63,203 nt of DNA from Okeania sp. SIO2C9. Its GTDB lineage: Bacteria > Cyanobacteriota > Cyanobacteriia > Cyanobacteriales > Microcoleaceae. The stretch spans positions 5,710 to 68,912 of the forward strand of contig NZ_JAAHGO010000026.1 of the NCBI RefSeq assembly GCF_010672455.1. The letters are read 5' to 3'. Shown here piece by piece: positions 1 through 63,203 of this stretch; the first letter of the stretch is position 1, and every line of letters starts with the position of its first letter. Under the pieces are notes generated by a model that searched no databases, was not told where the DNA came from, and was given only the letters and a program-made list of their open reading frames with translations. The translations under genes and the position numbers were made by a program.

Positions 1-587
1 GGTACTGGTTTCATTTCCGCAATCACTTCTCCAGAAAAGGTTGTCTCTATAGGGTCAATACTTCCATCAAAAATACCCTCAATATATTCGGCATCTACAC
101 CTGCCATCTGAAATGTTATGTTACCAATACCTCTTGTTTCATCGCCAAATTCATCAGTAAACCATCCATTCAGGTCTAACATTATTTCTGCACCACCATT
201 GGTGTCCATTACAGTTACAGTAGAACCAGAGTGAAGGGCAAAAGTATTCACACCATCACTTGTATCAGGATTACCAAAAGTACCTAAATCTAAGAAGGGA
301 TTTGTAACACTGGTTACTTCAAATGGACTGTCACCACTTCCATCAAACGTTAGCGGACCTTGAATAGTTGCTGCGTTAAATTGTGTAAAACTACCAGTTG
401 TTACACTGGCAATTAAATCACCAGGATTTGGGTTAAAGCTCAACTCACCTTCTGACAAAGTAATGTTTGTGAAGAAACCATTGAAAGCAATTCTTCCAGT
501 TAATCCAGCAGCTTCAGCAGCACCAGCGAATACAGCACCTAAAGCGAAAGGAAGAGCAGCGATGGAAGCAACGATTTGGTTTTTCAT
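1..587 (-). CDS. PEP-CTERM exported protein, first tandem copy (runs off left edge)
   Basis: The start codon is the complement of 585-587 and the gene continues past position 1, so about 25 C-terminal residues are missing. What is visible looks identical to the N-terminal ~195 residues of the complete copy at 1781-2443 (offset 1856 bp). It has the same cleavable signal peptide (MKNQIVASIAALPFALGAVF, then an Ala-rich cleavage region) and the same acidic, Gly/Asn/Thr-rich beta-type body. The complete copy shows that the missing end should carry the VPEP sorting motif. It is probably an exported, surface-sorted protein of unknown function. The high identity implies a very recent duplication or gene conversion. 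Confidence 0.85.
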   Translation of the reverse strand, partial: MKNQIVASIAALPFALGAVFAGAAEAAGLTGRIAFNGFFTNITLSEGELSFNPNPGDLIASVTTGSFTQFNAATIQGPLTFDGSGDSPFEVTSVTNPFLDLGTFGNPDTSDGVNTFALHSGSTVTVMDTNGGAEIMLDLNGWFTDEFGDETRGIGNITFQMAGVDAEYIEGIFDGSIDPIETTFSGEVIAEMKPV

Positions 588-1239
588 TTTTGAGACTCCT
601 AATGATTAGTTATTTGTTTACTCAGTGACGATGAGGATAATACTTAGATTCTTATATACTTAACTACTTAAATTAAAGATTGATACTTCTCAGTAGTTTT
701 AGGGGTTTGTGAACCTCTGTTGCCCTCATGAATATAAACTAACTAATTTCGCTGAGGAGTTGCAACCCTTTTTCCCAGTCTTTACTGAATCTTTAAAAAA
801 CTCTACTGCTAATTTCACCCTATTTAATGCTATTTCACCAGAGATATTTACCGAATCAAAGTGTTTTTGAGCACACATATAACAGTATTAACAATTAGGA
901 CAATAGTCGTAGATATATATAGTTAATTGATTTTACCTATTTGATATATATGGAAAATGATGAAAAAAAAGCCTGATATAGATTTCCATCCCATTCTCAG
1001 TAATTAGTCTACACAACTGAGTAATGTTACTAAGCATTTTTTACTAAGCTAAATTGCATTTTCATCAAATATAACAAGTCATTGTGAAATGTGTTTCATA
1101 TCACTGACAAAAACAGATGTAATATGCTAGATATATGTAAAAATTTCATGAAAATGTCACAATAATCTAATCTAATGTATAGAGCTAAATAGAAGAAAAG
1201 TTAGGTAAAAGTCGAGGAGGCTTACTACTGGTAAATGAC

Positions 1240-1350
1240 TATAAAATTAGGTCAATAGCTTTTTCTTTAAAGGGGATAAAAAAAAGAAAATTTAGTATTT
1301 TTTTGCCTTCCTATTGCAAAAGGTACTGCCAAGAGGCTAACTGAAATGAC
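1240..1350 (+). mobile_element. Short non-autonomous insert, hairpin/AAATGAC family (unit 1)
   Basis: This 111-bp segment lies between two ATGAC pentamers (1235-1239 and 1346-1350) and is absent at the corresponding point of the third unit (about 4271-4283), which therefore represents an empty site. Its landmarks are ATTAGGTCAATAGC, an AAGGGGATAAAAAAA box, TAGTATTT, GGTACTG and a CTGAAATGAC end. They match better-preserved copies at 13884, 22363 and 29440. It is a non-coding mobile repeat, here without the heptamer tail. Confidence 0.7.
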
Positions 1351-1780
1351 AATACCGGGACACAGAATTAATGAGTGTACATCTTCTTGATTCATACTTC
1401 AGTGCCTAACACTAATATTAATAGACTGACTTCCTTAATTATCCTTGCTAGTTTTATGTGGGGTCGTCTATGGAAAATGTTACCAACAATTAAGAGACAG
1501 TCTAGCGATCGCTATTAATTGATAAATACTAGGAGCGGGAGCGTGCAAAACTCCGACAAATGATCGACGACCGCTAATGAACTAGCGGTCGCCCTAAAAA
1601 TTTATAACAGATACTTTTTGTAATAGGTAGATGTAAAAATCTCAGATAATTAAATGGATTTGAAATAATAGTTAGAAGGGAGCAAGCGATCGCTGTTTTT
1701 TCTACACTCTGATAATTTGACTAATGTAGATATTATTGTTGATACCAGAGCGACCGCGCACAAAATCATCAACCTTTAGA

Positions 1781-2443
1781 TTAGGAGTTTTTCTGGCGAC
1801 GGCTAGCTACTAAACCTGCAGTCACTACACCTAGACCGAATAATACAGTTGGTTCAGGTACTGGTTTCATTTCCGCAATCACTTCTCCAGAAAAGGTTGT
1901 CTCTATAGGGTCAATACTTCCATCAAAAATACCCTCAATATATTCGGCATCTACACCTGCCATCTGAAATGTTATGTTACCAATACCTCTTGTTTCATCG
2001 CCAAATTCATCAGTAAACCATCCATTCAGGTCTAACATTATTTCTGCACCACCATTGGTGTCCATTACAGTTACAGTAGAACCAGAGTGAAGGGCAAAAG
2101 TATTCACACCATCACTTGTATCAGGATTACCAAAAGTACCTAAATCTAAGAAGGGATTTGTAACACTGGTTACTTCAAATGGACTGTCACCACTTCCATC
2201 AAACGTTAGCGGACCTTGAATAGTTGCTGCGTTAAATTGTGTAAAACTACCAGTTGTTACACTGGCAATTAAATCACCAGGATTTGGGTTAAAGCTCAAC
2301 TCACCTTCTGACAAAGTAATGTTTGTGAAGAAACCATTGAAAGCAATTCTTCCAGTTAATCCAGCAGCTTCAGCAGCACCAGCGAATACAGCACCTAAAG
2401 CGAAAGGAAGAGCAGCGATGGAAGCAACGATTTGGTTTTTCAT
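1781..2443 (-). CDS. PEP-CTERM exported protein, complete copy
   Basis: 220 residues. Residues 1-26 form a signal peptide with a hydrophobic core and an Ala-rich cleavage site (AGAAEAAG). Residues 27-190 are acidic and rich in Thr, Gly and Asn, with no Cys and no catalytic motif I recognise. Residues 195-220 are a PEP-CTERM signal: VPEP, then a hydrophobic helix (LFGLGVVTAGLVA), then a basic SRRQKNS tail. In this family such signals are processed by exosortase and the protein is sorted to the cell surface or matrix. The gene stands alone; its neighbours are only its own duplicates. The start is supported by AGGAG 9 bp upstream on the minus strand (AGGAGTCTCAAAA then ATG). The specific function is unknown. 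Confidence 0.9.
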   Translation of the reverse strand: MKNQIVASIAALPFALGAVFAGAAEAAGLTGRIAFNGFFTNITLSEGELSFNPNPGDLIASVTTGSFTQFNAATIQGPLTFDGSGDSPFEVTSVTNPFLDLGTFGNPDTSDGVNTFALHSGSTVTVMDTNGGAEIMLDLNGWFTDEFGDETRGIGNITFQMAGVDAEYIEGIFDGSIDPIETTFSGEVIAEMKPVPEPTVLFGLGVVTAGLVASRRQKNS

Positions 2444-3095
2444 TTTTGAGACTCCTAATGATTAGTTATTTGTTTACTCAGTGACGATGAGGATAATACT
2501 TAGATTCTTATATACTTAACTACTTAAATTAAAGATTGATACTTCTCAGTAGTTTTAGGGGTTTGTGAACCTCTGTTGCCCTCATGAATATAAACTAACT
2601 AATTTCGCTGAGGAGTTGCAACCCTTTTTCCCAGTCTTTACTGAATCTTTAAAAAACTCTACTGCTAATTTCACCCTATTTAATGCTATTTCACCAGAGA
2701 TATTTACCGAATCAAAGTGTTTTTGAGCACACATATAACAGTATTAACAATTAGGACAATAGTCGTAGATATATATAGTTAATTGATTTTACCTATTTGA
2801 TATATATGGAAAATGATGAAAAAAAAGCCTGATATAGATTTCCATCCCATTCTCAGTAATTAGTCTACACAACTGAGTAATGTTACTAAGCATTTTTTAC
2901 TAAGCTAAATTGCATTTTCATCAAATATAACAAGTCATTGTGAAATGTGTTTCATATCACTGACAAAAACAGATGTAATATGCTAGATATATGTAAAAAT
3001 TTCATGAAAATGTCACAATAATCTAATCTAATGTATAGAGCTAAATAGAAGAAAAGTTAGGTAAAAGTCGAGGAGGCTTACTACTGGTAAATGAC

Positions 3096-3206
3096 TATAA
3101 AATTAGGTCAATAGCTTTTTCTTTAAAGGGGATAAAAAAAAGAAAATTTAGTATTTTTTTGCCTTCCTATTGCAAAAGGTACTGCCAAGAGGCTAACTGA
3201 AATGAC
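3096..3206 (+). mobile_element. Short non-autonomous insert, hairpin/AAATGAC family (unit 2)
   Basis: Same insert as at 1240-1350, carried along by the tandem duplication. It is flanked by ATGAC on both sides. The homologous place in the third unit is uninterrupted. Confidence 0.7.
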
Positions 3207-3655
3207 AATACCGGGACACAGAATTAATGAGTGTACATCTTCTTGATTCATACTTCAGTGCCTAACACTAATATTAATAGACTGACTTCCTTAATTATCC
3301 TTGCTAGTTTTATGTGGGGTCGTCTATGGAAAATGTTACCAACAATTAAGAGACAGTCTAGCGATCGCTATTAATTGATAAATACTAGGAGCGGGAGCGT
3401 GCAAAACTCCGACAAATGATCGACGACCGCTAATGAACTAGCGGTCGCCCTAAAAATTTATAACAGATATTTTTTGTAATTAAGTATAGATGTAAAAATC
3501 TCAGATAATTAAATGGATTTGAAATAATAGTTAGGAAGGAGCAAGCGATCGCTGTTTTTTCTACACTCTGATAATTTGACTAATCATAGATATTCTAATC
3601 ATAGATATTATTGATTAGACCAGAGCGATCGCAAAGACAATCATCAACTTTTAGT

Positions 3656-3768
3656 TTAGGAGTTTTTCTTACGACGGCTAGCGACTAAACCTGTAGCAAC
3701 TACAGCTAGACCGAATAATGCAGTTGGTTCTGGAGCATCAATCATCACATCAAGCTGTGAGTTAGTAG
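3656..3768 (-). pseudogene. PEP-CTERM gene remnant (third tandem unit, body deleted)
   Basis: Read on the minus strand, the last ~34 codons end in APEPTALFGLAVVATGLVAS followed by RRKKNS and a stop. This is a diverged version of the sorting tail of the complete copy. Upstream of these codons the sequence jumps directly into the promoter-side DNA (TTTGTGAACCTC, about 3768), so the start, signal peptide and body have been deleted. The remaining unit (to about 4310) is non-coding and aligns to the upstream regions of units 1 and 2. Confidence 0.75.
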
Positions 3769-4394
3769 TTTGTGAACCTCTCTTGCCCTCACGAATATAA
3801 TCTACCTAATTTCACTGAGGTATTGCAACCATTTTTGCGAGACTTTACGGAATCTTTAAAAAACTCTACTACAAAATTAACTTTACGTCATGAGATTTTA
3901 CGAGGTATTTACGGAAATAAGGCATTATTTTTTACATTTATGTATCAGTATTAACAACTAGGCTAATAGTCATATATTTATGTAGTTAGTTGATTGAAAC
4001 TACTTTATATCGATAAAAAACGAGGATAAACAGTTATATATAGATTTAATTCTCATTTAACAATTAGTCCAAACGACTCAGTGATGTGACTAAGTATTTT
4101 CCGATCAGCTAAAGTGAATTTTCATCGGAACTAACAAATTATCGTGAAGTGTGTTTCATATCACTGACAAAAATCAATATAATATGCTATAAGCAAAAAT
4201 CCAACTAAAATGTCACAATAATATGTAGATATAAAAAGTCAGGTCTAAAGTAGAAGAGGCTTGGAATTGGCAACGTACAATACCAAGACACAAAATTAAT
4301 GAGTGAGGATCTGAAATTCAACTCTGACTCCTGACTCCTAGTTCCTGACTCCTTTCTTGATAAAAGTCCTTTTTTGTAATTAAGGAAAACTCTT

Positions 4395-5123
4395 ATGGCT
4401 AATACCAGCAATTTTCGTCAAGCAATTCGTGAGGCTCAAAGTCAAAACCTAGTTGGCCCAAACGTGATTTCTAATGCTCTACCTTTTGTAGGTGGTGGCC
4501 TAATTCTCACAGCAGTAGGTACTTTTGGTGGCCTACAAGTGCTACAGTCTAACCCCGGTCTATTTATGACCACATTCTGGGTAGCACTTATCGGCGAATT
4601 AGCATTATTTTTTATTGCCCGTGGAATTGCGGAAAGAGGCAATAATAACGTAGCCCTACCTTTATTAGCTACTTACAGCTTGTTATCCGGCTATACCCTG
4701 AGTGGTTTAGTATATGTGGCCTTAAGTACCCAAGGAGTAGGTATTGGAGGAGTAGGTTTTGCGGCTCTCGGTTGTGGTGTCACCTTTATTGGAGCTCGTC
4801 AAATAGGCTCAAATCTATCTGAAGAAGATGGCATGGCCTTGACTAAAACTGTCAGCTTGGGAATAATTGCTTTATTAGTAGCAGTTGTAGGCCAAGTTAT
4901 TTTTAGCTTTTTCGGTGTTTATACTCCAAGTTGGTTAGAAATAGGTATATCTGGCATAGGTGTATTTCTATTTGCTGGCGCTGCAGTAGTAGATTTCTAC
5001 ATTTTGCCCCGTACTTATCGTGACGATCAGTATATTCCCGCAGCTCTCTCGATGTACTTAACTTACATCAACCTATTCATTTTTATTCTGCGACTTTTGA
5101 TTGCTATTAATAGTCGCGAGTGA
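4395..5123 (+). CDS. Bax inhibitor-1 / YccA family membrane protein
   Basis: 242 residues with about seven hydrophobic helices. The pattern (N-terminal cytoplasmic ~25 residues, then helices at roughly 28-50, 57-78, 87-108, 113-132, 148-172, 180-200 and 215-237) and the TYINLFIFILRLL segment near the C terminus are typical of BI-1/TMBIM proteins, which act as membrane leak or calcium/pH-responsive channels. The substrate cannot be read here. The start is supported by AAGGA 9 bp upstream. The gene is preceded by a CTGACTC-type tandem repeat. Its TGA stop (5121-5123) is the first three bases of the right end of the adjacent IS200/IS605-type element, so the last residue or two may have been changed by insertion. 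It could also be annotated simply as a US12-family protein. Confidence 0.88.
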   Translation: MANTSNFRQAIREAQSQNLVGPNVISNALPFVGGGLILTAVGTFGGLQVLQSNPGLFMTTFWVALIGELALFFIARGIAERGNNNVALPLLATYSLLSGYTLSGLVYVALSTQGVGIGGVGFAALGCGVTFIGARQIGSNLSEEDGMALTKTVSLGIIALLVAVVGQVIFSFFGVYTPSWLEIGISGIGVFLFAGAAVVDFYILPRTYRDDQYIPAALSMYLTYINLFIFILRLLIAINSRE

Positions 5124-5230
5124 CATACTCCCACACTGATTACAAGAATCAGTGTGGGCTTCTCAGCGACTTCTCTATGAGAACATTGACTGAGCTAGCA
5201 CGGGATGCCCCACCGCTCCAATTCAATTAG
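5121..5230 (-). ncRNA. tnpB right end with probable omega (re)RNA scaffold
   Basis: Downstream of the tnpB stop, on the same strand, lies ~107 bp of non-coding DNA ending in a 12-bp perfect hairpin (5130-5141 with 5147-5158, loop ACAAG) and then ATGTCA at the element boundary. In IS200/IS605 elements this region is transcribed with the 3' part of tnpB as the guide RNA scaffold, and the guide is the DNA just outside the right end. Here the guide would be the 3' end of the Bax-inhibitor gene in antisense. The hairpin could also terminate the Bax-inhibitor transcript. Confidence 0.55.
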
Positions 5231-6442
5231 TTAGAATAGGCTTAATTGTACGCCTTCACATCCTTCAAACCTTGTTGTTGGTAGTAGGTTTTTAATCAAA
5301 GCCTTTGCTCTATTCTTGATATTAATTGCAGCATTTAAGTCACGCCCAATTGATAGATTACATTGAGGACAATTGTGCTTTCTTTGAGCCAAAGTTTTCT
5401 TGACTTTATGTCCACAATTACTACATTCAGTTGATGTTCCATGAGGTTTTACTTTGACTATTAACTGACCAGCTCTTCCAGCCTTGTCAGTTAATATTTG
5501 ATTAAATTGACCCCACCCTGCATCATGTACAGACTTTGCTAATTTAGACTTAGCCATACCTTTTATATTCAGTTTCTCAACTGCTACAATATCGTAATTA
5601 GATAATAAATTATTAGCCGTTTTGAAATGAAAATCTTTTCTTGTATCAGCTACCTTTCTATGTTTCTTAGCTAATTGTTTAATTGCTTTTTGCCTACGCT
5701 TACTGCCCTTTTTTCTTCTAGATACTTTCCTTTGGGCTGATTTAAGTTTACATTCAGCTTTTCTCAAGTATTTAGGAGCAGGTATAGATTCATTATCAGA
5801 AGTTACTACAAAATCAATTAAACCTACATCTATACCTACTATTTTACCTCGTTTTATATCTGGTTTGATTTCGGGTACAGTTTGATCCTCTAAACTAAAA
5901 GTGACAAAATAACCGTTAGATTTTCTCGTAACTGATACAGTTTTCATCATAAATCCATCTGGTAATGGTCTGTGAACAATTACTTTGACATCACCTATTT
6001 TAGACAACTTGACTTGATTATTAACAAACCAGTGTTGTTTAAATTGAGGATAAACAAAAGTTTTATATTGGTTCAATCCTTTAAATCTTGGTTTACCAAG
6101 ACGCTTTCCAGACTTATCACTTTTCATCCATCTATCAAAGGCTAACTCAACTCTTTTTGGTACTTCTTGCAATACTTGAGAATGAATATCTTTGTACCAT
6201 GGTCTATCGATTTTTAATTTAGGTAATGATTGTTTTTGACTATAGTAAGTCGGTTGGTCTTTTAATTCTGGCAAGTGGCAAATTAAAGGACAATAATTAA
6301 TTGAGCATCTATTTTGCTTCCACCAATCAAATCTTTGAGCCAACATATAGTTGTACTGGAAACGTAACATTTCCAGAGTTTTATCTATTTTTTCTGCTTG
6401 AGTTTTTGTTGGACGTAATTTGTATTGGTAAGCAATTCTCAT
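5231..6442 (-). CDS. tnpB: TnpB, IS200/IS605-type RNA-guided nuclease, apparently intact
   Basis: 403 residues, full length for the family. The N-terminal RNA-binding region starts MRIAYQYKLRPT. The RuvC-like catalytic triad is complete: D205 in GIDVG, E289 in VEKLN and D368 in GRDLNAA. The zinc finger has C340, C343, C358 and C361. TnpB is an omega-RNA-guided DNA endonuclease that helps IS200/IS605 transposons persist at the donor site; it is not the transposase. No tnpA is nearby, so the element would need a transposase in trans. The start follows the family N-terminal motif; the ribosome binding site is weak. The downstream region (5121-5230) holds the probable guide RNA. It is the only undamaged tnpB of three full-length or near-full-length copies in the window. 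Confidence 0.93.
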   Translation of the reverse strand: MRIAYQYKLRPTKTQAEKIDKTLEMLRFQYNYMLAQRFDWWKQNRCSINYCPLICHLPELKDQPTYYSQKQSLPKLKIDRPWYKDIHSQVLQEVPKRVELAFDRWMKSDKSGKRLGKPRFKGLNQYKTFVYPQFKQHWFVNNQVKLSKIGDVKVIVHRPLPDGFMMKTVSVTRKSNGYFVTFSLEDQTVPEIKPDIKRGKIVGIDVGLIDFVVTSDNESIPAPKYLRKAECKLKSAQRKVSRRKKGSKRRQKAIKQLAKKHRKVADTRKDFHFKTANNLLSNYDIVAVEKLNIKGMAKSKLAKSVHDAGWGQFNQILTDKAGRAGQLIVKVKPHGTSTECSNCGHKVKKTLAQRKHNCPQCNLSIGRDLNAAINIKNRAKALIKNLLPTTRFEGCEGVQLSLF

Positions 6443-6873
6443 CTCGATATTTCTTGAGCTACCAGAATTATATTATCATAGTTTATATACATATTTGCCA
6501 GATATTAAAGATGAAAAAAACATGACAAAATCATGAATAATTAATGATTAACAATTATTAATTAGCCAGATAATGTACAAGATAAACGTTGAGAAATTGA
6601 CACACATTGTAGAAAAAAAATCACGCATTCATCCCACACTGACTAAGCACGTTTTCAGTTTGGGACTTCTGCTTAAAACAGCTAAAATTTGAAAAACCCG
6701 GTATTAGTGCTAAACCTAGCACTGAAATAAACCAGGTTTTATTGTATAGTTTATGTTGAATAATGGTTTGTGTATAAGTTTAAAGATATAACCTGCATGG
6801 AAAACCACAAGCTCAAAGAAACAAAAAAGCTGAAAGCTAATTGCTATATTTCTATTGAAAGGAGGCGATCGCC
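6443..6873. other. Gap between tnpB and prfB with an orphan end-like hairpin
   Basis: No gene is evident. It should contain the left end of the tnpB element and the prfB promoter. At 6633-6642 and 6655-6664 (CCCACACTGA / TCAGTTTGGG) there is an imperfect hairpin closely resembling the right-end hairpin at 5130-5158, also followed by CTTCT. A second inverted pair of the AAACCCGG/CCAGGTTT type lies at about 6692-6740. Confidence 0.5.
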
Positions 6874-7996
6874 ATGGAAGTATTAGACATTAAACGAGAA
6901 ATTGAAAATTTGTCCTCTCGTCTGGGAAAAACCCAGGACTATCTTTGACGTTCCGGCACTAAAAGCAAAAATCCAAGATTTAGAGCAAGTTGCAGCTCAA
7001 CCGGAATTTTGGGATGACCAAACAACGGCACAAAATACTCTGCAAGAGCTTAATGACCTCAAATCTCATCTACAGCAATATCAGCAATGGCAAAATAATC
7101 TGGAAGATACTAGAGCAATCTTTGAGTTATTGGAGCTAGAGACAGATGAATCTTTATTGGAGGAAGCTCAAGCAACTATCTCTGGTCTCAACCAGGAGTT
7201 AGACCGGTGGGAACTACAGCAATTATTATCTGGTCTCTATGACCAAAATGGTGCAGTTATTACTATTAATGCTGGCGCTGGAGGTACAGACGCTCAAGAC
7301 TGGGCAGAGATGTTGTTGCGGATGTATACCCGGTGGGGAGAAAGTCATAACTATAAGGTACAGTTGGCAGAAATTTCTGAGGGAGATGAAGCAGGTATTA
7401 AGTCTGCAACTCTGGAAATTATCGGGCGCTATGCTTACGGTTATCTGAAAGCAGAAAAAGGTACTCACCGCTTGGTCAGAATTTCACCTTTTAATGCTAA
7501 TGGCAAACGACAAACCAGTTTTGCAGGAGTGGAAGTGATGCCTGTGCTAGATAATTCTGTAGAGTTGGAAATTCCAGAAAAAGATTTGGAAATTACTACT
7601 TCTCGGTCTGGCGGCAAGGGTGGTCAAAACGTCAACAAAGTTGAAACAGCAGTGCGAATTGTTCATATTCCTACAGGTTTAGCTGTGCGTTGTACTCAAG
7701 AACGCAGTCAGTTACAAAATAAGGAAAAAGCTTTAGCATTGCTCAAAGCTAGGTTACTGATAATTGCCAAAGAGCAACGCGCTCAAGAAATTGGTGAAAT
7801 TCGGGGTGACATGGTAGAAGCAGCTTGGGGTAATCAAATTCGTAACTATGTATTCCATCCTTATCAGATGGTAAAAGACTTACGGACTCAGAAAGAAACT
7901 ACTGCTATTACAGATGTAATGAATGGCGAGCTAGACTCATTCATTGAAGCTTATCTGCGACAGGAAAATCAAATGGTCGAGAGTCAGTCTGCATAA
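6874..7996 (+). CDS. prfB: Peptide chain release factor 2 (RF2), expressed by programmed +1 frameshift
   Basis: Two reading frames joined at a canonical autoregulatory frameshift: 6874-6945 (24 codons, [20 protein letters not shown]...) and 6947-7996, giving ~373 residues, normal for RF2. The first frame ends CTT TGA C at 6943-6949; skipping T6946 restores the frame. Ribosome binding site GGAGG at 6861-6865, 8 bp before ATG. RF2 recognises UAA and UGA stop codons and triggers peptide release. The codon-recognition SPF motif occurs in [12 protein letters not shown], and the catalytic GGQ in [17 protein letters not shown]. The in-frame UGA makes synthesis depend on RF2 level (low RF2 leads to frameshifting), which is established for this family. 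An annotation starting at ATG 6902 would give a wrong N terminus. Confidence 0.96.
6934..6949 (+). promoter_or_regulatory. prfB: prfB +1 programmed frameshift site
   Basis: CAGGACTATCTTTGAC. An internal Shine-Dalgarno-like AGGA lies just upstream of the slippery CTT codon, followed by TGA C, as in other bacterial prfB genes. The AGGA is weaker than the AGGGGG of E. coli. Confidence 0.93.
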
Positions 7997-8061
7997 ACAA
8001 AGGCAGAAGGCAGAAGGGACAATTGGAAGGGGTTTCTGACCCCAACAAGCTTCTGATTTAT

Positions 8062-8240
8062 GAATTCGTTAATGGTTCGGGGGCGGGTTTATCTGAATAA
8101 TTTGTCATACCATTAACTTAACGCGGAACCCGCCCCTACTGAGGAACCCGCCCCCTACTGTGGAATTCGTTAATGGGTCGGGGCGGGTTTATCTGAATAA
8201 TTTGTCATACCATTAACTTAACGCGGAACCCGCCCCTACT
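8062..8240. repeat. Duplicated palindromic repeat (GGGCGGGTT ... AACCCGCCC)
   Basis: A 79-bp unit (8062-8140) starting GAATTCGTTAATGG recurs almost unchanged at 8163-8240. Each unit has inverted ends (GGGGCGGGTTT and AACCCGCCCC) that can fold into a large hairpin. It lies in the 480-bp gene-free stretch after prfB. It is probably a small non-autonomous mobile palindrome; it could also act as an RNA stabiliser or terminator. Confidence 0.75.
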
Positions 8241-8277
8241 ATTCAACATTTTAGGTGTGTCACACCACTACTGGACT

Positions 8278-8335
8278 GTACACTTTATTTACGCAGGAAC
8301 TCTACATATAGCAAGCAAGGGCGAATGCCATTCGC
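8278..8335. repeat. Partial AGGACTTACGCA-family repeat with GGGCGAATG palindrome
   Basis: TTACGCAGGAACTCTACATA resembles the left end of the element at 60511, and GGGCGAATGCCATTCGCCC is a perfect small hairpin also seen at about 16811 (GGGCGAATGGCATTCGCCC). Downstream to 8440 are CTACTCC/CCGCTCCCC-type tandem heptamers. Confidence 0.5.
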
Positions 8336-8477
8336 CCCTACTCAGCTACTCCGCTACTCCCCCGCTCCCCCGCTCCCCTACTCAGCTACTCCGCTACTCC
8401 CTATTCCTACTCCCTCTTTAGCCCAAAGTATGTCACAATGAAGATATTTTATCCAACCCTGACTATAATATGTCCTC

Positions 8478-9089
8478 ATGTCAAAGGTCTACAGCACTAT
8501 AGAGCTAATAGATATCCTAGCTGAAGAGCGCCAAGCTTGTCTGCAAGGCCAGCGCCTGAATTTGGCAGCAACTCCCCGCACGGGAAACCCAGTAGTTGAC
8601 CATTTTCTCAAACCAGAAGCTTTCCAAAAGTTTACTGCATATCAAGATTTTAAGGCTGCTGTTCATCGCTATCAAACAGAATATTTGGTTTCTGGTATTG
8701 TGTGGCGACAGGTGACAGTTAATGATAAGATTATTAGTTTTCCCGTAGTGCATGAACAATTAATTGCTTTATTGAGCGATCTAGAAATTTTGCAGGCAGC
8801 AAAGGTTTCTGTATTAAATTTCTGGAGTCAGGTGACAATGGGGATGGACTTATATTTAAGTGTGGGTAGTGGTCGAGACTTTCGCAAAATAGAAATACAA
8901 GAAGTAGAAGCGATCGCTCAACGTACAGAATGGGCAAATATGTTGAAGTGGGAAAAATCCAATTTTCTGGAGATGCTATTACAGTTAGGATGGGGAAAAC
9001 CAGAGTTAGCAGCTTATCGTAGTGGCTGGCCTAATTCTGGAAGTGAGTATATTCATGCTGTGAAACCAGGAAAGCAACCTATTTGTTAA
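8478..9089 (+). CDS. Hypothetical protein (203 aa, soluble)
   Basis: I do not recognise the family. The product has no signal peptide and no membrane helix. It mixes helices (LIDILAEERQACLQ at the N terminus; EAIAQRTEWANMLKWEKSN around 145-165) with a central segment containing SFPVVHEQLIALLSDLEILQ. The last ~35 residues are rich in Trp, Gly and Pro (LGWGKPELAAYRSGWPNSGS). Codon use and HIP1 content match the neighbours, and its length and composition support a real gene. No convincing ribosome binding site precedes ATG 8478. It stands alone, with repeats on both sides. Confidence 0.7.
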   Translation: MSKVYSTIELIDILAEERQACLQGQRLNLAATPRTGNPVVDHFLKPEAFQKFTAYQDFKAAVHRYQTEYLVSGIVWRQVTVNDKIISFPVVHEQLIALLSDLEILQAAKVSVLNFWSQVTMGMDLYLSVGSGRDFRKIEIQEVEAIAQRTEWANMLKWEKSNFLEMLLQLGWGKPELAAYRSGWPNSGSEYIHAVKPGKQPIC

Positions 9090-9118
9090 AAAAGCGGTCA
9101 GCACCTCAGCAGTAAACG

Positions 9119-9283
9119 TTATATAGTGGTTATGCGTAAGTCCTGTTCATCTAAGTTTTCTGGTGAGTGGTTGGCGATCGCCCGTTTGACAGCAGATTTC
9201 AGGTAAATAGCGAGTGGTGGCGGTAAAAGTTCAATTTTACGAGCGATCGCCAGTTTGTGGAATTCAGGAACTGGGAAAATTTA
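9119..9283 (-). pseudogene. Decayed gene fragment of unknown family
   Basis: The minus strand can be read as FPVPEFHKLAIARKIELLPP followed by PLAIYLKSAVKRAIANHS and then a stop supplied by a TGCGTAAGTCCT repeat end (about 9131-9144). Upstream an in-frame stop intervenes, but a neighbouring frame (EFPLILVGKF) continues the sense, suggesting a one-base frameshift. The regular amphipathic pattern looks like former coding sequence. The rest of the 390-bp gap has two HIP1 sites and a short dispersed palindrome at about 9338-9358. Confidence 0.4.
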
Positions 9284-9482
9284 CCGACCAAAATTAGAGG
9301 AAATTCTGTTTTTACCGCAAGATTGATTGGTTTTTCCTGCGGAATGCTGCGCAAACATGCCCTAGCTCCCCTACGGGAGAGCGCGGGTCTTCAACCAACG
9401 TTGAGATAAAATTATTTCCTCTCTTTACTGCGATTTAATATAACGAAACTGAGTATGCTAAATAGCAATCAGGAAAAAAGCC

Positions 9483-9707
9483 TTATCGAAACTGTCTTCT
9501 TGTCTGTTCTACCTTCTGCGTAGCCTCATGTAACTGATTTACCAATTTCAGGCTATCAGCAGATTTTTCAGCATCGACGTGGAGAGCTAATCCACACATC
9601 GGGCAAACTATCGGCTCTCCAGAGAGCAACATCGGCATAGTAGTGGGGATGACAAAAGTGCATTCGGGGCAGGGAATACCATGTTGGTGAGTAGACTGTC
9701 TGGGCAT
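9483..9707 (-). CDS. Small zinc-ribbon protein
   Basis: 74 residues starting MPRQSTHQHG. Two CxxC pairs, CPEC at about 13-16 and CPMC at about 35-38, form a zinc-ribbon-like module; the rest is a short charged helix (VNQLHEATQKVEQTRRQF). I chose the start at 9707 because AGGAG (9713-9717) precedes it at good spacing; the reading frame stays open to 9812, but that extension looks non-coding. It lies last in a minus-strand series with the three DUF2589-like genes, so a shared role is possible, though ~570 bp of repeats separate it from the next one. No specific function can be read. Confidence 0.65.
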   Translation of the reverse strand: MPRQSTHQHGIPCPECTFVIPTTMPMLLSGEPIVCPMCGLALHVDAEKSADSLKLVNQLHEATQKVEQTRRQFR

Positions 9708-9904
9708 AATATCTCCTATACAAAATAAATTACAAATTTTACGAGGGAATACCGTTTCACAGAAGTTAAAAGTCAAAAGTAAGATTTTATAGACTCTAAA
9801 CTTTGATGCCAAACTAATTTCAGGAATTTATTTTAAATATATAGTTTGAAACTATTTGTGACATCTTTCAAGTGAATTGGTATAATAACTCTGCTGTCAT
9901 CTTT

Positions 9905-10254
9905 TTGACCAAAAGATCGGGTCTCAAGCCTCCCCTTTTCAGGGGATGAAAAAAATCAAATTCAGTATTTCAATCCCGATGGCGATCGCCAGATGTACTG
10001 ATAAGTGAGGTGTTGGTAATTTGAGGTATGATACCATGTCCGGATAAGAGCGCGATAGAACTCCGTGACCTTTACGCGACCAAAAGACTTTCTCCTTCTA
10101 CTCGGGGTTTCTTCTATCTTTCTTCCCTCCTGACTCGCTCCGACTGACTTCCCCTCCTGGGAGGGGCACGCGGGTGGGTTGACTCCTAAAGAATTAAGAC
10201 TAATATCATACACTAATTTACCAACGCCATAAGTGATAACTGATAACTGAAATG
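9905..10254 (+). repeat. Double-hairpin element, interrupted by a GGCGTTG-type MITE
   Basis: It begins TTGACCAAAAGATCGGGTCTCA and carries the CCTCCCCTTTTCAGGGGA hairpin and the ATTTCAATCC segment. The CTGATAACTGATAACTGAAATG tail is split by the inserted MITE at 10009-10228. Confidence 0.65.
10009..10228. mobile_element. MITE with GGYGTTGGTAA termini and 8-bp target duplication
   Basis: 220 bp between perfect direct repeats ATAAGTGA (10001-10008 and 10229-10236). The termini are inverted repeats (GGTGTTGGTAATTTGAGGTA / ACTAATTTACCAACGCC). There is no transposase inside; short reading frames in it are not genes. It is nested in the tandem CTGATAA tail of an older repeat. Confidence 0.85.
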
Positions 10255-10276
10255 CTGATGGTGTATCCTAGCCTTC

Positions 10277-10873
10277 TTAGGACGGCTCAGTGGTAGTTGT
10301 TGTATCACTTTCCTCTGATGAGTTTTCAGCATCAAGAGTTTCTACTTTTCCGCTTGTGGTACTAATTCCTTGTTCCATCACCCTAAATAAGGTCAGCAAA
10401 CCAACCGGAGTATCCGCTTGACCTGCGCTGATATGTATCTTCATTGCCGAGCTAGAACTCTGTTTCGCTAGACCCGCTTTAAATGCCAAGATATTAGGTT
10501 CCAGAGAAGAGTCTTGACCAGATGTCTCAGTGGGATTAATGGTTGTTCTGTGTTCAAGCTCAACTGCTTCATTAACCTCTACCCCAAAGTCAATGGTCGC
10601 CTCGCGTACTTCTATTATGGGAATAGGGACGATGGACAATACTGGAATCTCGACCGTAAACTCGATTGTATCTCCCCCTACTCCCGTCTTTGTATACTTA
10701 AAAGTAAATGTTTTTAACTGACTAACTCCTTCGTCATCATCATCAAACCCTACTTGTTCAATAAAATTAGCAGTTGCTTGCGCTGCTTGGCTTTCAGCTT
10801 GCACGAGTGCCAACAATGGCGCTCCAATAATCTGATACAGTGGTACCGATGATAGGTCTGTAGCATTTGGCAT
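10277..10873 (-). CDS. DUF2589-like protein (first of three paralogues)
   Basis: 198 residues. The N-terminal helix contains YQIIGAPLLALVQAESQAAQ; then comes a beta-rich region with VEIPVLSIVPIPIIEVREAT, the hallmark IPxLxIVPIPxIxV strand of DUF2589 proteins; then a conserved HISAGQADTPVGLLTLFRVM segment; then a low-complexity acidic Ser/Thr tail (SSEESDTTTTTEPS). No signal peptide is present. DUF2589 proteins have no established function that I know of. Ribosome binding site GGAGA lies 7 bp before ATG. The leader, including the TTAATAATTAA array, resembles that of the next gene upstream, so the cluster grew by duplication. Confidence 0.8.
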   Translation of the reverse strand: MPNATDLSSVPLYQIIGAPLLALVQAESQAAQATANFIEQVGFDDDDEGVSQLKTFTFKYTKTGVGGDTIEFTVEIPVLSIVPIPIIEVREATIDFGVEVNEAVELEHRTTINPTETSGQDSSLEPNILAFKAGLAKQSSSSAMKIHISAGQADTPVGLLTLFRVMEQGISTTSGKVETLDAENSSEESDTTTTTEPS

Positions 10874-11049
10874 AGTTTAATCTCCAAAGTTTTTTTACTG
10901 GGTAATTAATAATTAATAATTATTAATTAAATAATTGAGGTTAAAAGCCTCCTCTTTCAAGGGAAAAAAAATTGATTTTTTCCCCCTTTGCGTCAATCTG
11001 ATGGTTTTAACCATAGGTAATTATCAATTAATGAAAAGTCGTGGCAACC
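10874..11049. repeat. TAATTAA heptamer array and GGTTAAAAGCCTCC-type hairpin repeat
   Basis: The gap between two DUF2589-like genes holds a short TTAATAA array (10903-10932) and a diverged double-hairpin element (AAAAGCCTCCTCTTTCAAGGG ... GGTTTTAACCATAGGTAATTATCA). A similar array precedes the next gene at about 11672-11718. Confidence 0.6.
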
Positions 11050-11643
11050 CTAAAAGTTCGTCAAATCCAGTTTTAGCGAAATCGATGATAGTGCTGTCTC
11101 TGGCAGACTTGTGAGTTCCCTTGTAACCACCTCAACGTTAATTTCCTCAAGATCTTTCATCAATAATTTTTCAACCTTGATCGAAGAGGTAATATCATTG
11201 AAATCGTCTCCCACCCAAGGAGTGTCCTTTGTAAAAGTCTTGGCTCTACCTTGGAATCCCTCATGTTCGTAAAGTGTAACCTTCATCCCCCTTGGTACTT
11301 TCAAGGAACTCAACTGATCGTTTTCTAAGCTTGCGGTATCGTAGCTTCCCTCACTGAGTTCCTGACACGCTCCTTCATAATTCTCATGTTGATAGATGAC
11401 GACTTTGCTGGTCGGGATTGGGTCATTTTTGCTGGTCGGGATTGGGTCATTTTGATTGCTGAGAATAGCAAACTTCAGATCGATGGTCGCTTCCTTAATA
11501 TCCGTTCGGGGAACAGAGAGGAGTTTAAGAAACGGATCTTCTTTGTATAAAGGTCTTAGATCGCGAGAATAGTTATCTGAAATAACTCGTGCTTGACTGA
11601 TTTCACTAAGAATTTCTCCGATAATATGTTTCAATTTTGCCAT
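11050..11643 (-). CDS. DUF2589-like protein carrying a beta/gamma-crystallin domain
   Basis: 197 residues. The N-terminal ~60 residues (HIIGEILSEISQARVI ... LLSVPRTDIKEATIDLKFAI) match the helix and IP/VP-strand region of the flanking DUF2589-like proteins. A linker with an exact 8-residue tandem repeat (NDPIPTSK twice) follows, then a two-Greek-key beta/gamma-crystallin domain at about 81-163: YQHENYEGACQEL and YEHEGFQGRAKTF, each followed by a canonical calcium-binding signature (NDQLSS, NDITSS). The C-terminal 35 residues return to the scaffold. Calcium binding is expected from these motifs; the partner is unknown. Start at 11643 because GGAG lies 8 bp upstream; an in-frame ATG at 11658 is less likely. 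Confidence 0.82.
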   Translation of the reverse strand: MAKLKHIIGEILSEISQARVISDNYSRDLRPLYKEDPFLKLLSVPRTDIKEATIDLKFAILSNQNDPIPTSKNDPIPTSKVVIYQHENYEGACQELSEGSYDTASLENDQLSSLKVPRGMKVTLYEHEGFQGRAKTFTKDTPWVGDDFNDITSSIKVEKLLMKDLEEINVEVVTRELTSLPETALSSISLKLDLTNF

Positions 11644-12058
11644 AATATTAGTCTCCAAGTTTTGATTACAGGATAGTTAATAATTAATAATTAATAATTA
11701 ATAATTAATAATTAAATAATTCTGGTTTGAAGGAGCAGTCAGCAAGCCTCTTGCCTCCTCCGGAGGAGCTGCCTCTTGCAGAGGAGCTTCCGCTTTTCAT
11801 GTCGGCGACAGCCGAAGTGCGAAGTTGTGCGGAACGCTAAACGCTATATCCAATCAACCAAGAGAAAAGTGCTAGGATATTTCCTGACCTTCAATTCCCG
11901 TAAGGTTTTAACCAGAGGTAATTATCAATTATCCATTAATGAAAGGATTTTCCTCTGAGGTTGAATAAACTGTGACCATATCCACATTCACAAACTACCA
12001 TGAATGTAGATATGAAGTCACGCTACTCAAATATCAAAGCTCTATATTTGAGTTGTGC
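11644..12058. other. Gene-free gap with tandem TAATTAA array and degenerate repeats
   Basis: Contains the leader of the crystallin gene, a TTAATAATTAA array (about 11672-11718), GAGGAGCT-type short repeats at 11745-11795, and GGTTTTAACCAGAGGTAATTATCAATT at about 11904-11935, a further diverged double-hairpin tail. No credible reading frame. Confidence 0.5.
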
Positions 12059-12691
12059 TTATACTGTTGTTGTAACTGGTTCTGCGTCCGGCGATGTAAT
12101 AATATCATTGAGAATAGTCAAGACTTTCTGCATTCCTGCTGGCATATCATCCTGTACAGCATGGAGAGAGATATCCATGGTATATTCAACTGCATACTTA
12201 GAGTTCGCAGCCGAGGAGCTATCTTTTTTGGCAGAATATGCGGCGTTGAACTTCGCTTGAACTTTTGTCCCACCCCAGCGAGATTTGGCTTTGACGCTTG
12301 CGCTTATATCTTTTTCCGTTCCCTCTGTTGTTGTTTTTTCCGTTTCTGTTTCAGCACTGATATTCGCCTTGAATTGGATCGTCATATCATCAATGCGAAT
12401 ATAGGGGATAGGCACAATTGTTAGTAATGGAACTTCGAGTGTTTTATATGTTGTTGTACGATCAGTAAGACTACTATCATTTTCATTCTCTGCATCTGTA
12501 TAACCCGTACTATATTTAAAACTGATATTCTGGATATCACCTTCCTCAGTCATACCAATTGACTCAATAAACTCAACCGTCGATATTGCTGCTTGTGACT
12601 GGGCTTCAACTGCAGCAACCAAGGGACCACCAATGATATTGCCAAAGGGAATGGCTCCCAATTGTTCTGTTGCCTCGATTTGAACTGTCAT
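12059..12691 (-). CDS. DUF2589-like protein (third paralogue, first in the cluster)
   Basis: 210 residues with the same order as the 198-residue paralogue: N-terminal helix with FGNIIGGPLVAAVEAQSQAA, acidic loop, a strand region LEVPLLTIVPIPYIRIDDMT, a Lys/Ala-rich middle (SVKAKSRWGGTKVQAKFNAA) and a conserved YTMDISLHAVQDDMPAGMQK segment that matches HISAGQADTPVGL of the paralogue. No signal peptide or membrane span. It is the most upstream member of the minus-strand cluster. The ribosome binding site is weak. Possibly a scaffold or lipocalin-like beta structure; that is a guess from composition. Confidence 0.8.
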   Translation of the reverse strand: MTVQIEATEQLGAIPFGNIIGGPLVAAVEAQSQAAISTVEFIESIGMTEEGDIQNISFKYSTGYTDAENENDSSLTDRTTTYKTLEVPLLTIVPIPYIRIDDMTIQFKANISAETETEKTTTEGTEKDISASVKAKSRWGGTKVQAKFNAAYSAKKDSSSAANSKYAVEYTMDISLHAVQDDMPAGMQKVLTILNDIITSPDAEPVTTTV

Positions 12692-13194
12692 AATAATTTC
12701 TGTTGTTTAATGCTTAAAGGACAATTGTTAGAAAAAATTCTGCATTCTTCTAGTTACAGATATTTTTTCTTAACTAGCTATTAGCTTTTAGCATTTCCGT
12801 TCCCGAAGACTCCGCAAACAGCGAGCCTCCTGGGAAGGAACTAGGTTAACAGTTTTTAGCAGCTCTGGGTTTACCCCGGTTTCTATAAAGGAGGGGTTGG
12901 AATTCCCTTCTAAAGATTTACTGCCAACTGCTAACTGCTAAGTGCTGATTGCTTATTTAAGTGGTTCAGTAACTTCTCAATCCACTTATGACTCCATAGT
13001 GGCAAGTTTCTGCTGTAAACGCCACTAAAGTTTGCAATTTTAAGAAAAAAGATAAGGATTTAGCTCCAGCAATTCCCCAAAGCTAGTACCCATAACAATT
13101 TCAGAGATATAAAACTTAAGAACATCCCTACTATTTAGGGGAAAATTGCTTAACTTTGGAAAAACTTAAAAGTTAAGGATTTTAGGCGTTGGTA
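12692..13194. other. Gene-free gap; 110-bp block repeated (diverged) downstream
   Basis: About 13018-13130 (AACGCCACTAAAGTTTGCAA ...) recurs in diverged form at about 13450-13565 (AACACCACTAAAGTTGACAA ...), on either side of the MITE at 13195. Also includes short dispersed palindromes (CCGAAGACTCCGCAAACAGC) and a copy of CTAACTGCTAACTGCTAA-type tandem repeats. No gene seen. Confidence 0.5.
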
Positions 13195-13374
13195 ATTTGA
13201 GATCTGATATCTTGTCTGTATAAAAGCGCGATCGAACTCCATGACCTTTACACAACCAAAAAACTTTCTCCTTCTATTCCTCTTTCTTCTTCTTTCTTCC
13301 CTCCTGACTCCTGAGGACTGACTCCTGACTCCTAGGTGATTGAGATTAATACCATACACTAATTTACCAACGCC
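13195..13374. mobile_element. MITE with GGCGTTGGTAA termini and 8-bp target duplication
   Basis: 180 bp flanked by perfect direct repeats GGATTTTA (13187-13194 and 13375-13382). Terminal inverted repeats GGCGTTGGTAATTTGAGA / AATTTACCAACGCC. It shares internal sequence (AGCGCGATCGAACTCCATGA, AAACTTTCTCCTTCT) with the copy at 10009. Short reading frames in it arise from the repeat and are not genes. Confidence 0.88.
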
Positions 13375-13587
13375 GGATTTTACTTCTGGTTTCCGATGGA
13401 CAATAATCAGAAAAAATTCAAATAATCCACAAAAATTTCTATTATCAAATTTATTCCATAAACACCACTAAAGTTGACAATTTTTAAGAAAAACTTAATA
13501 ATTTAGTACCAGCCAATCCCAAAGACCAGTTATTGTATTGGTTTCAGATATCGAAAACTTATATTAATAACCTCATCACTTTGGAGT

Positions 13588-13665
13588 GTTATCAGAAACC
13601 GGGTTTATTGGAGACAGATGTGAGTATAAGCATTTTTTATGAACCCGGTTTCTCTGCTTTATTTA
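13588..13665. repeat. Long inverted repeat GAAACCGGGTTT ... AACCCGGTTTC
   Basis: A palindromic element of about 75 bp in the gene-free stretch 13383-14396. A short open frame crosses it but has no protein-like features. Farther on are TTCCCTCTTCC heptamers (13796-13835). Confidence 0.6.
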
Positions 13666-13883
13666 TACCGACACTACCGGATTTGAAATTGTACTTATTA
13701 TATCATGTCCGTTTATATCGTTTGTGTAAACCCAAGGGTGAATATCTACAGGAAATAATGGTTTTTTTCTTGCGAGGGTAGCCTTTCTTCCTCTTCTCTC
13801 TTCCCTCTTCCTTCTTCCCTCTTCCTTCTTCCTTACCTTTGCTATACAAGACCGATGCTGCCGGACATGATATTACTTAACTT

Positions 13884-14014
13884 TTGACCGGAAAATTTGG
13901 GTCAATAGCCTCCCCTTTTAAGGGGATAAAAAAAAGAATATTCCGTATTTCAAGCCTCCTAGTTCAGCAGGAGGTACTGATAACTGATAACTGATAACTG
14001 ATAACTGAAATGAC
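13884..14014 (+). mobile_element. Double-hairpin plus heptamer-tail element (well-preserved copy)
   Basis: TTGACCGGAAAATTTGGGTC left end, hairpin 1 CCTCCCCTTTTAAGGGGA, A-rich spacer, TATTTCAAG, hairpin 2 CCTCCTAGTTCAGCAGGAGG, TACTGATAACTGATAACTGA tail (four 7-mers), GAAATGAC right end. No coding capacity. Confidence 0.75.
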
Positions 14015-14396
14015 AACCCCCAAACTTAAAAACTTTACTTCAAATTCCGCACCCTTAACATATTTTAACATTAAACTGTAGTCTAACATTATCAAGTATT
14101 TGCGGGTAAATAGACTTGTTTTGAAATCAAGAATTGTCCTATGACTCTAGATAGCCAAATAATTTGTTCGGCAATGACATCTTTAAAATAACTTGAGAGA
14201 ACCCGATCCTTGAATATTGGCGTAATCTGAAATTCGATGACGCCTATTGGCCAAGTTTTTAGATGCCTGCAAGTAAGCATAGGTAACCGTATTTATGCTG
14301 AATGAACCAGGAAAATCTAATTTGGTACTTAAATTGTACGGATATAATGTTAACCAATACTGAATATGAAGTTAATTTTCTTGCCAAAAGATCAAA

Positions 14397-14522
14397 ATGA
14401 CTTTTTCCCAAAATAAACCCGTGGATTTTGAACCTATTAACAAAAAAATCCTAGATGCAGAAGTTTTACAGGAAAACAACTTATCGGAGAAATATACAAG
14501 AATTTATGGCGTTGCTGAATAA
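14397..14522 (+). CDS. Small open frame, 3' end rewritten by a MITE
   Basis: Reads MTFSQNKPVDFEPINKKILD plus ~21 residues and stops inside the MITE at 14508. Removing the MITE and one target duplicate would make the frame end TRIYK and a stop, only a few residues different. Composition is protein-like, but there is no ribosome binding site and no recognised family. It may be a small gene or the 5' fragment of a larger lost gene. Confidence 0.3.
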   Translation: MTFSQNKPVDFEPINKKILDAEVLQENNLSEKYTRIYGVAE

Positions 14523-14675
14523 ATGTATGATTTTACAGGATTCAGGAGTCAGGATTCAGTAGGTATAAAAGAGTTTTTCAGTAACTTTCAGAAGAAGAAA
14601 TAAGTATAATTTGCACTGTTGTTTTGGCTTAAAATTTACCCAAAATTGAATTTCATACCGTGTTTCAGCAACGCC
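14508..14675. mobile_element. MITE with GGCGTTGCTGAA termini and 8-bp target duplication
   Basis: 168 bp between direct repeats GAATTTAT (14500-14507 and 14676-14683). Terminal inverted repeats GGCGTTGCTGAATAAATGTA / CATACCGTGTTTCAGCAACGCC. Same terminal heptamer GGCGTTG as the copies at 10009 and 13195, and the same 8-bp duplication length. The closest match to this subtype is the copy at 61528. Confidence 0.88.
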
Positions 14676-14776
14676 GAATTTATAAATGATCCCTATTTTA
14701 TGAAGATAGGCATCAGGGACATCTTTACTTCTACAGATAAGATAAAAAATTTGTTAATCAAAAAAATATAACAAAA

Positions 14777-16237
14777 ATGAGTAAATATGTACGCAGACGT
14801 GGTGTAACCCTTACCAATCAGGGTTCAAGGAAACTTAATCAAGCCAAATCAGAGGCAGAAATTGAGCAAAACCAGCGATACACCCTTGAATCTCTTAGTA
14901 AAAAAATAGGTTTAACTCCCAATACCCTTAGCAAAATATTTACCTGCTCGTCAGGAGTCGATAAACGTACCTTAAAATGCTGCTTCGATGCCTTTAATCT
15001 GAGTTTGTTAGCGGATGATTATCTCTACTTGAAGTCTGAGCAAGATAATCAGGTCCAGATTAACCCTATACCCCCTGCAGAAAACTACTCCTTCCTAGAA
15101 CCAGTCTGCAATTCTCCTTTCGATATGCTGCGCGATCGCAACAACGCTGCCCAAATAAAAAAAATGGTTCAACCACAAGACGATCTGCAACCTCGTTTGC
15201 CAACAGCACCGGGAGGACAGATGCCCCTATATTCTGTCTTTTACATTGACCGTCCCATCATTGAATCCCTCTGTTACGAAGGCATCCAGGAACCAGGTAC
15301 ACTGTTGAACATCCGTGCTCACAAGCAAATGGGCAAAACCTCCCTAATGAGCCGTATCTTGTATTACGCTAGATCCCTCGATTATCAAACCGTTTCCCTG
15401 AACTTACAACTGGCAGATGCAGAGATTTTACAGAACCTAGAACGCTTCCTAAAATGGTTCTGTGCTAGAGTTAGCAAGGAGTTAGAATTTCCCTATTCGC
15501 CATCCCATGAGCAGATAGCTGATTTTTGGGATAATTCCTTGGGCAGCAAATCAATCGCCACTGACTATTTCAATGATATTATCTTAGCAAACCTAGATCG
15601 TCCTTTGGTAATAGCTATTGATGAACTCAATCAGCTTTTTGCCTACCCCGATATTGCTCGTGAATTTCTCCAACTTCTGCGAACCTGGTCTGAGCAAGCA
15701 AAAGCAGGGGTAGCAGAAAGTAATGCTTGGCAAAAGCTGCGACTGGTGACAGTTCATTCTACGGAAATTATCATGCCTCCATCGATTAATCCCTCCTTGT
15801 TGAATACTGGGTTAGTCATCAATTTACCTGAGTTTACTCCAGCTCAAGTGCAGGATCTAGCACGGCGCTACGAACAAGAGATGACCGAACAACAAATCCA
15901 GCAACTAATTACTATTCTAGGCGGACATCCCTATCGCTTACAGTTAGCATTTTATTACCTACACCAACAGACTATAACCCTAGAAGAACTTTTAGAAAAT
16001 TCTCAGAGCGCAACTTCTCTTTATGCAGAACATTTAAAACAACAATGGTGGAATCTGCAACGCTATGATGAATTATTGCCTATCTTTACTGAAATTGTGA
16101 ACAACCCCAAACCGATAGAAATAAAAGTATCCCTTGGTTATAAGTTGCAAAACATGGGGTTGATTCATTTGGAAAGCGATCGAGCGTGTCTGTCTTGTGA
16201 GTTATTTCGTCCGTTTTTTATGGGAGTTTTGAATTGA
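14777..16237 (+). CDS. HTH plus AAA-type (AAA_35-like) ATPase, conflict/signalling type
   Basis: 486 residues. The N terminus (about 1-85) is a small HTH module: RRRGVTLTNQGSRKL, YTLESLSKKIGLTPNTLSKI, GVDKRTLKCCFDAFNLSL. It is clearly homologous to the N terminus of the WD40 STAND protein at 47042-50728. After a linker comes an AAA_35-like P-loop domain: Walker A-like RAHKQMGKTSLMSRIL (~187-202), Walker B LVIAIDELNQLF (~280), then a winged-helix-like C-terminal part ending in FRPFFMGVLN. Such proteins in cyanobacteria are linked to vWA/MoxR-type ternary conflict systems (family knowledge); no partner gene adjoins it here. The start has no strong ribosome binding site but the motif begins at once. 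An AGGACTTACGCA MITE follows directly after the stop. Confidence 0.85.
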   Translation: MSKYVRRRGVTLTNQGSRKLNQAKSEAEIEQNQRYTLESLSKKIGLTPNTLSKIFTCSSGVDKRTLKCCFDAFNLSLLADDYLYLKSEQDNQVQINPIPPAENYSFLEPVCNSPFDMLRDRNNAAQIKKMVQPQDDLQPRLPTAPGGQMPLYSVFYIDRPIIESLCYEGIQEPGTLLNIRAHKQMGKTSLMSRILYYARSLDYQTVSLNLQLADAEILQNLERFLKWFCARVSKELEFPYSPSHEQIADFWDNSLGSKSIATDYFNDIILANLDRPLVIAIDELNQLFAYPDIAREFLQLLRTWSEQAKAGVAESNAWQKLRLVTVHSTEIIMPPSINPSLLNTGLVINLPEFTPAQVQDLARRYEQEMTEQQIQQLITILGGHPYRLQLAFYYLHQQTITLEELLENSQSATSLYAEHLKQQWWNLQRYDELLPIFTEIVNNPKPIEIKVSLGYKLQNMGLIHLESDRACLSCELFRPFFMGVLN

Positions 16238-16240
16238 TTT

Positions 16241-16333
16241 AGGACTTACGCAGATACGCTATATATAGCGCTCAAAACTATTGGACAATAGTTAGTTATT
16301 GTAATCTATACATAGTGCCTTTGCATAAGTCCT
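16241..16333. mobile_element. AGGACTTACGCA-ended MITE
   Basis: 93 bp with terminal inverted repeats AGGACTTACGCA / TGCATAAGTCCT and an internal CGCTATATATAGCG palindrome. It sits 3 bp after the stop codon of the AAA ATPase gene and may supply its transcript end. No target duplication is visible. Confidence 0.7.
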
Positions 16334-16509
16334 GTTGATTGTTATTTTGACTGCGTTACATTTCATTAATACACTCTACTAGACTAATGAAATAACTACT
16401 TAGGTAAGGTTGATGGTAGGCAAATGCGGCGCTCACACAGATTATGGCACGGATGCACAGATTAAGTGTAAGTGTATTTCATTAATGGATAATGGATAAT
16501 TACCTCTGG

Positions 16510-16672
16510 TTAAAACCGTCCTAATTTTTGCAATAAATCGAAAACCACATAATACCAGACTCCTATTCGTGCATAACCTGCAAGTTTACTACCCAATTCG
16601 TTCCCCACTTTGTTAGAAACTATTTCCACTACTACATCTGGTGCTTTACCAAATTCCCAAGTATAATAGCTG
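16510..16672 (-). pseudogene. Uma2-family nuclease fragment (middle part)
   Basis: The minus strand reads SYYTWEFGKAPDVVVEIVSN, then GNELGSKLAGYARIGVWYYV and VFDLLQKLGRF before a stop. This is typical of the central region of cyanobacterial Uma2 (DUF820) PD-(D/E)XK proteins. Both ends of the protein are missing. Confidence 0.7.
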
Positions 16673-16691
16673 AAGAAACTATGGTGAAATT

Positions 16692-16801
16692 ATGGATTTT
16701 GTTTCAATTGCCAAAATAGCAGCACCAATTGCAGGTTCTTTGGCAAATGTTGCTGTTCAAAAAGGATTTCAATTTATTAATCAAACAGACATACAAAAAG
16801 C
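16692..16801 (+). pseudogene. Duplicated 5' fragment of the NACHT gene
   Basis: From ATG 16692 the first ~36 codons repeat, almost base for base, the start of the NACHT gene at 16907 (SIAKIAAPIAGSLANVAVQK). Homology stops at 16801, where a GGGCGAATGGCATTCGCCC palindrome and a TGCATAAGTCCT repeat end (about 16850-16862) follow. The homologous DNA also includes the 14 bp upstream (AGTATGGTGAAATT). Confidence 0.8.
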
Positions 16802-16906
16802 ATATGTAGGGGCGAATGGCATTCGCCCTCAGTTGATTTAGTATCCGTGCATAAGTCCTGATATATAATTTAATACCAAAGATTTAGAAGAGAGTATGGT
16901 GAAATT

Positions 16907-18840
16907 ATGGATTTATTTTCAATTGCCAAAATAGCAGCACCAATTGCAGGTTCTTTGGCAAATGTTGCTGTTCAAAAAGGATTTCAATTTATTAATCAAA
17001 CAGACATACAAAAAGCAATTGAATCTGGAATCAAAGCTGTGGAAAAAGAGGAATAAAAATTCCCTGAACAACAGCGTTTATTTTATTCAGCTAGAAAAGA
17101 TGGTTGGTCTGGAACCGATAATTTTTTAAATCATTATTTTAGTGATTCTGGCGTTTTAGCACAACTGCAAAAGCCTTTAACTAATCAAGGCAAACCAGAC
17201 ATTAAAGTTTTAACTGAAATATTTAAACAAGCAGCAGAAGCTAAAAATATTAAATTGACTGAATCAAGTCTACAAAAATGGATAGAAACATTTGTTAATG
17301 CTTATTTTCAAAACACTACAACTTATATTAGCTTCCAAGTTGCTAAAGAAGATTATTTGAAGCAGCTAAATACCTGGTTTAATAATGTAATTTTTGCTGG
17401 CATTAATGTTGCGCCACAAGAAGAAGAAAGAAAAAAGTTAGTTGATATTTTTGTGATTCCAGAGGTGAAGGAAGAGGCTTATAAACAAGATTTTCTATTA
17501 GCAGAAACTCCAGAAAAACTAGAAAATAAACTCTTGGTAAATACTTCTGGTCGTAAATTTTTAGCTTCTCAGTTATTGAGTGAAAATAAGTCTCAAAAAT
17601 TTGTCATCTTGGGTGGACCTGGTTCTGGTAAAACAACCTTAATGAGTTATTTTGCTCTAATGTTGGCACAGAAACAGTCTCAAGTTTTGGGTTTAGACCG
17701 CGATCGCGACTGGTTGCCTATTTTAATTAGAATACGAGATTTTGTCAGAGATTTAGATAAAACTATTCCGGAACATATTCGTTTATTTGCTGAAACAAAT
17801 ATGGCACTCCAAGATTTGCCGACAGGATTTTTTGAGCATTGGTTAGAAGATGGTAGAGCTTTAATTTTACTGGATGGTTTGGATGAGGTGGCGGAAGAAG
17901 GCAAACGTTATGATGTTGTGCGGCGCATTGAGACTTTTTTAGGGAAGTTTGATAAAAATCCAGCAATTATTACATCTCGCCCTGTGGGTTATCGGCGCGA
18001 CTTTTTCAATACCGCAGAATTTCCCCACTATCAAATGCAGTCTTTTGATGATGACAAAATTTCTCTGTTTCTTGATAACTGGTACAATAGTCGTTTTGCA
18101 GATCCACAGCAAGCACAAAGGTGGAAGGAAAGTTTACAAAGGGCGTTGGGTGAGAATGACCGGATTAAATTATTGGCAAGAAATCCGTTGTTGTTGACGA
18201 TTATTGCTTTGATTCATCGGTATCAGGCGGTTTTGCCGAAGCAAAGAAATAAACTTTATGAAAAAGCAGTGGAGACTTTGTTGGTTTCTTGGGATGAAAT
18301 CAAGGAATTGAGCAGTCATCAGCGACTGAAGCATTTGGATATGGAGGATCTGAAACGGTTGATGGAATTGTTGGCATATTGGGTACATACTCAGGGAAAG
18401 TTTGGGAATGAGGAAGAGGGTGGTACTTTGATAGATAAGGATGACTTGATTGAAAAGTTGAATCTGGAGATTCGGGAATTAAAGGATTTAAAGTTGTATC
18501 AAGCACAGGAAGAAACAGGAAGATTTCTGGAGTTGATTCAGGGGCGCACTGGTTTATTGAATGAGCAGGGGCAAGATTATTATGCTTTTGTGCATAAAAC
18601 GTTTCAAGAATATTTGTGCGCTCAAGAGATTCAATATCGGGCAAAGAATGAATATGATTTAGGAATTATTTTGAATTGTATTCGGGAGAATTTGCACGAT
18701 GCTCACTGGCGGGAAGTCTTACTATTGCTGGTCGTTCTCGGCCATATTGGATCAAATTTCGGAGGATGTAGTTAATGCTCTATTACCAGTTCTACTAAAC
18801 TTACCCAAACTTACCAATACACGACCGCATAGGTTTTGGA
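16907..18840 (+). pseudogene. NACHT-domain NTPase gene, broken by nonsense, frameshift and truncation
   Basis: The frame opens at ATG 16907, meets TAA at 17054-17056 after 49 codons, then continues in the same frame for over 570 codons (KFPEQQRLFYSARKDGWSGT ... ). The P-loop NTPase core is intact: Walker A GGPGSGKTTLMSYF, Walker B LILLDGLDEVAEEG, sensor IITSRPVGYR, and the NACHT-distal FVHKTFQEYLCAQEI block. Near 18735 the frame shifts: a stop is reached at 18773-18775, while another frame continues AILDQISEDVVNALLPVLLN before the junction with the tnpB element. NACHT proteins of this type act as intracellular sensors in bacterial immunity (family knowledge). Translation could still restart at TTG 17255 and give a 506-residue NTPase; that is speculative. 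Confidence 0.82.
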
Positions 18841-20111
18841 GCTAGTTTCCTGTTTCACAGAAGACCACTGACCGCAGTCTGTAACTTATCTTCTCCACAG
18901 GCTTAAATTCGCTTGAAACTCAAGCTACTGATACACATAATTTTTCAGGTTGATAGCAGCGTTCAAATCTCTGTCAGCTTGAAAACCGCATTCACTGCAT
19001 TTGCTAACGCAAAGCTGCGCTAACATAAGTTCTCAAGTGTAACGGCATTTTCTGTTGATGCCCACAGTTTGAACATATTTGAGAACTTGGATAAAATCTA
19101 TCCGCTATGACTAATTCACTGCCGTACCATTCACATTTGTATGTAAGCTGACGCTTGAATTCATAAAATCCACAATCTGCTATGGCACTTGCTAATTTGT
19201 GATGTCTTGGTGCGCGTTCCCTTGCGACTGGCGTCGTCGCGGGGTCGCACCGCTTTTTGAGCATTCCACTTACATTCAAGTCCTCAATTACTATGGTGCT
19301 GTGGTTTTTAGCTAACCATGTCGTGAGTTTATGTAGAGTATCTGCTCTGATATCAGCAACTTTTTTGTGAACTTTGGCTAATTTTTTTACTGCTTTGAGT
19401 CGGTTTTTGGAACCAATAACTTTTTTGCTGACTGCACGTTGATGACGAACTAATTGTTTTTTGGCTTTCCTGTAAGCTTTGACATTAGCAAATTTACTGC
19501 CATCAGAACAGGTTGCTAATGTATTTATGCCTATATCTACACCAATAATTTCACGTTGCTTTTGAGTTGGATAAGGTTCAAAATCGTACTTAAAACTGAT
19601 GTACCAACTATCTGCTCGTTTGGATATGGTGACGTTTTTTACTGGTACTGAAGGTAAAATTTCATAAGTTTTTACTACTCCTATTCTGGGTAATTGTATG
19701 TAGTTACCTTGAGTGATTTTAATACTTCCTTCTAAGTAAAAGCTGTCTTTTCTGCCTTTTTTCTTAAATTTAGGAAACCCACATCTAGGAATATTTAGAA
19801 AGTTTTTAAATGCCCTCTCTAAATCCCTTAAGGCTTGCCCTTGGTGCACATTTAGATACTTCATAGTACCAGGGATTAATTGATTTGACTTCAGCTACTA
19901 AACGTTTGTGCAAAGTAATTGCACTGGGACGTTTCTTGGTTAATTCGTACTCTTTGATACAAGTTGTTAACCCCCAGTTATAGGCATGACGTTAGCGTTT
20001 GCGGTAGCATTCCGATAGGAAAGCTTTGCGCCAGCAAACTACTCCTGCGTGTTTGGCAAGTATTGTTTTTTGTTGATTGTTAAGTTTTAACTTAGTTTTA
20101 AAGGATTTCAT
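18785..20111 (-). pseudogene. tnpB: tnpB pseudogene with several small insertions and a frameshift
   Basis: The original start is at 20111 (MKSFKTKLKLNNQQKTILAK HAG) and the original stop at 18925-18927 (DRDLNAAINLKNYVYQ). Lesions in order: an insert of ~50 bp at about 19988-20040 after HAG, containing CGTTTGCGGTAGCATTCC-type repeat; a one-base frameshift near 19845; an in-frame insert of ~50 bp at about 19210-19260 (extra residues RCDPATTPVARERAP between MLK and HHKLAS); and a 16-bp insert at 19009-19024 flanked by GCTAAC repeats that shifts the frame just before the second zinc-finger pair. RuvC motifs GVDIG, IEDLN and DRDLNAA remain. Non-coding right-end DNA extends to about 18785 and truncates the NACHT gene. 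Confidence 0.85.
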
Positions 20112-20205
20112 TGTCAGCGAGGGGTTACCTCCTGTCATAAATTAAACACAACGCAATTATATCACAATAAATATCTAATTATATCAAATTTTTTAACTTC
20201 TGTAG

Positions 20206-20311
20206 TTAGCCCTCAACATCCCACCAACGCAACCAAACATCCTGCTTGCCTTCAAATTCTCCTGACCATAAAGTTAACCCCAACCCGACTTTTTCTAACC
20301 AAATTTCCGTC
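20206..20311 (-). pseudogene. Uma2-family nuclease fragment (C-terminal part)
   Basis: The minus strand reads MTEIWLEKVGLGLTLWSGEF, then EGKQDVWLRWWDVEG and a stop, the usual C terminus of Uma2 (DUF820) proteins. It is cut off upstream by the AGGACTTACGCA-type MITE at 20319. Confidence 0.7.
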
Positions 20312-20318
20312 ATTTCAC

Positions 20319-20406
20319 GACTTACGCAGTACAACGTATTTTCGTCGTTGCGACCGATAGGGAAGCAATCTCAAATCCTAGTTTTTCGTACCTCATGCGT
20401 AAGTCT
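20319..20406. mobile_element. AGGACTTACGCA-family MITE (GACTTACGCA termini)
   Basis: 88 bp bounded by GACTTACGCA and TGCGTAAGTC. Interior unlike the copy at 16241 except for the ends. It truncates a Uma2 fragment. Downstream to 20613 no gene is visible. Confidence 0.6.
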
Positions 20407-20613
20407 TATATGAATAAGATGACTGCCATATTCTATACTTTAAAGGAACACCTCAATTCTCACATCTGATTCCTGATTGCTATATTCTACATTTGTTCCT
20501 GAAGACGAGATAAACTCGTTGAATTATTATATAAAGATAACTGGTTATTGTGTGATATTTGACAATAAAAATTGTCTTTAGTTTGAAAATCTCAATGAGG
20601 AGTTTAATTGATT

Positions 20614-21423
20614 ATGGTAGGATTAGATAGGAACAATTTGAATAATTCAATTATTGCAGATGGAAATCACGATGAAGAAGAAATAGAGGCTAAAAATTAT
20701 CGACAACAAAGGTTTCAAGAGTTTTCTACTGATTCTGCTAAAATAAGTGTTTACTTCCGAAACCTTCAAGAAAAATTAATTGAGAAAATTAACCAATACT
20801 CAGTTATAGTTGGCTGTGTAGCGTGGTTCACAAATAAAGATGTTTTAAAAGCTTTAGCTACCAGAGAAAAAGTATCAATTATTATTCAAAAAGAAGATTT
20901 TCTCAGACCAGATACAGGTGATTGGTCGAGTAAAAAACTAAAACGCCTTTATGGTAATTTACCTCCTGGTCCATCTAAAAGTGGTGAATATTGGGGTGAT
21001 TTGTTACAAAGCTTAAATATTAATAGCACTTGGGATTCTGAACCCATTCGGTGGGCAGGTAACTTCAATACTGAAAAATTACCAGCATTTCCAAGAATGC
21101 ACAATAAATTTTTAGTATTTTGTGAGTTTGAATTAGTTGAGCGTTTAATTCCGATAAATGATGATAATGACAATCTCTATAGTATTAAGGCTGATTTAGA
21201 AAAAGAACTGAAAATAGTACCAAAAGCTGTATGGACAGGTTCATTTAATATTACTAATAATGGCACAATGTCATTAGAGAATGCTGTATATATAGTAGAT
21301 ACTAAAATATCTAAAGCTTACTATGATGAATGGCAATACATTTTTGCTTTAAGTGAATCTATTCCCAACAAACATTGGAAAAAATATTGGGATGCACCAG
21401 AGGAATTTAGAATCGGTACTTAA
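20614..21423 (+). CDS. PLD-like nuclease family protein (single HKD half-site)
   Basis: 269 residues from ATG 20614; an in-frame TTG at 20608 lies closer to the ribosome binding site GAGGAG (20597-20602) and is an alternative. No signal peptide. Residues ~50-80 form the PLDc-like first strand (EKINQYSVIVGCVAWFTNKD). The catalytic half-site is RMHNKFLVF (HxK) followed later by AVWTGSFNITNNGTMSLENA, the GSxNxT...NxE pattern of bacterial PLD-like nucleases. Proteins with one site normally dimerise. It likely cleaves DNA or a phosphodiester and fits the surrounding conflict genes; the substrate is not evident. It is followed by a weak terminator. Confidence 0.82.
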   Translation: MVGLDRNNLNNSIIADGNHDEEEIEAKNYRQQRFQEFSTDSAKISVYFRNLQEKLIEKINQYSVIVGCVAWFTNKDVLKALATREKVSIIIQKEDFLRPDTGDWSSKKLKRLYGNLPPGPSKSGEYWGDLLQSLNINSTWDSEPIRWAGNFNTEKLPAFPRMHNKFLVFCEFELVERLIPINDDNDNLYSIKADLEKELKIVPKAVWTGSFNITNNGTMSLENAVYIVDTKISKAYYDEWQYIFALSESIPNKHWKKYWDAPEEFRIGT

Positions 21424-21446
21424 ACTATTAATATAATCAGCTTCTG

Positions 21447-21473
21447 GCCTCAATAAATAGGGGGCTTTTTTTT
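21447..21473 (+). terminator. Possible intrinsic terminator after the PLD-like gene
   Basis: GCCTC / GGGGC stem (one G-U pair) with a 9-base loop followed by eight T residues. Confidence 0.45.
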
Positions 21474-21666
21474 ACATCAATTAAGACAGGTTGTGTGGGA
21501 GTGATCGCCTTAATTTTCATCAGTCCAGTAGGGTGCGTTACGCTAACGCACCATCCATAAAACAGGTATCGTAGATTGACAAATCTAAAATGGTCTGTTA
21601 CGACGGATTGTTAAATCTCTTTTCTGATATGAATTTAAGCCGTCTAAATGAGCCTACAAATTTTGC

Positions 21667-21841
21667 TTAAACAACACTAAAAGTTTGAAAAAGTTGTTTC
21701 ATTTCAGCTTTAAGTGCTGAAATTGCATCTTCTAAAGAACCACAATCATCTGTATCAAGTAAATGAGCATCACCAAAATCAGCACTTGACCACAAATAAA
21801 CAGGTAATCCAATAGTTAAACTTCCTCTCCACGCGATCGCC
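21667..21841 (-). pseudogene. C-terminal fragment of an unknown protein
   Basis: The minus strand reads WRGSLTIGLPVYLWSSADFG, DAHLLDTDDCGSLEDAISAL, KAEMKQLFQTFSVV and a stop, with good coding character. The 5' side ends at a HIP1 site, beyond which no sensible frame continues (TCATGTTCGGTTT repeat end). The family is not recognised. The rest of the gap 21474-22083 holds GCGTTACGCTAACGCACC-type and AACATTTTAGGTGTATCAC-type dispersed repeats. Confidence 0.5.
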
Positions 21842-22083
21842 TACTTATATCATGTTCGGTTTAATGCTTGTCAAAAAAAATTAGCACAGAGATAATTAGT
21901 GTGCCACATATTTGCCAAGTATTCCGAGGGAAAAAGGGTGATTCGTAACCCATCAAATGCAACATTTTAGGTGTATCACTTGCCACGATCCAGAAACTTA
22001 TAAATTAACAGAGTTTGCTGTTGTTTAAATTAAGATTTTATTTTAGAATAAAAAATATGTCCTAATATATTCTAGCTAGAAAT

Positions 22084-22323
22084 ATGAACCAAAAACTAAC
22101 GTTAAATATTGAAGAAGATCAACTCCATTTTCTTCTCCATCATAAAAACTATGGCTTTAAAGATGAAGCAGAAATGATTAAGGTGGCCTTGCAAAAGTTA
22201 CAGTCAGAATTAGAAGCTCAAGATTTACAAGAGTCAGCACAATTATATGCAGAAATATACGAAGAAGATGCCGAATTACAAGAATTAACTGAGACTGCTT
22301 GTGCATATTTTAAAGAAACATGA
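22084..22323 (+). CDS. Probable antitoxin of a MazEF/PemIK-type pair
   Basis: 79 residues, acidic and helical: an N-terminal ribbon-helix-like start (MNQKLTLNIEEDQLHFLLHH), then AEMIKVALQKLQSELEAQDL and an acidic C-terminal helix. Its stop codon overlaps the start of the downstream toxin remnant by 4 bp (ATGA at 22320-22323), the classic toxin-antitoxin arrangement. The frame is intact. The toxin is destroyed, so this is an orphan antitoxin that could still neutralise related toxins or repress its own promoter. Confidence 0.72.
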   Translation: MNQKLTLNIEEDQLHFLLHHKNYGFKDEAEMIKVALQKLQSELEAQDLQESAQLYAEIYEEDAELQELTETACAYFKET

Positions 22324-22792
22324 AACTAAAACGAGGTATGATTATTGATGTGAATCTTGACCAAAAAATTAGGTCTCAAGCCTCCCCTTTCAAGGGGATG
22401 AAAAAAAATAAACTTCAATATTTCAAGCCTCTGACTTTAGGCAGAGGTACTGATAACTGATAACTGATAACTGATAACTGAAATGACCCTACTTTAGGTT
22501 CAGAAACAGGAAAGATTAGACCTTGTATTATTGTCACGAATAATACTTATAACGAGCGTGTACCTGTTATTCAAGTTCCGTTACAAACTGGAGTCAAAAA
22601 AAGGCAAGGATTAAAACTAATGTAGTAATTGAACCATCTTCAGTTAACTGTTTAAGTGAAAAATAAATAGCAGATTGTTTACAAACTAGACCCATTGATT
22701 ATTGTTCTAGTTTAGTAAGTATTAGGGGTGAACTAGAAACAGAATTAATCCTAAAAATTGATCTAGCTTTAAAAATTGTCTTTGCTCTATAG
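22320..22792 (+). pseudogene. MazF/PemK-family toxin, inactivated by a mobile repeat and further mutations
   Basis: The frame starts MKLKRGMIIDVNLD, is interrupted by the 126-bp element at 22363-22488, and resumes PTLGSETGKIRPCIIVTNNT, then VPVIQVPLQTGVKKRQG. A one-base loss after GLK shifts the frame before TNVVIEPSSVNCLSEK, an in-frame TAA follows, and IADCLQTRPIDYCSSLVSIR and GELETELILKIDLALKIVFAL complete the family C terminus. The DVxLxPTxGSExxKxRP signature and the DxLQTRPID box mark it as a MazF-type endoribonuclease. Excising the insert and one TGACC restores CTTGACCCTACTTTA. Confidence 0.85.
22363..22488 (+). mobile_element. Double-hairpin plus CTGATAA-tail element inserted in mazF
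   Basis: 126 bp between TGACC (22358-22362) and an identical TGACC at its end (22484-22488). Order: AAAAAATTAGGTCTCAAG, hairpin CCTCCCCTTTCAAGGGGA, A-rich spacer, TATTTCAAG, hairpin CCTCTGACTTTAGGCAGAGG, TACTGATAACTGATAACTGA tail, GAAATGACC. Insertion into a recognisable coding sequence fixes both ends of this family. Confidence 0.85.
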
Positions 22793-22949
22793 AGTATTAT
22801 TGTTTTAGCTTTCCACGATCCAAAAACTCGTAAGTTAACTGAGTTTGCAGTTGTTTAAATTCAACTTAAATCCATTAGGCTGAGTTAGTGTTAAATTAAC
22901 CGAACCTTCGAGGCTATAATTAGAAGATATCACTCTTAGATACGAAGCT

Positions 22950-23207
22950 ATGTCAAACAAAACATTTGACCTGAAACAACTACCAATCAGTATTACTGAA
23001 TTACTATATTCGATTCAAAATGAGCAAGAAATAGTCATTACTAATGATAATATTTCGGTTGCTAAATTGACTCTACTTAATCCAGTTGCTGAAACTAGAT
23101 TGCCATTAGAAAAAACACCTCAACCTGGATTAAATTTAGGTGCTATGGTAATGATTGATGACTTCTATCAACCTTTACCAGATGAATTTTGGTTGCAAAA
23201 TAGATGA
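22950..23207 (+). CDS. Phd/YefM-like antitoxin
   Basis: 85 residues: FDLKQLPISITELLYSIQNE then EIVITNDNISVAKLTLLNPV, the usual prevent-host-death fold pattern, and a C-terminal toxin-wrapping tail ending FYQPLPDEFWLQNR. Its stop overlaps the toxin ATG by 4 bp (23204-23207), as in VapBC pairs. The antitoxin is complete while its toxin is truncated. The 620-bp gap before it is mostly the broken mazF gene. Confidence 0.8.
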   Translation: MSNKTFDLKQLPISITELLYSIQNEQEIVITNDNISVAKLTLLNPVAETRLPLEKTPQPGLNLGAMVMIDDFYQPLPDEFWLQNR

Positions 23208-23389
23208 AATTACTGTTAGATACACATACTTTTATTTGGTGGGATAGTGAGCCATCAAAACTTTCTCAACGTGCATTAGAGTTATTAACAGATAAGAATA
23301 ATTTGAGGTTATTGAGTGTGGTTAGTCTCTGGGAAATTTCAATCATGGCAGTATGCAGAATCAGCATAATTTACACTATATTCTTGTAG
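23204..23389 (+). pseudogene. VapC-type PIN-domain toxin, truncated
   Basis: The first ~46 codons are a normal PIN-domain N terminus: LLLDTHTFIWWDSEPSKLSQ with the first catalytic Asp, then [12 protein letters not shown]. After about position 23338 the frame continues through unrelated DNA, the antisense of the 3' end of the pentapeptide gene ([14 protein letters not shown]), and stops. The remaining acidic residues of the active site are absent, so the product cannot be an active ribonuclease. Confidence 0.8.
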
Positions 23390-24442
23390 ATCGTATGCAT
23401 ATCGAAGTGCTTTGTCTTGATCCCATATATGCTCTAATGCAGTTTTCAGACTCACCCAGAAATCTAGAGATCCTATAGAAAAATCCGAGGATTCATTACT
23501 GTATTTTATCCAAAGACTATAAATAGCCTTTAAGTCTTCATCAGGAATACTGGTTGTCATACCATCTGGCATAACACTATCCGGACGTCCCCTGAAGATT
23601 GGAGTAGGTGTCTCTGCGTATGTTATTTTAGGATTGAGAATTTTGTCAATATTAGTTTTCTCTTGGCAACCAGATATCTGTCGCAGAATCCTTTCTGTTT
23701 CTTGATCAGCTTGCTTCCATCTCCCCTGACTTAAAAGTTCCTGCAATAGATTGTAGTCTACTCCAATTTGTGATTTCAGTTGAATTTTTCCCAGGTCAGC
23801 CCCTTTAAAGTTGACTTCTTTAAGGTTAGCTCCACTAAGGTTAGCTCCACTAAGGTTAGCTTCACTGAGGTTAGCTTCACTGAGGTTAGCTCTACTAAGG
23901 TCAGCTCTACTAAGGTCAGCTTCACTGAGGTTAGCTCTACTAAGGTCAGCTTCACTGAGGTCAGCTTGACTAAGGTTAGCTCCACTGAGGTTAGCTTGAC
24001 TAAAGACAACTTTACTAAGGTCAACTTTACCAAGGTTAGCTCCACTAAGGTTAGCTCTACTAAGGTGAGCTTCTCTGAGGTTAGCTCCACTAAGGTTAGC
24101 TTCTCTGAGGTTAGCTCCACTAAGATTAGCTTGACTAAGGTTAATTCCAATAAGATTAGCTTGACTAAGGTTAGATCCATAGTTAAGGCTAGCTCTACTA
24201 AGGTTAGCTCCACTAAGTTTAGCTTCTCTGAGGTTAGCTCCACTAAGTTTAGCTTCTCTGAGGTCAGCTCCACTAAGGTCAGCTCCACTAAGGTTAGCTT
24301 CTCTGAGGTTAGCTCCACTAAGGTTAGCTTCACTAAGGTTAGCTTCACTAAGGTCTACTTGAACATCTCTTTGTTGTTTTCGCCACTGATTCCAAGTATC
24401 AATCCCTTTTCTTAAAATTTCTAGCTGCTCAGTATTAGCCAT
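23339..24442 (-). CDS. Pentapeptide-repeat protein with C-terminal GUN4-like domain
   Basis: 367 residues. Residues 1-30 are a helical cap ([20 protein letters not shown]). Residues ~31-210 are about 36 pentapeptide repeats of the A(N/D)LS(G/E/R) type, predicted to fold as a right-handed quadrilateral beta helix. Residues ~225-350 resemble GUN4: [20 protein letters not shown], later [17 protein letters not shown] and [14 protein letters not shown]4 domains bind tetrapyrroles in chlorophyll synthesis, but in fusions like this they are usually part of signalling proteins, and porphyrin binding here is uncertain. At DNA level the repeat is a homogenised 15-mer (AAGGTTAGCTCCACT), so the opposite strand is also open, with no sign of being a gene. 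Confidence 0.85.
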
Positions 24443-25249
24443 TATATTTAATCTCCAATTTTTGTATTTCCAGTCTATTCAAAATTTCACTCAAGTCAAA
24501 CAGTACAAATACTTAATTTGACTTTGCTAACCTCAACCTGAATAGTTACATTTTACTTTTGACCTCCAATAATCCTCAAGGAATAACAATCGGATAATTA
24601 CAGCAACAACTCAACTGTTCTCCGTCAATGTTGCAGATTTGTTTAAAGGGTTTGATGGCGGACAAGTTCATTTATTATCCGGTTCAACAACAGAATTGAT
24701 ACAAAAATGCCCCAGTATTGTCGGGGTTATACCATTTTGAAAAAAGAATGTTACGAATAATAAGCACCATAAAAAGACTTTCAGATAAAGTCTGTTTCAA
24801 GAAAAAGGTAATTTGCCACATCAAAAATGGTATTAAATCTATCCATTCTGCATTCTAAATTCTAAATTATAAGAAATACCCTAATTATTTGTAGCAAACA
24901 TTTATCAATTTGGTATTATAATCTTGATCAAACTTGATAAAGTTGCGACTCGTTGCACGATCCCTAGGTTTACACCTAATACCAATTCAATAAATGTTTG
25001 TTACAAAAAAACAATTGGATCGAGTTATTAGTTTAGTGATCGCGGAGCATGGTGTCAGCCGTATTGCTCAAATTACTGAAGATGATGCCATGGGTTGGTT
25101 TGAACATTGTGGTTTATTCATATGAAAACCGCTGTAATGTGGAACATGCCTCCACTATTGCAACATTTTAGTTGTGTCAGTCAACTACTATTTTGTTTTA
25201 GTTTGGTGATAATATGCAATATATTAACTGATATATTAAATACTTAACT
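24443..25249. other. Gap with one small open frame; otherwise repeats
   Basis: About 24628-24738 reads VADLFKGFDGGQVHLLSGST and stops soon after, a possible gene relic. ATTCTAAATTCTAAATTAT tandem units occur near 24848-24870, and GCAACATTTTAGTTGTGTCA, a dispersed repeat end also at 21960 and 8247, near 25158-25178. Confidence 0.45.
24994..25125 (+). CDS. Small hypothetical protein (43 aa)
   Basis: MFVTKKQLDRVISLVIAEHG then VSRIAQITEDDAMGWFEHCG LFI. The sequence has protein-like composition and a possible helical fold, but no recognised family and no clear ribosome binding site. It may be a gene relic, since the DNA on both sides is degenerate repeat. Confidence 0.35.
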   Translation: MFVTKKQLDRVISLVIAEHGVSRIAQITEDDAMGWFEHCGLFI

Positions 25250-27595
25250 ATGCAAACTACTGAATTTCTGAATGAGCTAAATTTATCGCAACGTCAAGCA
25301 GTACAACATTTCTGCGGGCCGATGCTAGTTGTGGCGGGAGCTGGTTCTGGCAAAACTAGAGCGCTCACCTATCGCGTGGCCCATCTAATACGTCATCATC
25401 GGGTACATCCAGAAAATATTCTGGCGGTGACATTTACAAATAAAGCTGCACGGGAAATGAAGGAGCGGATCGAGAAGCTATTTGCTGGGCAACAAGCAGA
25501 AGCAAAATATGGTAAACCATTATCAGCTTTAACACTGGAAGAACAGACTAAGTTGCGATCGCAGGTCTATAAAAGTATTACGAAACATTTATGGATGGGA
25601 ACTTTTCATAGTCTTTGCGCTCGTATTCTGCGTTTTGATATTAATAAATATCAGGATGAAAAAAAACGTCGTTGGGATAAAAATTTTTCTATTTTTGATG
25701 AAAGTGATGCTCAAACTTTGATTAAGCAAATTGTTACTAAACAGCTCAATTTAGATGACAAAAGATTTGAACCACGTTCGGTTAGATATGCTATTGGTAA
25801 TGCTAAAAATAAGGGAATGTCGCCTCTAGAATATCAAAGGTCGGAACCAGATTATCGGGGGCGGGTAATTGCTGAAGTTTATGGTATTTATCAAGATAAT
25901 TTGGCAGCTAATAATGCTCTTGATTTTGACGATTTAATCAGAATACCTGTAGAATTATTTCGGCAAAATGAGCAAGTATTGGCTTATTGGCATAAACATT
26001 TTAACCATATTTTAGTGGATGAATATCAAGATACTAATCGGACTCAATATAACTTTATTAGATTTTTAGCAACTAATGGTGAAGACCCTAAATATTTTAA
26101 TAAATGGGAAAATCGTTCTGTTTTTGTGGTGGGAGATGTAGACCAATCTATTTATTCTTTCCGCATGGCAGATTACACAATTTTGCTAGATTTTCAACAT
26201 GATTTTGGTGATGGTTTGGCGGATGAAGATACGCGGACAATGATTAAATTGGAGGAAAATTATCGGTCGCGGGAAAATATTTTGGAAGTGGCAAATAAGT
26301 TGATTGAAAATAATACTCAACGTATTGATAAAATTCTCAAACCAACGAGAGGTTTAGGGGAAGAAATTTATTGTTATGAGGCAGAAAGTGAGTTGGAAGA
26401 AGCGGAATTTGTTTGTAGTAAAATTCAGGAAATTACAGACCAAAACCCAGAGTTAGATTTAGGGAGTTTTGCTGTACTTTATCGGACTAATTCTCAGTCA
26501 CGCGCTCTGGAAGAAGCTTTGATTCATTACGATATTAAATATGTGATAATTGGCGGATTGAGATTTTATGACCGGAAGGAAATTAAGGATTCTTTGGCTT
26601 ATTTACGAGTTATTGCTAATCCGGCTGATACTGTTAGTTTGCTCAGAATTATTAATACTCCGAGAAGAGGTATTGGTAAGGCGACTATTGATTCTTTGGT
26701 AAATGCTTCTTTGGAGATGGGAATACCTTTGTGGGAAATTATTAATGATGAAACTTCTGTTAATACTTTGGCTGGTCGTTCTGCAAAGGCTGTGAATAGA
26801 TTTGCTGAGATAATTAAGAATTGGCAAAATGAAGTAGAAAATCTGACTGCTGTGGAAATTGTTGAAGGAATTTTGGAGACTTCTGGTTATATTGAAGAGT
26901 TGAAAAAAAAGGGTACGGAAGAAGCAGATAATCGACTGGCAAATTTGGGGGAATTATGTAGTGCTGTTGCTCAATTTCAAGAGGATAATGAAGATACAAG
27001 TTTAGGAGGTTTTTTGGCGAATGCCTCTCTAGCTTCTGATTTAGATAATCTACAAGATGGGCAGGAAGCTGTATCGTTAATGACTTTACATTCGGCTAAA
27101 GGTTTGGAATTTCCAGTGGTTTTTATGGTTGGTTTGGAAGAGGGTTTATTACCTCATTTTCGCAGTAAAAATGACCCTTTGTCTTTGGAAGAGGAAAGGC
27201 GACTTTGTTATGTAGGAATTACGAGGGCGCAGGAACAATTATTTATTTCTTATGCTACTGAAAGGCGACAGTTTTGGGGAGCGCGAGATGTGGCAGTTCC
27301 ATCTCAATTTTTGGCTGAGTTACCAGAAGATTTGATTAATACTAATGGGATGAAAAAGGTGATTTATCGTTCCCGTCGTCAAAGCAAAAATACTAAGAAT
27401 TCTACTGTCAAAAAATCGGCAAATAATCAAGGAGAAAATTGGAAAGTAGGCGAGAAGGTGATGCACAAAAGTTTTGGAGTAGGACAGGTAACTAATGTTT
27501 TTGGTGGGGGACAAAAATTGAGTTTGGGTATCAAATTTGGTAAGAGTAAAAAAATTATTGACCCTAGAACTGCACCGATGGAAAAATTGGAATAA
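25250..27595 (+). CDS. pcrA: ATP-dependent DNA helicase, UvrD/PcrA family
   Basis: 781 residues, normal for the family. Superfamily 1A motifs are in order: Q motif LNLSQRQAV; motif I AGAGSGKT (29-36); Ia TFTNKAAREMKER; II LVDEYQDTN; III VGDVDQSIYSFR; IV NYRSRENI; V LMTLHSAKGLEFPVVF; VI RRLCYVGITRAQEQL. The last ~65 residues (WKVGEKVMHKSFGVGQVTNV ...) form the Tudor-like C-terminal domain that contacts RNA polymerase in PcrA. The enzyme unwinds DNA 3'-5' in repair, replication restart and removal of RecA or stalled polymerase. It stands alone. The start fits the Q-motif spacing; uvrD is an equally acceptable name. Confidence 0.95.
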   Translation: MQTTEFLNELNLSQRQAVQHFCGPMLVVAGAGSGKTRALTYRVAHLIRHHRVHPENILAVTFTNKAAREMKERIEKLFAGQQAEAKYGKPLSALTLEEQTKLRSQVYKSITKHLWMGTFHSLCARILRFDINKYQDEKKRRWDKNFSIFDESDAQTLIKQIVTKQLNLDDKRFEPRSVRYAIGNAKNKGMSPLEYQRSEPDYRGRVIAEVYGIYQDNLAANNALDFDDLIRIPVELFRQNEQVLAYWHKHFNHILVDEYQDTNRTQYNFIRFLATNGEDPKYFNKWENRSVFVVGDVDQSIYSFRMADYTILLDFQHDFGDGLADEDTRTMIKLEENYRSRENILEVANKLIENNTQRIDKILKPTRGLGEEIYCYEAESELEEAEFVCSKIQEITDQNPELDLGSFAVLYRTNSQSRALEEALIHYDIKYVIIGGLRFYDRKEIKDSLAYLRVIANPADTVSLLRIINTPRRGIGKATIDSLVNASLEMGIPLWEIINDETSVNTLAGRSAKAVNRFAEIIKNWQNEVENLTAVEIVEGILETSGYIEELKKKGTEEADNRLANLGELCSAVAQFQEDNEDTSLGGFLANASLASDLDNLQDGQEAVSLMTLHSAKGLEFPVVFMVGLEEGLLPHFRSKNDPLSLEEERRLCYVGITRAQEQLFISYATERRQFWGARDVAVPSQFLAELPEDLINTNGMKKVIYRSRRQSKNTKNSTVKKSANNQGENWKVGEKVMHKSFGVGQVTNVFGGGQKLSLGIKFGKSKKIIDPRTAPMEKLE

Positions 27596-28714
27596 TGGGA
27601 GTAGGGGAGTGTGGAATAGGCATCTTGCCTGTTCCTGATATTTCCCCTATTCTATTTCTAAATTTCCCGGTCTCATATCCAGATAATGATATTAAATCTG
27701 GTAATATCGTTGTTATTCAGTATTTAAAGATAAGAGTCTATATTATATCAATTACTATGCATTAATGCTATACTTAGGTAACACTTCAGTTATTAAGTAA
27801 TTAAACTATCCTAATAAACTTTTTGCTAACTTGAGTCAATTTAATATTAATTATCATTATTTTTACTTCTCCTCTACTCCCAAGCATTCAGCCATCAGCT
27901 ATCAGCTATTAGTTGTTAGCTCATTATCAGCTCAAAATAGGAATTAGTCACCAAGGAGAATTAAAACTTATAAAAAAAATGTCTTCAGCTAACCTTAGTA
28001 ATTTCTTGAATATGTTCATGTATCTGTTTGCGCAGCATTCCGTAGGAAATGCTGAATGCTGAATGCTGAATGCTTACCTCTACTCCCCCACTCCCTACTG
28101 CCTACTGCCTGTTTTCTGGATCTATTGATTGTGAGGTTATTTAGCCGGATTTGATATTAAACCCATAAGGGAAAAATCCAGTAGTGGACTAGAGACAAAA
28201 ATCTATTGCACAGTTTTAGCTGTGTCAGTCCACTACTTAATCTTTTGTTGAGAAACAGTCTCTAACTGATAACTGAATTGACCTTATTTCCTATTCGAGA
28301 ATAACAGTTATTTGTGGGTATTTAACGAGACACAATATTAAGAGCTATATCAAAAGCTTTGACTTTAATATAAAAGTTAAATTAATGATGAGAAACAGAT
28401 AAATTAATGATGAGAATTTGATTAAAAGTATATAAATTGCTTCTAAATTGGCAATAATTAATAATTTATTTGAATAAAAGCTAATATACTTGACTGAGCG
28501 TTCTGTTATTGGTAGGGTAGTTATATAAGCAAAAAATAACCATCAATTATCAATTTATACAAGTTTGGCTCGGATTGTCCACAACTGGAAAACACCCTGT
28601 TATGACATTCTTTAGATAAACTTCTAACGCTGAAATTTGTGTGATTTTCTTTGTGGTTTCTGGAATAATCGTTCCAAAAAAACTGATAAATCTCACTTAA
28701 CAGGAGAAGCAAAA
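27596..28714. other. 1.1-kb gene-free gap with several dispersed repeats
   Basis: Contains CAGCTATCAGCTATTAG tandem units (27893-27915), a short dispersed palindrome GTTTGCGCAGCATTCCGTAG (about 28026-28045) followed by GAATGCT repeats, a small palindromic element at 28180-28237, and AT-rich DNA. No coding evidence before the Crp-type gene. Confidence 0.6.
28180..28237. repeat. 58-bp palindromic element AGTAGTGGACT ... AGTCCACTACT
   Basis: 11-bp perfect inverted ends around ATTGCACAGTTTTAGCTGTG. Related single ends lie near 8247-8275 and 25158-25185. Confidence 0.6.
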
Positions 28715-29320
28715 GTGCCGACGAAGCTCTTAGATATAGATATCCTTCCTTCTTATTTACGTCAAACGATCGCTATGCGAGAGTTGTCAGAAGAGCAAAA
28801 ACTATTCTGGCAGGGAGACTCAGCTCAAGCAGTCTTTATTGTCAAGACTGGGCGACTCAAAGTAGTGCGCTACAAAAGTTGTGGAACAATAGTTAGGTTA
28901 TGCACTGCTACAGCAGGAGATATTTTAGCCGAGACAACACTTTTTTCTAGCAGATATACCAATACAGCGATCGCAGAAACAGCCTCACAAGTAATGGTTT
29001 ATCCAAAGAAACATTTTTTAGCAGCTTTGCATAGCTATCCCGACTTAGCTGAAGATTTCATGGCAATTTTAGTCAAAAAGAATCAATGTCTACAACACCA
29101 TCTAGAATTACGGGATATCAAGACTGCCCACGAACGAGTGCTTCAATATTTATCCCAGATAGCTAGACTTTCTAACCAAGCATCTGTCAACTTAGATAGA
29201 CCCCTCAAAGAAATAGCTGCTGAGTTAGGGTTGACCCCAGAAACTCTATCCCGTGCCCTAAAACGCTTAGAAAGAGATGGTTTGATTAGTCGTTCTCAGC
29301 GTGCGATCGCCCTACATTAG
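28715..29320 (+). CDS. Crp/Fnr-family transcription regulator
   Basis: 201 residues from GTG 28715, chosen because AGGAG (28702-28706) lies 8 bp upstream; an in-frame ATG at 28637 would add 26 unlikely residues. The N-terminal cyclic-nucleotide-binding fold (residues ~20-120) contains FWQGDSAQAVFIVKTGRLKV and GDILAETTLFSSRYTNTAIA, but the canonical phosphate-binding RxA arginine is not evident, so the effector may not be cAMP. The C-terminal winged HTH is clear: LKEIAAELGLTPETLSRALK RLERDGLIS. It likely controls transport or stress genes; targets cannot be inferred. Confidence 0.88.
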   Translation: MPTKLLDIDILPSYLRQTIAMRELSEEQKLFWQGDSAQAVFIVKTGRLKVVRYKSCGTIVRLCTATAGDILAETTLFSSRYTNTAIAETASQVMVYPKKHFLAALHSYPDLAEDFMAILVKKNQCLQHHLELRDIKTAHERVLQYLSQIARLSNQASVNLDRPLKEIAAELGLTPETLSRALKRLERDGLISRSQRAIALH

Positions 29321-29439
29321 AGTTGTTGGGAGTGGGGGAGTAGGGAAGTGGGGGAGTAGGGGAGTGGAGGAGTAGGGGAGTGGGGGAGATTGAAGTAATT
29401 ATAGAATTATCAACATATACTATATACCCCGATTCTATA

Positions 29440-29750
29440 TTACCGAATAATTAAGGTTTAAAGCCTCTCCTTTAAGGGAGAAAAAAGCGGAAAATATCAG
29501 GTAACGGGGAAAATATCAGGAACGGGCAAGATGCCCATTCCACAATGCAAAACTCCTAAAATTCAGACAACACAATATTTTCCTCCTTCCTCCTTCTAGT
29601 CAAAGGATGGCTCCGAAACCTGCGCTGACCGACCATCGACCAAGATAAAATAAAGTTCAATATTTCAAACCTCTGACTTTCCTACGGAATGCTGCGCAAA
29701 CAGGTACTGATAACTGATAACTGATAACTGATAACTGATAACTGAAATGA
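29440..29750 (+). mobile_element. Double-hairpin element with SDR inside and CTGATAA tail reaching the AraC start
   Basis: TTACCGAATAATTAAGGTTT left end, CCTCTCCTTTAAGGGAG hairpin, a diverged ~170-bp middle, ATATTTCAAACCTCTGAC interrupted by a short dispersed palindrome TTTCCTACGGAATGCTGCGC in the second hairpin, AGGTACTGATAACTGATAAC tail of five 7-mers, and GAAATGA at the right end. Upstream, 29321-29390 is a GGGGGAGTAG-type tandem repeat. Confidence 0.7.
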
Positions 29751-30652
29751 TACTACAATCTAATGTAATTCCTCAATCAACAAAAATATCAGACCAACCA
29801 GAATCTAGCAAACTATTGATATCAAGTAAACAGAATAATTGGCAAGGTATTCTGCTACAACGTATATACTATTCCGCAGCAGAAAGTAAATTTTCCTTAC
29901 CTGCAATACCAGAAGAACTACTGATAATTCATTTAGACTATCCTTGTCACATAGAGCGATCGCTAAAAGGAAAATACGACCGGGGGAGAATAGTACCTGG
30001 AGATATAACTGTTGTGCCAAGTGGAGAAATTTCCCAATGGCATATTCAAGGAAACCCAGACTTGTTATACATATATTTAGCACCTTCGCTCATGGAAAAA
30101 GTTGCGACTGAAGTAGTAGAAGTAGACCCCCAGCGAATTGAACTCGTAGACAGATTTACTCTGCGCGATCCATTTATTCGCCAGGTTGGGTTGCTGCTAC
30201 TAGGGGAACTAGAATCAGGAGGAGTAGCAGGTCGGTTATATGCAGAATCATTAGCATATTCATTAACCGTTCACTTAGTCCGCGAATATTCCACTATGAC
30301 TTTAGAAGTTAATGAGTACCGAGGAGGATTATCAAAATATAGACTTCGTCAAGCAATTGAATATATTAATGAACATTTGGACCGAGATTTAAAACTAGCT
30401 AGAATTGCTGCTGTAGTTGGTATGAGTCAATATCATTTTTCCCGGTTATTCAAACAATCAATGGGTATTAGTCCCTATAAATATGTAATTCACCAAAGGG
30501 TAGAAATGGCAAAAAAATTATTGAAACAACAAAATATAAGTATTACAGAAATTGCTTTTCAATGTGGTTTTTCTCATCAAAGCCACTTAACTAAAATCTT
30601 TCATCAACTTACAGGTACTACTCCAAAACAATACAAAAACCAAGTTATTTAA
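29747..30652 (+). CDS. AraC-family transcription regulator
   Basis: 301 residues. The N-terminal ~170 residues form a cupin-like sensor region of unknown ligand (LLISSKQNNWQGILLQRIYY ... RGRIVPGDITVVPSGEISQW). The C-terminal ~100 residues are a double HTH of AraC/XylS type: RLRQAIEYINEHLDRDLKLA, VGMSQYHFSRLFKQSMGISP and ITEIAFQCGFSHQSHLTKIF, ending TGTTPKQYKNQ. The start ATG (29747-29749) is part of the GAAATGA right end of a mobile repeat and no ribosome binding site precedes it; no other credible ATG lies near the N terminus. The repeat insertion may have replaced the native promoter and leader. Confidence 0.9.
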   Translation: MILQSNVIPQSTKISDQPESSKLLISSKQNNWQGILLQRIYYSAAESKFSLPAIPEELLIIHLDYPCHIERSLKGKYDRGRIVPGDITVVPSGEISQWHIQGNPDLLYIYLAPSLMEKVATEVVEVDPQRIELVDRFTLRDPFIRQVGLLLLGELESGGVAGRLYAESLAYSLTVHLVREYSTMTLEVNEYRGGLSKYRLRQAIEYINEHLDRDLKLARIAAVVGMSQYHFSRLFKQSMGISPYKYVIHQRVEMAKKLLKQQNISITEIAFQCGFSHQSHLTKIFHQLTGTTPKQYKNQVI

Positions 30653-30761
30653 AGCAGATTTTATCGTGAATAAATCTGTACAGTTTCAGAGATAAAAATT
30701 AAATTTTTGTAGCTATAAAATTACAATAATTGTTTAAAATAATATATCAGATACTGTTTGT

Positions 30762-30870
30762 CAATAATTGATAATTACCTCTCCCTAAAAGGAAGAGAAT
30801 TGACAGGATAGGGAAAATTTTTTTTGTTTCTCCTTTAAAGGAGAGGCTTTAAACCTTAATTATTCGGTAA
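30762..30870 (-). mobile_element. Double-hairpin element, reverse orientation
   Basis: Read on the minus strand: TTACCGAATAATTAAGGTTT, hairpin CCTCTCCTTTAAAGGAGA, T-rich spacer, CCTTTTAGGGAGAGGTAATT and a short tail. It lies in the gap 30653-31192, which holds no gene. Confidence 0.65.
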
Positions 30871-31192
30871 AAGGAATATTAAATCCAGGTGTAGGGTGGG
30901 TTAGACGACAACAATTATGGGTAGGGAAGCAAAATTTTAACTGTCCGTCATAATCCACCGAACATACCGAATATTAAGACAGTGTATTGGCTTAATCTTT
31001 GCTTGTGCATTCGCTCTCTAAATAACATAATCTATAGTTAGTATTTTTAGATATAGTGTTTCTCAAGTTAATGAGGTACAGTTGTTTTTCTTCTTTTCTA
31101 TGCCCTACTCCCTACTCCCTAAAATAAACGAATAAAGTATGATTTTTTAGAGTAAAGCAGTCAAATAATATATATAATAAAGAGCAGAATAT

Positions 31193-32887
31193 ATGTTATC
31201 AAATAATTCAAGTTATCAAACCAAAATTGAGATGAAAAAAAATAAACAGAATAGCAAACTATCTGGCATTCAAAAGTTAGCTCAGTCAATTAATGACCGA
31301 CTAAAATCAAAATTGTCTCGTCGTGTAGTGTTATGTGTTTTTACTAGCATTATTGTCATTGAAGCAATTCTTTTAATCCCTTCTGTCAAGAGAAGAGAAA
31401 AAGAACTTCTATCTCAAATTAAGCAAATGTCCTCTGGGAAAGTTGCTTGGATTTTGATTACCTATCCTAATGCTTCACATACAGAGCTTGTCAATCATTT
31501 ATCAGAACTTATGCAACATAATGCTTCAATTTTAGGAGGTGCTGTTTATGATACTAACAAACAAAAAGTAGGTACATTTGGTGAGTCTCCAGAATTGTCA
31601 CTTTCTGAAGTAAATAATTCCAAAAAACTCTTCCTTTCCACCAGTAGTAATGTTTATCGTTATGATGACTTAATTTGGTCTGGAAAAGATATGCAAACAG
31701 ACTATAGTATTATTATTCGCCATGATTGTTCTAATATCAGACCAGAATTACTGGCTTATATTTCTCGAATTATTGGTTTAGTTATTATCATATCTCTGTT
31801 TTTGACAATTACAGTTTGGCTATGTTTAGAACCAATTATAATTAATCCTATTCTACTATTAAGAAGCGATTTGAATCAAGCAGGGGAAGCAATATATAAT
31901 GATCGAGAACCACCTGCATTTAGCTCAATTTCTCTCCAAAGACAAGATGAATTAGGAGAAGTAATTAATGCCTTTGAACTAATGTTTATGAAAATTTCTG
32001 AAGCAATCAGTGAGCGGAAAAAAGCTGAAGCAGCTTTACAGGAAAGTCTAGAAAAAGTCAAAGCTTATTCTCAAGCTCTTAATTATGAATTAGAGCAAGG
32101 TCATCAGATGCAGCAGAATTTTCTACCTGCTAAAATTTCGCAACAAAATGGTTGGGAAATTGCTAGTTTCTTTCAACCAGCTAGACAAGTTGCTGGTGAT
32201 TTTTATGATGTATTTGAACTTTCTAATCATACAGTAGGATTAGTAATTGCTGATGTTTGCGATAAAGGAGTAGGAGCAGCATTATTTATGAGTTTGTTCC
32301 GCAGCTTAATTAGAGTTTTTTCTGGTCAAAATTATTTTGAAGAAATGAATGAGGATTTAGGAAGCGAAAAAGATAAGTTGTATTTAGATAGAGGTCTAGC
32401 TACTGAAGATTGCTATCATGCTTTGAAAGCTGTATGTTTGACTAATAATTATATTGCGAAAAATCATGGCGAAGTGGGAATGTTTGCCACACTTTTCTTT
32501 GGGGTTTTAGACATAAATAATGGCAAAATTACTTATATTAATGGTGGTCATGAACCACTATTTATTATTAGTGCTACAGGAGAAATCAAGGAAGAGTTAA
32601 ATTCTACAGGTCCAGCAGTTGGAATGTTGCCCGATATGAAATTTAAAATTGAACAAACTCACTTAGAAGTTGGTGAAATTTTATTGGGTTACACAGACGG
32701 AGTACCAGAAGCTCGTAATGGTAAAGGTGAATTTTTTACCAATGAAAAATTGCGGTTACTTGTAGAGAAAAAAGCAGCTTCGGCGGAAGGTTTACTCAAA
32801 GAAATATCTACTAGTGTTTTAAATCATACTGGTAGTGCCACACAGTTTGATGATATTACTTTATTGGCTGTACAACGACAAGTTTAA
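31193..32887 (+). CDS. Membrane-bound PP2C-type phosphatase with HAMP domain (RsbU/SpoIIE family)
   Basis: 564 residues. TM1 at about 44-65 (RVVLCVFTSIIVIEAILLIP), an extracytoplasmic sensor of ~120 residues, TM2 at about 188-212, HAMP at ~215-268, a coiled coil to ~310, and a SpoIIE/PP2C domain to the end. Catalytic metal-binding motifs are visible: PARQVAGDFYDVF, VIADVCDKGVGAALFMSLFR, YINGGHEP and LLGYTDGVPEARN. Such proteins dephosphorylate anti-anti-sigma (STAS) proteins in partner-switching pathways. No STAS or kinase partner lies next to it, so the partner is elsewhere. The start fits the basic N terminus; the ribosome binding site is weak. Confidence 0.92.
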   Translation: MLSNNSSYQTKIEMKKNKQNSKLSGIQKLAQSINDRLKSKLSRRVVLCVFTSIIVIEAILLIPSVKRREKELLSQIKQMSSGKVAWILITYPNASHTELVNHLSELMQHNASILGGAVYDTNKQKVGTFGESPELSLSEVNNSKKLFLSTSSNVYRYDDLIWSGKDMQTDYSIIIRHDCSNIRPELLAYISRIIGLVIIISLFLTITVWLCLEPIIINPILLLRSDLNQAGEAIYNDREPPAFSSISLQRQDELGEVINAFELMFMKISEAISERKKAEAALQESLEKVKAYSQALNYELEQGHQMQQNFLPAKISQQNGWEIASFFQPARQVAGDFYDVFELSNHTVGLVIADVCDKGVGAALFMSLFRSLIRVFSGQNYFEEMNEDLGSEKDKLYLDRGLATEDCYHALKAVCLTNNYIAKNHGEVGMFATLFFGVLDINNGKITYINGGHEPLFIISATGEIKEELNSTGPAVGMLPDMKFKIEQTHLEVGEILLGYTDGVPEARNGKGEFFTNEKLRLLVEKKAASAEGLLKEISTSVLNHTGSATQFDDITLLAVQRQV

Positions 32888-33065
32888 TAACAAGTCTGAT
32901 AAATATTTGCTACAAATAAATAGGTGATTTTTTAGGAGTCAGGAGTCAAAATGAATGGCTTTAATACCAGTTTTTAGGTCAGAAATTATCTTTTTGTCAA
33001 AGGAACATCAGCCAAATCGTATTTTTGACAATTAGCACCCTAGGAGCACATTAATTATTCTGATG

Positions 33066-33205
33066 TTTACCGAAAAATTGTGGTTTAAAGCCTCCCCTTT
33101 TAAGGGGATAATAAATAAAAATTTTCATCTCTTTGTCAATCCTCTTCTTTTCAAGGAGAGGTAATTATTAATTATTCATTATTCATTATTCATTATTCAT
33201 TATTG
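33066..33205 (+). mobile_element. Double-hairpin element with TAATTAT/TCATTAT heptamer tail
   Basis: TTTACCGAAAAATTGTGGTT left end, AAAGCCTCCCCTTTTAAGGG hairpin, spacer, CCTCTTCTTTTCAAGGAGAGG hairpin, then TAATTATTAATTATTCATTA repeats. Nearly the exact inverse of the copy at 34003-34226. The surrounding gap 32888-33500 also holds a duplicated 37-bp block TTTTTCGCTCCCGTGACAAT (33316 and 33377). Confidence 0.75.
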
Positions 33206-33500
33206 AATTCCCCTCCCAGGAGCAGGGCTAATTCTTTGCCTGGGGAGAATATTTACAACTCTATATTTTTGCTTAACTAATCCTAGCAAGATGTACGAAA
33301 TTTCAAAGGATACAATTTTTCGCTCCCGTGACAATAAATTGACCCTACTGCCCCACTCCCCTACTCCCCCACTCCCTTTTTCGCTCCCGTGACAATAAAT
33401 TGACCCTGCTCCCAGGAGGGGTTAGGAGTGAGTTCCTTCTTAGTAGGGACGTTGTATGCAACATCCCTACCCACTCCCCTACTCCCCTACTCCCTCACCT

Positions 33501-33719
33501 CTAAAAAGGGCGTACTAATAATGTAATTCCCTGACGACCGATAACTGCAACTTCTTGACCAGGTTCAAGAGTCATGCTGTAACCTCTAAAAAGCATAGCA
33601 GGCCAATATGTAGCTTTGAATTTAACTCTCCCAGGTTCATCAAAAGTAATCTTTTCATCGACCACACCAACTTGAGGTTTAGAAAATATTTTGGGAGTAT
33701 TATTACTAAATGTCTGCAT
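33501..33719 (-). CDS. NfeD-like OB-fold protein, short form
   Basis: 72 residues matching the soluble C-terminal domain of NfeD-like proteins: VGVVDEKITFDEPGRVKFKA then a hydrophobic strand and LEPGQEVAVIGRQGITLLVR. No membrane segments, so it is the stand-alone short type. NfeD proteins partner with membrane proteases or stomatins; neither lies next to it. It is flanked on both sides by dispersed repeats. Start by family match. Confidence 0.75.
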   Translation of the reverse strand: MQTFSNNTPKIFSKPQVGVVDEKITFDEPGRVKFKATYWPAMLFRGYSMTLEPGQEVAVIGRQGITLLVRPF

Positions 33720-34002
33720 TACTATTCTTCCTTTATTCCTTAAATTTGAGTCAGTATTAATTTTTTAAATGCCCCCATAGTTAGAAAATCTTAAAAAGCT
33801 TAAATACTTGATTTTGTTCTTAAATAGCACTACATTTTGCTGATGTCGTTTTCCGGAGATTATTGAGTTTACAGTTCTGATAATTTTTGTAGATATATAT
33901 ACTTGTCGCAATTTTACTTGAGGCTGTAATAGAATTAGGTATTTACCAAGGGTGATAAATGTTTGCTACATTTTATTGAGCGGGGGAGCAGGGAAGAATT
34001 CA

Positions 34003-34226
34003 ACAATGAATAATGAATAATGAATAATTAATAATTAATAATTAATAATTAATAATTACCTCTCCTTGAAAAGAAGAGGATTGACAAAGAGATGAAAATT
34101 TTTATTCTCTTGGTCGATTGGATATGGCTCCTTTGACCTCGCCATCCCATCCTACGGAATGCTGCGCAAACGACCGCTTATTATCCCCTTAAAAGGGGAG
34201 GCTTTAAACCACAATTTTTCGGTAAA
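34003..34226 (-). mobile_element. Double-hairpin element with heptamer tail, reverse orientation, SDR inside
   Basis: Minus strand: TTTACCGAAAAATTGTGGTT, CCTCCCCTTTTAAGGGGATA, an inserted block with CGTTTGCGCAGCATTCCGTA (short dispersed palindrome), AAAATTTTCATCTCTTTGTC, CCTCTTCTTTTCAAGGAGAGG, then seven AT-rich heptamers. Confidence 0.75.
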
Positions 34227-34358
34227 AACAAGAATAATTAACAATAACTAGCTAATTGGTATTATATAAAATCCGGTTATATAGTATATGTTTATAATTC
34301 TATCTACACTTCAATATTCAACCTCCCCTACTCCCCTACTGCCTACTCCCTGCTTAAC

Positions 34359-36419
34359 TTAAGAATGAGGTTCGCCAAACAAAACCAAAGAACAATTTAA
34401 CTCTTTCAAAACCTCATTAGTCACATCACTAACAGCCAAACCACCAGCAGTACGACGACGCATAGAACGCAAAATAACTAAATCAAAATACCGTGCCATT
34501 TTAACAATTACTTGAGCAACATTATCATTAGCAATAACTTTAATTTTTAATTTAACTTCAGATTCATTAACAGAAACAATCTCTGAAAGTTGAGACTTAA
34601 ATTCTTCCATTTGTTCTACAGAACTAACACTAGAACAAATATGTAATAAAGTCACATAAGCTTGATTAGTATCAGCAAAAAGTTGCGCAAAACGAACAGT
34701 TCGTAATGCTTGAGGAGTAATATTTTTTACTGGTACTAAAATTTTATGAATATCAATAGGGTCATCTAGTAATCTTGTCACTGCTACCGGACAATGAGAA
34801 GACCAAAAAACACTATCAATAATACTTCCAAATAAACGCGCCCGTAAACCACTTTGTTGACTCCAACCCATAATAATTAAACTGGCATTTTTTTCTCTAG
34901 CAGTGCAGCTTATTCCCTGAGAAATATCATTATAAATTCGTAGTTCTGGTTGAGCTTCAACATGAAATTGTTGAGTAATTTCTTGAGTTCGTTTTAGTTG
35001 TCGTTCGCTATGGCGAATTGCTGTACTTAAAACTGGTTCATCCAAATGAAAATTAGCTTTAACAATTGATAAAGGCACAACTAATCCTGACTCATGTTTG
35101 GCTAACATTGCTCCCATTTCTAGCAAATAATTTTCAGTTACAGGATTATATATGGAAACTAAAACAGTAAACTTATGTTCATCACTTTCTGCCTCTAATT
35201 CTTGTTCATGTGTTTCCCACCAAATTCCAGATTTATTACCACCATTAAATAGACTCAAAGGTTGGGATAATAAGGGAGCAAATCTGGATGTAGTTAAAGG
35301 TCCGAGTATAGAAGTTACTAACATTAAAACAATTACGCCATTGAAAAATGGTTCTGTTAATATTCCTTCCTGAAGACCAACTAAAGCTTCGACTAAAGTA
35401 GCAGCAACATGAGGTAAAGTGAGAGACCACATTGTCAAAGTTTCTGGGAAATTATAATTGTATAATTGTTTCGCTAATAAAGCTGCAAGAAATTTACTAA
35501 TAATTACTCCTACAATAATAGCTAAAGTCATTACAAATTCATTAGTTATAGTTGAAACAAAAGCCGGAACATCTAAAATCAATCCCATATCTACAAAGAA
35601 AAAAGGAATAAACAATGTACTACCAATAAATTCCACTTTTTCCTTAACCGGACCATTTCCCACAACTTCATTCACAGCAATACCAGCTAGGAAAGCTCCC
35701 ACAATAATATCAACATGAATTATTTGTGCTTCTACACTAGCAATAAATACAACTAACATTATGAATAAAAATTGATTTCCCTCTTCATCCCCAGTCCGAC
35801 GGAAATATTGTTCCCCTAACCATTTAAAACCAAACAAAACAACTACTGCATAAATAGCTAATTCTCCTAACTGAATAATCAGACTAACAACAGAAAATTC
35901 TCCCGCATTAACCGACACACAAATTGCCAGAACTAATAGAGCAGCAATATCAGTAAATATTGTTGCTCCAATAGTCACAGTAACCGCTTCATTAGCCACT
36001 ACACCCAATCTATTAACAATGGGATAACCTAAAAGAGTATGAGGTGCAAATAGAGAACCAATTAAAATCGAAGCATTCCAGCCAAAACCAAAAAATCTAC
36101 CAACTAAAATACCTGCAATAATAGGGATAAAAAAAGTGATAAAGCCAAAACCAATGGAGCGATTTCTAGTTTGATTAAATTGTTCTAAATCAATTTCTAA
36201 AGCTATGACAAACATCAGATATATTTTGCCAATATCTGATAGTAACTTCATAGTTTCTGTCTCACTATTTAGAAGCTGTAAACCATGAGGACCTAGTACA
36301 ACTCCTCCTACTAATAATCCTACTAAACCAGGTAGTCGGAGACGTTCAAAAATAGGCGGAATGGTTAAAATAACCAGTAGAAGAATAGCGAAGGCAACAA
36401 TTGGAGTATTGGGTAGCAA
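34359..36419 (-). CDS. CPA2-family cation/proton antiporter with tandem Usp domains (paralogue 1)
   Basis: 686 residues. Residues ~1-385 are a Na+/H+ exchanger membrane domain with 11-13 helices (LPGLVGLLVGGVVLGPHGLQ near the N terminus, VGAFLAGIAVNEVVGNGPVK in the middle). Residues ~415-545 and ~560-686 are two universal-stress-protein-like domains, ending SMRRRTAGGLAVSDVTNEVL then NCSLVLFGEPHS. It probably exchanges Na+ or K+ for protons and responds to a nucleotide-type ligand through the Usp modules (inference). It is about two-thirds identical by eye to the next paralogue at 37963-40041; 1.5 kb of minisatellite lies between them. There is no KTN/RCK domain. Confidence 0.9.
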   Translation of the reverse strand: MLPNTPIVAFAILLLVILTIPPIFERLRLPGLVGLLVGGVVLGPHGLQLLNSETETMKLLSDIGKIYLMFVIALEIDLEQFNQTRNRSIGFGFITFFIPIIAGILVGRFFGFGWNASILIGSLFAPHTLLGYPIVNRLGVVANEAVTVTIGATIFTDIAALLVLAICVSVNAGEFSVVSLIIQLGELAIYAVVVLFGFKWLGEQYFRRTGDEEGNQFLFIMLVVFIASVEAQIIHVDIIVGAFLAGIAVNEVVGNGPVKEKVEFIGSTLFIPFFFVDMGLILDVPAFVSTITNEFVMTLAIIVGVIISKFLAALLAKQLYNYNFPETLTMWSLTLPHVAATLVEALVGLQEGILTEPFFNGVIVLMLVTSILGPLTTSRFAPLLSQPLSLFNGGNKSGIWWETHEQELEAESDEHKFTVLVSIYNPVTENYLLEMGAMLAKHESGLVVPLSIVKANFHLDEPVLSTAIRHSERQLKRTQEITQQFHVEAQPELRIYNDISQGISCTAREKNASLIIMGWSQQSGLRARLFGSIIDSVFWSSHCPVAVTRLLDDPIDIHKILVPVKNITPQALRTVRFAQLFADTNQAYVTLLHICSSVSSVEQMEEFKSQLSEIVSVNESEVKLKIKVIANDNVAQVIVKMARYFDLVILRSMRRRTAGGLAVSDVTNEVLKELNCSLVLFGEPHS

Positions 36420-36682
36420 CTTAATTACCTCTGATTAAAATTTTCAATATATTAGCAAACCCTCTACATTTTGCACAAAAATTTAAGTTAGCTCGTTCAG
36501 CATTTAGACTATATATCCCAATTTTGAAAAGGGAACACTGGAGCGCCGAATCTGGAAACAGAGAATATAAAATTTTAATAGACATTTATAGAAAAGAGTG
36601 AATAGGGAACAGGGAACAGGGAACAGGGAACAGGGAAAAATAATTAATAATTTATAGATAAGAATTGATTTGATTTTTGATT

Positions 36683-36799
36683 TTTACCGAATAATTAAGC
36701 TTTAAAGCCTCTCCTTTAAAGAAGAAACAAGAAAAAATTCTCTTTAAGGGTCAATCCTCTCCTTGAAAAGAAGAGGAAATTGTTAATTATTAATGGTTG
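36683..36799 (+). mobile_element. Double-hairpin element
   Basis: TTTACCGAATAATTAAGCTT left end, CCTCTCCTTTAAAGAAGA, spacer, CCTCTCCTTGAAAAGAAGAGG, then TTGTTAATTATTAATGG. Preceded by a GGGAACA heptamer run (36607-36639). Confidence 0.65.
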
Positions 36800-36836
36800 A
36801 AGAGAGATCTATTAGTAATAAATACAATCTATCTCT

Positions 36837-37830
36837 GATTTTGGCTGCTCGGAGACAGAAATATTCTGAGGTTATTTCTACTATTCCCTATTCCCTATTC
36901 CCTATTCCCTATTCCCTAAAATGATGATTTTGGCTGGTTGGAAACAGAAATATTCTGAGGTTATTTCTACTATTCCCTATTCCCTATTCCCTATTCCCTA
37001 TTCCCTAAAATGATGATTTTGGCTGGTTGGAAACAGAAATATTCTGAGGTTATTTCTACTATTCCCTATTCCCTATTCCCTATTCCCTATTCCCTAAAAT
37101 GATGATTTTGGCTGGTTGGAAACAGAAATATTCTGAGGTTATTTCTACTATTCCCTATTCCCTATTCCCTATTCCCTAAAATGATGATTTTGGCTGGTTG
37201 GAAACAGAAATATTCTGAGGTTATTTCTACTATTCCCTATTCCCTATTCCCTAAAATGATGATTTTGGCTGGTTGGAAACAGAAATATTCTGAGATTATT
37301 CCTGCTATTCTCTATTCCCTATTCCCTATTTCCTAAAATGATGATTTTTGCTGCTTGGAAACAGAAATAGTTTGAGATTATTTCTACTATTCCCTATTCC
37401 TTATTTCCTATTTCCTAAAATAATGATTTTGGCTGGTTGGAAACAGAAATATTCTGAGATTATTCCTGTAAGCATTCAACTATTAGCATTCAGCTATCAG
37501 CAATGTGAGTAATAGACATCTCCAGAAAAGAATGAACAGGGAAAAGGGAAAAATAATTGACAATTTATGGATAATAATTGATTTGATTTTGAATTTCTAG
37601 CAGATGTCTAATTAGTAATTATTTCTAAGCAGCTAATAGCTGAGAGCTGACCGCTGTTTGCGCAGCATTCCGCAGGAAATGCTTACTTATTTCTGCTATT
37701 CCCTATTCCCTATTCCCTATTCCCCAAAATAATGATTTTGGCTGGTCGGAAACAGAAATATTCTGAGATTATTTCTACTATTCCCTATTGCCTAAAATAA
37801 TGATTTTGGCTGCTAGGAAATAGAAATAGA
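36837..37830. repeat. Minisatellite (75-95 bp unit) with nested ATTCCCT heptamers
   Basis: About eight tandem units in 36837-37470 and two more at 37730-37830. The invariant core is ATGATTTTGGCTGGTTGGAA then ACAGAAATATTCTGAGGTTA. Cores are joined by 2-5 copies of the heptamer ATTCCCT, so unit length varies in steps of 7 bp. Short dispersed palindromes (GCTGTTTGCGCAGCATTCCG) occur near 37651 and 37916. No gene in 36420-37962. Confidence 0.9.
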
Positions 37831-37962
37831 TGGATAAGAATTGATTTGATTTTGAATTTCCACGCCTATGTCTAATGAATAATTACTTCTAAAAGCTAAT
37901 AGCTCATAGCTGACCGCTGTTTGCGCAGCAGTCCGCAGGAAATGCTTACTTATTCCCTAAAA

Positions 37963-40041
37963 CTAAGAATAAGGTTCTCCAAATATAACTACCGAACAAG
38001 TAATTTCTGACAAAACTTTAGTAGTAACATCACTAACAGATAATCCTGCCGCAGTACGTCGCCGCATAGAACGTAATACTACTAATTGATATGATTTTGC
38101 TGCCTTACTAATTACAGGAGCAACATCATCATAACGAATAATTTTAATTCTCGATTTTACCTCGGTTTTTCCTTGAGAAACAAGCAGAGAAAGTTGGGAA
38201 TGAAACTTCGCAATTTGTTCCTTAGAAGTCTGGCGATCGCATACATGAAGTAGAGTTACAGAAGCTTGATTAGCATCAGCAAAAAGTTGAGCAAAACGTA
38301 CAGTTCTTAATGCTTGGGGAGTAATATTTTTAACAGGTACTAAAATCCGATGAATATTAATTGGCTTTTCCAACAAACGTACCACAGCTACCGGGCAATG
38401 AGCAGACCAAAATATTCGGTCTATTATATTTCCAAATAAACGAGATTTAATACCAGTAGTATTGCGCCAACCCATGACAATCAAACTAGCATTTTTTTCC
38501 CTTGCTGTGCGACTAACACCTTTAGCAAAATCATCATAAATTCGGATTTCAGAAGTAGCATCAACTTCAAAACTTCGACTAATTTCTAAAACAGAATCTA
38601 ACTTTTCACTACTCTGTTGTAAAGCCAAATTTAACTGAGGATCATCCATATTTAGATAACCTTTTACTATAGATAAAGGAATCATTAAACCCCCCTCATG
38701 TTTTGCCAACATTACTGCCATTTCAATTAAATACTTTGTTTGTCCTGGAGAAAAATATACAGGCACTAATACAACAAACTTATGATTAAAAATTCCATCA
38801 ACCCTCTCAGTAAAACTATCTGGAACTTGCTGATGAGTTTCCCACCAAATCAAAGAATTATCCGAGGTAAAATCTACCTCTGGCACAGAAATTTTACTCG
38901 CAAACCTAGCAGTAAGAATCGGACCCAAAATAGAAGTAACCAACATCAAAAAAATTACACTATTAAATATTACCTCTGGCAAAATTCCTACTTGCAAACC
39001 CACCAATGCCGCAGCCAAAGTAGCAGCCACCTGTGGCATAGATAGAGACCACATACTCATCGTTTCATGCCAATTATATTTATAAATCTTTTTTGCCAAA
39101 AACGCAGCAAAAAATTTACTCCCAAGCAAACCTAAAATAATAGATAAAGTTAATTCAAAGCTAGTTAAAAAAGTATTTACAAAAGCTGACATATCCAGCA
39201 ATAATCCCATATCAACAAAAAAACAAGGAATAAATAAAACACTCCCAACAAACTCTATTTTTTCCTTAACCGGACTTTTACCCACCACATCATTAATTGC
39301 CAAACCTGCCAAAAAAGCACCAACAATTTGATCGACATTAATCAATGTTGCACCCAAAGCAGCAATAAACACCACCAACAAAACAAACAAAAATTGATTA
39401 CTTTCTTGATTAGTAGTTCGCCGGAAAAATTGTTTACCCACCCATTGAAAACCCCAGAGAATTACTCCCGAATAAATTGCCAAACTTCCCAATTGAATTC
39501 CTAAACTAATCGCCGAAAAATTACCAGCATTAATCGACACACAAATTGCCAGAACTAATAAAGCAGCAATATCAGTAAAAATAGTCGCCCCAATAGTAAC
39601 AGTAATTGCTTGATTTCCCACAACACCCAACTGTTGAACAATGGGATAACCTAAGAGAGTATGAGAAGCAAGTAAAGAACCAGTTAAAATCGCACCATTC
39701 CAACCCAAGCCAAATATTTTGGCAATTAATGTACCAGTAATAAGTGGGAATAAAAATGTAGCAATACCAAAACCAACAGAGCGGTCTTGATTTTTTTTAA
39801 ACTCTATTAAATCAATTTCTAATCCCGCGACAAACATCAGATAAACCTTACCAATATCTGATAATAACTTCATCGTTTCTGTTTCGGGGTCGAGTAATTT
39901 TAATCCATCTCCACCTAAAATAATTCCTGCCACTAATAAACCCACTAATCCAGGTAGTTTGAGACGTTCAAATAGAGGTGGCAGAGTGAGAATTACTAAT
40001 AAAAGAATCGTAAATGTAACAATCGGATTTTGTGAAAGCAC
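37963..40041 (-). CDS. CPA2-family cation/proton antiporter with tandem Usp domains (paralogue 2)
   Basis: 692 residues with the same plan as the neighbour at 34359-36419: membrane exchanger domain (~1-385; LPGLVGLLVAGIILGGDGLK, VGAFLAGLAINDVVGKSPVK), then two Usp domains (SLIVMGWRNTTGIKSRLFGN and HRILVPVKNITPQALRTVRF mark them) ending SMRRRTAAGLSVSDVTTKVL. The second paralogue has a longer loop before the first Usp domain (VPDSFTERVDGIFNHK). The tandem pair arose by gene duplication; divergence in the exchanger domain suggests different affinities or ions. No operon partner. Confidence 0.9.
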   Translation of the reverse strand: MLSQNPIVTFTILLLVILTLPPLFERLKLPGLVGLLVAGIILGGDGLKLLDPETETMKLLSDIGKVYLMFVAGLEIDLIEFKKNQDRSVGFGIATFLFPLITGTLIAKIFGLGWNGAILTGSLLASHTLLGYPIVQQLGVVGNQAITVTIGATIFTDIAALLVLAICVSINAGNFSAISLGIQLGSLAIYSGVILWGFQWVGKQFFRRTTNQESNQFLFVLLVVFIAALGATLINVDQIVGAFLAGLAINDVVGKSPVKEKIEFVGSVLFIPCFFVDMGLLLDMSAFVNTFLTSFELTLSIILGLLGSKFFAAFLAKKIYKYNWHETMSMWSLSMPQVAATLAAALVGLQVGILPEVIFNSVIFLMLVTSILGPILTARFASKISVPEVDFTSDNSLIWWETHQQVPDSFTERVDGIFNHKFVVLVPVYFSPGQTKYLIEMAVMLAKHEGGLMIPLSIVKGYLNMDDPQLNLALQQSSEKLDSVLEISRSFEVDATSEIRIYDDFAKGVSRTAREKNASLIVMGWRNTTGIKSRLFGNIIDRIFWSAHCPVAVVRLLEKPINIHRILVPVKNITPQALRTVRFAQLFADANQASVTLLHVCDRQTSKEQIAKFHSQLSLLVSQGKTEVKSRIKIIRYDDVAPVISKAAKSYQLVVLRSMRRRTAAGLSVSDVTTKVLSEITCSVVIFGEPYS

Positions 40042-40461
40042 CTTTGTTATCCCCTATTAATGAAGTCAGAAGTCAGTAGGGGCGTTAACGATAGTTATGC
40101 GAAGCAAACGGCCGTTCGCCCCTACAGAAGTTATTTTTGTAACGGGGATTTAAGCCCCACTCCAAAAATATTTCGCCTTAAAAGACGGGGTTTTAAACCC
40201 ATATTATTTTGATAAAAAAACATCCTATTATTTCTACTTTATAGTAAAGAGTAACAATTGAAGAAGGAAGAAGGGAAAAAGTAAGCATTCAGCTATCAAC
40301 TATTGCTTTTAGTTCTAGATAAAAGCTTTACTAACTGTTGAAATCTCCTTTGTCTGTAGTAGAGCTTTAGCACATTAAATATTGATTTTATTACTCAAGT
40401 CCTACTACTAGCTGAATACTACTAACTGGATACTGATAACTGATAACTGATAACTGAAAAA

Positions 40462-40490
40462 AGGGGGGTTGACAAAAAAACTTGACATGA
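40462..40490 (+). promoter_or_regulatory. Sigma-70-like promoter, distal copy
   Basis: TTGACA (40462-40467), 17 bp, ATTATA (40485-40490); a second TTGACA (40475) and TATAAT (40493-40498) overlap at unfavourable spacing. Confidence 0.55.
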
Positions 40491-40809
40491 TATTATAAGT
40501 ATAATAGAAAAGGTGCGCTCATATATACTCAAATAAATGAGGCCAAAAAAACCATATTTCCCTAACTTAACAGCAAAATTAACTAGCTATCAGCTTTTAT
40601 CAAAATAATTGGGTCGCGCCACCCCACCTTTTAAGGCGAAATAAAATATTTTTGCAGGCTTGCTCAAATCCTCGTTGGTGCTTCACAAAAAGTATGCTGA
40701 AAGCTGACCGCTGACTGTTTCTTTAAATTACACAGCTTGGGAAAAATTTTGAAACAAAGCTAGACAGTTTACAAAGAAATTTGATCGCTGATAACTGAAA
40801 AAAGGGCGG

Positions 40810-40838
40810 TTGACAAAAAAACTTGACATGATATTATA
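40810..40838 (+). promoter_or_regulatory. Sigma-70-like promoter, proximal copy
   Basis: TTGACA (40810-40815), 17 bp, ATTATA (40833-40838), identical to the distal copy; about 106 bp before the kinase-FGE start codon. Confidence 0.6.
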
Positions 40839-40943
40839 AGTATAATAGAAAAGGTGTGCTCATATATACTCAAATAAATTAGGCCAAAAAAGCCATATTT
40901 CCCTGCTAGGCAGTATGCGAGGAATTCTGATAACTGAAAAGTA

Positions 40944-42677
40944 ATGATACAGTCTGGAAAAATCCTGAGACAACGCTACAAAATAATAGACACTCTAGGA
41001 AGTGGAGGTTTTGGAGATACCTACCTAGCTCAAGACTTAGACTTACCAAAAAAACCCAAATGTGTAGTCAAACATCTATCACCCAAAACCTCAGACCCCG
41101 CAGTTTTGCCCATTGCCCAAAAATTGTTTGATAGAGAAGCAGAAGCACTATACGAATTAGGCAAAGACTCAGACCAAATACCAAAACTATTTGCTCACTT
41201 CCAGGAAGGAACAGAATTTTACCTAGTACAAGAATATATAGAAGGGCAAGATATAAGTAAAGAACTTACCCGAGGAAAAAAATTAAGCGAGTCTTACACC
41301 ATTGCCTTACTCAAAGGAATATTATCAGCATTAGCAGTAGCTCATAAAAATAATATAATTCACCGAGACATCAAACCACAAAACTTGATGCGTCGTAAGT
41401 CAGACAACAAAATAGTATTGATAGACTTTGGTGCCGTAAAAGAAATAAACGTATTAACCACAGCAAACCAACCAGGGAAAACCACCTTAACCGTAGCAGT
41501 AGGAACACCAGGATATATGCCAAGTGAACAGGCGATCGGTAAACCAAAACTGAGTAGCGATATTTATGCAGTAGGAATGGTAGGAATAAAAGCACTCACA
41601 GGAAAAGACCCCCACAATTTACCCACAGACACAAAGACAGGAAATATTATCTGGCGAAATGAAGCACAAGTAACTAACCATCTGGCAAATATATTAGACA
41701 GGATGGTACATGAATATTTTCCACAGCGTTATGAAAATTCCACAGAAGTATTAGAAGCATTAGGTTTGACAACTTCACCACAACCAACACCCACACCCAC
41801 ACCTATACCAGTAACAAAACCAGCAAAAATAGTATTAGCATCTACCTCTAATGCAAATATTTCCATTCAAAAATTTAAGACTGTGACAGTAAATACCAGG
41901 GGAGAAATAATCAGTCGCAGTCCAGGTCAAGCAGAAGTAATGACAGAAAACTTCGATAATGGAGTCACCCTAGAAATGGTAAAAATTCCCACAGGTAGAT
42001 TTCTTATGGGGTCTCCAGAAACAGAAACAGGGAGAGAAAATAATGAAAGTCCGCAACATTATGTAGATGTGCCAGAATTTTTCATGGGAAAGTATCCAGT
42101 CACTCAAGCACAATGGCAAGCAATTATGGGAAATAATCCTTCTAGGTTTAAAGGTGTAAGGCGTCCTGTAGAAAATGTAAGTTGGAACAACGCCACAGAA
42201 TATTGTCAGAAACTCTCTCAAATAACAGGTAAAAAATATAGTTTACCCAGTGAGAGTCAGTGGGAATATGCTTGTCGAGCTCGAACAACAACACCATTTT
42301 ATTTTGGCAAAACTATAACGTCTGAGCTAGCTAACTATCGTGGTACTTTTACTTATGCTGATGAACCGAAAGGAAAATATCGTCAAGAAACAACAGATGT
42401 AGGAATTTTTCCACCTAATGCTTTTGGTTTGTACGATATGCATGGTAATGTCTGGGAATTGTGTGCTGATGATTGGCACAATAATTATAATGGTGCACCT
42501 AAAGATGGAAGTGCTTGGTTAGATGAAAATGAGAATCGTTCTGCGCTGCGTGGCGGTTCCTGGCTTTACAATCCTAATGACTGCCGTTCTGCGATTCGCG
42601 ACTTCAACTTTAGGCGCGACAAGCACTTCGACATTATTGGTTTTCGTGTAGTATGCGATGGCGGGAGAACTCTGTAG
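40944..42677 (+). CDS. Ser/Thr kinase fused to a formylglycine-generating-enzyme/C-type-lectin domain; probable DGR target
   Basis: 577 residues. Residues 10-275 are a Hanks-type kinase: glycine loop LGSGGFGDTY, K43 in VVK, catalytic HRDIKPQN (D142), DFG (D161) and GTPGYMPSEQAIGK. A Pro/Thr linker (PQPTPTPTPIPVTKP) follows, then at ~325-577 an FGE-sulfatase/SUMF1-like domain: VKIPTGRFLMGSPETE, FFMGKYPVTQAQWQAIMGNN, LPSESQWEYACRARTTTPFY, NAFGLYDMHGNVWELCADDW. The C terminus, LRGGSW ... CRSAIRDFN ... GFRVVCDG, has the C-type-lectin fold used as a variable ligand-binding surface in cyanobacterial DGR targets, and its variable codons are AAC/AAT-derived. A kinase whose lectin domain is diversified could sense changing ligands (inference). 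The ATG follows a CTGATAACTGAAAAGTA repeat end without a clear ribosome binding site. Confidence 0.92.
   Translation: MIQSGKILRQRYKIIDTLGSGGFGDTYLAQDLDLPKKPKCVVKHLSPKTSDPAVLPIAQKLFDREAEALYELGKDSDQIPKLFAHFQEGTEFYLVQEYIEGQDISKELTRGKKLSESYTIALLKGILSALAVAHKNNIIHRDIKPQNLMRRKSDNKIVLIDFGAVKEINVLTTANQPGKTTLTVAVGTPGYMPSEQAIGKPKLSSDIYAVGMVGIKALTGKDPHNLPTDTKTGNIIWRNEAQVTNHLANILDRMVHEYFPQRYENSTEVLEALGLTTSPQPTPTPTPIPVTKPAKIVLASTSNANISIQKFKTVTVNTRGEIISRSPGQAEVMTENFDNGVTLEMVKIPTGRFLMGSPETETGRENNESPQHYVDVPEFFMGKYPVTQAQWQAIMGNNPSRFKGVRRPVENVSWNNATEYCQKLSQITGKKYSLPSESQWEYACRARTTTPFYFGKTITSELANYRGTFTYADEPKGKYRQETTDVGIFPPNAFGLYDMHGNVWELCADDWHNNYNGAPKDGSAWLDENENRSALRGGSWLYNPNDCRSAIRDFNFRRDKHFDIIGFRVVCDGGRTL
42546..42656 (+). 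other. Putative DGR variable region (VR) of the kinase-FGE gene
   Basis: Between the invariant codons for RGGSW, CRSA, RRD and GFRVVC, the variable positions are CTT TAC, GAC, ATT, GAC TTC AAC TTT, AAG CAC TTC GAC ATT. All but one end in C or T and differ mainly in the first two bases, as expected if AAC/AAT codons of a template repeat were mutated at adenines. The block is GC-richer than its surroundings and sits at the extreme 3' end of the gene. No template repeat or reverse transcriptase was found in this window. Confidence 0.65.
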
Positions 42678-42810
42678 CCCTTTTCTCTTTTCACCTTTTG
42701 CCCTCTTTCCTACATCCATCCGTACATCCGTGCCATAATCCGTTTGAGCGGAGAAGTCAGGGCAAGACAAAGATTTTGCCACCGATGCACGGATGATTAA
42801 TCTGAGTCTG

Positions 42811-44525
42811 CATTCTGTGAAGCACCAAAAAAATCAGCAGGAGATTGCCCTTGCATCGCCAAAAAAATCATGGTAGTATGTAATTATTGGGTGTTGCTCG
42901 TACCTACGCATGACTTTTTATTCAACGCAAAAACAGCATTTTAGAAGTAAGCATATATAACGACTCAAAAGCGTACGCCAACAATAACATCAGAAGCCAA
43001 AAATCATTCTGTGAAGCACCAAAAGAAAAGATTTCTCCCATAGAGACTTTGATAAATAAACTCACAGAGCGATCGCTACCATCACAAACCAATAACTCAT
43101 TCTGTGAAGCACCAAAAAAATAGGCAGGATATTCCCCTTGCGTCGGAAAAAAAATCATAGTAGTATGTAATTATTGGGGGTTGCTCGTACCTACGCATGA
43201 CTTTTTATTCAACGCAAAAACAGCATTTTAGAAGTAAGTACTATATACAGACTCAAAAGCGTACGCCTACAATACATCAGGATAGTCCTGCATAGTAATG
43301 GTATACAAGAAACAAGGGATGGTTGGCACGGGAGCAAGATGCTCCCACTGCCGTAGGTCGTAACAAAAATAATGCAATGCACCACCATTACAATCCACCA
43401 CCAACATTAGAAAGAAAATCATTCTGTGAAGCACCTGCAAAATATTTCTTCCATAGAGACTTTGCTCAATAAACTCACACAGCGATCGCGACCATCACAA
43501 ACCAATTAATCATTCTGTGAAGCACCAAAAATATTTGCAGGATATTCCCCTTGCATCCCCAAAAAAATCATGGTAGTATGTAATTATCGGGGGTTGCTCG
43601 TACCTACGCATGACTTTTTATTCAACGCAAAAACAGCATTTTAGAAGTAAGTACTATATAGAGACTCAAAAGCGATCGCCAACATTAGAAAGAAAATCAT
43701 TCTGTGAAGCACCAAAAATATTTCTCCCATAGAGACTTTAATAAATAAACTTATAGAGCGATCGCTCACAAACCAATTAATCATTCTGTGAAGCACCAAA
43801 AATATTTGCAGGATATTCCCCTTGCATCCCCAAAAAAATCATAGTAGTATGTAATTATTGGGGGTTGCTCGTACCTACGCATGACTTTTTATTCAACAGC
43901 AAAACAGGGTTTTATCAACTAAGCATATATATAGAGACTCAAAAGCGATCGCCAATAATAAAATCAGAAGCCACAAATCATTCTGTGAAGCACCAAAAGA
44001 AAATATTTCTCCCATAGATACTTTGATAAATAAACTCACAGAGCGATCGCTCACAAACCAATTATTCATTCTATGAAGCACCAAAAAAGTAGGGAGGATG
44101 TTCCCCTTGCATCCCTAAAAAAATCATAGTAGTATGTAATTATTGCGCATTACTCGTACCTAAGCATGACTTTTTATTCAACAAAAAAACAGGATTTTAT
44201 CAACTAAGCATATATATAGAGACTCAAAAGCGATCGCCAATAATAAAATCAGAAGCCAAAATTATTCTGTGAAGCACCAAAAGAAAAGATTTCTCCCTCC
44301 CATAGAGACTTTGATAAATAAACTCACAGAGCGATCGCTACCATCACAAACTAATTACTCATTCTGCGAAGCACCAAAAAAATAAGCAGGAGAATCTCCT
44401 TGCATCGGCAAAAAAATCATAGTAGTATGTAATCATTGGGTGTCACTCGCACCTACGCATGACTTTTTATTCAACACCAAAACAGCATTTTAGAAGTAAG
44501 CATATATAACGACTCAAAAGCGTAC
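42811..44525 (-). repeat. Satellite-like array of ~270-415 bp units (CATTCTGTGAAGCACC boxes)
   Basis: Six units, each marked by TCGTACCTACGCATGACTTT (near 42897, 43182, 43598, 43868, 44153, 44446). Each unit has two CATTCTGTGAAGCACC boxes ~90 and ~190 bp apart, a HIP1 or GCGTACGCC site and GAAGTAAGCATATATA. One unit has an extra ~130-bp insert (about 43280-43405). On the minus strand, several units read MRRYEQPPIITYYYDFFGDA and soon stop: decayed versions of the small frame at 45676-45882. No intact gene within the array. Confidence 0.85.
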
Positions 44526-44712
44526 GCCAATAATTAAAGGAGAAAAAAAGCGGTCGAGGGATGGCGAGGTCTCAGAGCCATATCCAATCGACCACATATC
44601 TAATCGACCAAGAGAAGAAAAAATTTTCCCTACCGCATCAATCCTCTTCTTTTCAAGGAGATGTATTTGTTAATTATTAATTATTAATTATTAATTATTA
44701 ATTATTAATTGT

Positions 44713-45606
44713 TCAAACTTCCTCAGCCGCTTGCAAAATCAAACGACGAGCAACAGTTTGAGTACCAGTATGTTCAAAATAATTAGTAGTCAAATCGAGA
44801 AAAGCCGCCAAATAATCCAACTTATCATCAGCAATATCCACAAAACCTTGTAAATGATCAATAATCATTTGAGGGTCTAATCCCTGCGACGAGACTAAAT
44901 TACTCATCCAACCCCTAACCGCATCAAAACTATTACCAATAAAATCAAGCTTACCCTCAGTACCATCACCAGGAATCAAATTATTTACCTTCTGAAACAA
45001 AGGATTTTGTTGCAGACCAGCAGAACTCATTCCCCCAATAATATCTCCCACGCGATCGACAAAATCAGGTCCCAAAGGAATCAACCCATCAAAACACACC
45101 AAAGCAACCATTCGCATCAAAGAAGGTCCACTATATTCTTCTGCCAAAGCTGCCGAAAAATCTCCTAAACTTTCTCTAGTTGGCATTCCATTTAATTTGC
45201 AGAAAGCAACCAACTCACCCACCACCTTAATCGCTAAATCAACTGCCTGAGTTTGATCGGCACTTGGGGTTAACTTATTCAGAAAACTGAGAAAAGAGAT
45301 TTTTTCACCAATTTTGTTGGCCATTGCTGCCGCACCCATCGCAGCATCAGCTTTATCCAGGGTTTGGTAGGCCCAGATAGCGCCCTGATAACCTTGAGAT
45401 TCGTCATTATATATCCACAAAGCACGCTCACTGATTTTTTGAATCCTTTCTAAGTCTTCTTCGCCAGTTACTTTACGAACAGTATTTCTAAAACCTACTA
45501 AATTGTTCCATTCTCCAGGTACGATGAAATCTAAAGCGCGTAATGCTGAAACTGTAATCCCACCATTGGGTAAGTCATCTACTAATGTGATAATTGAATT
45601 GTTCAT
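44713..45606 (-). CDS. Hypothetical protein (297 aa)
   Basis: I do not recognise the family. It is soluble and largely helical: RALDFIVPGEWNNLVGFRNT, GYQGAIWAYQTLDKADAAMG, AMANKIGEKISFLSFLNKL, then LIPLGPDFVDRVGDIIGGMS and a C-terminal helix YLAAFLDLTTNYFEHTGTQT. No catalytic motif. The first ~25 codons and the upstream 350 bp are duplicated at about 45950-46315. It sits inside the CATTCTGTGAAGCACC repeat field, just downstream of the 68-residue small frame on the same strand (70 bp gap), so the two may be cotranscribed. Downstream (44560-44700) is a double-hairpin repeat with a TTAATTA array. No clear ribosome binding site. Confidence 0.8.
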   Translation of the reverse strand: MNNSIITLVDDLPNGGITVSALRALDFIVPGEWNNLVGFRNTVRKVTGEEDLERIQKISERALWIYNDESQGYQGAIWAYQTLDKADAAMGAAAMANKIGEKISFLSFLNKLTPSADQTQAVDLAIKVVGELVAFCKLNGMPTRESLGDFSAALAEEYSGPSLMRMVALVCFDGLIPLGPDFVDRVGDIIGGMSSAGLQQNPLFQKVNNLIPGDGTEGKLDFIGNSFDAVRGWMSNLVSSQGLDPQMIIDHLQGFVDIADDKLDYLAAFLDLTTNYFEHTGTQTVARRLILQAAEEV

Positions 45607-46315
45607 AATTTATTTGTCTGTGTTAATTTTTTCTCCATTACAATTTATCCTCGTTCCGGAGACGATATTTCTATCCTAATTTGCATGGAGCAAATCTTCC
45701 GATAAGTAGTTCAAATACGATAACATCCTAACTTTTACTCTCTCTACAAGAGTTTGAAAATCAAGGAAAATATCATTCTGTGAAGCACTCGAAAAAATCG
45801 GCGGCGCAGGGAGATTTTCCCTTGCATCCTCAAAAAAATTGTGATACTGTGTGTTTAATTGGTGCTTTTCGTACATACGCATGACTTTTTATTCAACTAA
45901 AAAAATTTCTAATTTTATTTGACAAATATTCTCTAAAACCTACTACCTAAGCGCGTAATGCTGAAACTGTAATCCCACCAGTGGGTAAGTTATCTACTAA
46001 TGTGATAATTGAATTGTTCATAATTTATTTGTCCGTATTAATTTTTTCTCCATTACAATTTATCTTGGTTCCGGAGACGATATTTCTATCCTATTTGCAT
46101 GGAGCAAATTTTCCGATAAGTAGTTCAAGCACGATAACATCCTAACTTTTACTCTCTCTACAAGAGTTTGAAAATCAAGGAAAATATCATTCTGTGAAGC
46201 ACTCGAAAAAAATCGGCGGCGCAGTGAGATTTTCCCTTGCATCCTCAAAAAAATTGTGATACTGTGTATTTAATGGGGTTTGCTCGTACCTGCGCATGAC
46301 TTTTTATTCAACTAA
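45534..46315 (-). repeat. ~415-bp tandem duplication of the hypothetical gene's 5' end and leader
   Basis: 45534-45910 and 45950-46315 align throughout with few differences: first ~25 codons of the 297-residue gene, its leader, the small frame and the TCGTACxTxCGCATGACTTT end. The upstream copy therefore carries only a stub of the gene. Confidence 0.85.
45676..45882 (-). CDS. Small hypothetical protein, progenitor-like unit of the repeat array
   Basis: 68 residues: MRMYEKHQLNTQYHNFFEDA then SSASQNDIFLDFQTLVERVK and LNYLSEDLLHAN. It is the one undamaged version of a frame found decayed in at least six units downstream and, with a one-base frameshift in an A run, in the tandem copy upstream (about 46090-46298). 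It ends 70 bp before the 297-residue gene. Either it is a real small gene whose copies have decayed, or a chance frame in a repeat; the preserved start context (GTC ATG CG) and diverging copies slightly favour the first. Confidence 0.4.
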   Translation of the reverse strand: MRMYEKHQLNTQYHNFFEDARENLPAPPIFSSASQNDIFLDFQTLVERVKVRMLSYLNYLSEDLLHAN

Positions 46316-47041
46316 AAAAGTATTTCACAACTATAACAGGGAAAAGTTGGAAAAACATTTTCTAGTCTAAGATTCGTCATTCGTGTAAGTCCTAACCAAT
46401 TATTTCTTAGCGATAAAAATATTTAATTTCAGATTATAGCGATCGCCAAGCTTATAGAATTTTGAGGAAGCACTTTAGTAATATTTTTCCTTCAAGTTGA
46501 TCAATAGTCTCTAATGAGGGTTTGCGCTTCACTAGTCTTTTAGTAGGGGTAGGAAACAGGAGACAGGAGAAATAGGAATTTAAAGGAGGTAGGAGTAAGA
46601 ATTGTTCCTTAATTTTTCTACCATAGTCAGCCCAAAATACTAGCTTTTTGAGCTTTTTGCACCGAAAATCTGGCACTTTTTTGAACCCCAAAAAGACTAA
46701 TACCTTTATTTATCAATACTTTGAGAACTAATCAGCAAGCCCTAATTATATTTAATATCATGTCTCTTTAAATAACCACTTCGGAAAAATTTAGGGAGTA
46801 GGGAGTAGGGAGTAAGGAACAAAGGGAAATTTGAAGAATATTCTCTCTGATAGAGAAGAAAATCTTTATTATAGCGTTCTTAATAAGACTTGATATAAGC
46901 ATTCAGCTTTTAGCTTTTTAATAAACAATGTAAATAGATTTATGAAGTCAAGGGAGTGTGATTTGAGAGTAACTTTTAATTCTTTCTCAATGTATCAATA
47001 ACAATTCCTGCTTAACTCAGCAATGGATTAATAGTTGATAG
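46316..47041. other. Gene-free gap
   Basis: Holds a GGTGCAAAAAGCTCAAAAAG-type dispersed repeat (about 46640-46690), GGGAGTAGGGAGTAGGGAGT heptamers (46796-46816) and a TAGCTAATAGCTGAATGCTG run that provides the 3' end of the next gene. An open frame of 79 codons on the minus strand looks repeat-derived. Confidence 0.5.
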
Positions 47042-50000
47042 CTAATAGCTGAATGCTGAATGCTTACAATTATATGCACCTAATTCTTTTAAATTAGTAA
47101 TAGTTGAATTTGACAAACCTGTTACTCCTGAAATCTCGATATTTTCATAAGGTCTGTCGCCCTGAAAAGAATTAATTATTTTACCCGCATTAATATCCCA
47201 AACTTGAAATTTTTCTCTATCTCTACCTATAACTAAGAAATTGGAATCTGAACTAAAAGCAAGAGACCAAATTGAGGAAAATTTTTCTTGTAATATTTTG
47301 ATTGATTGACTATTTTTAATATCCCAAATATTTACAATTCCATCGTAAGTACCATAAGCGATAAATTTACCATCATAACTACAAGCCATAGAAATAATTG
47401 GTTTACCAAATTTGCCTAAAGTCTCAATACATTCTCCAGTAACTACATCCCAAAGTTTAACTATTCCAGTAGTTTGCCCACTAACTAAAATTAAACCATT
47501 AAAATTAAATCTAATAATATAAGAAGCTTTTTCTTGTATAGTTCTCTTACATTCTCCGGTGACTATATCCCAAAATTTAATAATTGAATGACCGCCACAA
47601 CTTGCAATTGTTTTTCCATCAGGACTAAAAGCAACAGAAAGTATCGGGCGAGAATGACCGTAGAAAGTTTTTAAACATTCTCCTGTTTGAGAATTCCAAA
47701 TTTTTACAGTTCTGTCGCTACTACCACTAACTATTTTCGTACTATCTGGGCTAAAAGCAATCGACCAAATACTATCATTATGTCCTTGCAATATTTTGTG
47801 AGATATTTGATGATTAGTAATTTCGTGAAGATTATTTTTAGTAAGGCTATCTATCTGCCAAGCTCGGATAATATTATTTCTATTACCGACATTTGCACAA
47901 GCTATAAATTTTTCATCAGGACTAATAATTAATGAAGAAAGCCAATCTTTATGTTCAAAAAAAGTAGATAGACATTGATTAGTATTTACATCCCAAAATT
48001 TAATTGTATATTGACTGCCACTCACAATTATTTGAGCATTTTTACTAAAAATAACCGAATGAACAAAATCTGCACGACCTTGTAAAGTTTTCAGACATTT
48101 ACCTGTAGTTATATCCCATATTTTTACTGTTCTATCGACGCTAGTTGTAGCTAAAATATTTTTACTACTAAAAGTTATAGCGTTAATTTCTGAAAGATGC
48201 CCTTCTAAACTTTGTAAAAATAAACCTGTCTGAATATTCCAGACTTTAACAATTTTTTCTCCACTACCAGTCGCCAAATTTTCACCATTAATACTAATAT
48301 CAATCAAGGAAATATGATAGCTCTGAGATTTGAATGTATTTAAACATTTACAATTATGTACATCCCAAATTTTTACAGTTTTATTTTCTAAACTAGAAGC
48401 TAAAATCTGATTATTATCGATAATCTTGACTGATAAAATTACGCCACTGTTCGTGTTAAAACTATTGGTAACTGTTCTTGTGTTGATATCCCACAAATAA
48501 ACCACACCATTTTCACAACCAAAAGCTAAGAGACCTGTTTGAGGGGAAAGACTTAAGGCAGAAATACAACTCTCTGATTCAATCAATATATCTGAATTAC
48601 CAGTTTCTAAATTCCAAGATATTATTTGTTTTTCTGAGTAACCAAATAACTGACTTCCATCGAAATTAAAAACAATACTTTTGACTATTTGATTGTTCGG
48701 TGAATTTAAAGTAAAAATACATTTTCCTGTAGCAACATCCCAGATTTTTATATTTCTATCTCTACTAGAACTAGCTATTTTTTGATTATCGGGACTAAAA
48801 GTAATAGAATCAACTATAGTTGTATGTTCTTGATGTTTAAAAATTTGTCGATTTTCTTGCCATTTCCACAAACAAACCTCACCATCAATACTTCCCGTAA
48901 CTAAAAATTCTCCACTCGGACTAAAAGCTAGACTAAAAATAATACCAAAGGTATCAGTGAAAGTTGTTTTGGCAAAATTACTATTCGTAAAATTAACATT
49001 GTTTAAAGTTATCCCCTGTAAATTTCCTTGGCAAATACTTAAATCGGAGAAATCTTTGTCACTGATTTTTACAGATAAATTAGATAGTATATTCAGAATA
49101 TTTCCCGCAACATATCCAGTAAAAGACGGAGACTTTCTGCGGAAGCGATCGAGCATTTTCATCAAATAACTCTCAATTTCCTCCTTACTGCCTAAAGTCA
49201 TTTCTAAACGTTCAATAATTGGTTTAATAATTAGACGTTTTTGTATTTCTTGAATATAATCCGATGCCGTAGCTTTAAGCAAAGCATGACTTTGAAATAG
49301 TAAAATTTCACCACAGATAATTTCGTAAGATATTCTTTCAATTAAATTTAGAGTTACATATTCCATAACTACTGGTTGTAGTGAAAATTTAGAGCTATTG
49401 TGAATATCATCTCTAGTTTTTTCAATTAGGGAACGACGATGTAATGAATCTAATATTTCTAGTAAACTAAACTGATTAATCGATCTTAATTCCAGAGTTG
49501 ATTCATTCCTATTCCCATTTTCAAACTTAGGTGACAATAAATCATCCTTTAATTCGGTTATAGCCACAGCATCTCTGTTGATAGCCAACCAATATAATAC
49601 AGATTTTTCTAATTGTGATAAATGCTGAAATTGTCGATTAATAAGATTACAAATATCACCAAATACCGTTGTACTTTGAGCCAGAAAATCATCAACATTA
49701 CCATCGAATAAATCCAATATAGTAGTTGCAATAACTTTAAGATATAAAGGATTACCACCATAATTATTAATCAACTCTTGTAAATCTAAATCTCTAGTAT
49801 CAACAATTCCTTTAGCTTTAAAAATTTCCTTGATTTCTGAAATACCCAAACCGCTAATTTGTAATGAACGAACAGGTAACTCTTTGCCTTCAATAGCAGC
49901 AATTTCTTTTGGCTTCTCTCTAGAAGTAATTAGCAAACAACTTTGATGATTTGTTTCCCCTACTTTTTGAAAAAAATCACCATAACCCTCATATCCTTCC

Positions 50001-50728
50001 AGATAATTACCAGCATAATTACCCTCCGAAAAAATAGCATCAACATTATCCAAAATTAATAAACAACGTCGATTTTTCAGATATCCAATTAACTTATTAA
50101 TTATCAGAGTAATATTTTTCCCTAAATCTGTTTCCTCTCCATTAGATAAAACCTGTAAAAAATTAGTAATAATTTCTAAAAGTGGTGGTGCATTCCGTAA
50201 AGAAAACCAAATTGAACACTCAAAATATTGACTCAAATTTTTAGTAACTTTCGCGGATAAAGTAGTTTTCCCAATTCCACCAATTCCAATTAATGTAATT
50301 AAACGACAACCATCATCTACAACCCATTCTTTGAGTATATTTAACTCTTCAGAACGACCATAAAAAATCGAAACATCTGGAGCTTCATCACAAAAATAAT
50401 TATTTCGTTTATTATCCCTTGGTATTTCAACCTTATTATTCACGAAATCTAATTTTGTATAATCACTAGGATTTAACTCCAAACCAAAACCACGAAAAAA
50501 ACGATCTAAAGTACGTTTATCAACACCAACTTCTCGACGTAAAACCTTAGAAATAGTCGTCGGATCGAGTCTAGTTATTTCACTCAAATTTTCAATAGTA
50601 TAAGGTTTGACAGAATTTTCTTTACTTTCTTGAATTTGTTGAGCATTATTTAGTTTATGCCATCCCTCACTTGTTAGAATAACTCCTCGTTTACCTCTGC
50701 TTCGTCCAGCCATAGTAGAATTACCCAT
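47042..50728 (-). CDS. STAND-type ATPase: HTH, NB-ARC and 14 WD40 repeats
   Basis: 1228 residues. Residues ~8-90 are an HTH module (GKRGVILTSEGWHKL, YTIENLSEITRLDPTTISKV, GVDKRTLDRFFRGFGLEL) shared with the AAA ATPase at 14777. The NB-ARC/STAND core (~115-460) has P-loop LITLIGIGGIGKTTLSAKV, Walker B RRCLLILDNVDAIF and CLLITSREKP. A short pentapeptide-like stretch (SICQGNLQGITLNNVNFTNS) leads into 14 WD40 repeats (~620-1195), enough for two seven-bladed propellers. Such proteins are switch ATPases that oligomerise on ligand binding by the repeats; roles in defence or signalling are inferred. The start is supported by AGAGG 7 bp upstream. The last residues (CKHSAFSY) derive from a GCATTCAGCTATTAGC-type tandem repeat. 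Confidence 0.93.
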   Translation of the reverse strand: MGNSTMAGRSRGKRGVILTSEGWHKLNNAQQIQESKENSVKPYTIENLSEITRLDPTTISKVLRREVGVDKRTLDRFFRGFGLELNPSDYTKLDFVNNKVEIPRDNKRNNYFCDEAPDVSIFYGRSEELNILKEWVVDDGCRLITLIGIGGIGKTTLSAKVTKNLSQYFECSIWFSLRNAPPLLEIITNFLQVLSNGEETDLGKNITLIINKLIGYLKNRRCLLILDNVDAIFSEGNYAGNYLEGYEGYGDFFQKVGETNHQSCLLITSREKPKEIAAIEGKELPVRSLQISGLGISEIKEIFKAKGIVDTRDLDLQELINNYGGNPLYLKVIATTILDLFDGNVDDFLAQSTTVFGDICNLINRQFQHLSQLEKSVLYWLAINRDAVAITELKDDLLSPKFENGNRNESTLELRSINQFSLLEILDSLHRRSLIEKTRDDIHNSSKFSLQPVVMEYVTLNLIERISYEIICGEILLFQSHALLKATASDYIQEIQKRLIIKPIIERLEMTLGSKEEIESYLMKMLDRFRRKSPSFTGYVAGNILNILSNLSVKISDKDFSDLSICQGNLQGITLNNVNFTNSNFAKTTFTDTFGIIFSLAFSPSGEFLVTGSIDGEVCLWKWQENRQIFKHQEHTTIVDSITFSPDNQKIASSSRDRNIKIWDVATGKCIFTLNSPNNQIVKSIVFNFDGSQLFGYSEKQIISWNLETGNSDILIESESCISALSLSPQTGLLAFGCENGVVYLWDINTRTVTNSFNTNSGVILSVKIIDNNQILASSLENKTVKIWDVHNCKCLNTFKSQSYHISLIDISINGENLATGSGEKIVKVWNIQTGLFLQSLEGHLSEINAITFSSKNILATTSVDRTVKIWDITTGKCLKTLQGRADFVHSVIFSKNAQIIVSGSQYTIKFWDVNTNQCLSTFFEHKDWLSSLIISPDEKFIACANVGNRNNIIRAWQIDSLTKNNLHEITNHQISHKILQGHNDSIWSIAFSPDSTKIVSGSSDRTVKIWNSQTGECLKTFYGHSRPILSVAFSPDGKTIASCGGHSIIKFWDIVTGECKRTIQEKASYIIRFNFNGLILVSGQTTGIVKLWDVVTGECIETLGKFGKPIISMACSYDGKFIAYGTYDGIVNIWDIKNSQSIKILQEKFSSIWSLAFSSDSNFLVIGRDREKFQVWDINAGKIINSFQGDRPYENIEISGVTGLSNSTITNLKELGAYNCKHSAFSY

Positions 50729-51208
50729 TATTTACCTCTTATTCTTCCTCAGCATAATTATTATCAATCTGGAAGTTATGGATTTTTATGGAAGTTTTAC
50801 ATTTTTATTTGATTTATTATTGACTATACTGTTATGACAAAAATATTGAAATTGTTAGGGTTCAGAACACTTGATACTCAAATATACAAATAATTTTTTA
50901 TAACTTCCCGAACTTCCCTGGTGTTAATAATTAACAGATGCAATGATACTTACAGATGGAATTACAAAGACATTCAAATTTTCCAGTTAATGGTTATTTT
51001 TAAAATCTACTTTCATCTATATTAACGAATAATTTACCAATTGATAATTAGCAATTAATTCATTAGGTTGAAAGTTTCTCCTAATAATTGATAATTGATA
51101 GTTGATAATTGCCTTCAAAAATAATTATCCATTATCCATTATCCATTGTTGATTATCAATTGTTAAAGAAGTAATTATCCATTATCCATTAATGAAACGA
51201 GGTACATA
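50729..51208. other. Gene-free gap with ATTATCC heptamers
   Basis: AT-rich. AATTATCCATTATCCATTAT-type tandem units at about 51121-51147 and 51174-51192 lie just before the next gene; other TTGATAATTGATAGTTGATA units near 51081-51110. It should contain the divergent promoters of both neighbours; no clear promoter was assigned. Confidence 0.5.
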
Positions 51209-52021
51209 ATGACTCAAATTAACACCAATAATCTACCATTATGGGTTCAAGATAGAGAGGAAGTATTAAAATCCAGTCAGAACGTAGAATGGCGTAATGG
51301 AGCAGCACCAAATTATACTGCTTCTACTAAAAATCTAGCCAAAGAAAGTAAATATAACCACACAGAAAACTCTCTTGAATCAATTGTACAAAATTTAGTA
51401 CGAACATTCGATATTGAGGCAAATTTTAAAACAAATCCTCAAGACTGGTTAACTGTAGTTCAAGATAAATTCCGTATGAGTACAAACGGTGGAACTAATT
51501 ATCAATTACAAGATTTAATAGACTCAGGTACTTACAAATTATTGATAGGTAATACTCAGCATTATAAAGCTTCAGAAGAAAGTTTTGAGACTTCCACAAA
51601 TCTCTTTCATACTGCATTTCCCGAAGGTTTTTTATGGGAAGTCGTAGAAGTTTATTCTCCCCCACCAACAATTGTTGTTAAATGGAGACATTGGGGACAC
51701 TTTCGAGGAAATTATAAAGATTATGTTTCTACAGGAGAAACAATTGAAGTTATTGGAGTAAGTATTGTCAAAGTTAGTGATGATTTAAAAATTCTTTCAT
51801 TAGAACACTATTATGACAATACAAAATTTTTAGATAGTCTAACATCCGGTGGTAAAGCTACTGCTGAAAAGCAACAAAAATCATCCGGAGGAACACAAAC
51901 TTCTAATTCCTTACAACAGAAATTTATGGGTTTTATCAAAAACTTTTTGCCATTGAAAAAAAATCCAAAAGTCTCTAATTCACCAGTAAGTCGCTGTCCT
52001 TTTGCAGCTTTTATGCATTGA
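51209..52021 (+). CDS. Pathogen-related-protein-like (SnoaL/NTF2-fold) protein
   Basis: 270 residues. The central ~130 residues match the SnoaL-like region of plant and bacterial pathogen-related proteins: FPEGFLWEVVEVYSPPPTIV, VKWRHWGHFRGNYKDYVSTG, then VIGVSIVKVSDDLKILSLEH and YYDNTKFLDSL. The N terminus has a WRNGAAPNYTASTKNLAKES stretch; the C terminus is a Ser/Lys-rich linker and a terminal SRCPFAAFMH. The fold resembles small cyclases or lipid-binding proteins; the ligand is unknown. The TGA stop (52019-52021) is shared with the right end of the adjacent tnpB element. The ribosome binding site is weak (AACGAGGTACATA before ATG). Confidence 0.82.
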   Translation: MTQINTNNLPLWVQDREEVLKSSQNVEWRNGAAPNYTASTKNLAKESKYNHTENSLESIVQNLVRTFDIEANFKTNPQDWLTVVQDKFRMSTNGGTNYQLQDLIDSGTYKLLIGNTQHYKASEESFETSTNLFHTAFPEGFLWEVVEVYSPPPTIVVKWRHWGHFRGNYKDYVSTGETIEVIGVSIVKVSDDLKILSLEHYYDNTKFLDSLTSGGKATAEKQQKSSGGTQTSNSLQQKFMGFIKNFLPLKKNPKVSNSPVSRCPFAAFMH

Positions 52022-52057
52022 CATCCTCCCCTGCCTAAAGGCGAGGGGATTCCCACA
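52019..52057 (-). mobile_element. Right end of the tnpB element
   Basis: TGACATCCTCCCCTGCCTAA then AGGCGAGGGGATTCCC. The hairpin TCCCC(TGCC...GGCG)AGGGGA is the usual right-end structure of cyanobacterial IS200/IS605 elements. The outermost bases overlap the stop codon of the upstream gene. Confidence 0.75.
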
Positions 52058-53279
52058 TCACTGTGAGACCTTCCTCTTTCGTCGAGTCAACTTACTTGCC
52101 TGAGTTTCCTCATTCAAGCAGAGGTCGTTCTCTCCAGAGGCGTGACTTTCCCTGTGCCCCAGGGTAGTTGCTAATTCTCTTAATGCTGATTGGAGTATGT
52201 TGATTGCTGCATTCTCATCCCTGTCGGCAACATAACCACAGTTTGGACATTGATGAGTCCTGGTGCTGAGGGTCTTGACAACAGTTTCACCGCAGCTTGA
52301 ACAATTTACAGACGTATATGCAGGTTCTACTGCTACTACAGGCACACCATAGACTCTGCCAAAATACTCCAACCATTCTCGCTCACCTGTACCATGCTGC
52401 ATCTGCTATAGACTTCGCTAACTTATGGTTTTTCATCATATTACGCACTTTCAGGTTTTCTATCGCTACCAAGTCGTTAGATTGTATGACGCGCTGTGCT
52501 AATTTAACTGCCCAGTCGTTACGTCTGCGTGAAACCTTCAGATGCGCTCTACCTAACCTATTCCTAGCTTTACTCCTATTTTGACTACCCTTTTGAGTGC
52601 GAGAAAGGCGACGTTGTAGTTTCTTGATTTTACGTTCACCTTGTCTCAAAAATCTCGGATTATCTACTTTTTCACCAGCTGAGTCAGTGTAGAAATGATT
52701 TAAACCTAAGTCTATTCCTAATTGCTTTCCTGTAAGATTTTTCTTCTCCTCCCTAGTATGGTCAATTGAGAATTGAGCATAGTAGCCATCATGCCTTCTG
52801 ACAACTCTGACTCGTTTGATTTGATTGATTTGATAGAAATGAAGGTTTCGACTACCCCAAAGTTTAAAAGTACCTGCTTGAAAACCATCAGTAAAAGTTA
52901 AATAGCGTCTATCTTCTGATAGTTTCCATCCGCTAGTTTTGTATTCTACTGAGTCTCTCACAAGGTATTTTTTAAACTTGGGAAAACCTTTCTTACCAGC
53001 AACATTAGCTTTACAGTTTCGATAGAATCTTTCTATTGCTGCCCATGCTCTCTCAGCATGAGCTTGTCTAGCCATTGAGTTGAGTTGCTTTGTCCAGGGA
53101 AACTCTCGATTGTGTGCTAGTTTTGTGCAGTATTTGTAGGCATCGTTACGACTATGAATTTCTCTATCTATCCATGCTCGGATAATGCGATTGCGCACAA
53201 ATCTACCAGTCCTAATGGCTGAATCTAGCTGATTATATTGGCCTTGTGTGCCTTGCAACTTCATTTCATAGATGAGCAT
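52058..53279 (-). pseudogene. tnpB: tnpB with one frameshift
   Basis: The first frame (53279 to 52383) gives 298 residues: MLIYEMKLQGTQGQYNQLDS, RuvC-I GIDLGLNHF, RuvC-II VAIENLKVRNMMKNHKLAKS and IADAAWYR, then a stop. The second frame (to 52058) resumes at once with EREWLEYFGRVYGVPVVAVE, zinc finger CSSCG ... CPNCG and RuvC-III DRDENAAINI. A single indel around 52386-52400 separates them, so a full TnpB of about 400 residues is disrupted late. Recent damage is likely because the rest is clean. Note DENAA instead of the usual DLNAA. Confidence 0.88.
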
Positions 53280-53781
53280 AGAAATGTTTTATCGTTTAAT
53301 GCCACGATAAAACCTTACCACACAGTTGAGCATATCTGTAACTATATGCAATAATAAAGTCCCCCTAAAAGGGGTAGGCACCTACCCCAATTTTCCGGTA
53401 ATATTGTTTCTAGTAGGGCTAAAGCCCTATCTAAGACTTGCTGATTAACTTTCAAAGCCTTTATCTGTAAATATTTTAGCCTCTTTAGAGTAAAAATATG
53501 ATTGTGTAGATTGGAAAAACTGGAGTATTTTTCAATCGTAAGCATTCAGCTGTCAGCCATCAGCTATCAGCTATTACTTTTAATTTAGGATAAAAGCTTT
53601 ATTAATTGTCTGACTACAAAAGTTGCCTCCCTTGCTCTTAAAGTCAGTTGTTAATTTAAACACTGTCCTTAAGAAGAAGGTCTTGTTGCTGAAGGCCACA
53701 GTTCCTCCGTAGGAGGCTAGCTGACAGCGAGCTAGCTGAATGCTTGCTTTCAATCTTTTTCCCATATTGCCTCTGTAGCTT
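53280..53781. other. Gene-free gap with degenerate repeats
   Basis: CCCCTAAAAGGGGTAGGCAC ... AATTTTCCGGTAAT at about 53361-53401 is a diverged double-hairpin end. CATCAGCTATCAGCTATTAC (53557) and AACTTTTAACTTTTGACTTT (53781-53805) heptamers occur, the latter forming the 3' end of the next gene. Confidence 0.5.
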
Positions 53782-54663
53782 TTAACTTTTAACTTTTGAC
53801 TTTTGACTTGCCCTTGGTGGTAACTCCAAAGGTATTTGCCCTAATAAACCCTTACGAAAATCATCCAAAATTCGTCTAGCAGTACGCTCAATATCTCCTT
53901 GGTAAAGTAGATTTGCTAGTTCATGTAAATAACTTTCACCTGTATAATTACTCGCTTCTAAATCATAACGAGATTTTAAACTAGAGACAGAAACAAAACC
54001 ATTACTATCAACCTCTAGAGACATCAACAAATCAATCAAACTAGCAACAATTCGCTGATTATCATAAGCAGCATCCCCAATATCCTCACAAATAGCCAAC
54101 TTAATCGCATCCTCTTCATTTTTAATCCTACTAGGAATTACCCCAGGAGCATCCAACAATTCAATCTCATCAGATATCCGTACCCATCTTAATTGCTTAG
54201 TCACACCAGCACGTCTAGCACTCTCAACAACCTTCCTCTTCAACAACCTATTAATCAGAGCAGACTTTCCCACATTAGGAAAACCAATAACCACAGCACG
54301 AACAGGACGAGGTAACATCCCGCGATCGCGCCTTCTTTGATTAACAGCACGACCAGCTTCCCGCGCCGCCTTGGCCACACCCTTCACCCCATCACCCAAC
54401 TTAGCATTAGTAAAATAAGGCACTTGTCCCTCAGCTTCAAACCATTCCTGCCAAATCTTCATCACATCCGAAGAAATCATATCCATACGGTTCAAAACTA
54501 ATACCCGCGCCTTATTCCCCACCCACTCAGACACCTGGGGATGATTAGTAGTCAGCGGGATACGAGCATCTCTAACTTCCAGAACCACATCAACCCGTTT
54601 CAGTTGTTCCTTAAGATTTCGTTCGGCCTTCGCAATATGGCCCGGATACCATTGTATAGTCAT
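53782..54663 (-). CDS. ylqF: Ribosome biogenesis GTPase YlqF/RbgA
   Basis: 293 residues. Circularly permuted GTPase with motif order G4-G5-G1-G2-G3: NRMD (~58-61), TNAKLGDG (~85), GFPNVGKS (~127-134), AGVTKQ (~152) and DAPG (~171-174). The start MTIQWYPGHIAKAERNLKEQ is the family N terminus. It assists late assembly of the large ribosomal subunit. The last eight residues (SQKSKVKS) and the stop lie in an AGTCAAA/AGTTAAA heptamer array, so the native C terminus has been replaced or extended. Monocistronic. Confidence 0.94.
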   Translation of the reverse strand: MTIQWYPGHIAKAERNLKEQLKRVDVVLEVRDARIPLTTNHPQVSEWVGNKARVLVLNRMDMISSDVMKIWQEWFEAEGQVPYFTNAKLGDGVKGVAKAAREAGRAVNQRRRDRGMLPRPVRAVVIGFPNVGKSALINRLLKRKVVESARRAGVTKQLRWVRISDEIELLDAPGVIPSRIKNEEDAIKLAICEDIGDAAYDNQRIVASLIDLLMSLEVDSNGFVSVSSLKSRYDLEASNYTGESYLHELANLLYQGDIERTARRILDDFRKGLLGQIPLELPPRASQKSKVKS

Positions 54664-55187
54664 TAATTTAGAATTTAGAATTTAGAATTTAGAATTACCT
54701 CTTCTGAATAAATTAAGAGGATTGGAGCATTAGAATTTATAATTTATAATTTATAATTTTACCAATTTGAAAAAAGAATGCTACAAAAAGGTACATATTC
54801 ATCGGATATACTTAGAAATAGCTGCTCCAGTTAATTTGAGATAGTTATATCTATTTTTTTTCCCTTTTTTTCAAAATTTACCCCTTCTTCCTTCTTCCCT
54901 ATTCCTTCTTTCGTACGGACGTTGCATAAGGGCGTCCCTACCATTTGTAACAGACATTTATCAAATTGGAATTACCTCTTCTGATAAATTAAGAGCATTG
55001 GAACACAAGAATTTAGAATTTAGAATTTAGAATTACCTCTTCTTAATAAATTAAGAGGCTTGATACCTGAATTTTTCGGTAATTATTGGGAGTACCACCG
55101 CCCATCGCCCAAATGGCCAAATAAATTTAGGATCGTATTTGCATTATTCAGATGTAGCATCTTAATTGTGATTCAGGGAAATCTTTC
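54664..55187. repeat. Gap with TAGAATT heptamers and two diverged double-hairpin elements
   Basis: TTAGAATTTAGAATTTAGAA arrays at 54667-54692 and 55013-55032, each followed by ACCTCTTCT...TAAGAGG hairpins; TTTATAATTTATAATTTATA at 54736-54757; GGACGTTGCATAAGGGCGTCC palindrome at about 54917-54940; an AATTTTTCGGTAATTATT left end at 55069. It contains the bicA promoter region, not resolved. Confidence 0.65.
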
Positions 55188-56894
55188 ATGCAAATTACCA
55201 ATACGATTCATTTCCGAAACCTAAAAGGAGATATTTTTGGCGGGTTGACTGCCGCAGTGGTGGCCCTACCAATGGCACTAGCTTTCGGAATTGCTTCTGG
55301 AGCAGGTGCTGCTGCGGGGATGTGGGGAGCAATCTTAGTCGGATTTTTTGCCGCTTTATTTGGTGGCACCCCCAGTCTAATCTCTGAACCAACTGGACCA
55401 ATGACGGTCATTGTCACCGCTGTTATCGCCGAATTAATGGCCGTAAATCCTGAAAATGGTCTAGCAATGGCCTTTACCGTGGTGATGATGGCGGGTATCT
55501 TTCAAATCCTATTTGGAGTCCTGCGGTTGGGGAAGTATATTACGATGCTTCCTTATAACGTCATTTCTGGCTTTATGACAGGAATTGGTGTGATTTTGAT
55601 TTTTTTGCAAATTGCGCCGTTTATCGGTCAAGAAACTCCCTCTGGTGGAGTAATTGGCGTGATAAAGGCTTTCCCTAATTTGATTGCCAATATTAATCCA
55701 TGGGAAACGTTGCTAGGATTAATTACTTTAGGAATTTTGTTCTTTTGTCCCGCCAAACTAAAAAAGTTAGTCCCTCCCCAACTAATAGCTTTGGTAATTG
55801 GCACAGCGATTTCTTTAATTTTCTTTGGAAACATTGAAATTCGGACGATCGCTACAATTGGAGAAATTACCCCCGGTTTACCACAACTGCAAATGCCTAC
55901 ATTTACCGCTGAAAATTTACGGTTAATGTTTGTGAATGCCATGGTTTTGGGTATGGTGGGTTCTATTGATTGTCTATTAACTTGTTTGGTGTCAGATAGT
56001 TTGACCAGAACTGAACATAAATCTAATAAAGAATTAATCAGTCAAGGGGTGGCTAACTTAATTACAGGTTTATGCGGTGGAATTGCTGGTTCTGGAGCCA
56101 CAACAGCAACTGTAGTTAGTATCCAAGCGGGGGGACGCACCGCTTTAGCTGGCATTAGTCGTGCTTTAGCACTGTTGATTGTTGTGTTATGGGCGGCACC
56201 TTTAACTTCCGGAATTCCCCTAGCTGTGTTAGCAGGAATTGTCTTAAAGGTGGGAATTGATATTATTGATTGGGGTTTCCTCAAACGGGTTCACAACATT
56301 TCTTGGAAAGCTGCCGGAATTGTTTATAGTGTGGTACTCCTCACGGTATTTGTGGATTTAATGGTAGCGGTTGCCGTGGGAGTTTTTATCGCCAATATTT
56401 TAACCATTGAACGTCTCGAAGAAATGCAATCTCAGTCTGTAAAAGCGATTACTGATGCAGACGATCAAATCGTAATGACTGATGAAGAAAAGCAAATTTT
56501 GGATTGGGCAAATGGCCGAGTTTTGCTGTTTCATTTGAGCGGGCCAATGATTTTTGGAGTAGCCAAAGCAATTTCCAGAGAACATAGTGCCATTGATAAT
56601 TATGATGTGTTGATTGTCGATTTGAGTGAAGTGCCAATTCTAGGGGTGACTTCTTCTTTAGCGATTGAAAATGCCATTCAAGAGGCGATTGACGCTGGAC
56701 GAAATATAATTATGGTTGGAGCAACTGGAAAGGTAAAACGTCGGTTAGAAAAACTGGGAATTGCTGGCTTAATTCCAGAGAATTACTGGATGGGCAATCG
56801 CCTGACTGCACTTCAGGAAGGTTTACAAATAGTGAAGCAAAAACAAACCTCTATCTATGAAGATATGCAAAAACCTGCTGTTCCAAGTTCTTAA
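55188..56894 (+). CDS. bicA: SulP-type sodium-dependent bicarbonate transporter BicA
   Basis: 568 residues. It begins MQITNTIHFRNLKGDIFGGL, close to characterised cyanobacterial BicA. About 14 transmembrane spans (SulP fold) in residues 15-420, including SEPTGPMTVIVTAVIAELMA, then DSLTRTEHKSNKELISQGVA and AGSGATTATVVSIQAGGRTA, the conserved substrate-site region. Residues ~440-550 are a STAS domain (VLLFHLSGPMIFGVAKAISR ... LGVTSSLAIENAIQEAID). It imports bicarbonate with Na+ at the plasma membrane, feeding the CO2-concentrating mechanism. A uspA gene follows in the opposite orientation 310 bp away. Confidence 0.94.
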   Translation: MQITNTIHFRNLKGDIFGGLTAAVVALPMALAFGIASGAGAAAGMWGAILVGFFAALFGGTPSLISEPTGPMTVIVTAVIAELMAVNPENGLAMAFTVVMMAGIFQILFGVLRLGKYITMLPYNVISGFMTGIGVILIFLQIAPFIGQETPSGGVIGVIKAFPNLIANINPWETLLGLITLGILFFCPAKLKKLVPPQLIALVIGTAISLIFFGNIEIRTIATIGEITPGLPQLQMPTFTAENLRLMFVNAMVLGMVGSIDCLLTCLVSDSLTRTEHKSNKELISQGVANLITGLCGGIAGSGATTATVVSIQAGGRTALAGISRALALLIVVLWAAPLTSGIPLAVLAGIVLKVGIDIIDWGFLKRVHNISWKAAGIVYSVVLLTVFVDLMVAVAVGVFIANILTIERLEEMQSQSVKAITDADDQIVMTDEEKQILDWANGRVLLFHLSGPMIFGVAKAISREHSAIDNYDVLIVDLSEVPILGVTSSLAIENAIQEAIDAGRNIIMVGATGKVKRRLEKLGIAGLIPENYWMGNRLTALQEGLQIVKQKQTSIYEDMQKPAVPSS

Positions 56895-57202
56895 TCCTAT
56901 TGTTCTCACAGAAACAGGATTTTTCCCAACTTGATTTGGCAAGGGGTCTCCCGTTATAATCCGCGATTTAACGGGAGGGAAATTGCCAGCAGCAAATTAA
57001 ACAGGTATCAATGGTAATGAATAATGAATAATTAACAATTAATAATTATCAGAATTTAATTTAACTAAATAAACATCTAATAATTAACAATTAATAGTTA
57101 ATAATCATTATCTTTATTTCATGATTAATTATTCATTATTAATTATTCATTATTTATTGTCTTTATTTCATGATTAATTATTCATGATTAATTATTCATT
57201 AT
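56895..57202. other. Convergent gap with inverted repeat and AT heptamers
   Basis: CTCCCGTT (56948-56955) pairs with AACGGGAG (56970-56977), an 8-bp stem that may mark the bicA transcript end. AATTAATAATTAACAATTAA and TTATTCATGATTAATTATTC tandem units fill 57016-57202. Confidence 0.55.
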
Positions 57203-57613
57203 TTAAGGTACTACCAAAATTGGACAAGGAGACAGATTAATAATCCGGTTACTGACACTATCAGTAGCTCCTTCCTCACTCAAACCAGTACCTCGGCAGC
57301 CAATCACAATTAAATCCGCATTAATCTCATCTGCCACATCACAGATAGTAAAAGCCGGATGGCCTTCCCTTTGGATTGTTTCAGCTTCAATACCCTGCTC
57401 GGCAAATAGAGCCTTAGCTTCCTCTAAAAGTTGGGTAACTGTTTGCTCAGAAGTCATTTCTGGGTGAAATGCTTCCTGGCCTTCTGAAACTACTTCTCGC
57501 ACTGAAATTACTACCAAGCGAGCTTGATATGTCTTGACAATGTTAATCACTTTATCCGCAGCTTCGCGAGCTTCTCGGCTACGGTCTACAGGAAATAGAA
57601 CTGTTTTAAACAT
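57203..57613 (-). CDS. Universal stress protein (UspA family)
   Basis: 136 residues, a single Usp domain: MFKTVLFPVDRSREAREAAD at the start, ADLIVIGCRGTGLSEEGATD SVSNRIINLSPCPILVV at the end. The GxxGxG-9-x-GxxS-like nucleotide-binding loop is largely present (GCRGTG ... SVSN), so ATP binding is plausible. Convergent with bicA; such pairing is common in cyanobacteria but a functional link is not shown. Single-gene unit. Confidence 0.93.
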   Translation of the reverse strand: MFKTVLFPVDRSREAREAADKVINIVKTYQARLVVISVREVVSEGQEAFHPEMTSEQTVTQLLEEAKALFAEQGIEAETIQREGHPAFTICDVADEINADLIVIGCRGTGLSEEGATDSVSNRIINLSPCPILVVP

Positions 57614-57639
57614 AGAAGTATATGTGACGTTCTCCTACA

Positions 57640-58087
57640 TTAAATCAAAAATTATGATGTAGGCTTCCCAACCTCACGGATAGGGTTTTCTGTTTTGCTG
57701 GCGCAACGCTACGCGAACACAGGGAGTGCAACCACTTAACCCTCCGCAGACAGAAACGGTGAGACCCACCGCCTTTTTGTACTAAACAACCCTGTACCCC
57801 AATTCCCTCAATAGTTTGAGCTTTTCACGGGTTGAGCGCGAACTTCACCAGTTGAACCCCATACTCACTATTTGTTTTCATGGTTCTCTCAGGTGCGTAC
57901 TACCGCTTACTGCTTCATAAAACTGATACAAAGCGTCACATAACGTGACAAGTTGATGTTTACTTCCTGCTGTACGGACGTTGCATGCAACGTCCCTAAG
58001 GCCGTCGGTGGTTACTCATCCACAGGCATTGAGGTCAAGCCAACCGCATCTCTACACTCTATACTTACATTTAAGTCTTTGTCAATT
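57640..58087 (-). pseudogene. Decayed tnpB remnant with right-end DNA
   Basis: Minus strand 58086-58012 reads IDKDLNVSIECRDAVGLTSM PVDE and a stop, recognisable as the RuvC-III (DxNxS) C terminus of a TnpB. Downstream to about 57640 is the non-coding right-end type region, with CACGGATAGGG/CCCTGTG-like pairs and AGGTTGGGAAGCCTACATCA at the end. GGACGTTGCATGCAACGTCC, a perfect palindrome, was inserted at about 57974-57993. Confidence 0.6.
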
Positions 58088-58578
58088 AACATAACTAAAA
58101 AAGTCCTCAAACCCTTACTACGCCCTTCCTAGTAGGGAGCGGGATTTCTGGAAAGGTCTATGTCTATATGGATAGACTGCCAGAAATGCGAATAGCAGCG
58201 ATTAGTGCAGAAGATACAAATTTCACCCTCGTTACTACTTGCGTGTGAGAACTAGCGTATTATGTCGATAAATCGCGCAAATTGTTAACTAAGTAGAAAC
58301 TCTCAGTCTAATCACAATAACACAAAAAAAGCACACAACGGAAGCTCTAAGTGGACGCTACGCGGTTTATTTGTTGGTCGGCAATTCCTCTGTCGTTAAC
58401 ATTTGTATAGTGGGAGACCCCTTGCCGACATCAAAGTTGGGGCATGGACTCCGATAAAATGTTTACCGTGAACGAATTGGTGTAACCTAATTTTATCCAT
58501 TTATGAGCATTTTATCCGCTTATGGGCCATACCCCATTAATGGACATTGATAAAACAAATACTTAGGAGATTAATCCT
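58088..58578. other. pgk upstream region
   Basis: CTTCCTAGTAGGGAG and TGGATAGACTGCCAGAAATG hairpin-like segments; GGGAGACCCCTTGCCGACAT near 58412. TTATGAGCATTTTATCCGCTTATGG repeats partly (TTTATCCAT / TTATCCGCT) just before the gene. No gene seen. Confidence 0.4.
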
Positions 58579-59775
58579 GTGACAAAAAAAACTGTAGCAA
58601 ATTTATCGGCATCTGACTTATCTGGCAAAAAAGTACTCATGCGGGCGGACTTTAATGTGCCTGTTGATAATGGTAGTATTACAGATGATACTAGGATTCG
58701 GGCAGCTCTTCCCACAATTCAAGATTTAATTGGCAAAGGTGCAAAAGTTATCTTGACTAGCCATTTTGGACGTCCAAAGGGAAAAGTAAATGAGGATATG
58801 CGTCTGACTCTTGTGGGAGAAAGACTCTCTGAAGTATTGGGTAAGGAAGTTAAAAAGTGTGACGACTGCATTGGTGAGGAAGTAGCTTCTACTGTGGCAG
58901 CGATGCAAGATGGTGATGTAGTGTTGCTGGAGAATGTTCGCTTCTACCCTGGAGAGGAAAAAAATGACCCAGAGTTTGGCAAGCAACTTGCTTCTGTAGC
59001 GGATGTATATGTGAATGATGCTTTTGGAACTGCTCACCGTGCTCATGCTTCCACTGAGGGTGTGACTAAATATTTGAGTCCTTCTGTAGGTGGTTATTTA
59101 ATTGAAAAGGAATTAAAATTCCTCCAAGGTGCAATTGATAATCCCCAAAAACCTTTAGCTGCTATTATTGGTGGTTCTAAGGTTTCTAGTAAAATTGGTG
59201 TGATTGATGCTTTGTTGGATAAGTGCGATAAGCTGCTGTTGGGTGGTGGCATGATTTTCACTTTCTACAAAGCTCGTGGTTTGAGTGTAGGTAAGTCTTT
59301 GGTTGAAGACGATAAGTTGGAATTGGCGAAGTCTCTGGAAGCTAAGGCAAAAGAGAAAGGCGTGGAGATGTTATTACCTACTGATGTAGTTGTAGCTGAT
59401 AAGTTTGACCCAGAAGCTAATACTCAAACCGTTAGTGTTGAAGCTATTCCTGATGGTTGGATGGGTTTAGATATTGGACCTGACTCTGCAAAGGTTTTCC
59501 AAGATGCTTTGGCAGACTGTCAAACTGTGATTTGGAACGGTCCCATGGGTGTGTTTGAAATGGAGAAGTTTGCTAAAGGAACTGAAGCGATCGCGCGTAC
59601 TCTTGCGGATAAGCAGGATGCTATTACTATTATTGGTGGTGGAGACTCTGTTGCTGCTGTGGAGCAGTTGAACTTGGGTGAGAAAATGAGTCACATTTCT
59701 ACTGGTGGTGGTGCTAGTTTGGAATTGTTGGAAGGTAAGGAATTACCAGGTATTGTTGCTTTAGACGAAGCATAA
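58579..59775 (+). CDS. pgk: Phosphoglycerate kinase
   Basis: 398 residues starting at GTG 58579, with AGGAGA (58565-58570) 8 bp upstream. Family motifs: [20 protein letters not shown] (substrate-binding), [79 protein letters not shown] and [14 protein letters not shown] with [18 protein letters not shown]. It catalyses 1,3-bisphosphoglycerate + ADP = 3-phosphoglycerate + ATP in glycolysis, and the reverse in the Calvin cycle. Complete and monocistronic with a strong terminator. Confidence 0.97.
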
Positions 59776-59800
59776 ATTGCTTTAAGCGAACTCGGTAGGT

Positions 59801-59846
59801 GCTTCTCTGTTTTACACTCTAAAATAGGGAAGCATTTTACATTTTT
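59801..59846 (+). terminator. Intrinsic terminator of pgk
   Basis: A 14-bp stem (59801-59814 with 59820-59833, G-U pairs included), loop CACTC, then ATTTTACATTTTT. Confidence 0.8.
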
Positions 59847-61065
59847 GAAGAAGTTATAGCAGTTTTCATTAATATCATGTCCGGTTGAACAGTTATAAAT
59901 CAACGACGGAGGAGTCAGGTAGGAGAGCCGTCGGATTGGCGGGGTACAGGAGGACTGAGTCACAGGGGAAGAAAGAGGAGGAGAAGGAGAAAGTTTTTTA
60001 TCAGTAATGAGTCACAGTCGATGGGGGTATCGCTACCCTATTCATTATTCATTATTCATTATTCATTATTCATTATTCATTATTAATTGTTGAAACCAAT
60101 GCTACCGGATTTGATCTGATATCATGTCTGCTCGGGTAGCGCGATAGAACTCCGTTCCGCGCTGCGAACATAAAAATTTTAGGTGTTAGATGGCGCGATA
60201 GTAGGTGTAAATTCAAGAGGGTACACCGGAAATGGAGCGCAAATGTAAGATATTTATTCAACATTTATGAGGAGAACATTTTTATTATACTTACAGCAGT
60301 TTCGGAGTTAGTGAGGTACAAAATTTAGGACTTTAGGCAACAGCTCCGGAAGGCAACAGAGAATTAATAAACTGTACCTCACTATCCTAAAAAGTGCTGT
60401 AATCATTCGGACCTGTCATGACTCGTTATTTATAACTATTAAACCGGATATCATATAACTCATTATCCAATCCTTGAGTTTGAAAACGGGTGTGTTAAGT
60501 TAAGTTCTTCAGGACTTACGCAGAGACTCTACAGATAGCTAGTGCGAATGCCATTTGCGTTCCGAAAGCTCCGAATTGCACCCCTACAGATGGTGCTTTA
60601 AAAATCCATTTGCGTAAGTCCTGTTAGAGATGAATATTTAAGTTAATTTTTATTAATTGAAGATATGTTTTTTGACTTTACAATTTTCAACTATAGCAAT
60701 ATAAAAAAAAAATTAAATAAAGAAATATTACAGGAAAAAGATTAAATAAAGAAATATTAAAAAAAAAAGATGTATCAATTTTGTTGCTATACGGTTTGAT
60801 ACTCAATGCTTTTCAAAGCTACTATGAATGTATCAATTTTGTTGCTATACGGTTTTATGATCAATGCATTTCAAGCCTACTATATATATATAGTTATAAA
60901 TACGAGTTTTTACTAATACTTTTATGAAGGGATAATGAAGATGTAAGTGAATTTCATGAAGATTCAATGAAGATTCGATGAAACTGTATTTTTCCTCTTG
61001 CAGTTTTCAAGAAAAACGAAATAAGATAATGACATCAAGCAAATTTTATGGAGTTCTATCGAATC
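59847..61065. other. 1.2-kb gene-free gap with several repeat families
   Basis: TCATTATTCATTATTCATTA array at 60043-60082; a broken GGCGTTGG-type MITE at about 60110-60180 (GATCTGATATCATGTCTGCT, GCGCGATAGAACTCCGT); a GTGAGGTACA inverted pair at about 60310-60385; an AGGACTTACGCA MITE (60511-60622); a directly repeated block TGTATCAATTTTGTTGCTAT (60771 and 60829). No gene seen. Confidence 0.6.
60511..60622. mobile_element. AGGACTTACGCA-ended MITE
   Basis: 112 bp with perfect 12-bp terminal inverted repeats AGGACTTACGCA / TGCGTAAGTCCT; internal AGTGCGAATGCCATTTGCGT recalls the GGGCGAATG palindrome. It also contains a GTTCCGAAAGCTCCG short insert. No target duplication seen. Confidence 0.75.
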
Positions 61066-61263
61066 ATGTTAAAAAATACTTTGTTCACTGCTGCTACCAC
61101 TATCGCTGTTGTTGGTTCTTCTCTACCTGCTTTTGCCAACGTTGTACTGCCCCCTAATCCTCAAGAAGTACCTGAACCCATGAGTGTGATCAGTCTGATG
61201 GCATTCACTGGAGGTAGTTTGCTAGCTGTAAAACGTGGAGATTCACAAAAAAAAGGTGAGTAA
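61066..61263 (+). CDS. Short PEP-CTERM protein
   Basis: 65 residues from ATG 61066; the in-frame ATG at 61048 would add six residues ahead of the signal peptide and lacks a ribosome binding site, whereas GGAG (61050-61053) precedes 61066. The signal peptide LKNTLFTAATTIAVVGSSLP AFA is followed by only ~15 residues and then a PEP-CTERM tail: VPEPMSVISLMAFTGGSLLA VKRG. Almost the whole mature protein is sorting signal, so it may be a surface anchor peptide or a remnant of a longer protein. Upstream DNA is AT-rich with a repeated block. Confidence 0.75.
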   Translation: MLKNTLFTAATTIAVVGSSLPAFANVVLPPNPQEVPEPMSVISLMAFTGGSLLAVKRGDSQKKGE

Positions 61264-61284
61264 CAAAGGTTAAATATTAATTGG

Positions 61285-61308
61285 GGTGACAGCTATATAG
61301 AGGTCACC
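61285..61308 (+). terminator. Weak hairpin after the PEP-CTERM gene
   Basis: GGTGAC / GTCACC stem with a 12-base loop followed by TTTGATT. Confidence 0.4.
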
Positions 61309-61527
61309 TTTGATTATCTGTTCTATTCACATCCCTTTTTACTTTTTGTTAGAGATAGCATTTGCCAAGGCGCTTAGGACATAAACGAGAAACATAGCGT
61401 TGGCAGAGCAAGTGCGGCAGCTATATCGCCTCTATGAGATAGTCTAATAATTTGATACTTTTTTCTGTCCTAACCGCTCTGGCAGTTGCTATACAAACTA
61501 TTAGCAAGATTGAAAATCTGAAAAATA

Positions 61528-61639
61528 GGTGTTGCATAATTGCGGGATGATCATCACATTTGCACGCATCTGAAAATGTTGATAGATCAAAACAAATTTT
61601 TTGACACATATCAAAATCATCTCATGGTGATGCAACGCC
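61528..61639. mobile_element. MITE with GGYGTTGCAT termini and 8-bp target duplication
   Basis: 112 bp flanked by direct repeats GAAAAATA (61520-61527 and 61640-61647). Inverted ends GGTGTTGCATAATTGCGGGA TGAT / ATCATCTCATGGTGATGCAACGCC. It lies in a gap (61309-61986) without other genes. Confidence 0.85.
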
Positions 61640-61986
61640 GAAAAATATCCTGTATTACCCGCTCCATTCATACCAAATCCGGTTATCAAAAGTACCTTTT
61701 TCAAATTCATCTCTAACGGGACTTTGATATTTTTGACGGTGAAAATGGCTTCAAATTCAACGGTAGCAAAGAAAATACGTCAACAGGCTAAAAATGGCTT
61801 AAACCTAGATATATCAAGACATAGATTTTTGAGTTTAAAAGCTTGCACAGCAAGGATTCAAGGCTTTTTTTAAGGCATTTTTTGCTAAAGTGCCGCTAAC
61901 CCTTCTGCCTTGCCTTCATAATAAAGCTTCTGTCTAAACCGGATTTAGTATTACATCCATTTTTACTTTTTGTTTAGAGACAAACT

Positions 61987-63203
61987 ATGAGCAATATTAA
62001 CAATCTGAAAAATATTCTGCCTGAACAGGTTACAGTCACCGCTATCCAAAGAAATATTTCAGAAGGCGGACCGCAAGGTCAAAACTTGGATATTGCCTTG
62101 GGTGAACCCAGTTATTTCGATCTGAAAATCAATGATTCCACTAACCTTATCAATGGTTCTTTTGATAGTTATTGTATAGATTTTGATGCAGCATTAACAT
62201 TTGCTGGATATGATTATAATGGTGATGGGGACACTGACGATCAAGATGTTAACCTGCCAACTTTCGGTGTTGATGCTGACGAGACAGATCCAACAGATTT
62301 CTCAGCTTCAGTCTACTCCAGCTATGACACAAGTATTTATGATGAATTAACGAATCGTGGGGTACAGAATCCTCAGAATTTAGGTATGGTCAATTGGTTA
62401 ATTAATAACCAGGACACATTTATCAATCAAGGATTTAGTGCAGCTGATATCCAAACAGCAATTTGGGAATTAATAGATGGTACTCCCAACCTCAGTAACG
62501 ATTTCAGAAATTATTTCACTGATATGTTTGGTGGAATTAGTGATGCCAATGTAGCTGCAATTGTTATTGAAGCACAGAATAATGCTGATTTTGTCCCCCA
62601 GGAAGGAGAAAAAGTAGCTGTTATCCTTGTACCACCAGATAACAATCAAATCATCATTGCTGGTGTGGAATTATCTCCTCAATTCCTTGCTTCTTTAGGA
62701 GACAAGGTATTTTTTGACACTGATGGCGATGGTATCCAAGATGATGGAGAAAATGGAGTAGAAGGAGTAACTGTCACCTTAACTGGTGGTGGAGAAGATG
62801 GTATAATTGGCCAAGGGAACGACGACACCACAGTAACTACTACCACTGATGCAGATGGTATGTATAAGTTCGAGGATCTCAACCCTGGTGAAGAGTATAA
62901 AGTCACATTCTCTGACTTACCGGAAGGATTTGAATTCACCGCTCAAGACCAAGGTGGCGATGATGCTGCTGACTCCGATGCTGACCCAAGCAATGGCATG
63001 ACAGATGTAGTCATCCTAGCACCTGGTGAAGAAAATCTAGATGTGGATGCAGGAATTGTCGCAACTCCCACAGGTACTATCGGAGACACCATATTCCTAG
63101 ACGAAAATGGCAACGGTACACCAGATACAGGTGAAGGAATAGCAGGAGTAGAAGTCAAATTAGATATTGATAGTGATGGAACATTTGATGCCACCGAAAC
63201 TAC
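61987..63203 (+). CDS. Large SdrD-type surface protein with thioester-domain-like N terminus (runs off right edge)
   Basis: 405 complete codons are visible, open to the window end. Residues ~1-230 are a distinct N-terminal domain: C63 in SYCIDFDAAL and Q156 in DIQTAIWELID match the Cys and Gln motifs of bacterial thioester (TED) adhesin domains. From ~236 begin SdrD-B-like repeats: LGDKVFFDTDGDGIQDDGEN and GTIGDTIFLDENGNGTPDTG, each followed by a beta module (SDGMYKFEDLNPGEEYKVTF type; here ADGMYKFEDL). These repeats bind Ca2+ and form stalks. There is no classic signal peptide at the start (MSNINNLKNILPEQ), so type I secretion or an unusual leader is possible. The start is supported by protein-like sequence from codon 1; the ribosome binding site is weak. 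Confidence 0.85.
   Translation, partial: MSNINNLKNILPEQVTVTAIQRNISEGGPQGQNLDIALGEPSYFDLKINDSTNLINGSFDSYCIDFDAALTFAGYDYNGDGDTDDQDVNLPTFGVDADETDPTDFSASVYSSYDTSIYDELTNRGVQNPQNLGMVNWLINNQDTFINQGFSAADIQTAIWELIDGTPNLSNDFRNYFTDMFGGISDANVAAIVIEAQNNADFVPQEGEKVAVILVPPDNNQIIIAGVELSPQFLASLGDKVFFDTDGDGIQDDGENGVEGVTVTLTGGGEDGIIGQGNDDTTVTTTTDADGMYKFEDLNPGEEYKVTFSDLPEGFEFTAQDQGGDDAADSDADPSNGMTDVVILAPGEENLDVDAGIVATPTGTIGDTIFLDENGNGTPDTGEGIAGVEVKLDIDSDGTFDATET

Follow-up and report, generated by a model that had tools for sequence, protein, structure and literature searches.

Remote variable proteins of cyanobacteria that join a kinase to a C-terminal CLec domain and lie dispersed from the reverse transcriptase (RT) of their DGR have been described by Vallota-Eastman et al. 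(2020; PMC7517822). The available portion of that report also covers all3226 of Nostoc PCC 7120, which has remnant homology between template (TR) and variable region (VR) and no nearby RT, and the plasmid DGRs of Anabaena sp. 90 and Fischerella NIES-4106, so kinase-CLec remote targets, a remnant target lacking an RT in its vicinity and cyanobacterial plasmid DGRs are already known. Autoinhibition or substrate choice was proposed there for the kinase-CLec targets. Trans and template-less DGR loci were reported in Thiohalocapsa PB-PSB1, and the accessible text of that study proposes DGR targets as antigen sensors in conflict systems (PMC10907252). In cultures of Nostoc punctiforme, adenines of DGR targets were reported to mutate at a low level (PMC12691664, available in part), and one survey would overlook remote targets, by its own account in the accessible excerpt (PMC8144416).

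The window analyzed here (the whole stretch of DNA, 63,203 nucleotides from Okeania sp. SIO2C9) carries a gene with the architecture laid out in the available portion of PMC7517822: a Ser/Thr kinase, a C-terminal CLec domain and, close to the 3' end, a VR. An earlier note on this DNA had considered that a kinase with a DGR-varied sensor would be notable; the kinase-CLec remote targets in that report precede it. Remote targets were assigned there to the DGR of their own genome at >50% identity, whereas here the resident templates fail at non-adenine sites, and, unlike in that portion, one VR type without a detectable template extends across five genomes of the genus. In Thiohalocapsa PB-PSB1, as far as the accessible text goes, population variants accompany an intact RT and TR and the variation was measured (PMC10907252), whereas the window VR is known from assemblies alone. 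At the level of titles and abstract openings, we found no report of a genus-wide template-less cohort or of a template change between sister targets.

The DGR of pn2 from Nostoc sp. UHCC 0926, with FGE targets, Avd and an RT, provides a related template, of which 29 of the 32 adenine columns vary in the VRs studied here; its template letters are identical in genome G431. Two pn2 VRs differ from their own template at 13 adenine sites each and at one other base in total. By phmmer, the FGE domain of the window protein matches TvpA of Treponema denticola (PDB 2y3c) and PvdO (5hha) as far as its VR-bearing end. TvpA shares an FGE-type CLec with the window protein (E 2e-20, two stretches reaching the VR end) and, unlike it, has no kinase.

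The variable region of the kinase-FGE gene and its inferred template

The gene (40944..42677, forward strand, as are its parts below) is an open reading frame of 577 aa that combines a Hanks-type Ser/Thr kinase with a C-terminal domain of the FGE/C-type-lectin fold. Pfam places the Pkinase domain at aa 12-247 (40977..41684, E 5.7e-33), with the kinase motifs HRDIKPQN and DFG (as DFGAVK), and the FGE-sulfatase/CLec-fold domain at aa 344-570 (41973..42653, E 1.4e-52). TvpA, which has the same type of domain, is a surface lipoprotein. An AlphaFold prediction of the FGE domain from three sequences had a mean pLDDT of 33 and was unusable. According to Pfam and the VR alignments, the VR occupies the 3' end of this CLec/FGE-domain gene. 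A 5' constant backbone, GGCGGTTCCTGG (42552..42563), precedes a core of 25 codons (42564..42638) recognized by codon pattern and VR comparison. The core is flanked by a 3' constant block, GGTTTTCGTGTAGTATG (42639..42655), and the 3' constant part as a whole, GGTTTTCGTGTAGTATGCGATGGCGGGAG... (42639..42674), ends at the stop codon; by analogy with TRa and TRb, the templates of the resident DGR, it would be the site of the initiation-of-mutagenic-homing (IMH) sequence. Candidate hairpin or cruciform folds just downstream of four VRs, three of them with a known template, were weak (-1.1 to -3.3 kcal/mol, with parameters that are perhaps not those of DNA). Immediately 3' of the gene lies a 141-base direct repeat (94%; 42811-42951 and 43098-43238), and two low-complexity tails, CCCTTTTCTCTTTTCCCC and AAGTCAGAAGTCAGAAG, recur in the 3' flanks of VR genes.

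The core reads CTT TAC AAT CCT AAT GAC TGC CGT TCT GCG ATT CGC GAC in its first half and TTC AAC TTT AGG CGC GAC AAG CAC TTC GAC ATT ATT in its second. Codons ending in C or T make up 22 of the 25, compared with 43.5% of the 540 preceding codons (binomial p = 5e-6), which bears out the earlier reading that nearly all variable codons are NNC or NNT. The codon list given at that time had the pattern right but lacked AAG and the initial CTT, both with a third base off the inferred AAC. The top 25-codon stretch among the preceding 540 codons has 19 C/T-ending codons. Of 9937 such stretches in 26 other open reading frames of the window, 4 come up to 22, and these overlap one another within a single frame. 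Codon bias alone is weak evidence, and the relatives are what make it strong.

Among 13 genes of the genus (78 pairs), the FGE domain 5' of the VR differs by 0.22/0.18/0.39 at codon positions 1/2/3, and the VR core by 0.45/0.35/0.16. The core thus diverges more at positions 1 and 2 than at position 3, contrary to what is usual in coding sequence. This comparison draws on the 18 of 21 places that were read (L081, L085 and L086, the weakest matches, were left unread), minus L002, L076, L090 and L091, with short or broken frames, and L092. L090 (G004:C223, about 30.4 kb) is a VR-like piece whose upstream frame is not FGE, a loose fragment of a target gene. The blocks once described as invariant are indeed constant or nearly so at positions 1 and 2, with variation at certain third positions (CGT 25/31, TCT 21/31).

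A DNA search of the genome located VRs of the same type at C244:61.7 kb, C223:187.7 kb and C223:190.9 kb. Most of their backbone letters are common with the window VR and the differences fall at the variable codons; the C244 gene is interrupted by an in-frame stop. The template of this type, TRw, was never itself observed; it was reconstructed from 31 VRs of other genomes, and the window VR is compared below with this inferred template and with related ones. A column was called A if no base reached 80% and A reached at least 15%, and was otherwise given its commonest base. The approximate TRw reads ...TCCTGG AAC AAC AAT CCT AAT AAC TGC CGT TCT GCG A/T-A/T-T CGC in its 5' half and AAC AAC AAC AAT AGG CGC GAC AAC CAC AAC AAC AAT ATT GGTTTTCG in its 3' half. 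Over the core and the six bases 3' of it, the window VR departs from this TRw at 14 of 32 adenines and 2 of 49 other sites (p = 1.7e-5), the two exceptions being the third bases of CTT (42566) and AAG (42623). The corresponding counts are 14 and 0 for C244, 17 and 1 for C223b, and 19 and 5 for C223a. At least two 3' sub-backbones, GTGTAGTATG and GTATTGTGTG, point to more than one version of TRw, so some non-adenine differences may be differences between templates.

Because the inferred template is partly circular, the test was repeated with columns classed by the Nostoc pn2 template. In 35 VRs (30 family places with loci, of 49 listed, and 5 genus places), 29 of 32 adenine columns vary against 7 of 63 others (p = 1e-14, only a guide since the rows share ancestry). 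When the 14 VRs of the genus were pooled, 233 of 448 adenine cells and 80 of 882 other cells differed from pn2. The window VR itself differs from pn2 at 16 of 33 adenines and 9 of 78 other sites (p = 5e-5), and the latter count marks pn2 as related to, but distinct from, the missing template. The proposal of a DGR-type VR in the kinase-FGE fusion at 42546-42656 is thus confirmed at the level of sequence comparison, with the core at 42564-42638, and its DGR origin survives because the adenine bias holds against both independent and inferred templates. A predicted sensor role would have the variable face bind a ligand that controls the kinase.

The resident DGR and its targets

One of the 40 reverse-transcriptase (RVT_1) matches in the genome resembles DGR RTs, and no other match of a DGR RT in this genome exceeds 33% identity. 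Profile and motif searches delimited a DGR locus at C2:240.2-242.6 kb, composed of RT, Avd, TRa and TRb. The RT is an intact frame of 365 codons (C2:241357-242454) with GLPLGNLTSQ and YVDD motifs, Avd lies 5' of it (C2:241013-241372; NF033474, E 2.8e-40), TRa (C2:240201) and TRb (C2:242483) flank the pair, and the cis target gene has 841 codons. QGG..SP and/or YADD motifs occur in 19 of the 26 loci inspected among the 40 RVT_1 matches; such loci are presumably group II intron-like RTs, in which the genome would be rich.

Between TRa and its own cis VR, 10 of 30 adenines are changed and all 79 other sites agree. TRb matches the VR at C24:330 kb equally well (14 of 30 and 0 of 80, or 0 of 79 with slightly shifted ends) and nearly as well that on C250 (9 of 30 and 2 of 80, or 1 of 79 with slightly shifted ends). 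More than 50 further bases are identical in the TR/VR alignments past the last changed adenine. The genes at C24:330 kb and on C250 are located on other contigs, are related to the window protein and carry Pkinase and FGE domains. Because TRb matches the VRs of these two sisters, trans action of the C2 DGR on sister kinase-FGE genes is well supported by the alignments, and retrohoming itself is presumed. The gene at C24:330 kb (L165; 4-846, 862-2217) has the cleanest trans match to TRb, yet a stop lies between its kinase and FGE parts, so a recent date is probable for the stop or else for the rewriting. A third kinase-FGE gene, on C256, fits TRa and TRb roughly (7 of 80 non-adenine differences each). 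Elsewhere on C24, a frame of 1641 codons (G000:C24 541043-544753; L157, L160, L162, L164) holds four tandem FGE domains, each with a VR-like end that has 16-24 non-adenine differences from TRa and TRb; this array is perhaps a fossil set of DGR targets.

The resident templates do not account for the window VR. TRa differs from it at 23 of 78 non-adenine sites and TRb at 24 of 78, with no significant adenine bias (p 0.07 and 0.09), and the alignment needs a gap of 3-4 bases. No genomic candidate did better, and the expectation of a near-identical template beside a DGR RT failed. The C244 VR is likewise a misfit (p 0.12 and 0.08), and the two C223 VRs show a nominal adenine bias (p 0.005-0.03) yet have 21-29 non-adenine mismatches. 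Writing of the window VR by the C2 DGR is therefore not supported. The suggestion of a DGR elsewhere that acts in trans was right in that the C2 DGR exists and TRb fits two sister kinase-FGE VRs, but it does not extend to the window VR.

Template searches and the fate of the variable region

No fitting template was detected in the strain's own genome by DNA search (28 of 28 candidates scored); a search with the 3' end of TRw gave four matches, every one a VR, and the 5' pattern with one mismatch gave TRa, TRb and a TRb-type VR only. With the VR as query, the genus yielded 21 places, all candidates scored, which were all VR-like and included no template. The family search (61 genomes, with the best 14 candidates scored in many of them) gave at least 49 places, of which 30 were compared; these retain 12-21 of 31 adenines and 36-41 of 41 other sites, so none of them is a template. 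Across 388 cyanobacterial genomes of the class, the 3' pattern with three mismatches had four matches, none with the window's AGGCGCGAC. These differ from the window VR at 9-17 of 76-81 non-adenine sites, and the best is the pn2 template (G431). The 5' pattern had four Nostoc matches in GTDB species genomes, one of them a VR. On plasmids, the nearest template was that of Nostoc UHCC 0926 pn2 (90.4% over 104 bases), and TRw-related templates were also seen in Nostoc draft genomes; a mobile source of TRw is plausible. Template-like stretches beside family RTs were rejected at no more than 79% identity to the inferred TRw. A viral source was rejected as well, with 0 and 0 matches in two exact pattern scans of viral contigs and best places of 71-74% in phage records. 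ORF63L of the Microcystis phage MaMV-DC (L185), annotated 'kinase', has a sequence of FGE type; its final part is similar to the template class seen on the Nostoc plasmid (20 of 33 adenines and 9 of 78 other sites differ), so the module also occurs in phages.

No DGR RT turned up in the other genus genomes, G001-G004, when every candidate was scored (identity up to 36%, best E 1e-25), although they hold TRw-type VRs. In the genus labeled g11, each of the six RT loci with 56% identity or more to a DGR RT is either partial or interrupted by stops. Broken DGR RTs there (G054-G057 and G060; loci among L136-L146) occur with several VR-bearing FGE genes kept, and DGRs apparently decay repeatedly in g11 while their targets persist.

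Comparisons within the genus bear on when rewriting took place. In three near-identical genes of G002, G003 and G004, the FGE body differs by 5-7%, and in the VR core the differences amount to 40-48% at first, 32-44% at second and 4-12% at third codon positions. By site, their VRs differ at 19-21 of 31 adenines and 1-3 of 41 others, indicating that rewriting of the cohort continued after the genes parted. G004:C778b and G000:C223b differ by 26% at third positions outside the VR, and within it at 1 of 41 non-adenine and 21 of 31 adenine sites; their backbone looks overwritten from a common template, judging from these alignments. Set against G004:C163, its nearest relative, the window gene differs at 14 of 31 adenines, 6 of 41 other sites and 14% of third positions outside the VR. 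Changes in this pair are enriched at adenines, but the non-adenine divergence is close to that of third positions outside the VR, so there is no sign of backbone overwriting since the split.

The window VR is thus probably a genuine remote DGR VR that has been kept but is now orphaned and no longer rewritten. In this scheme, mutagenized cDNA of an AAC/AAT-rich TRw, acting in trans, would have replaced the end of the kinase-FGE gene. Bases copied from template adenines would have been randomized in some 14 AAY codons and at single bases in a few others, which would place the randomized patch in a lectin-fold domain attached to a Ser/Thr kinase. Other cohort genes would have been rewritten after the genes of the genus species split. 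TRw would since have gone from the strain, presumably through loss rather than an assembly gap, leaving the resident C2 DGR with two different templates. The present self-diversification of the kinase sensor that the earlier note had envisaged fails on this assembly, in which no genomic template was found.

The strongest competitor, which we consider rather unlikely, is that a cognate template still writes the window VR from a plasmid or from a gap in the assembly, accompanied or not by an RT of its own and possibly using the resident C2 RT and Avd. The assembly consists of 317 contigs and a plasmid may be absent from it. The nearest templates do lie on plasmids (Nostoc UHCC 0926 pn2, Microcystis FD4, Fischerella NIES-4106 and Anabaena sp. 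90), with an adjoining RT gene on all four and an annotated Avd on three. The two pn2 VRs, with 0 and 1 non-adenine changes of 78 against their own template, fit such a source, and the C2 RT frame is intact and the remote VRs of TRb look fresh. However, no template-like match appeared among the 21 genus places or in the pattern searches of the 388 genomes and the own genome. The window VR has two non-adenine changes, the genome's four cohort VRs have 0-5 of 49, and the cohort member C244 carries an in-frame stop.

It is improbable that the VR is an old relict of an ancestral resident DGR whose templates diverged into TRa and TRb. TRa and TRb have a general plan in common with TRw, and the C2 locus already has two templates. 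Against this reading, they mismatch the window VR at some 30% of non-adenine sites and need a gap of 3-4 bases, whereas 30 TRw-type VRs from three genera (picked by TRw similarity) keep 36-41 of 41 non-adenine core sites, and TRw-like templates adjoin other RTs.

An origin without any retroelement, by positive selection on a duplicated lectin-fold site or by paralogue gene conversion, is very improbable: lectin-fold binding residues often diversify, paralogues are many (20 FGE matches in the genome) and some non-adenine bases do vary (the middle T of ATT is C in 10 of 31), but third positions vary less inside the VR than outside and positions 1 and 2 far more, the adenines of AGG, GAC and CAC differ in 10, 8 and 9 of 31 VRs against 0-4 for other bases, the same pattern occurs with its template present in the same genome, and, as to gene conversion, the longest shared mutated run in the 35 VRs is 5, compared with a mean of 4.8 after column shuffling and 118 of 200 shuffles as long.

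Probable template turnover among sister kinases

Template turnover is the interesting part of these results. In a tree built from FGE bodies after removal of the VR (49 of 54, the five of <190 aa being excluded), the TRb-type pair, C250 and C24:330 kb (97/94), is nested in a clade of TRw type that includes the window gene, with forks at 97/94, 97/80 and 98/89. Labels follow the author's rule, under which 11 bodies with more than 9 non-adenine mismatches are unlabeled and G002:C168 stands at 9. The TRw and pn2 labels are patchy on this tree, and TRw requires 12 changes. TRb probably overwrote VRs that were formerly TRw's, a takeover of two sister kinase-FGE genes; recombination of gene ends may also have produced the TRb-type pair.

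A wider history is possible, though on balance doubtful. A mobile, probably plasmid-borne DGR would have entered this genus and two other genera of the family, rewritten sensor ends and been lost, and later DGRs, such as that of TRb, would have taken over single genes. If true, such hit-and-run rewriting would have left private sensor repertoires in many kinase-FGE and related genes.

Related genes of one genome thus include VRs with a cis template, VRs with a distant template and VRs with none detectable, and related kinases there seem to have changed template. This separates two questions: does a gene carry a VR at all, and is the resident DGR able to write it? Both the turnover of DGR templates and the fate of targets after the loss of a DGR become directly testable.
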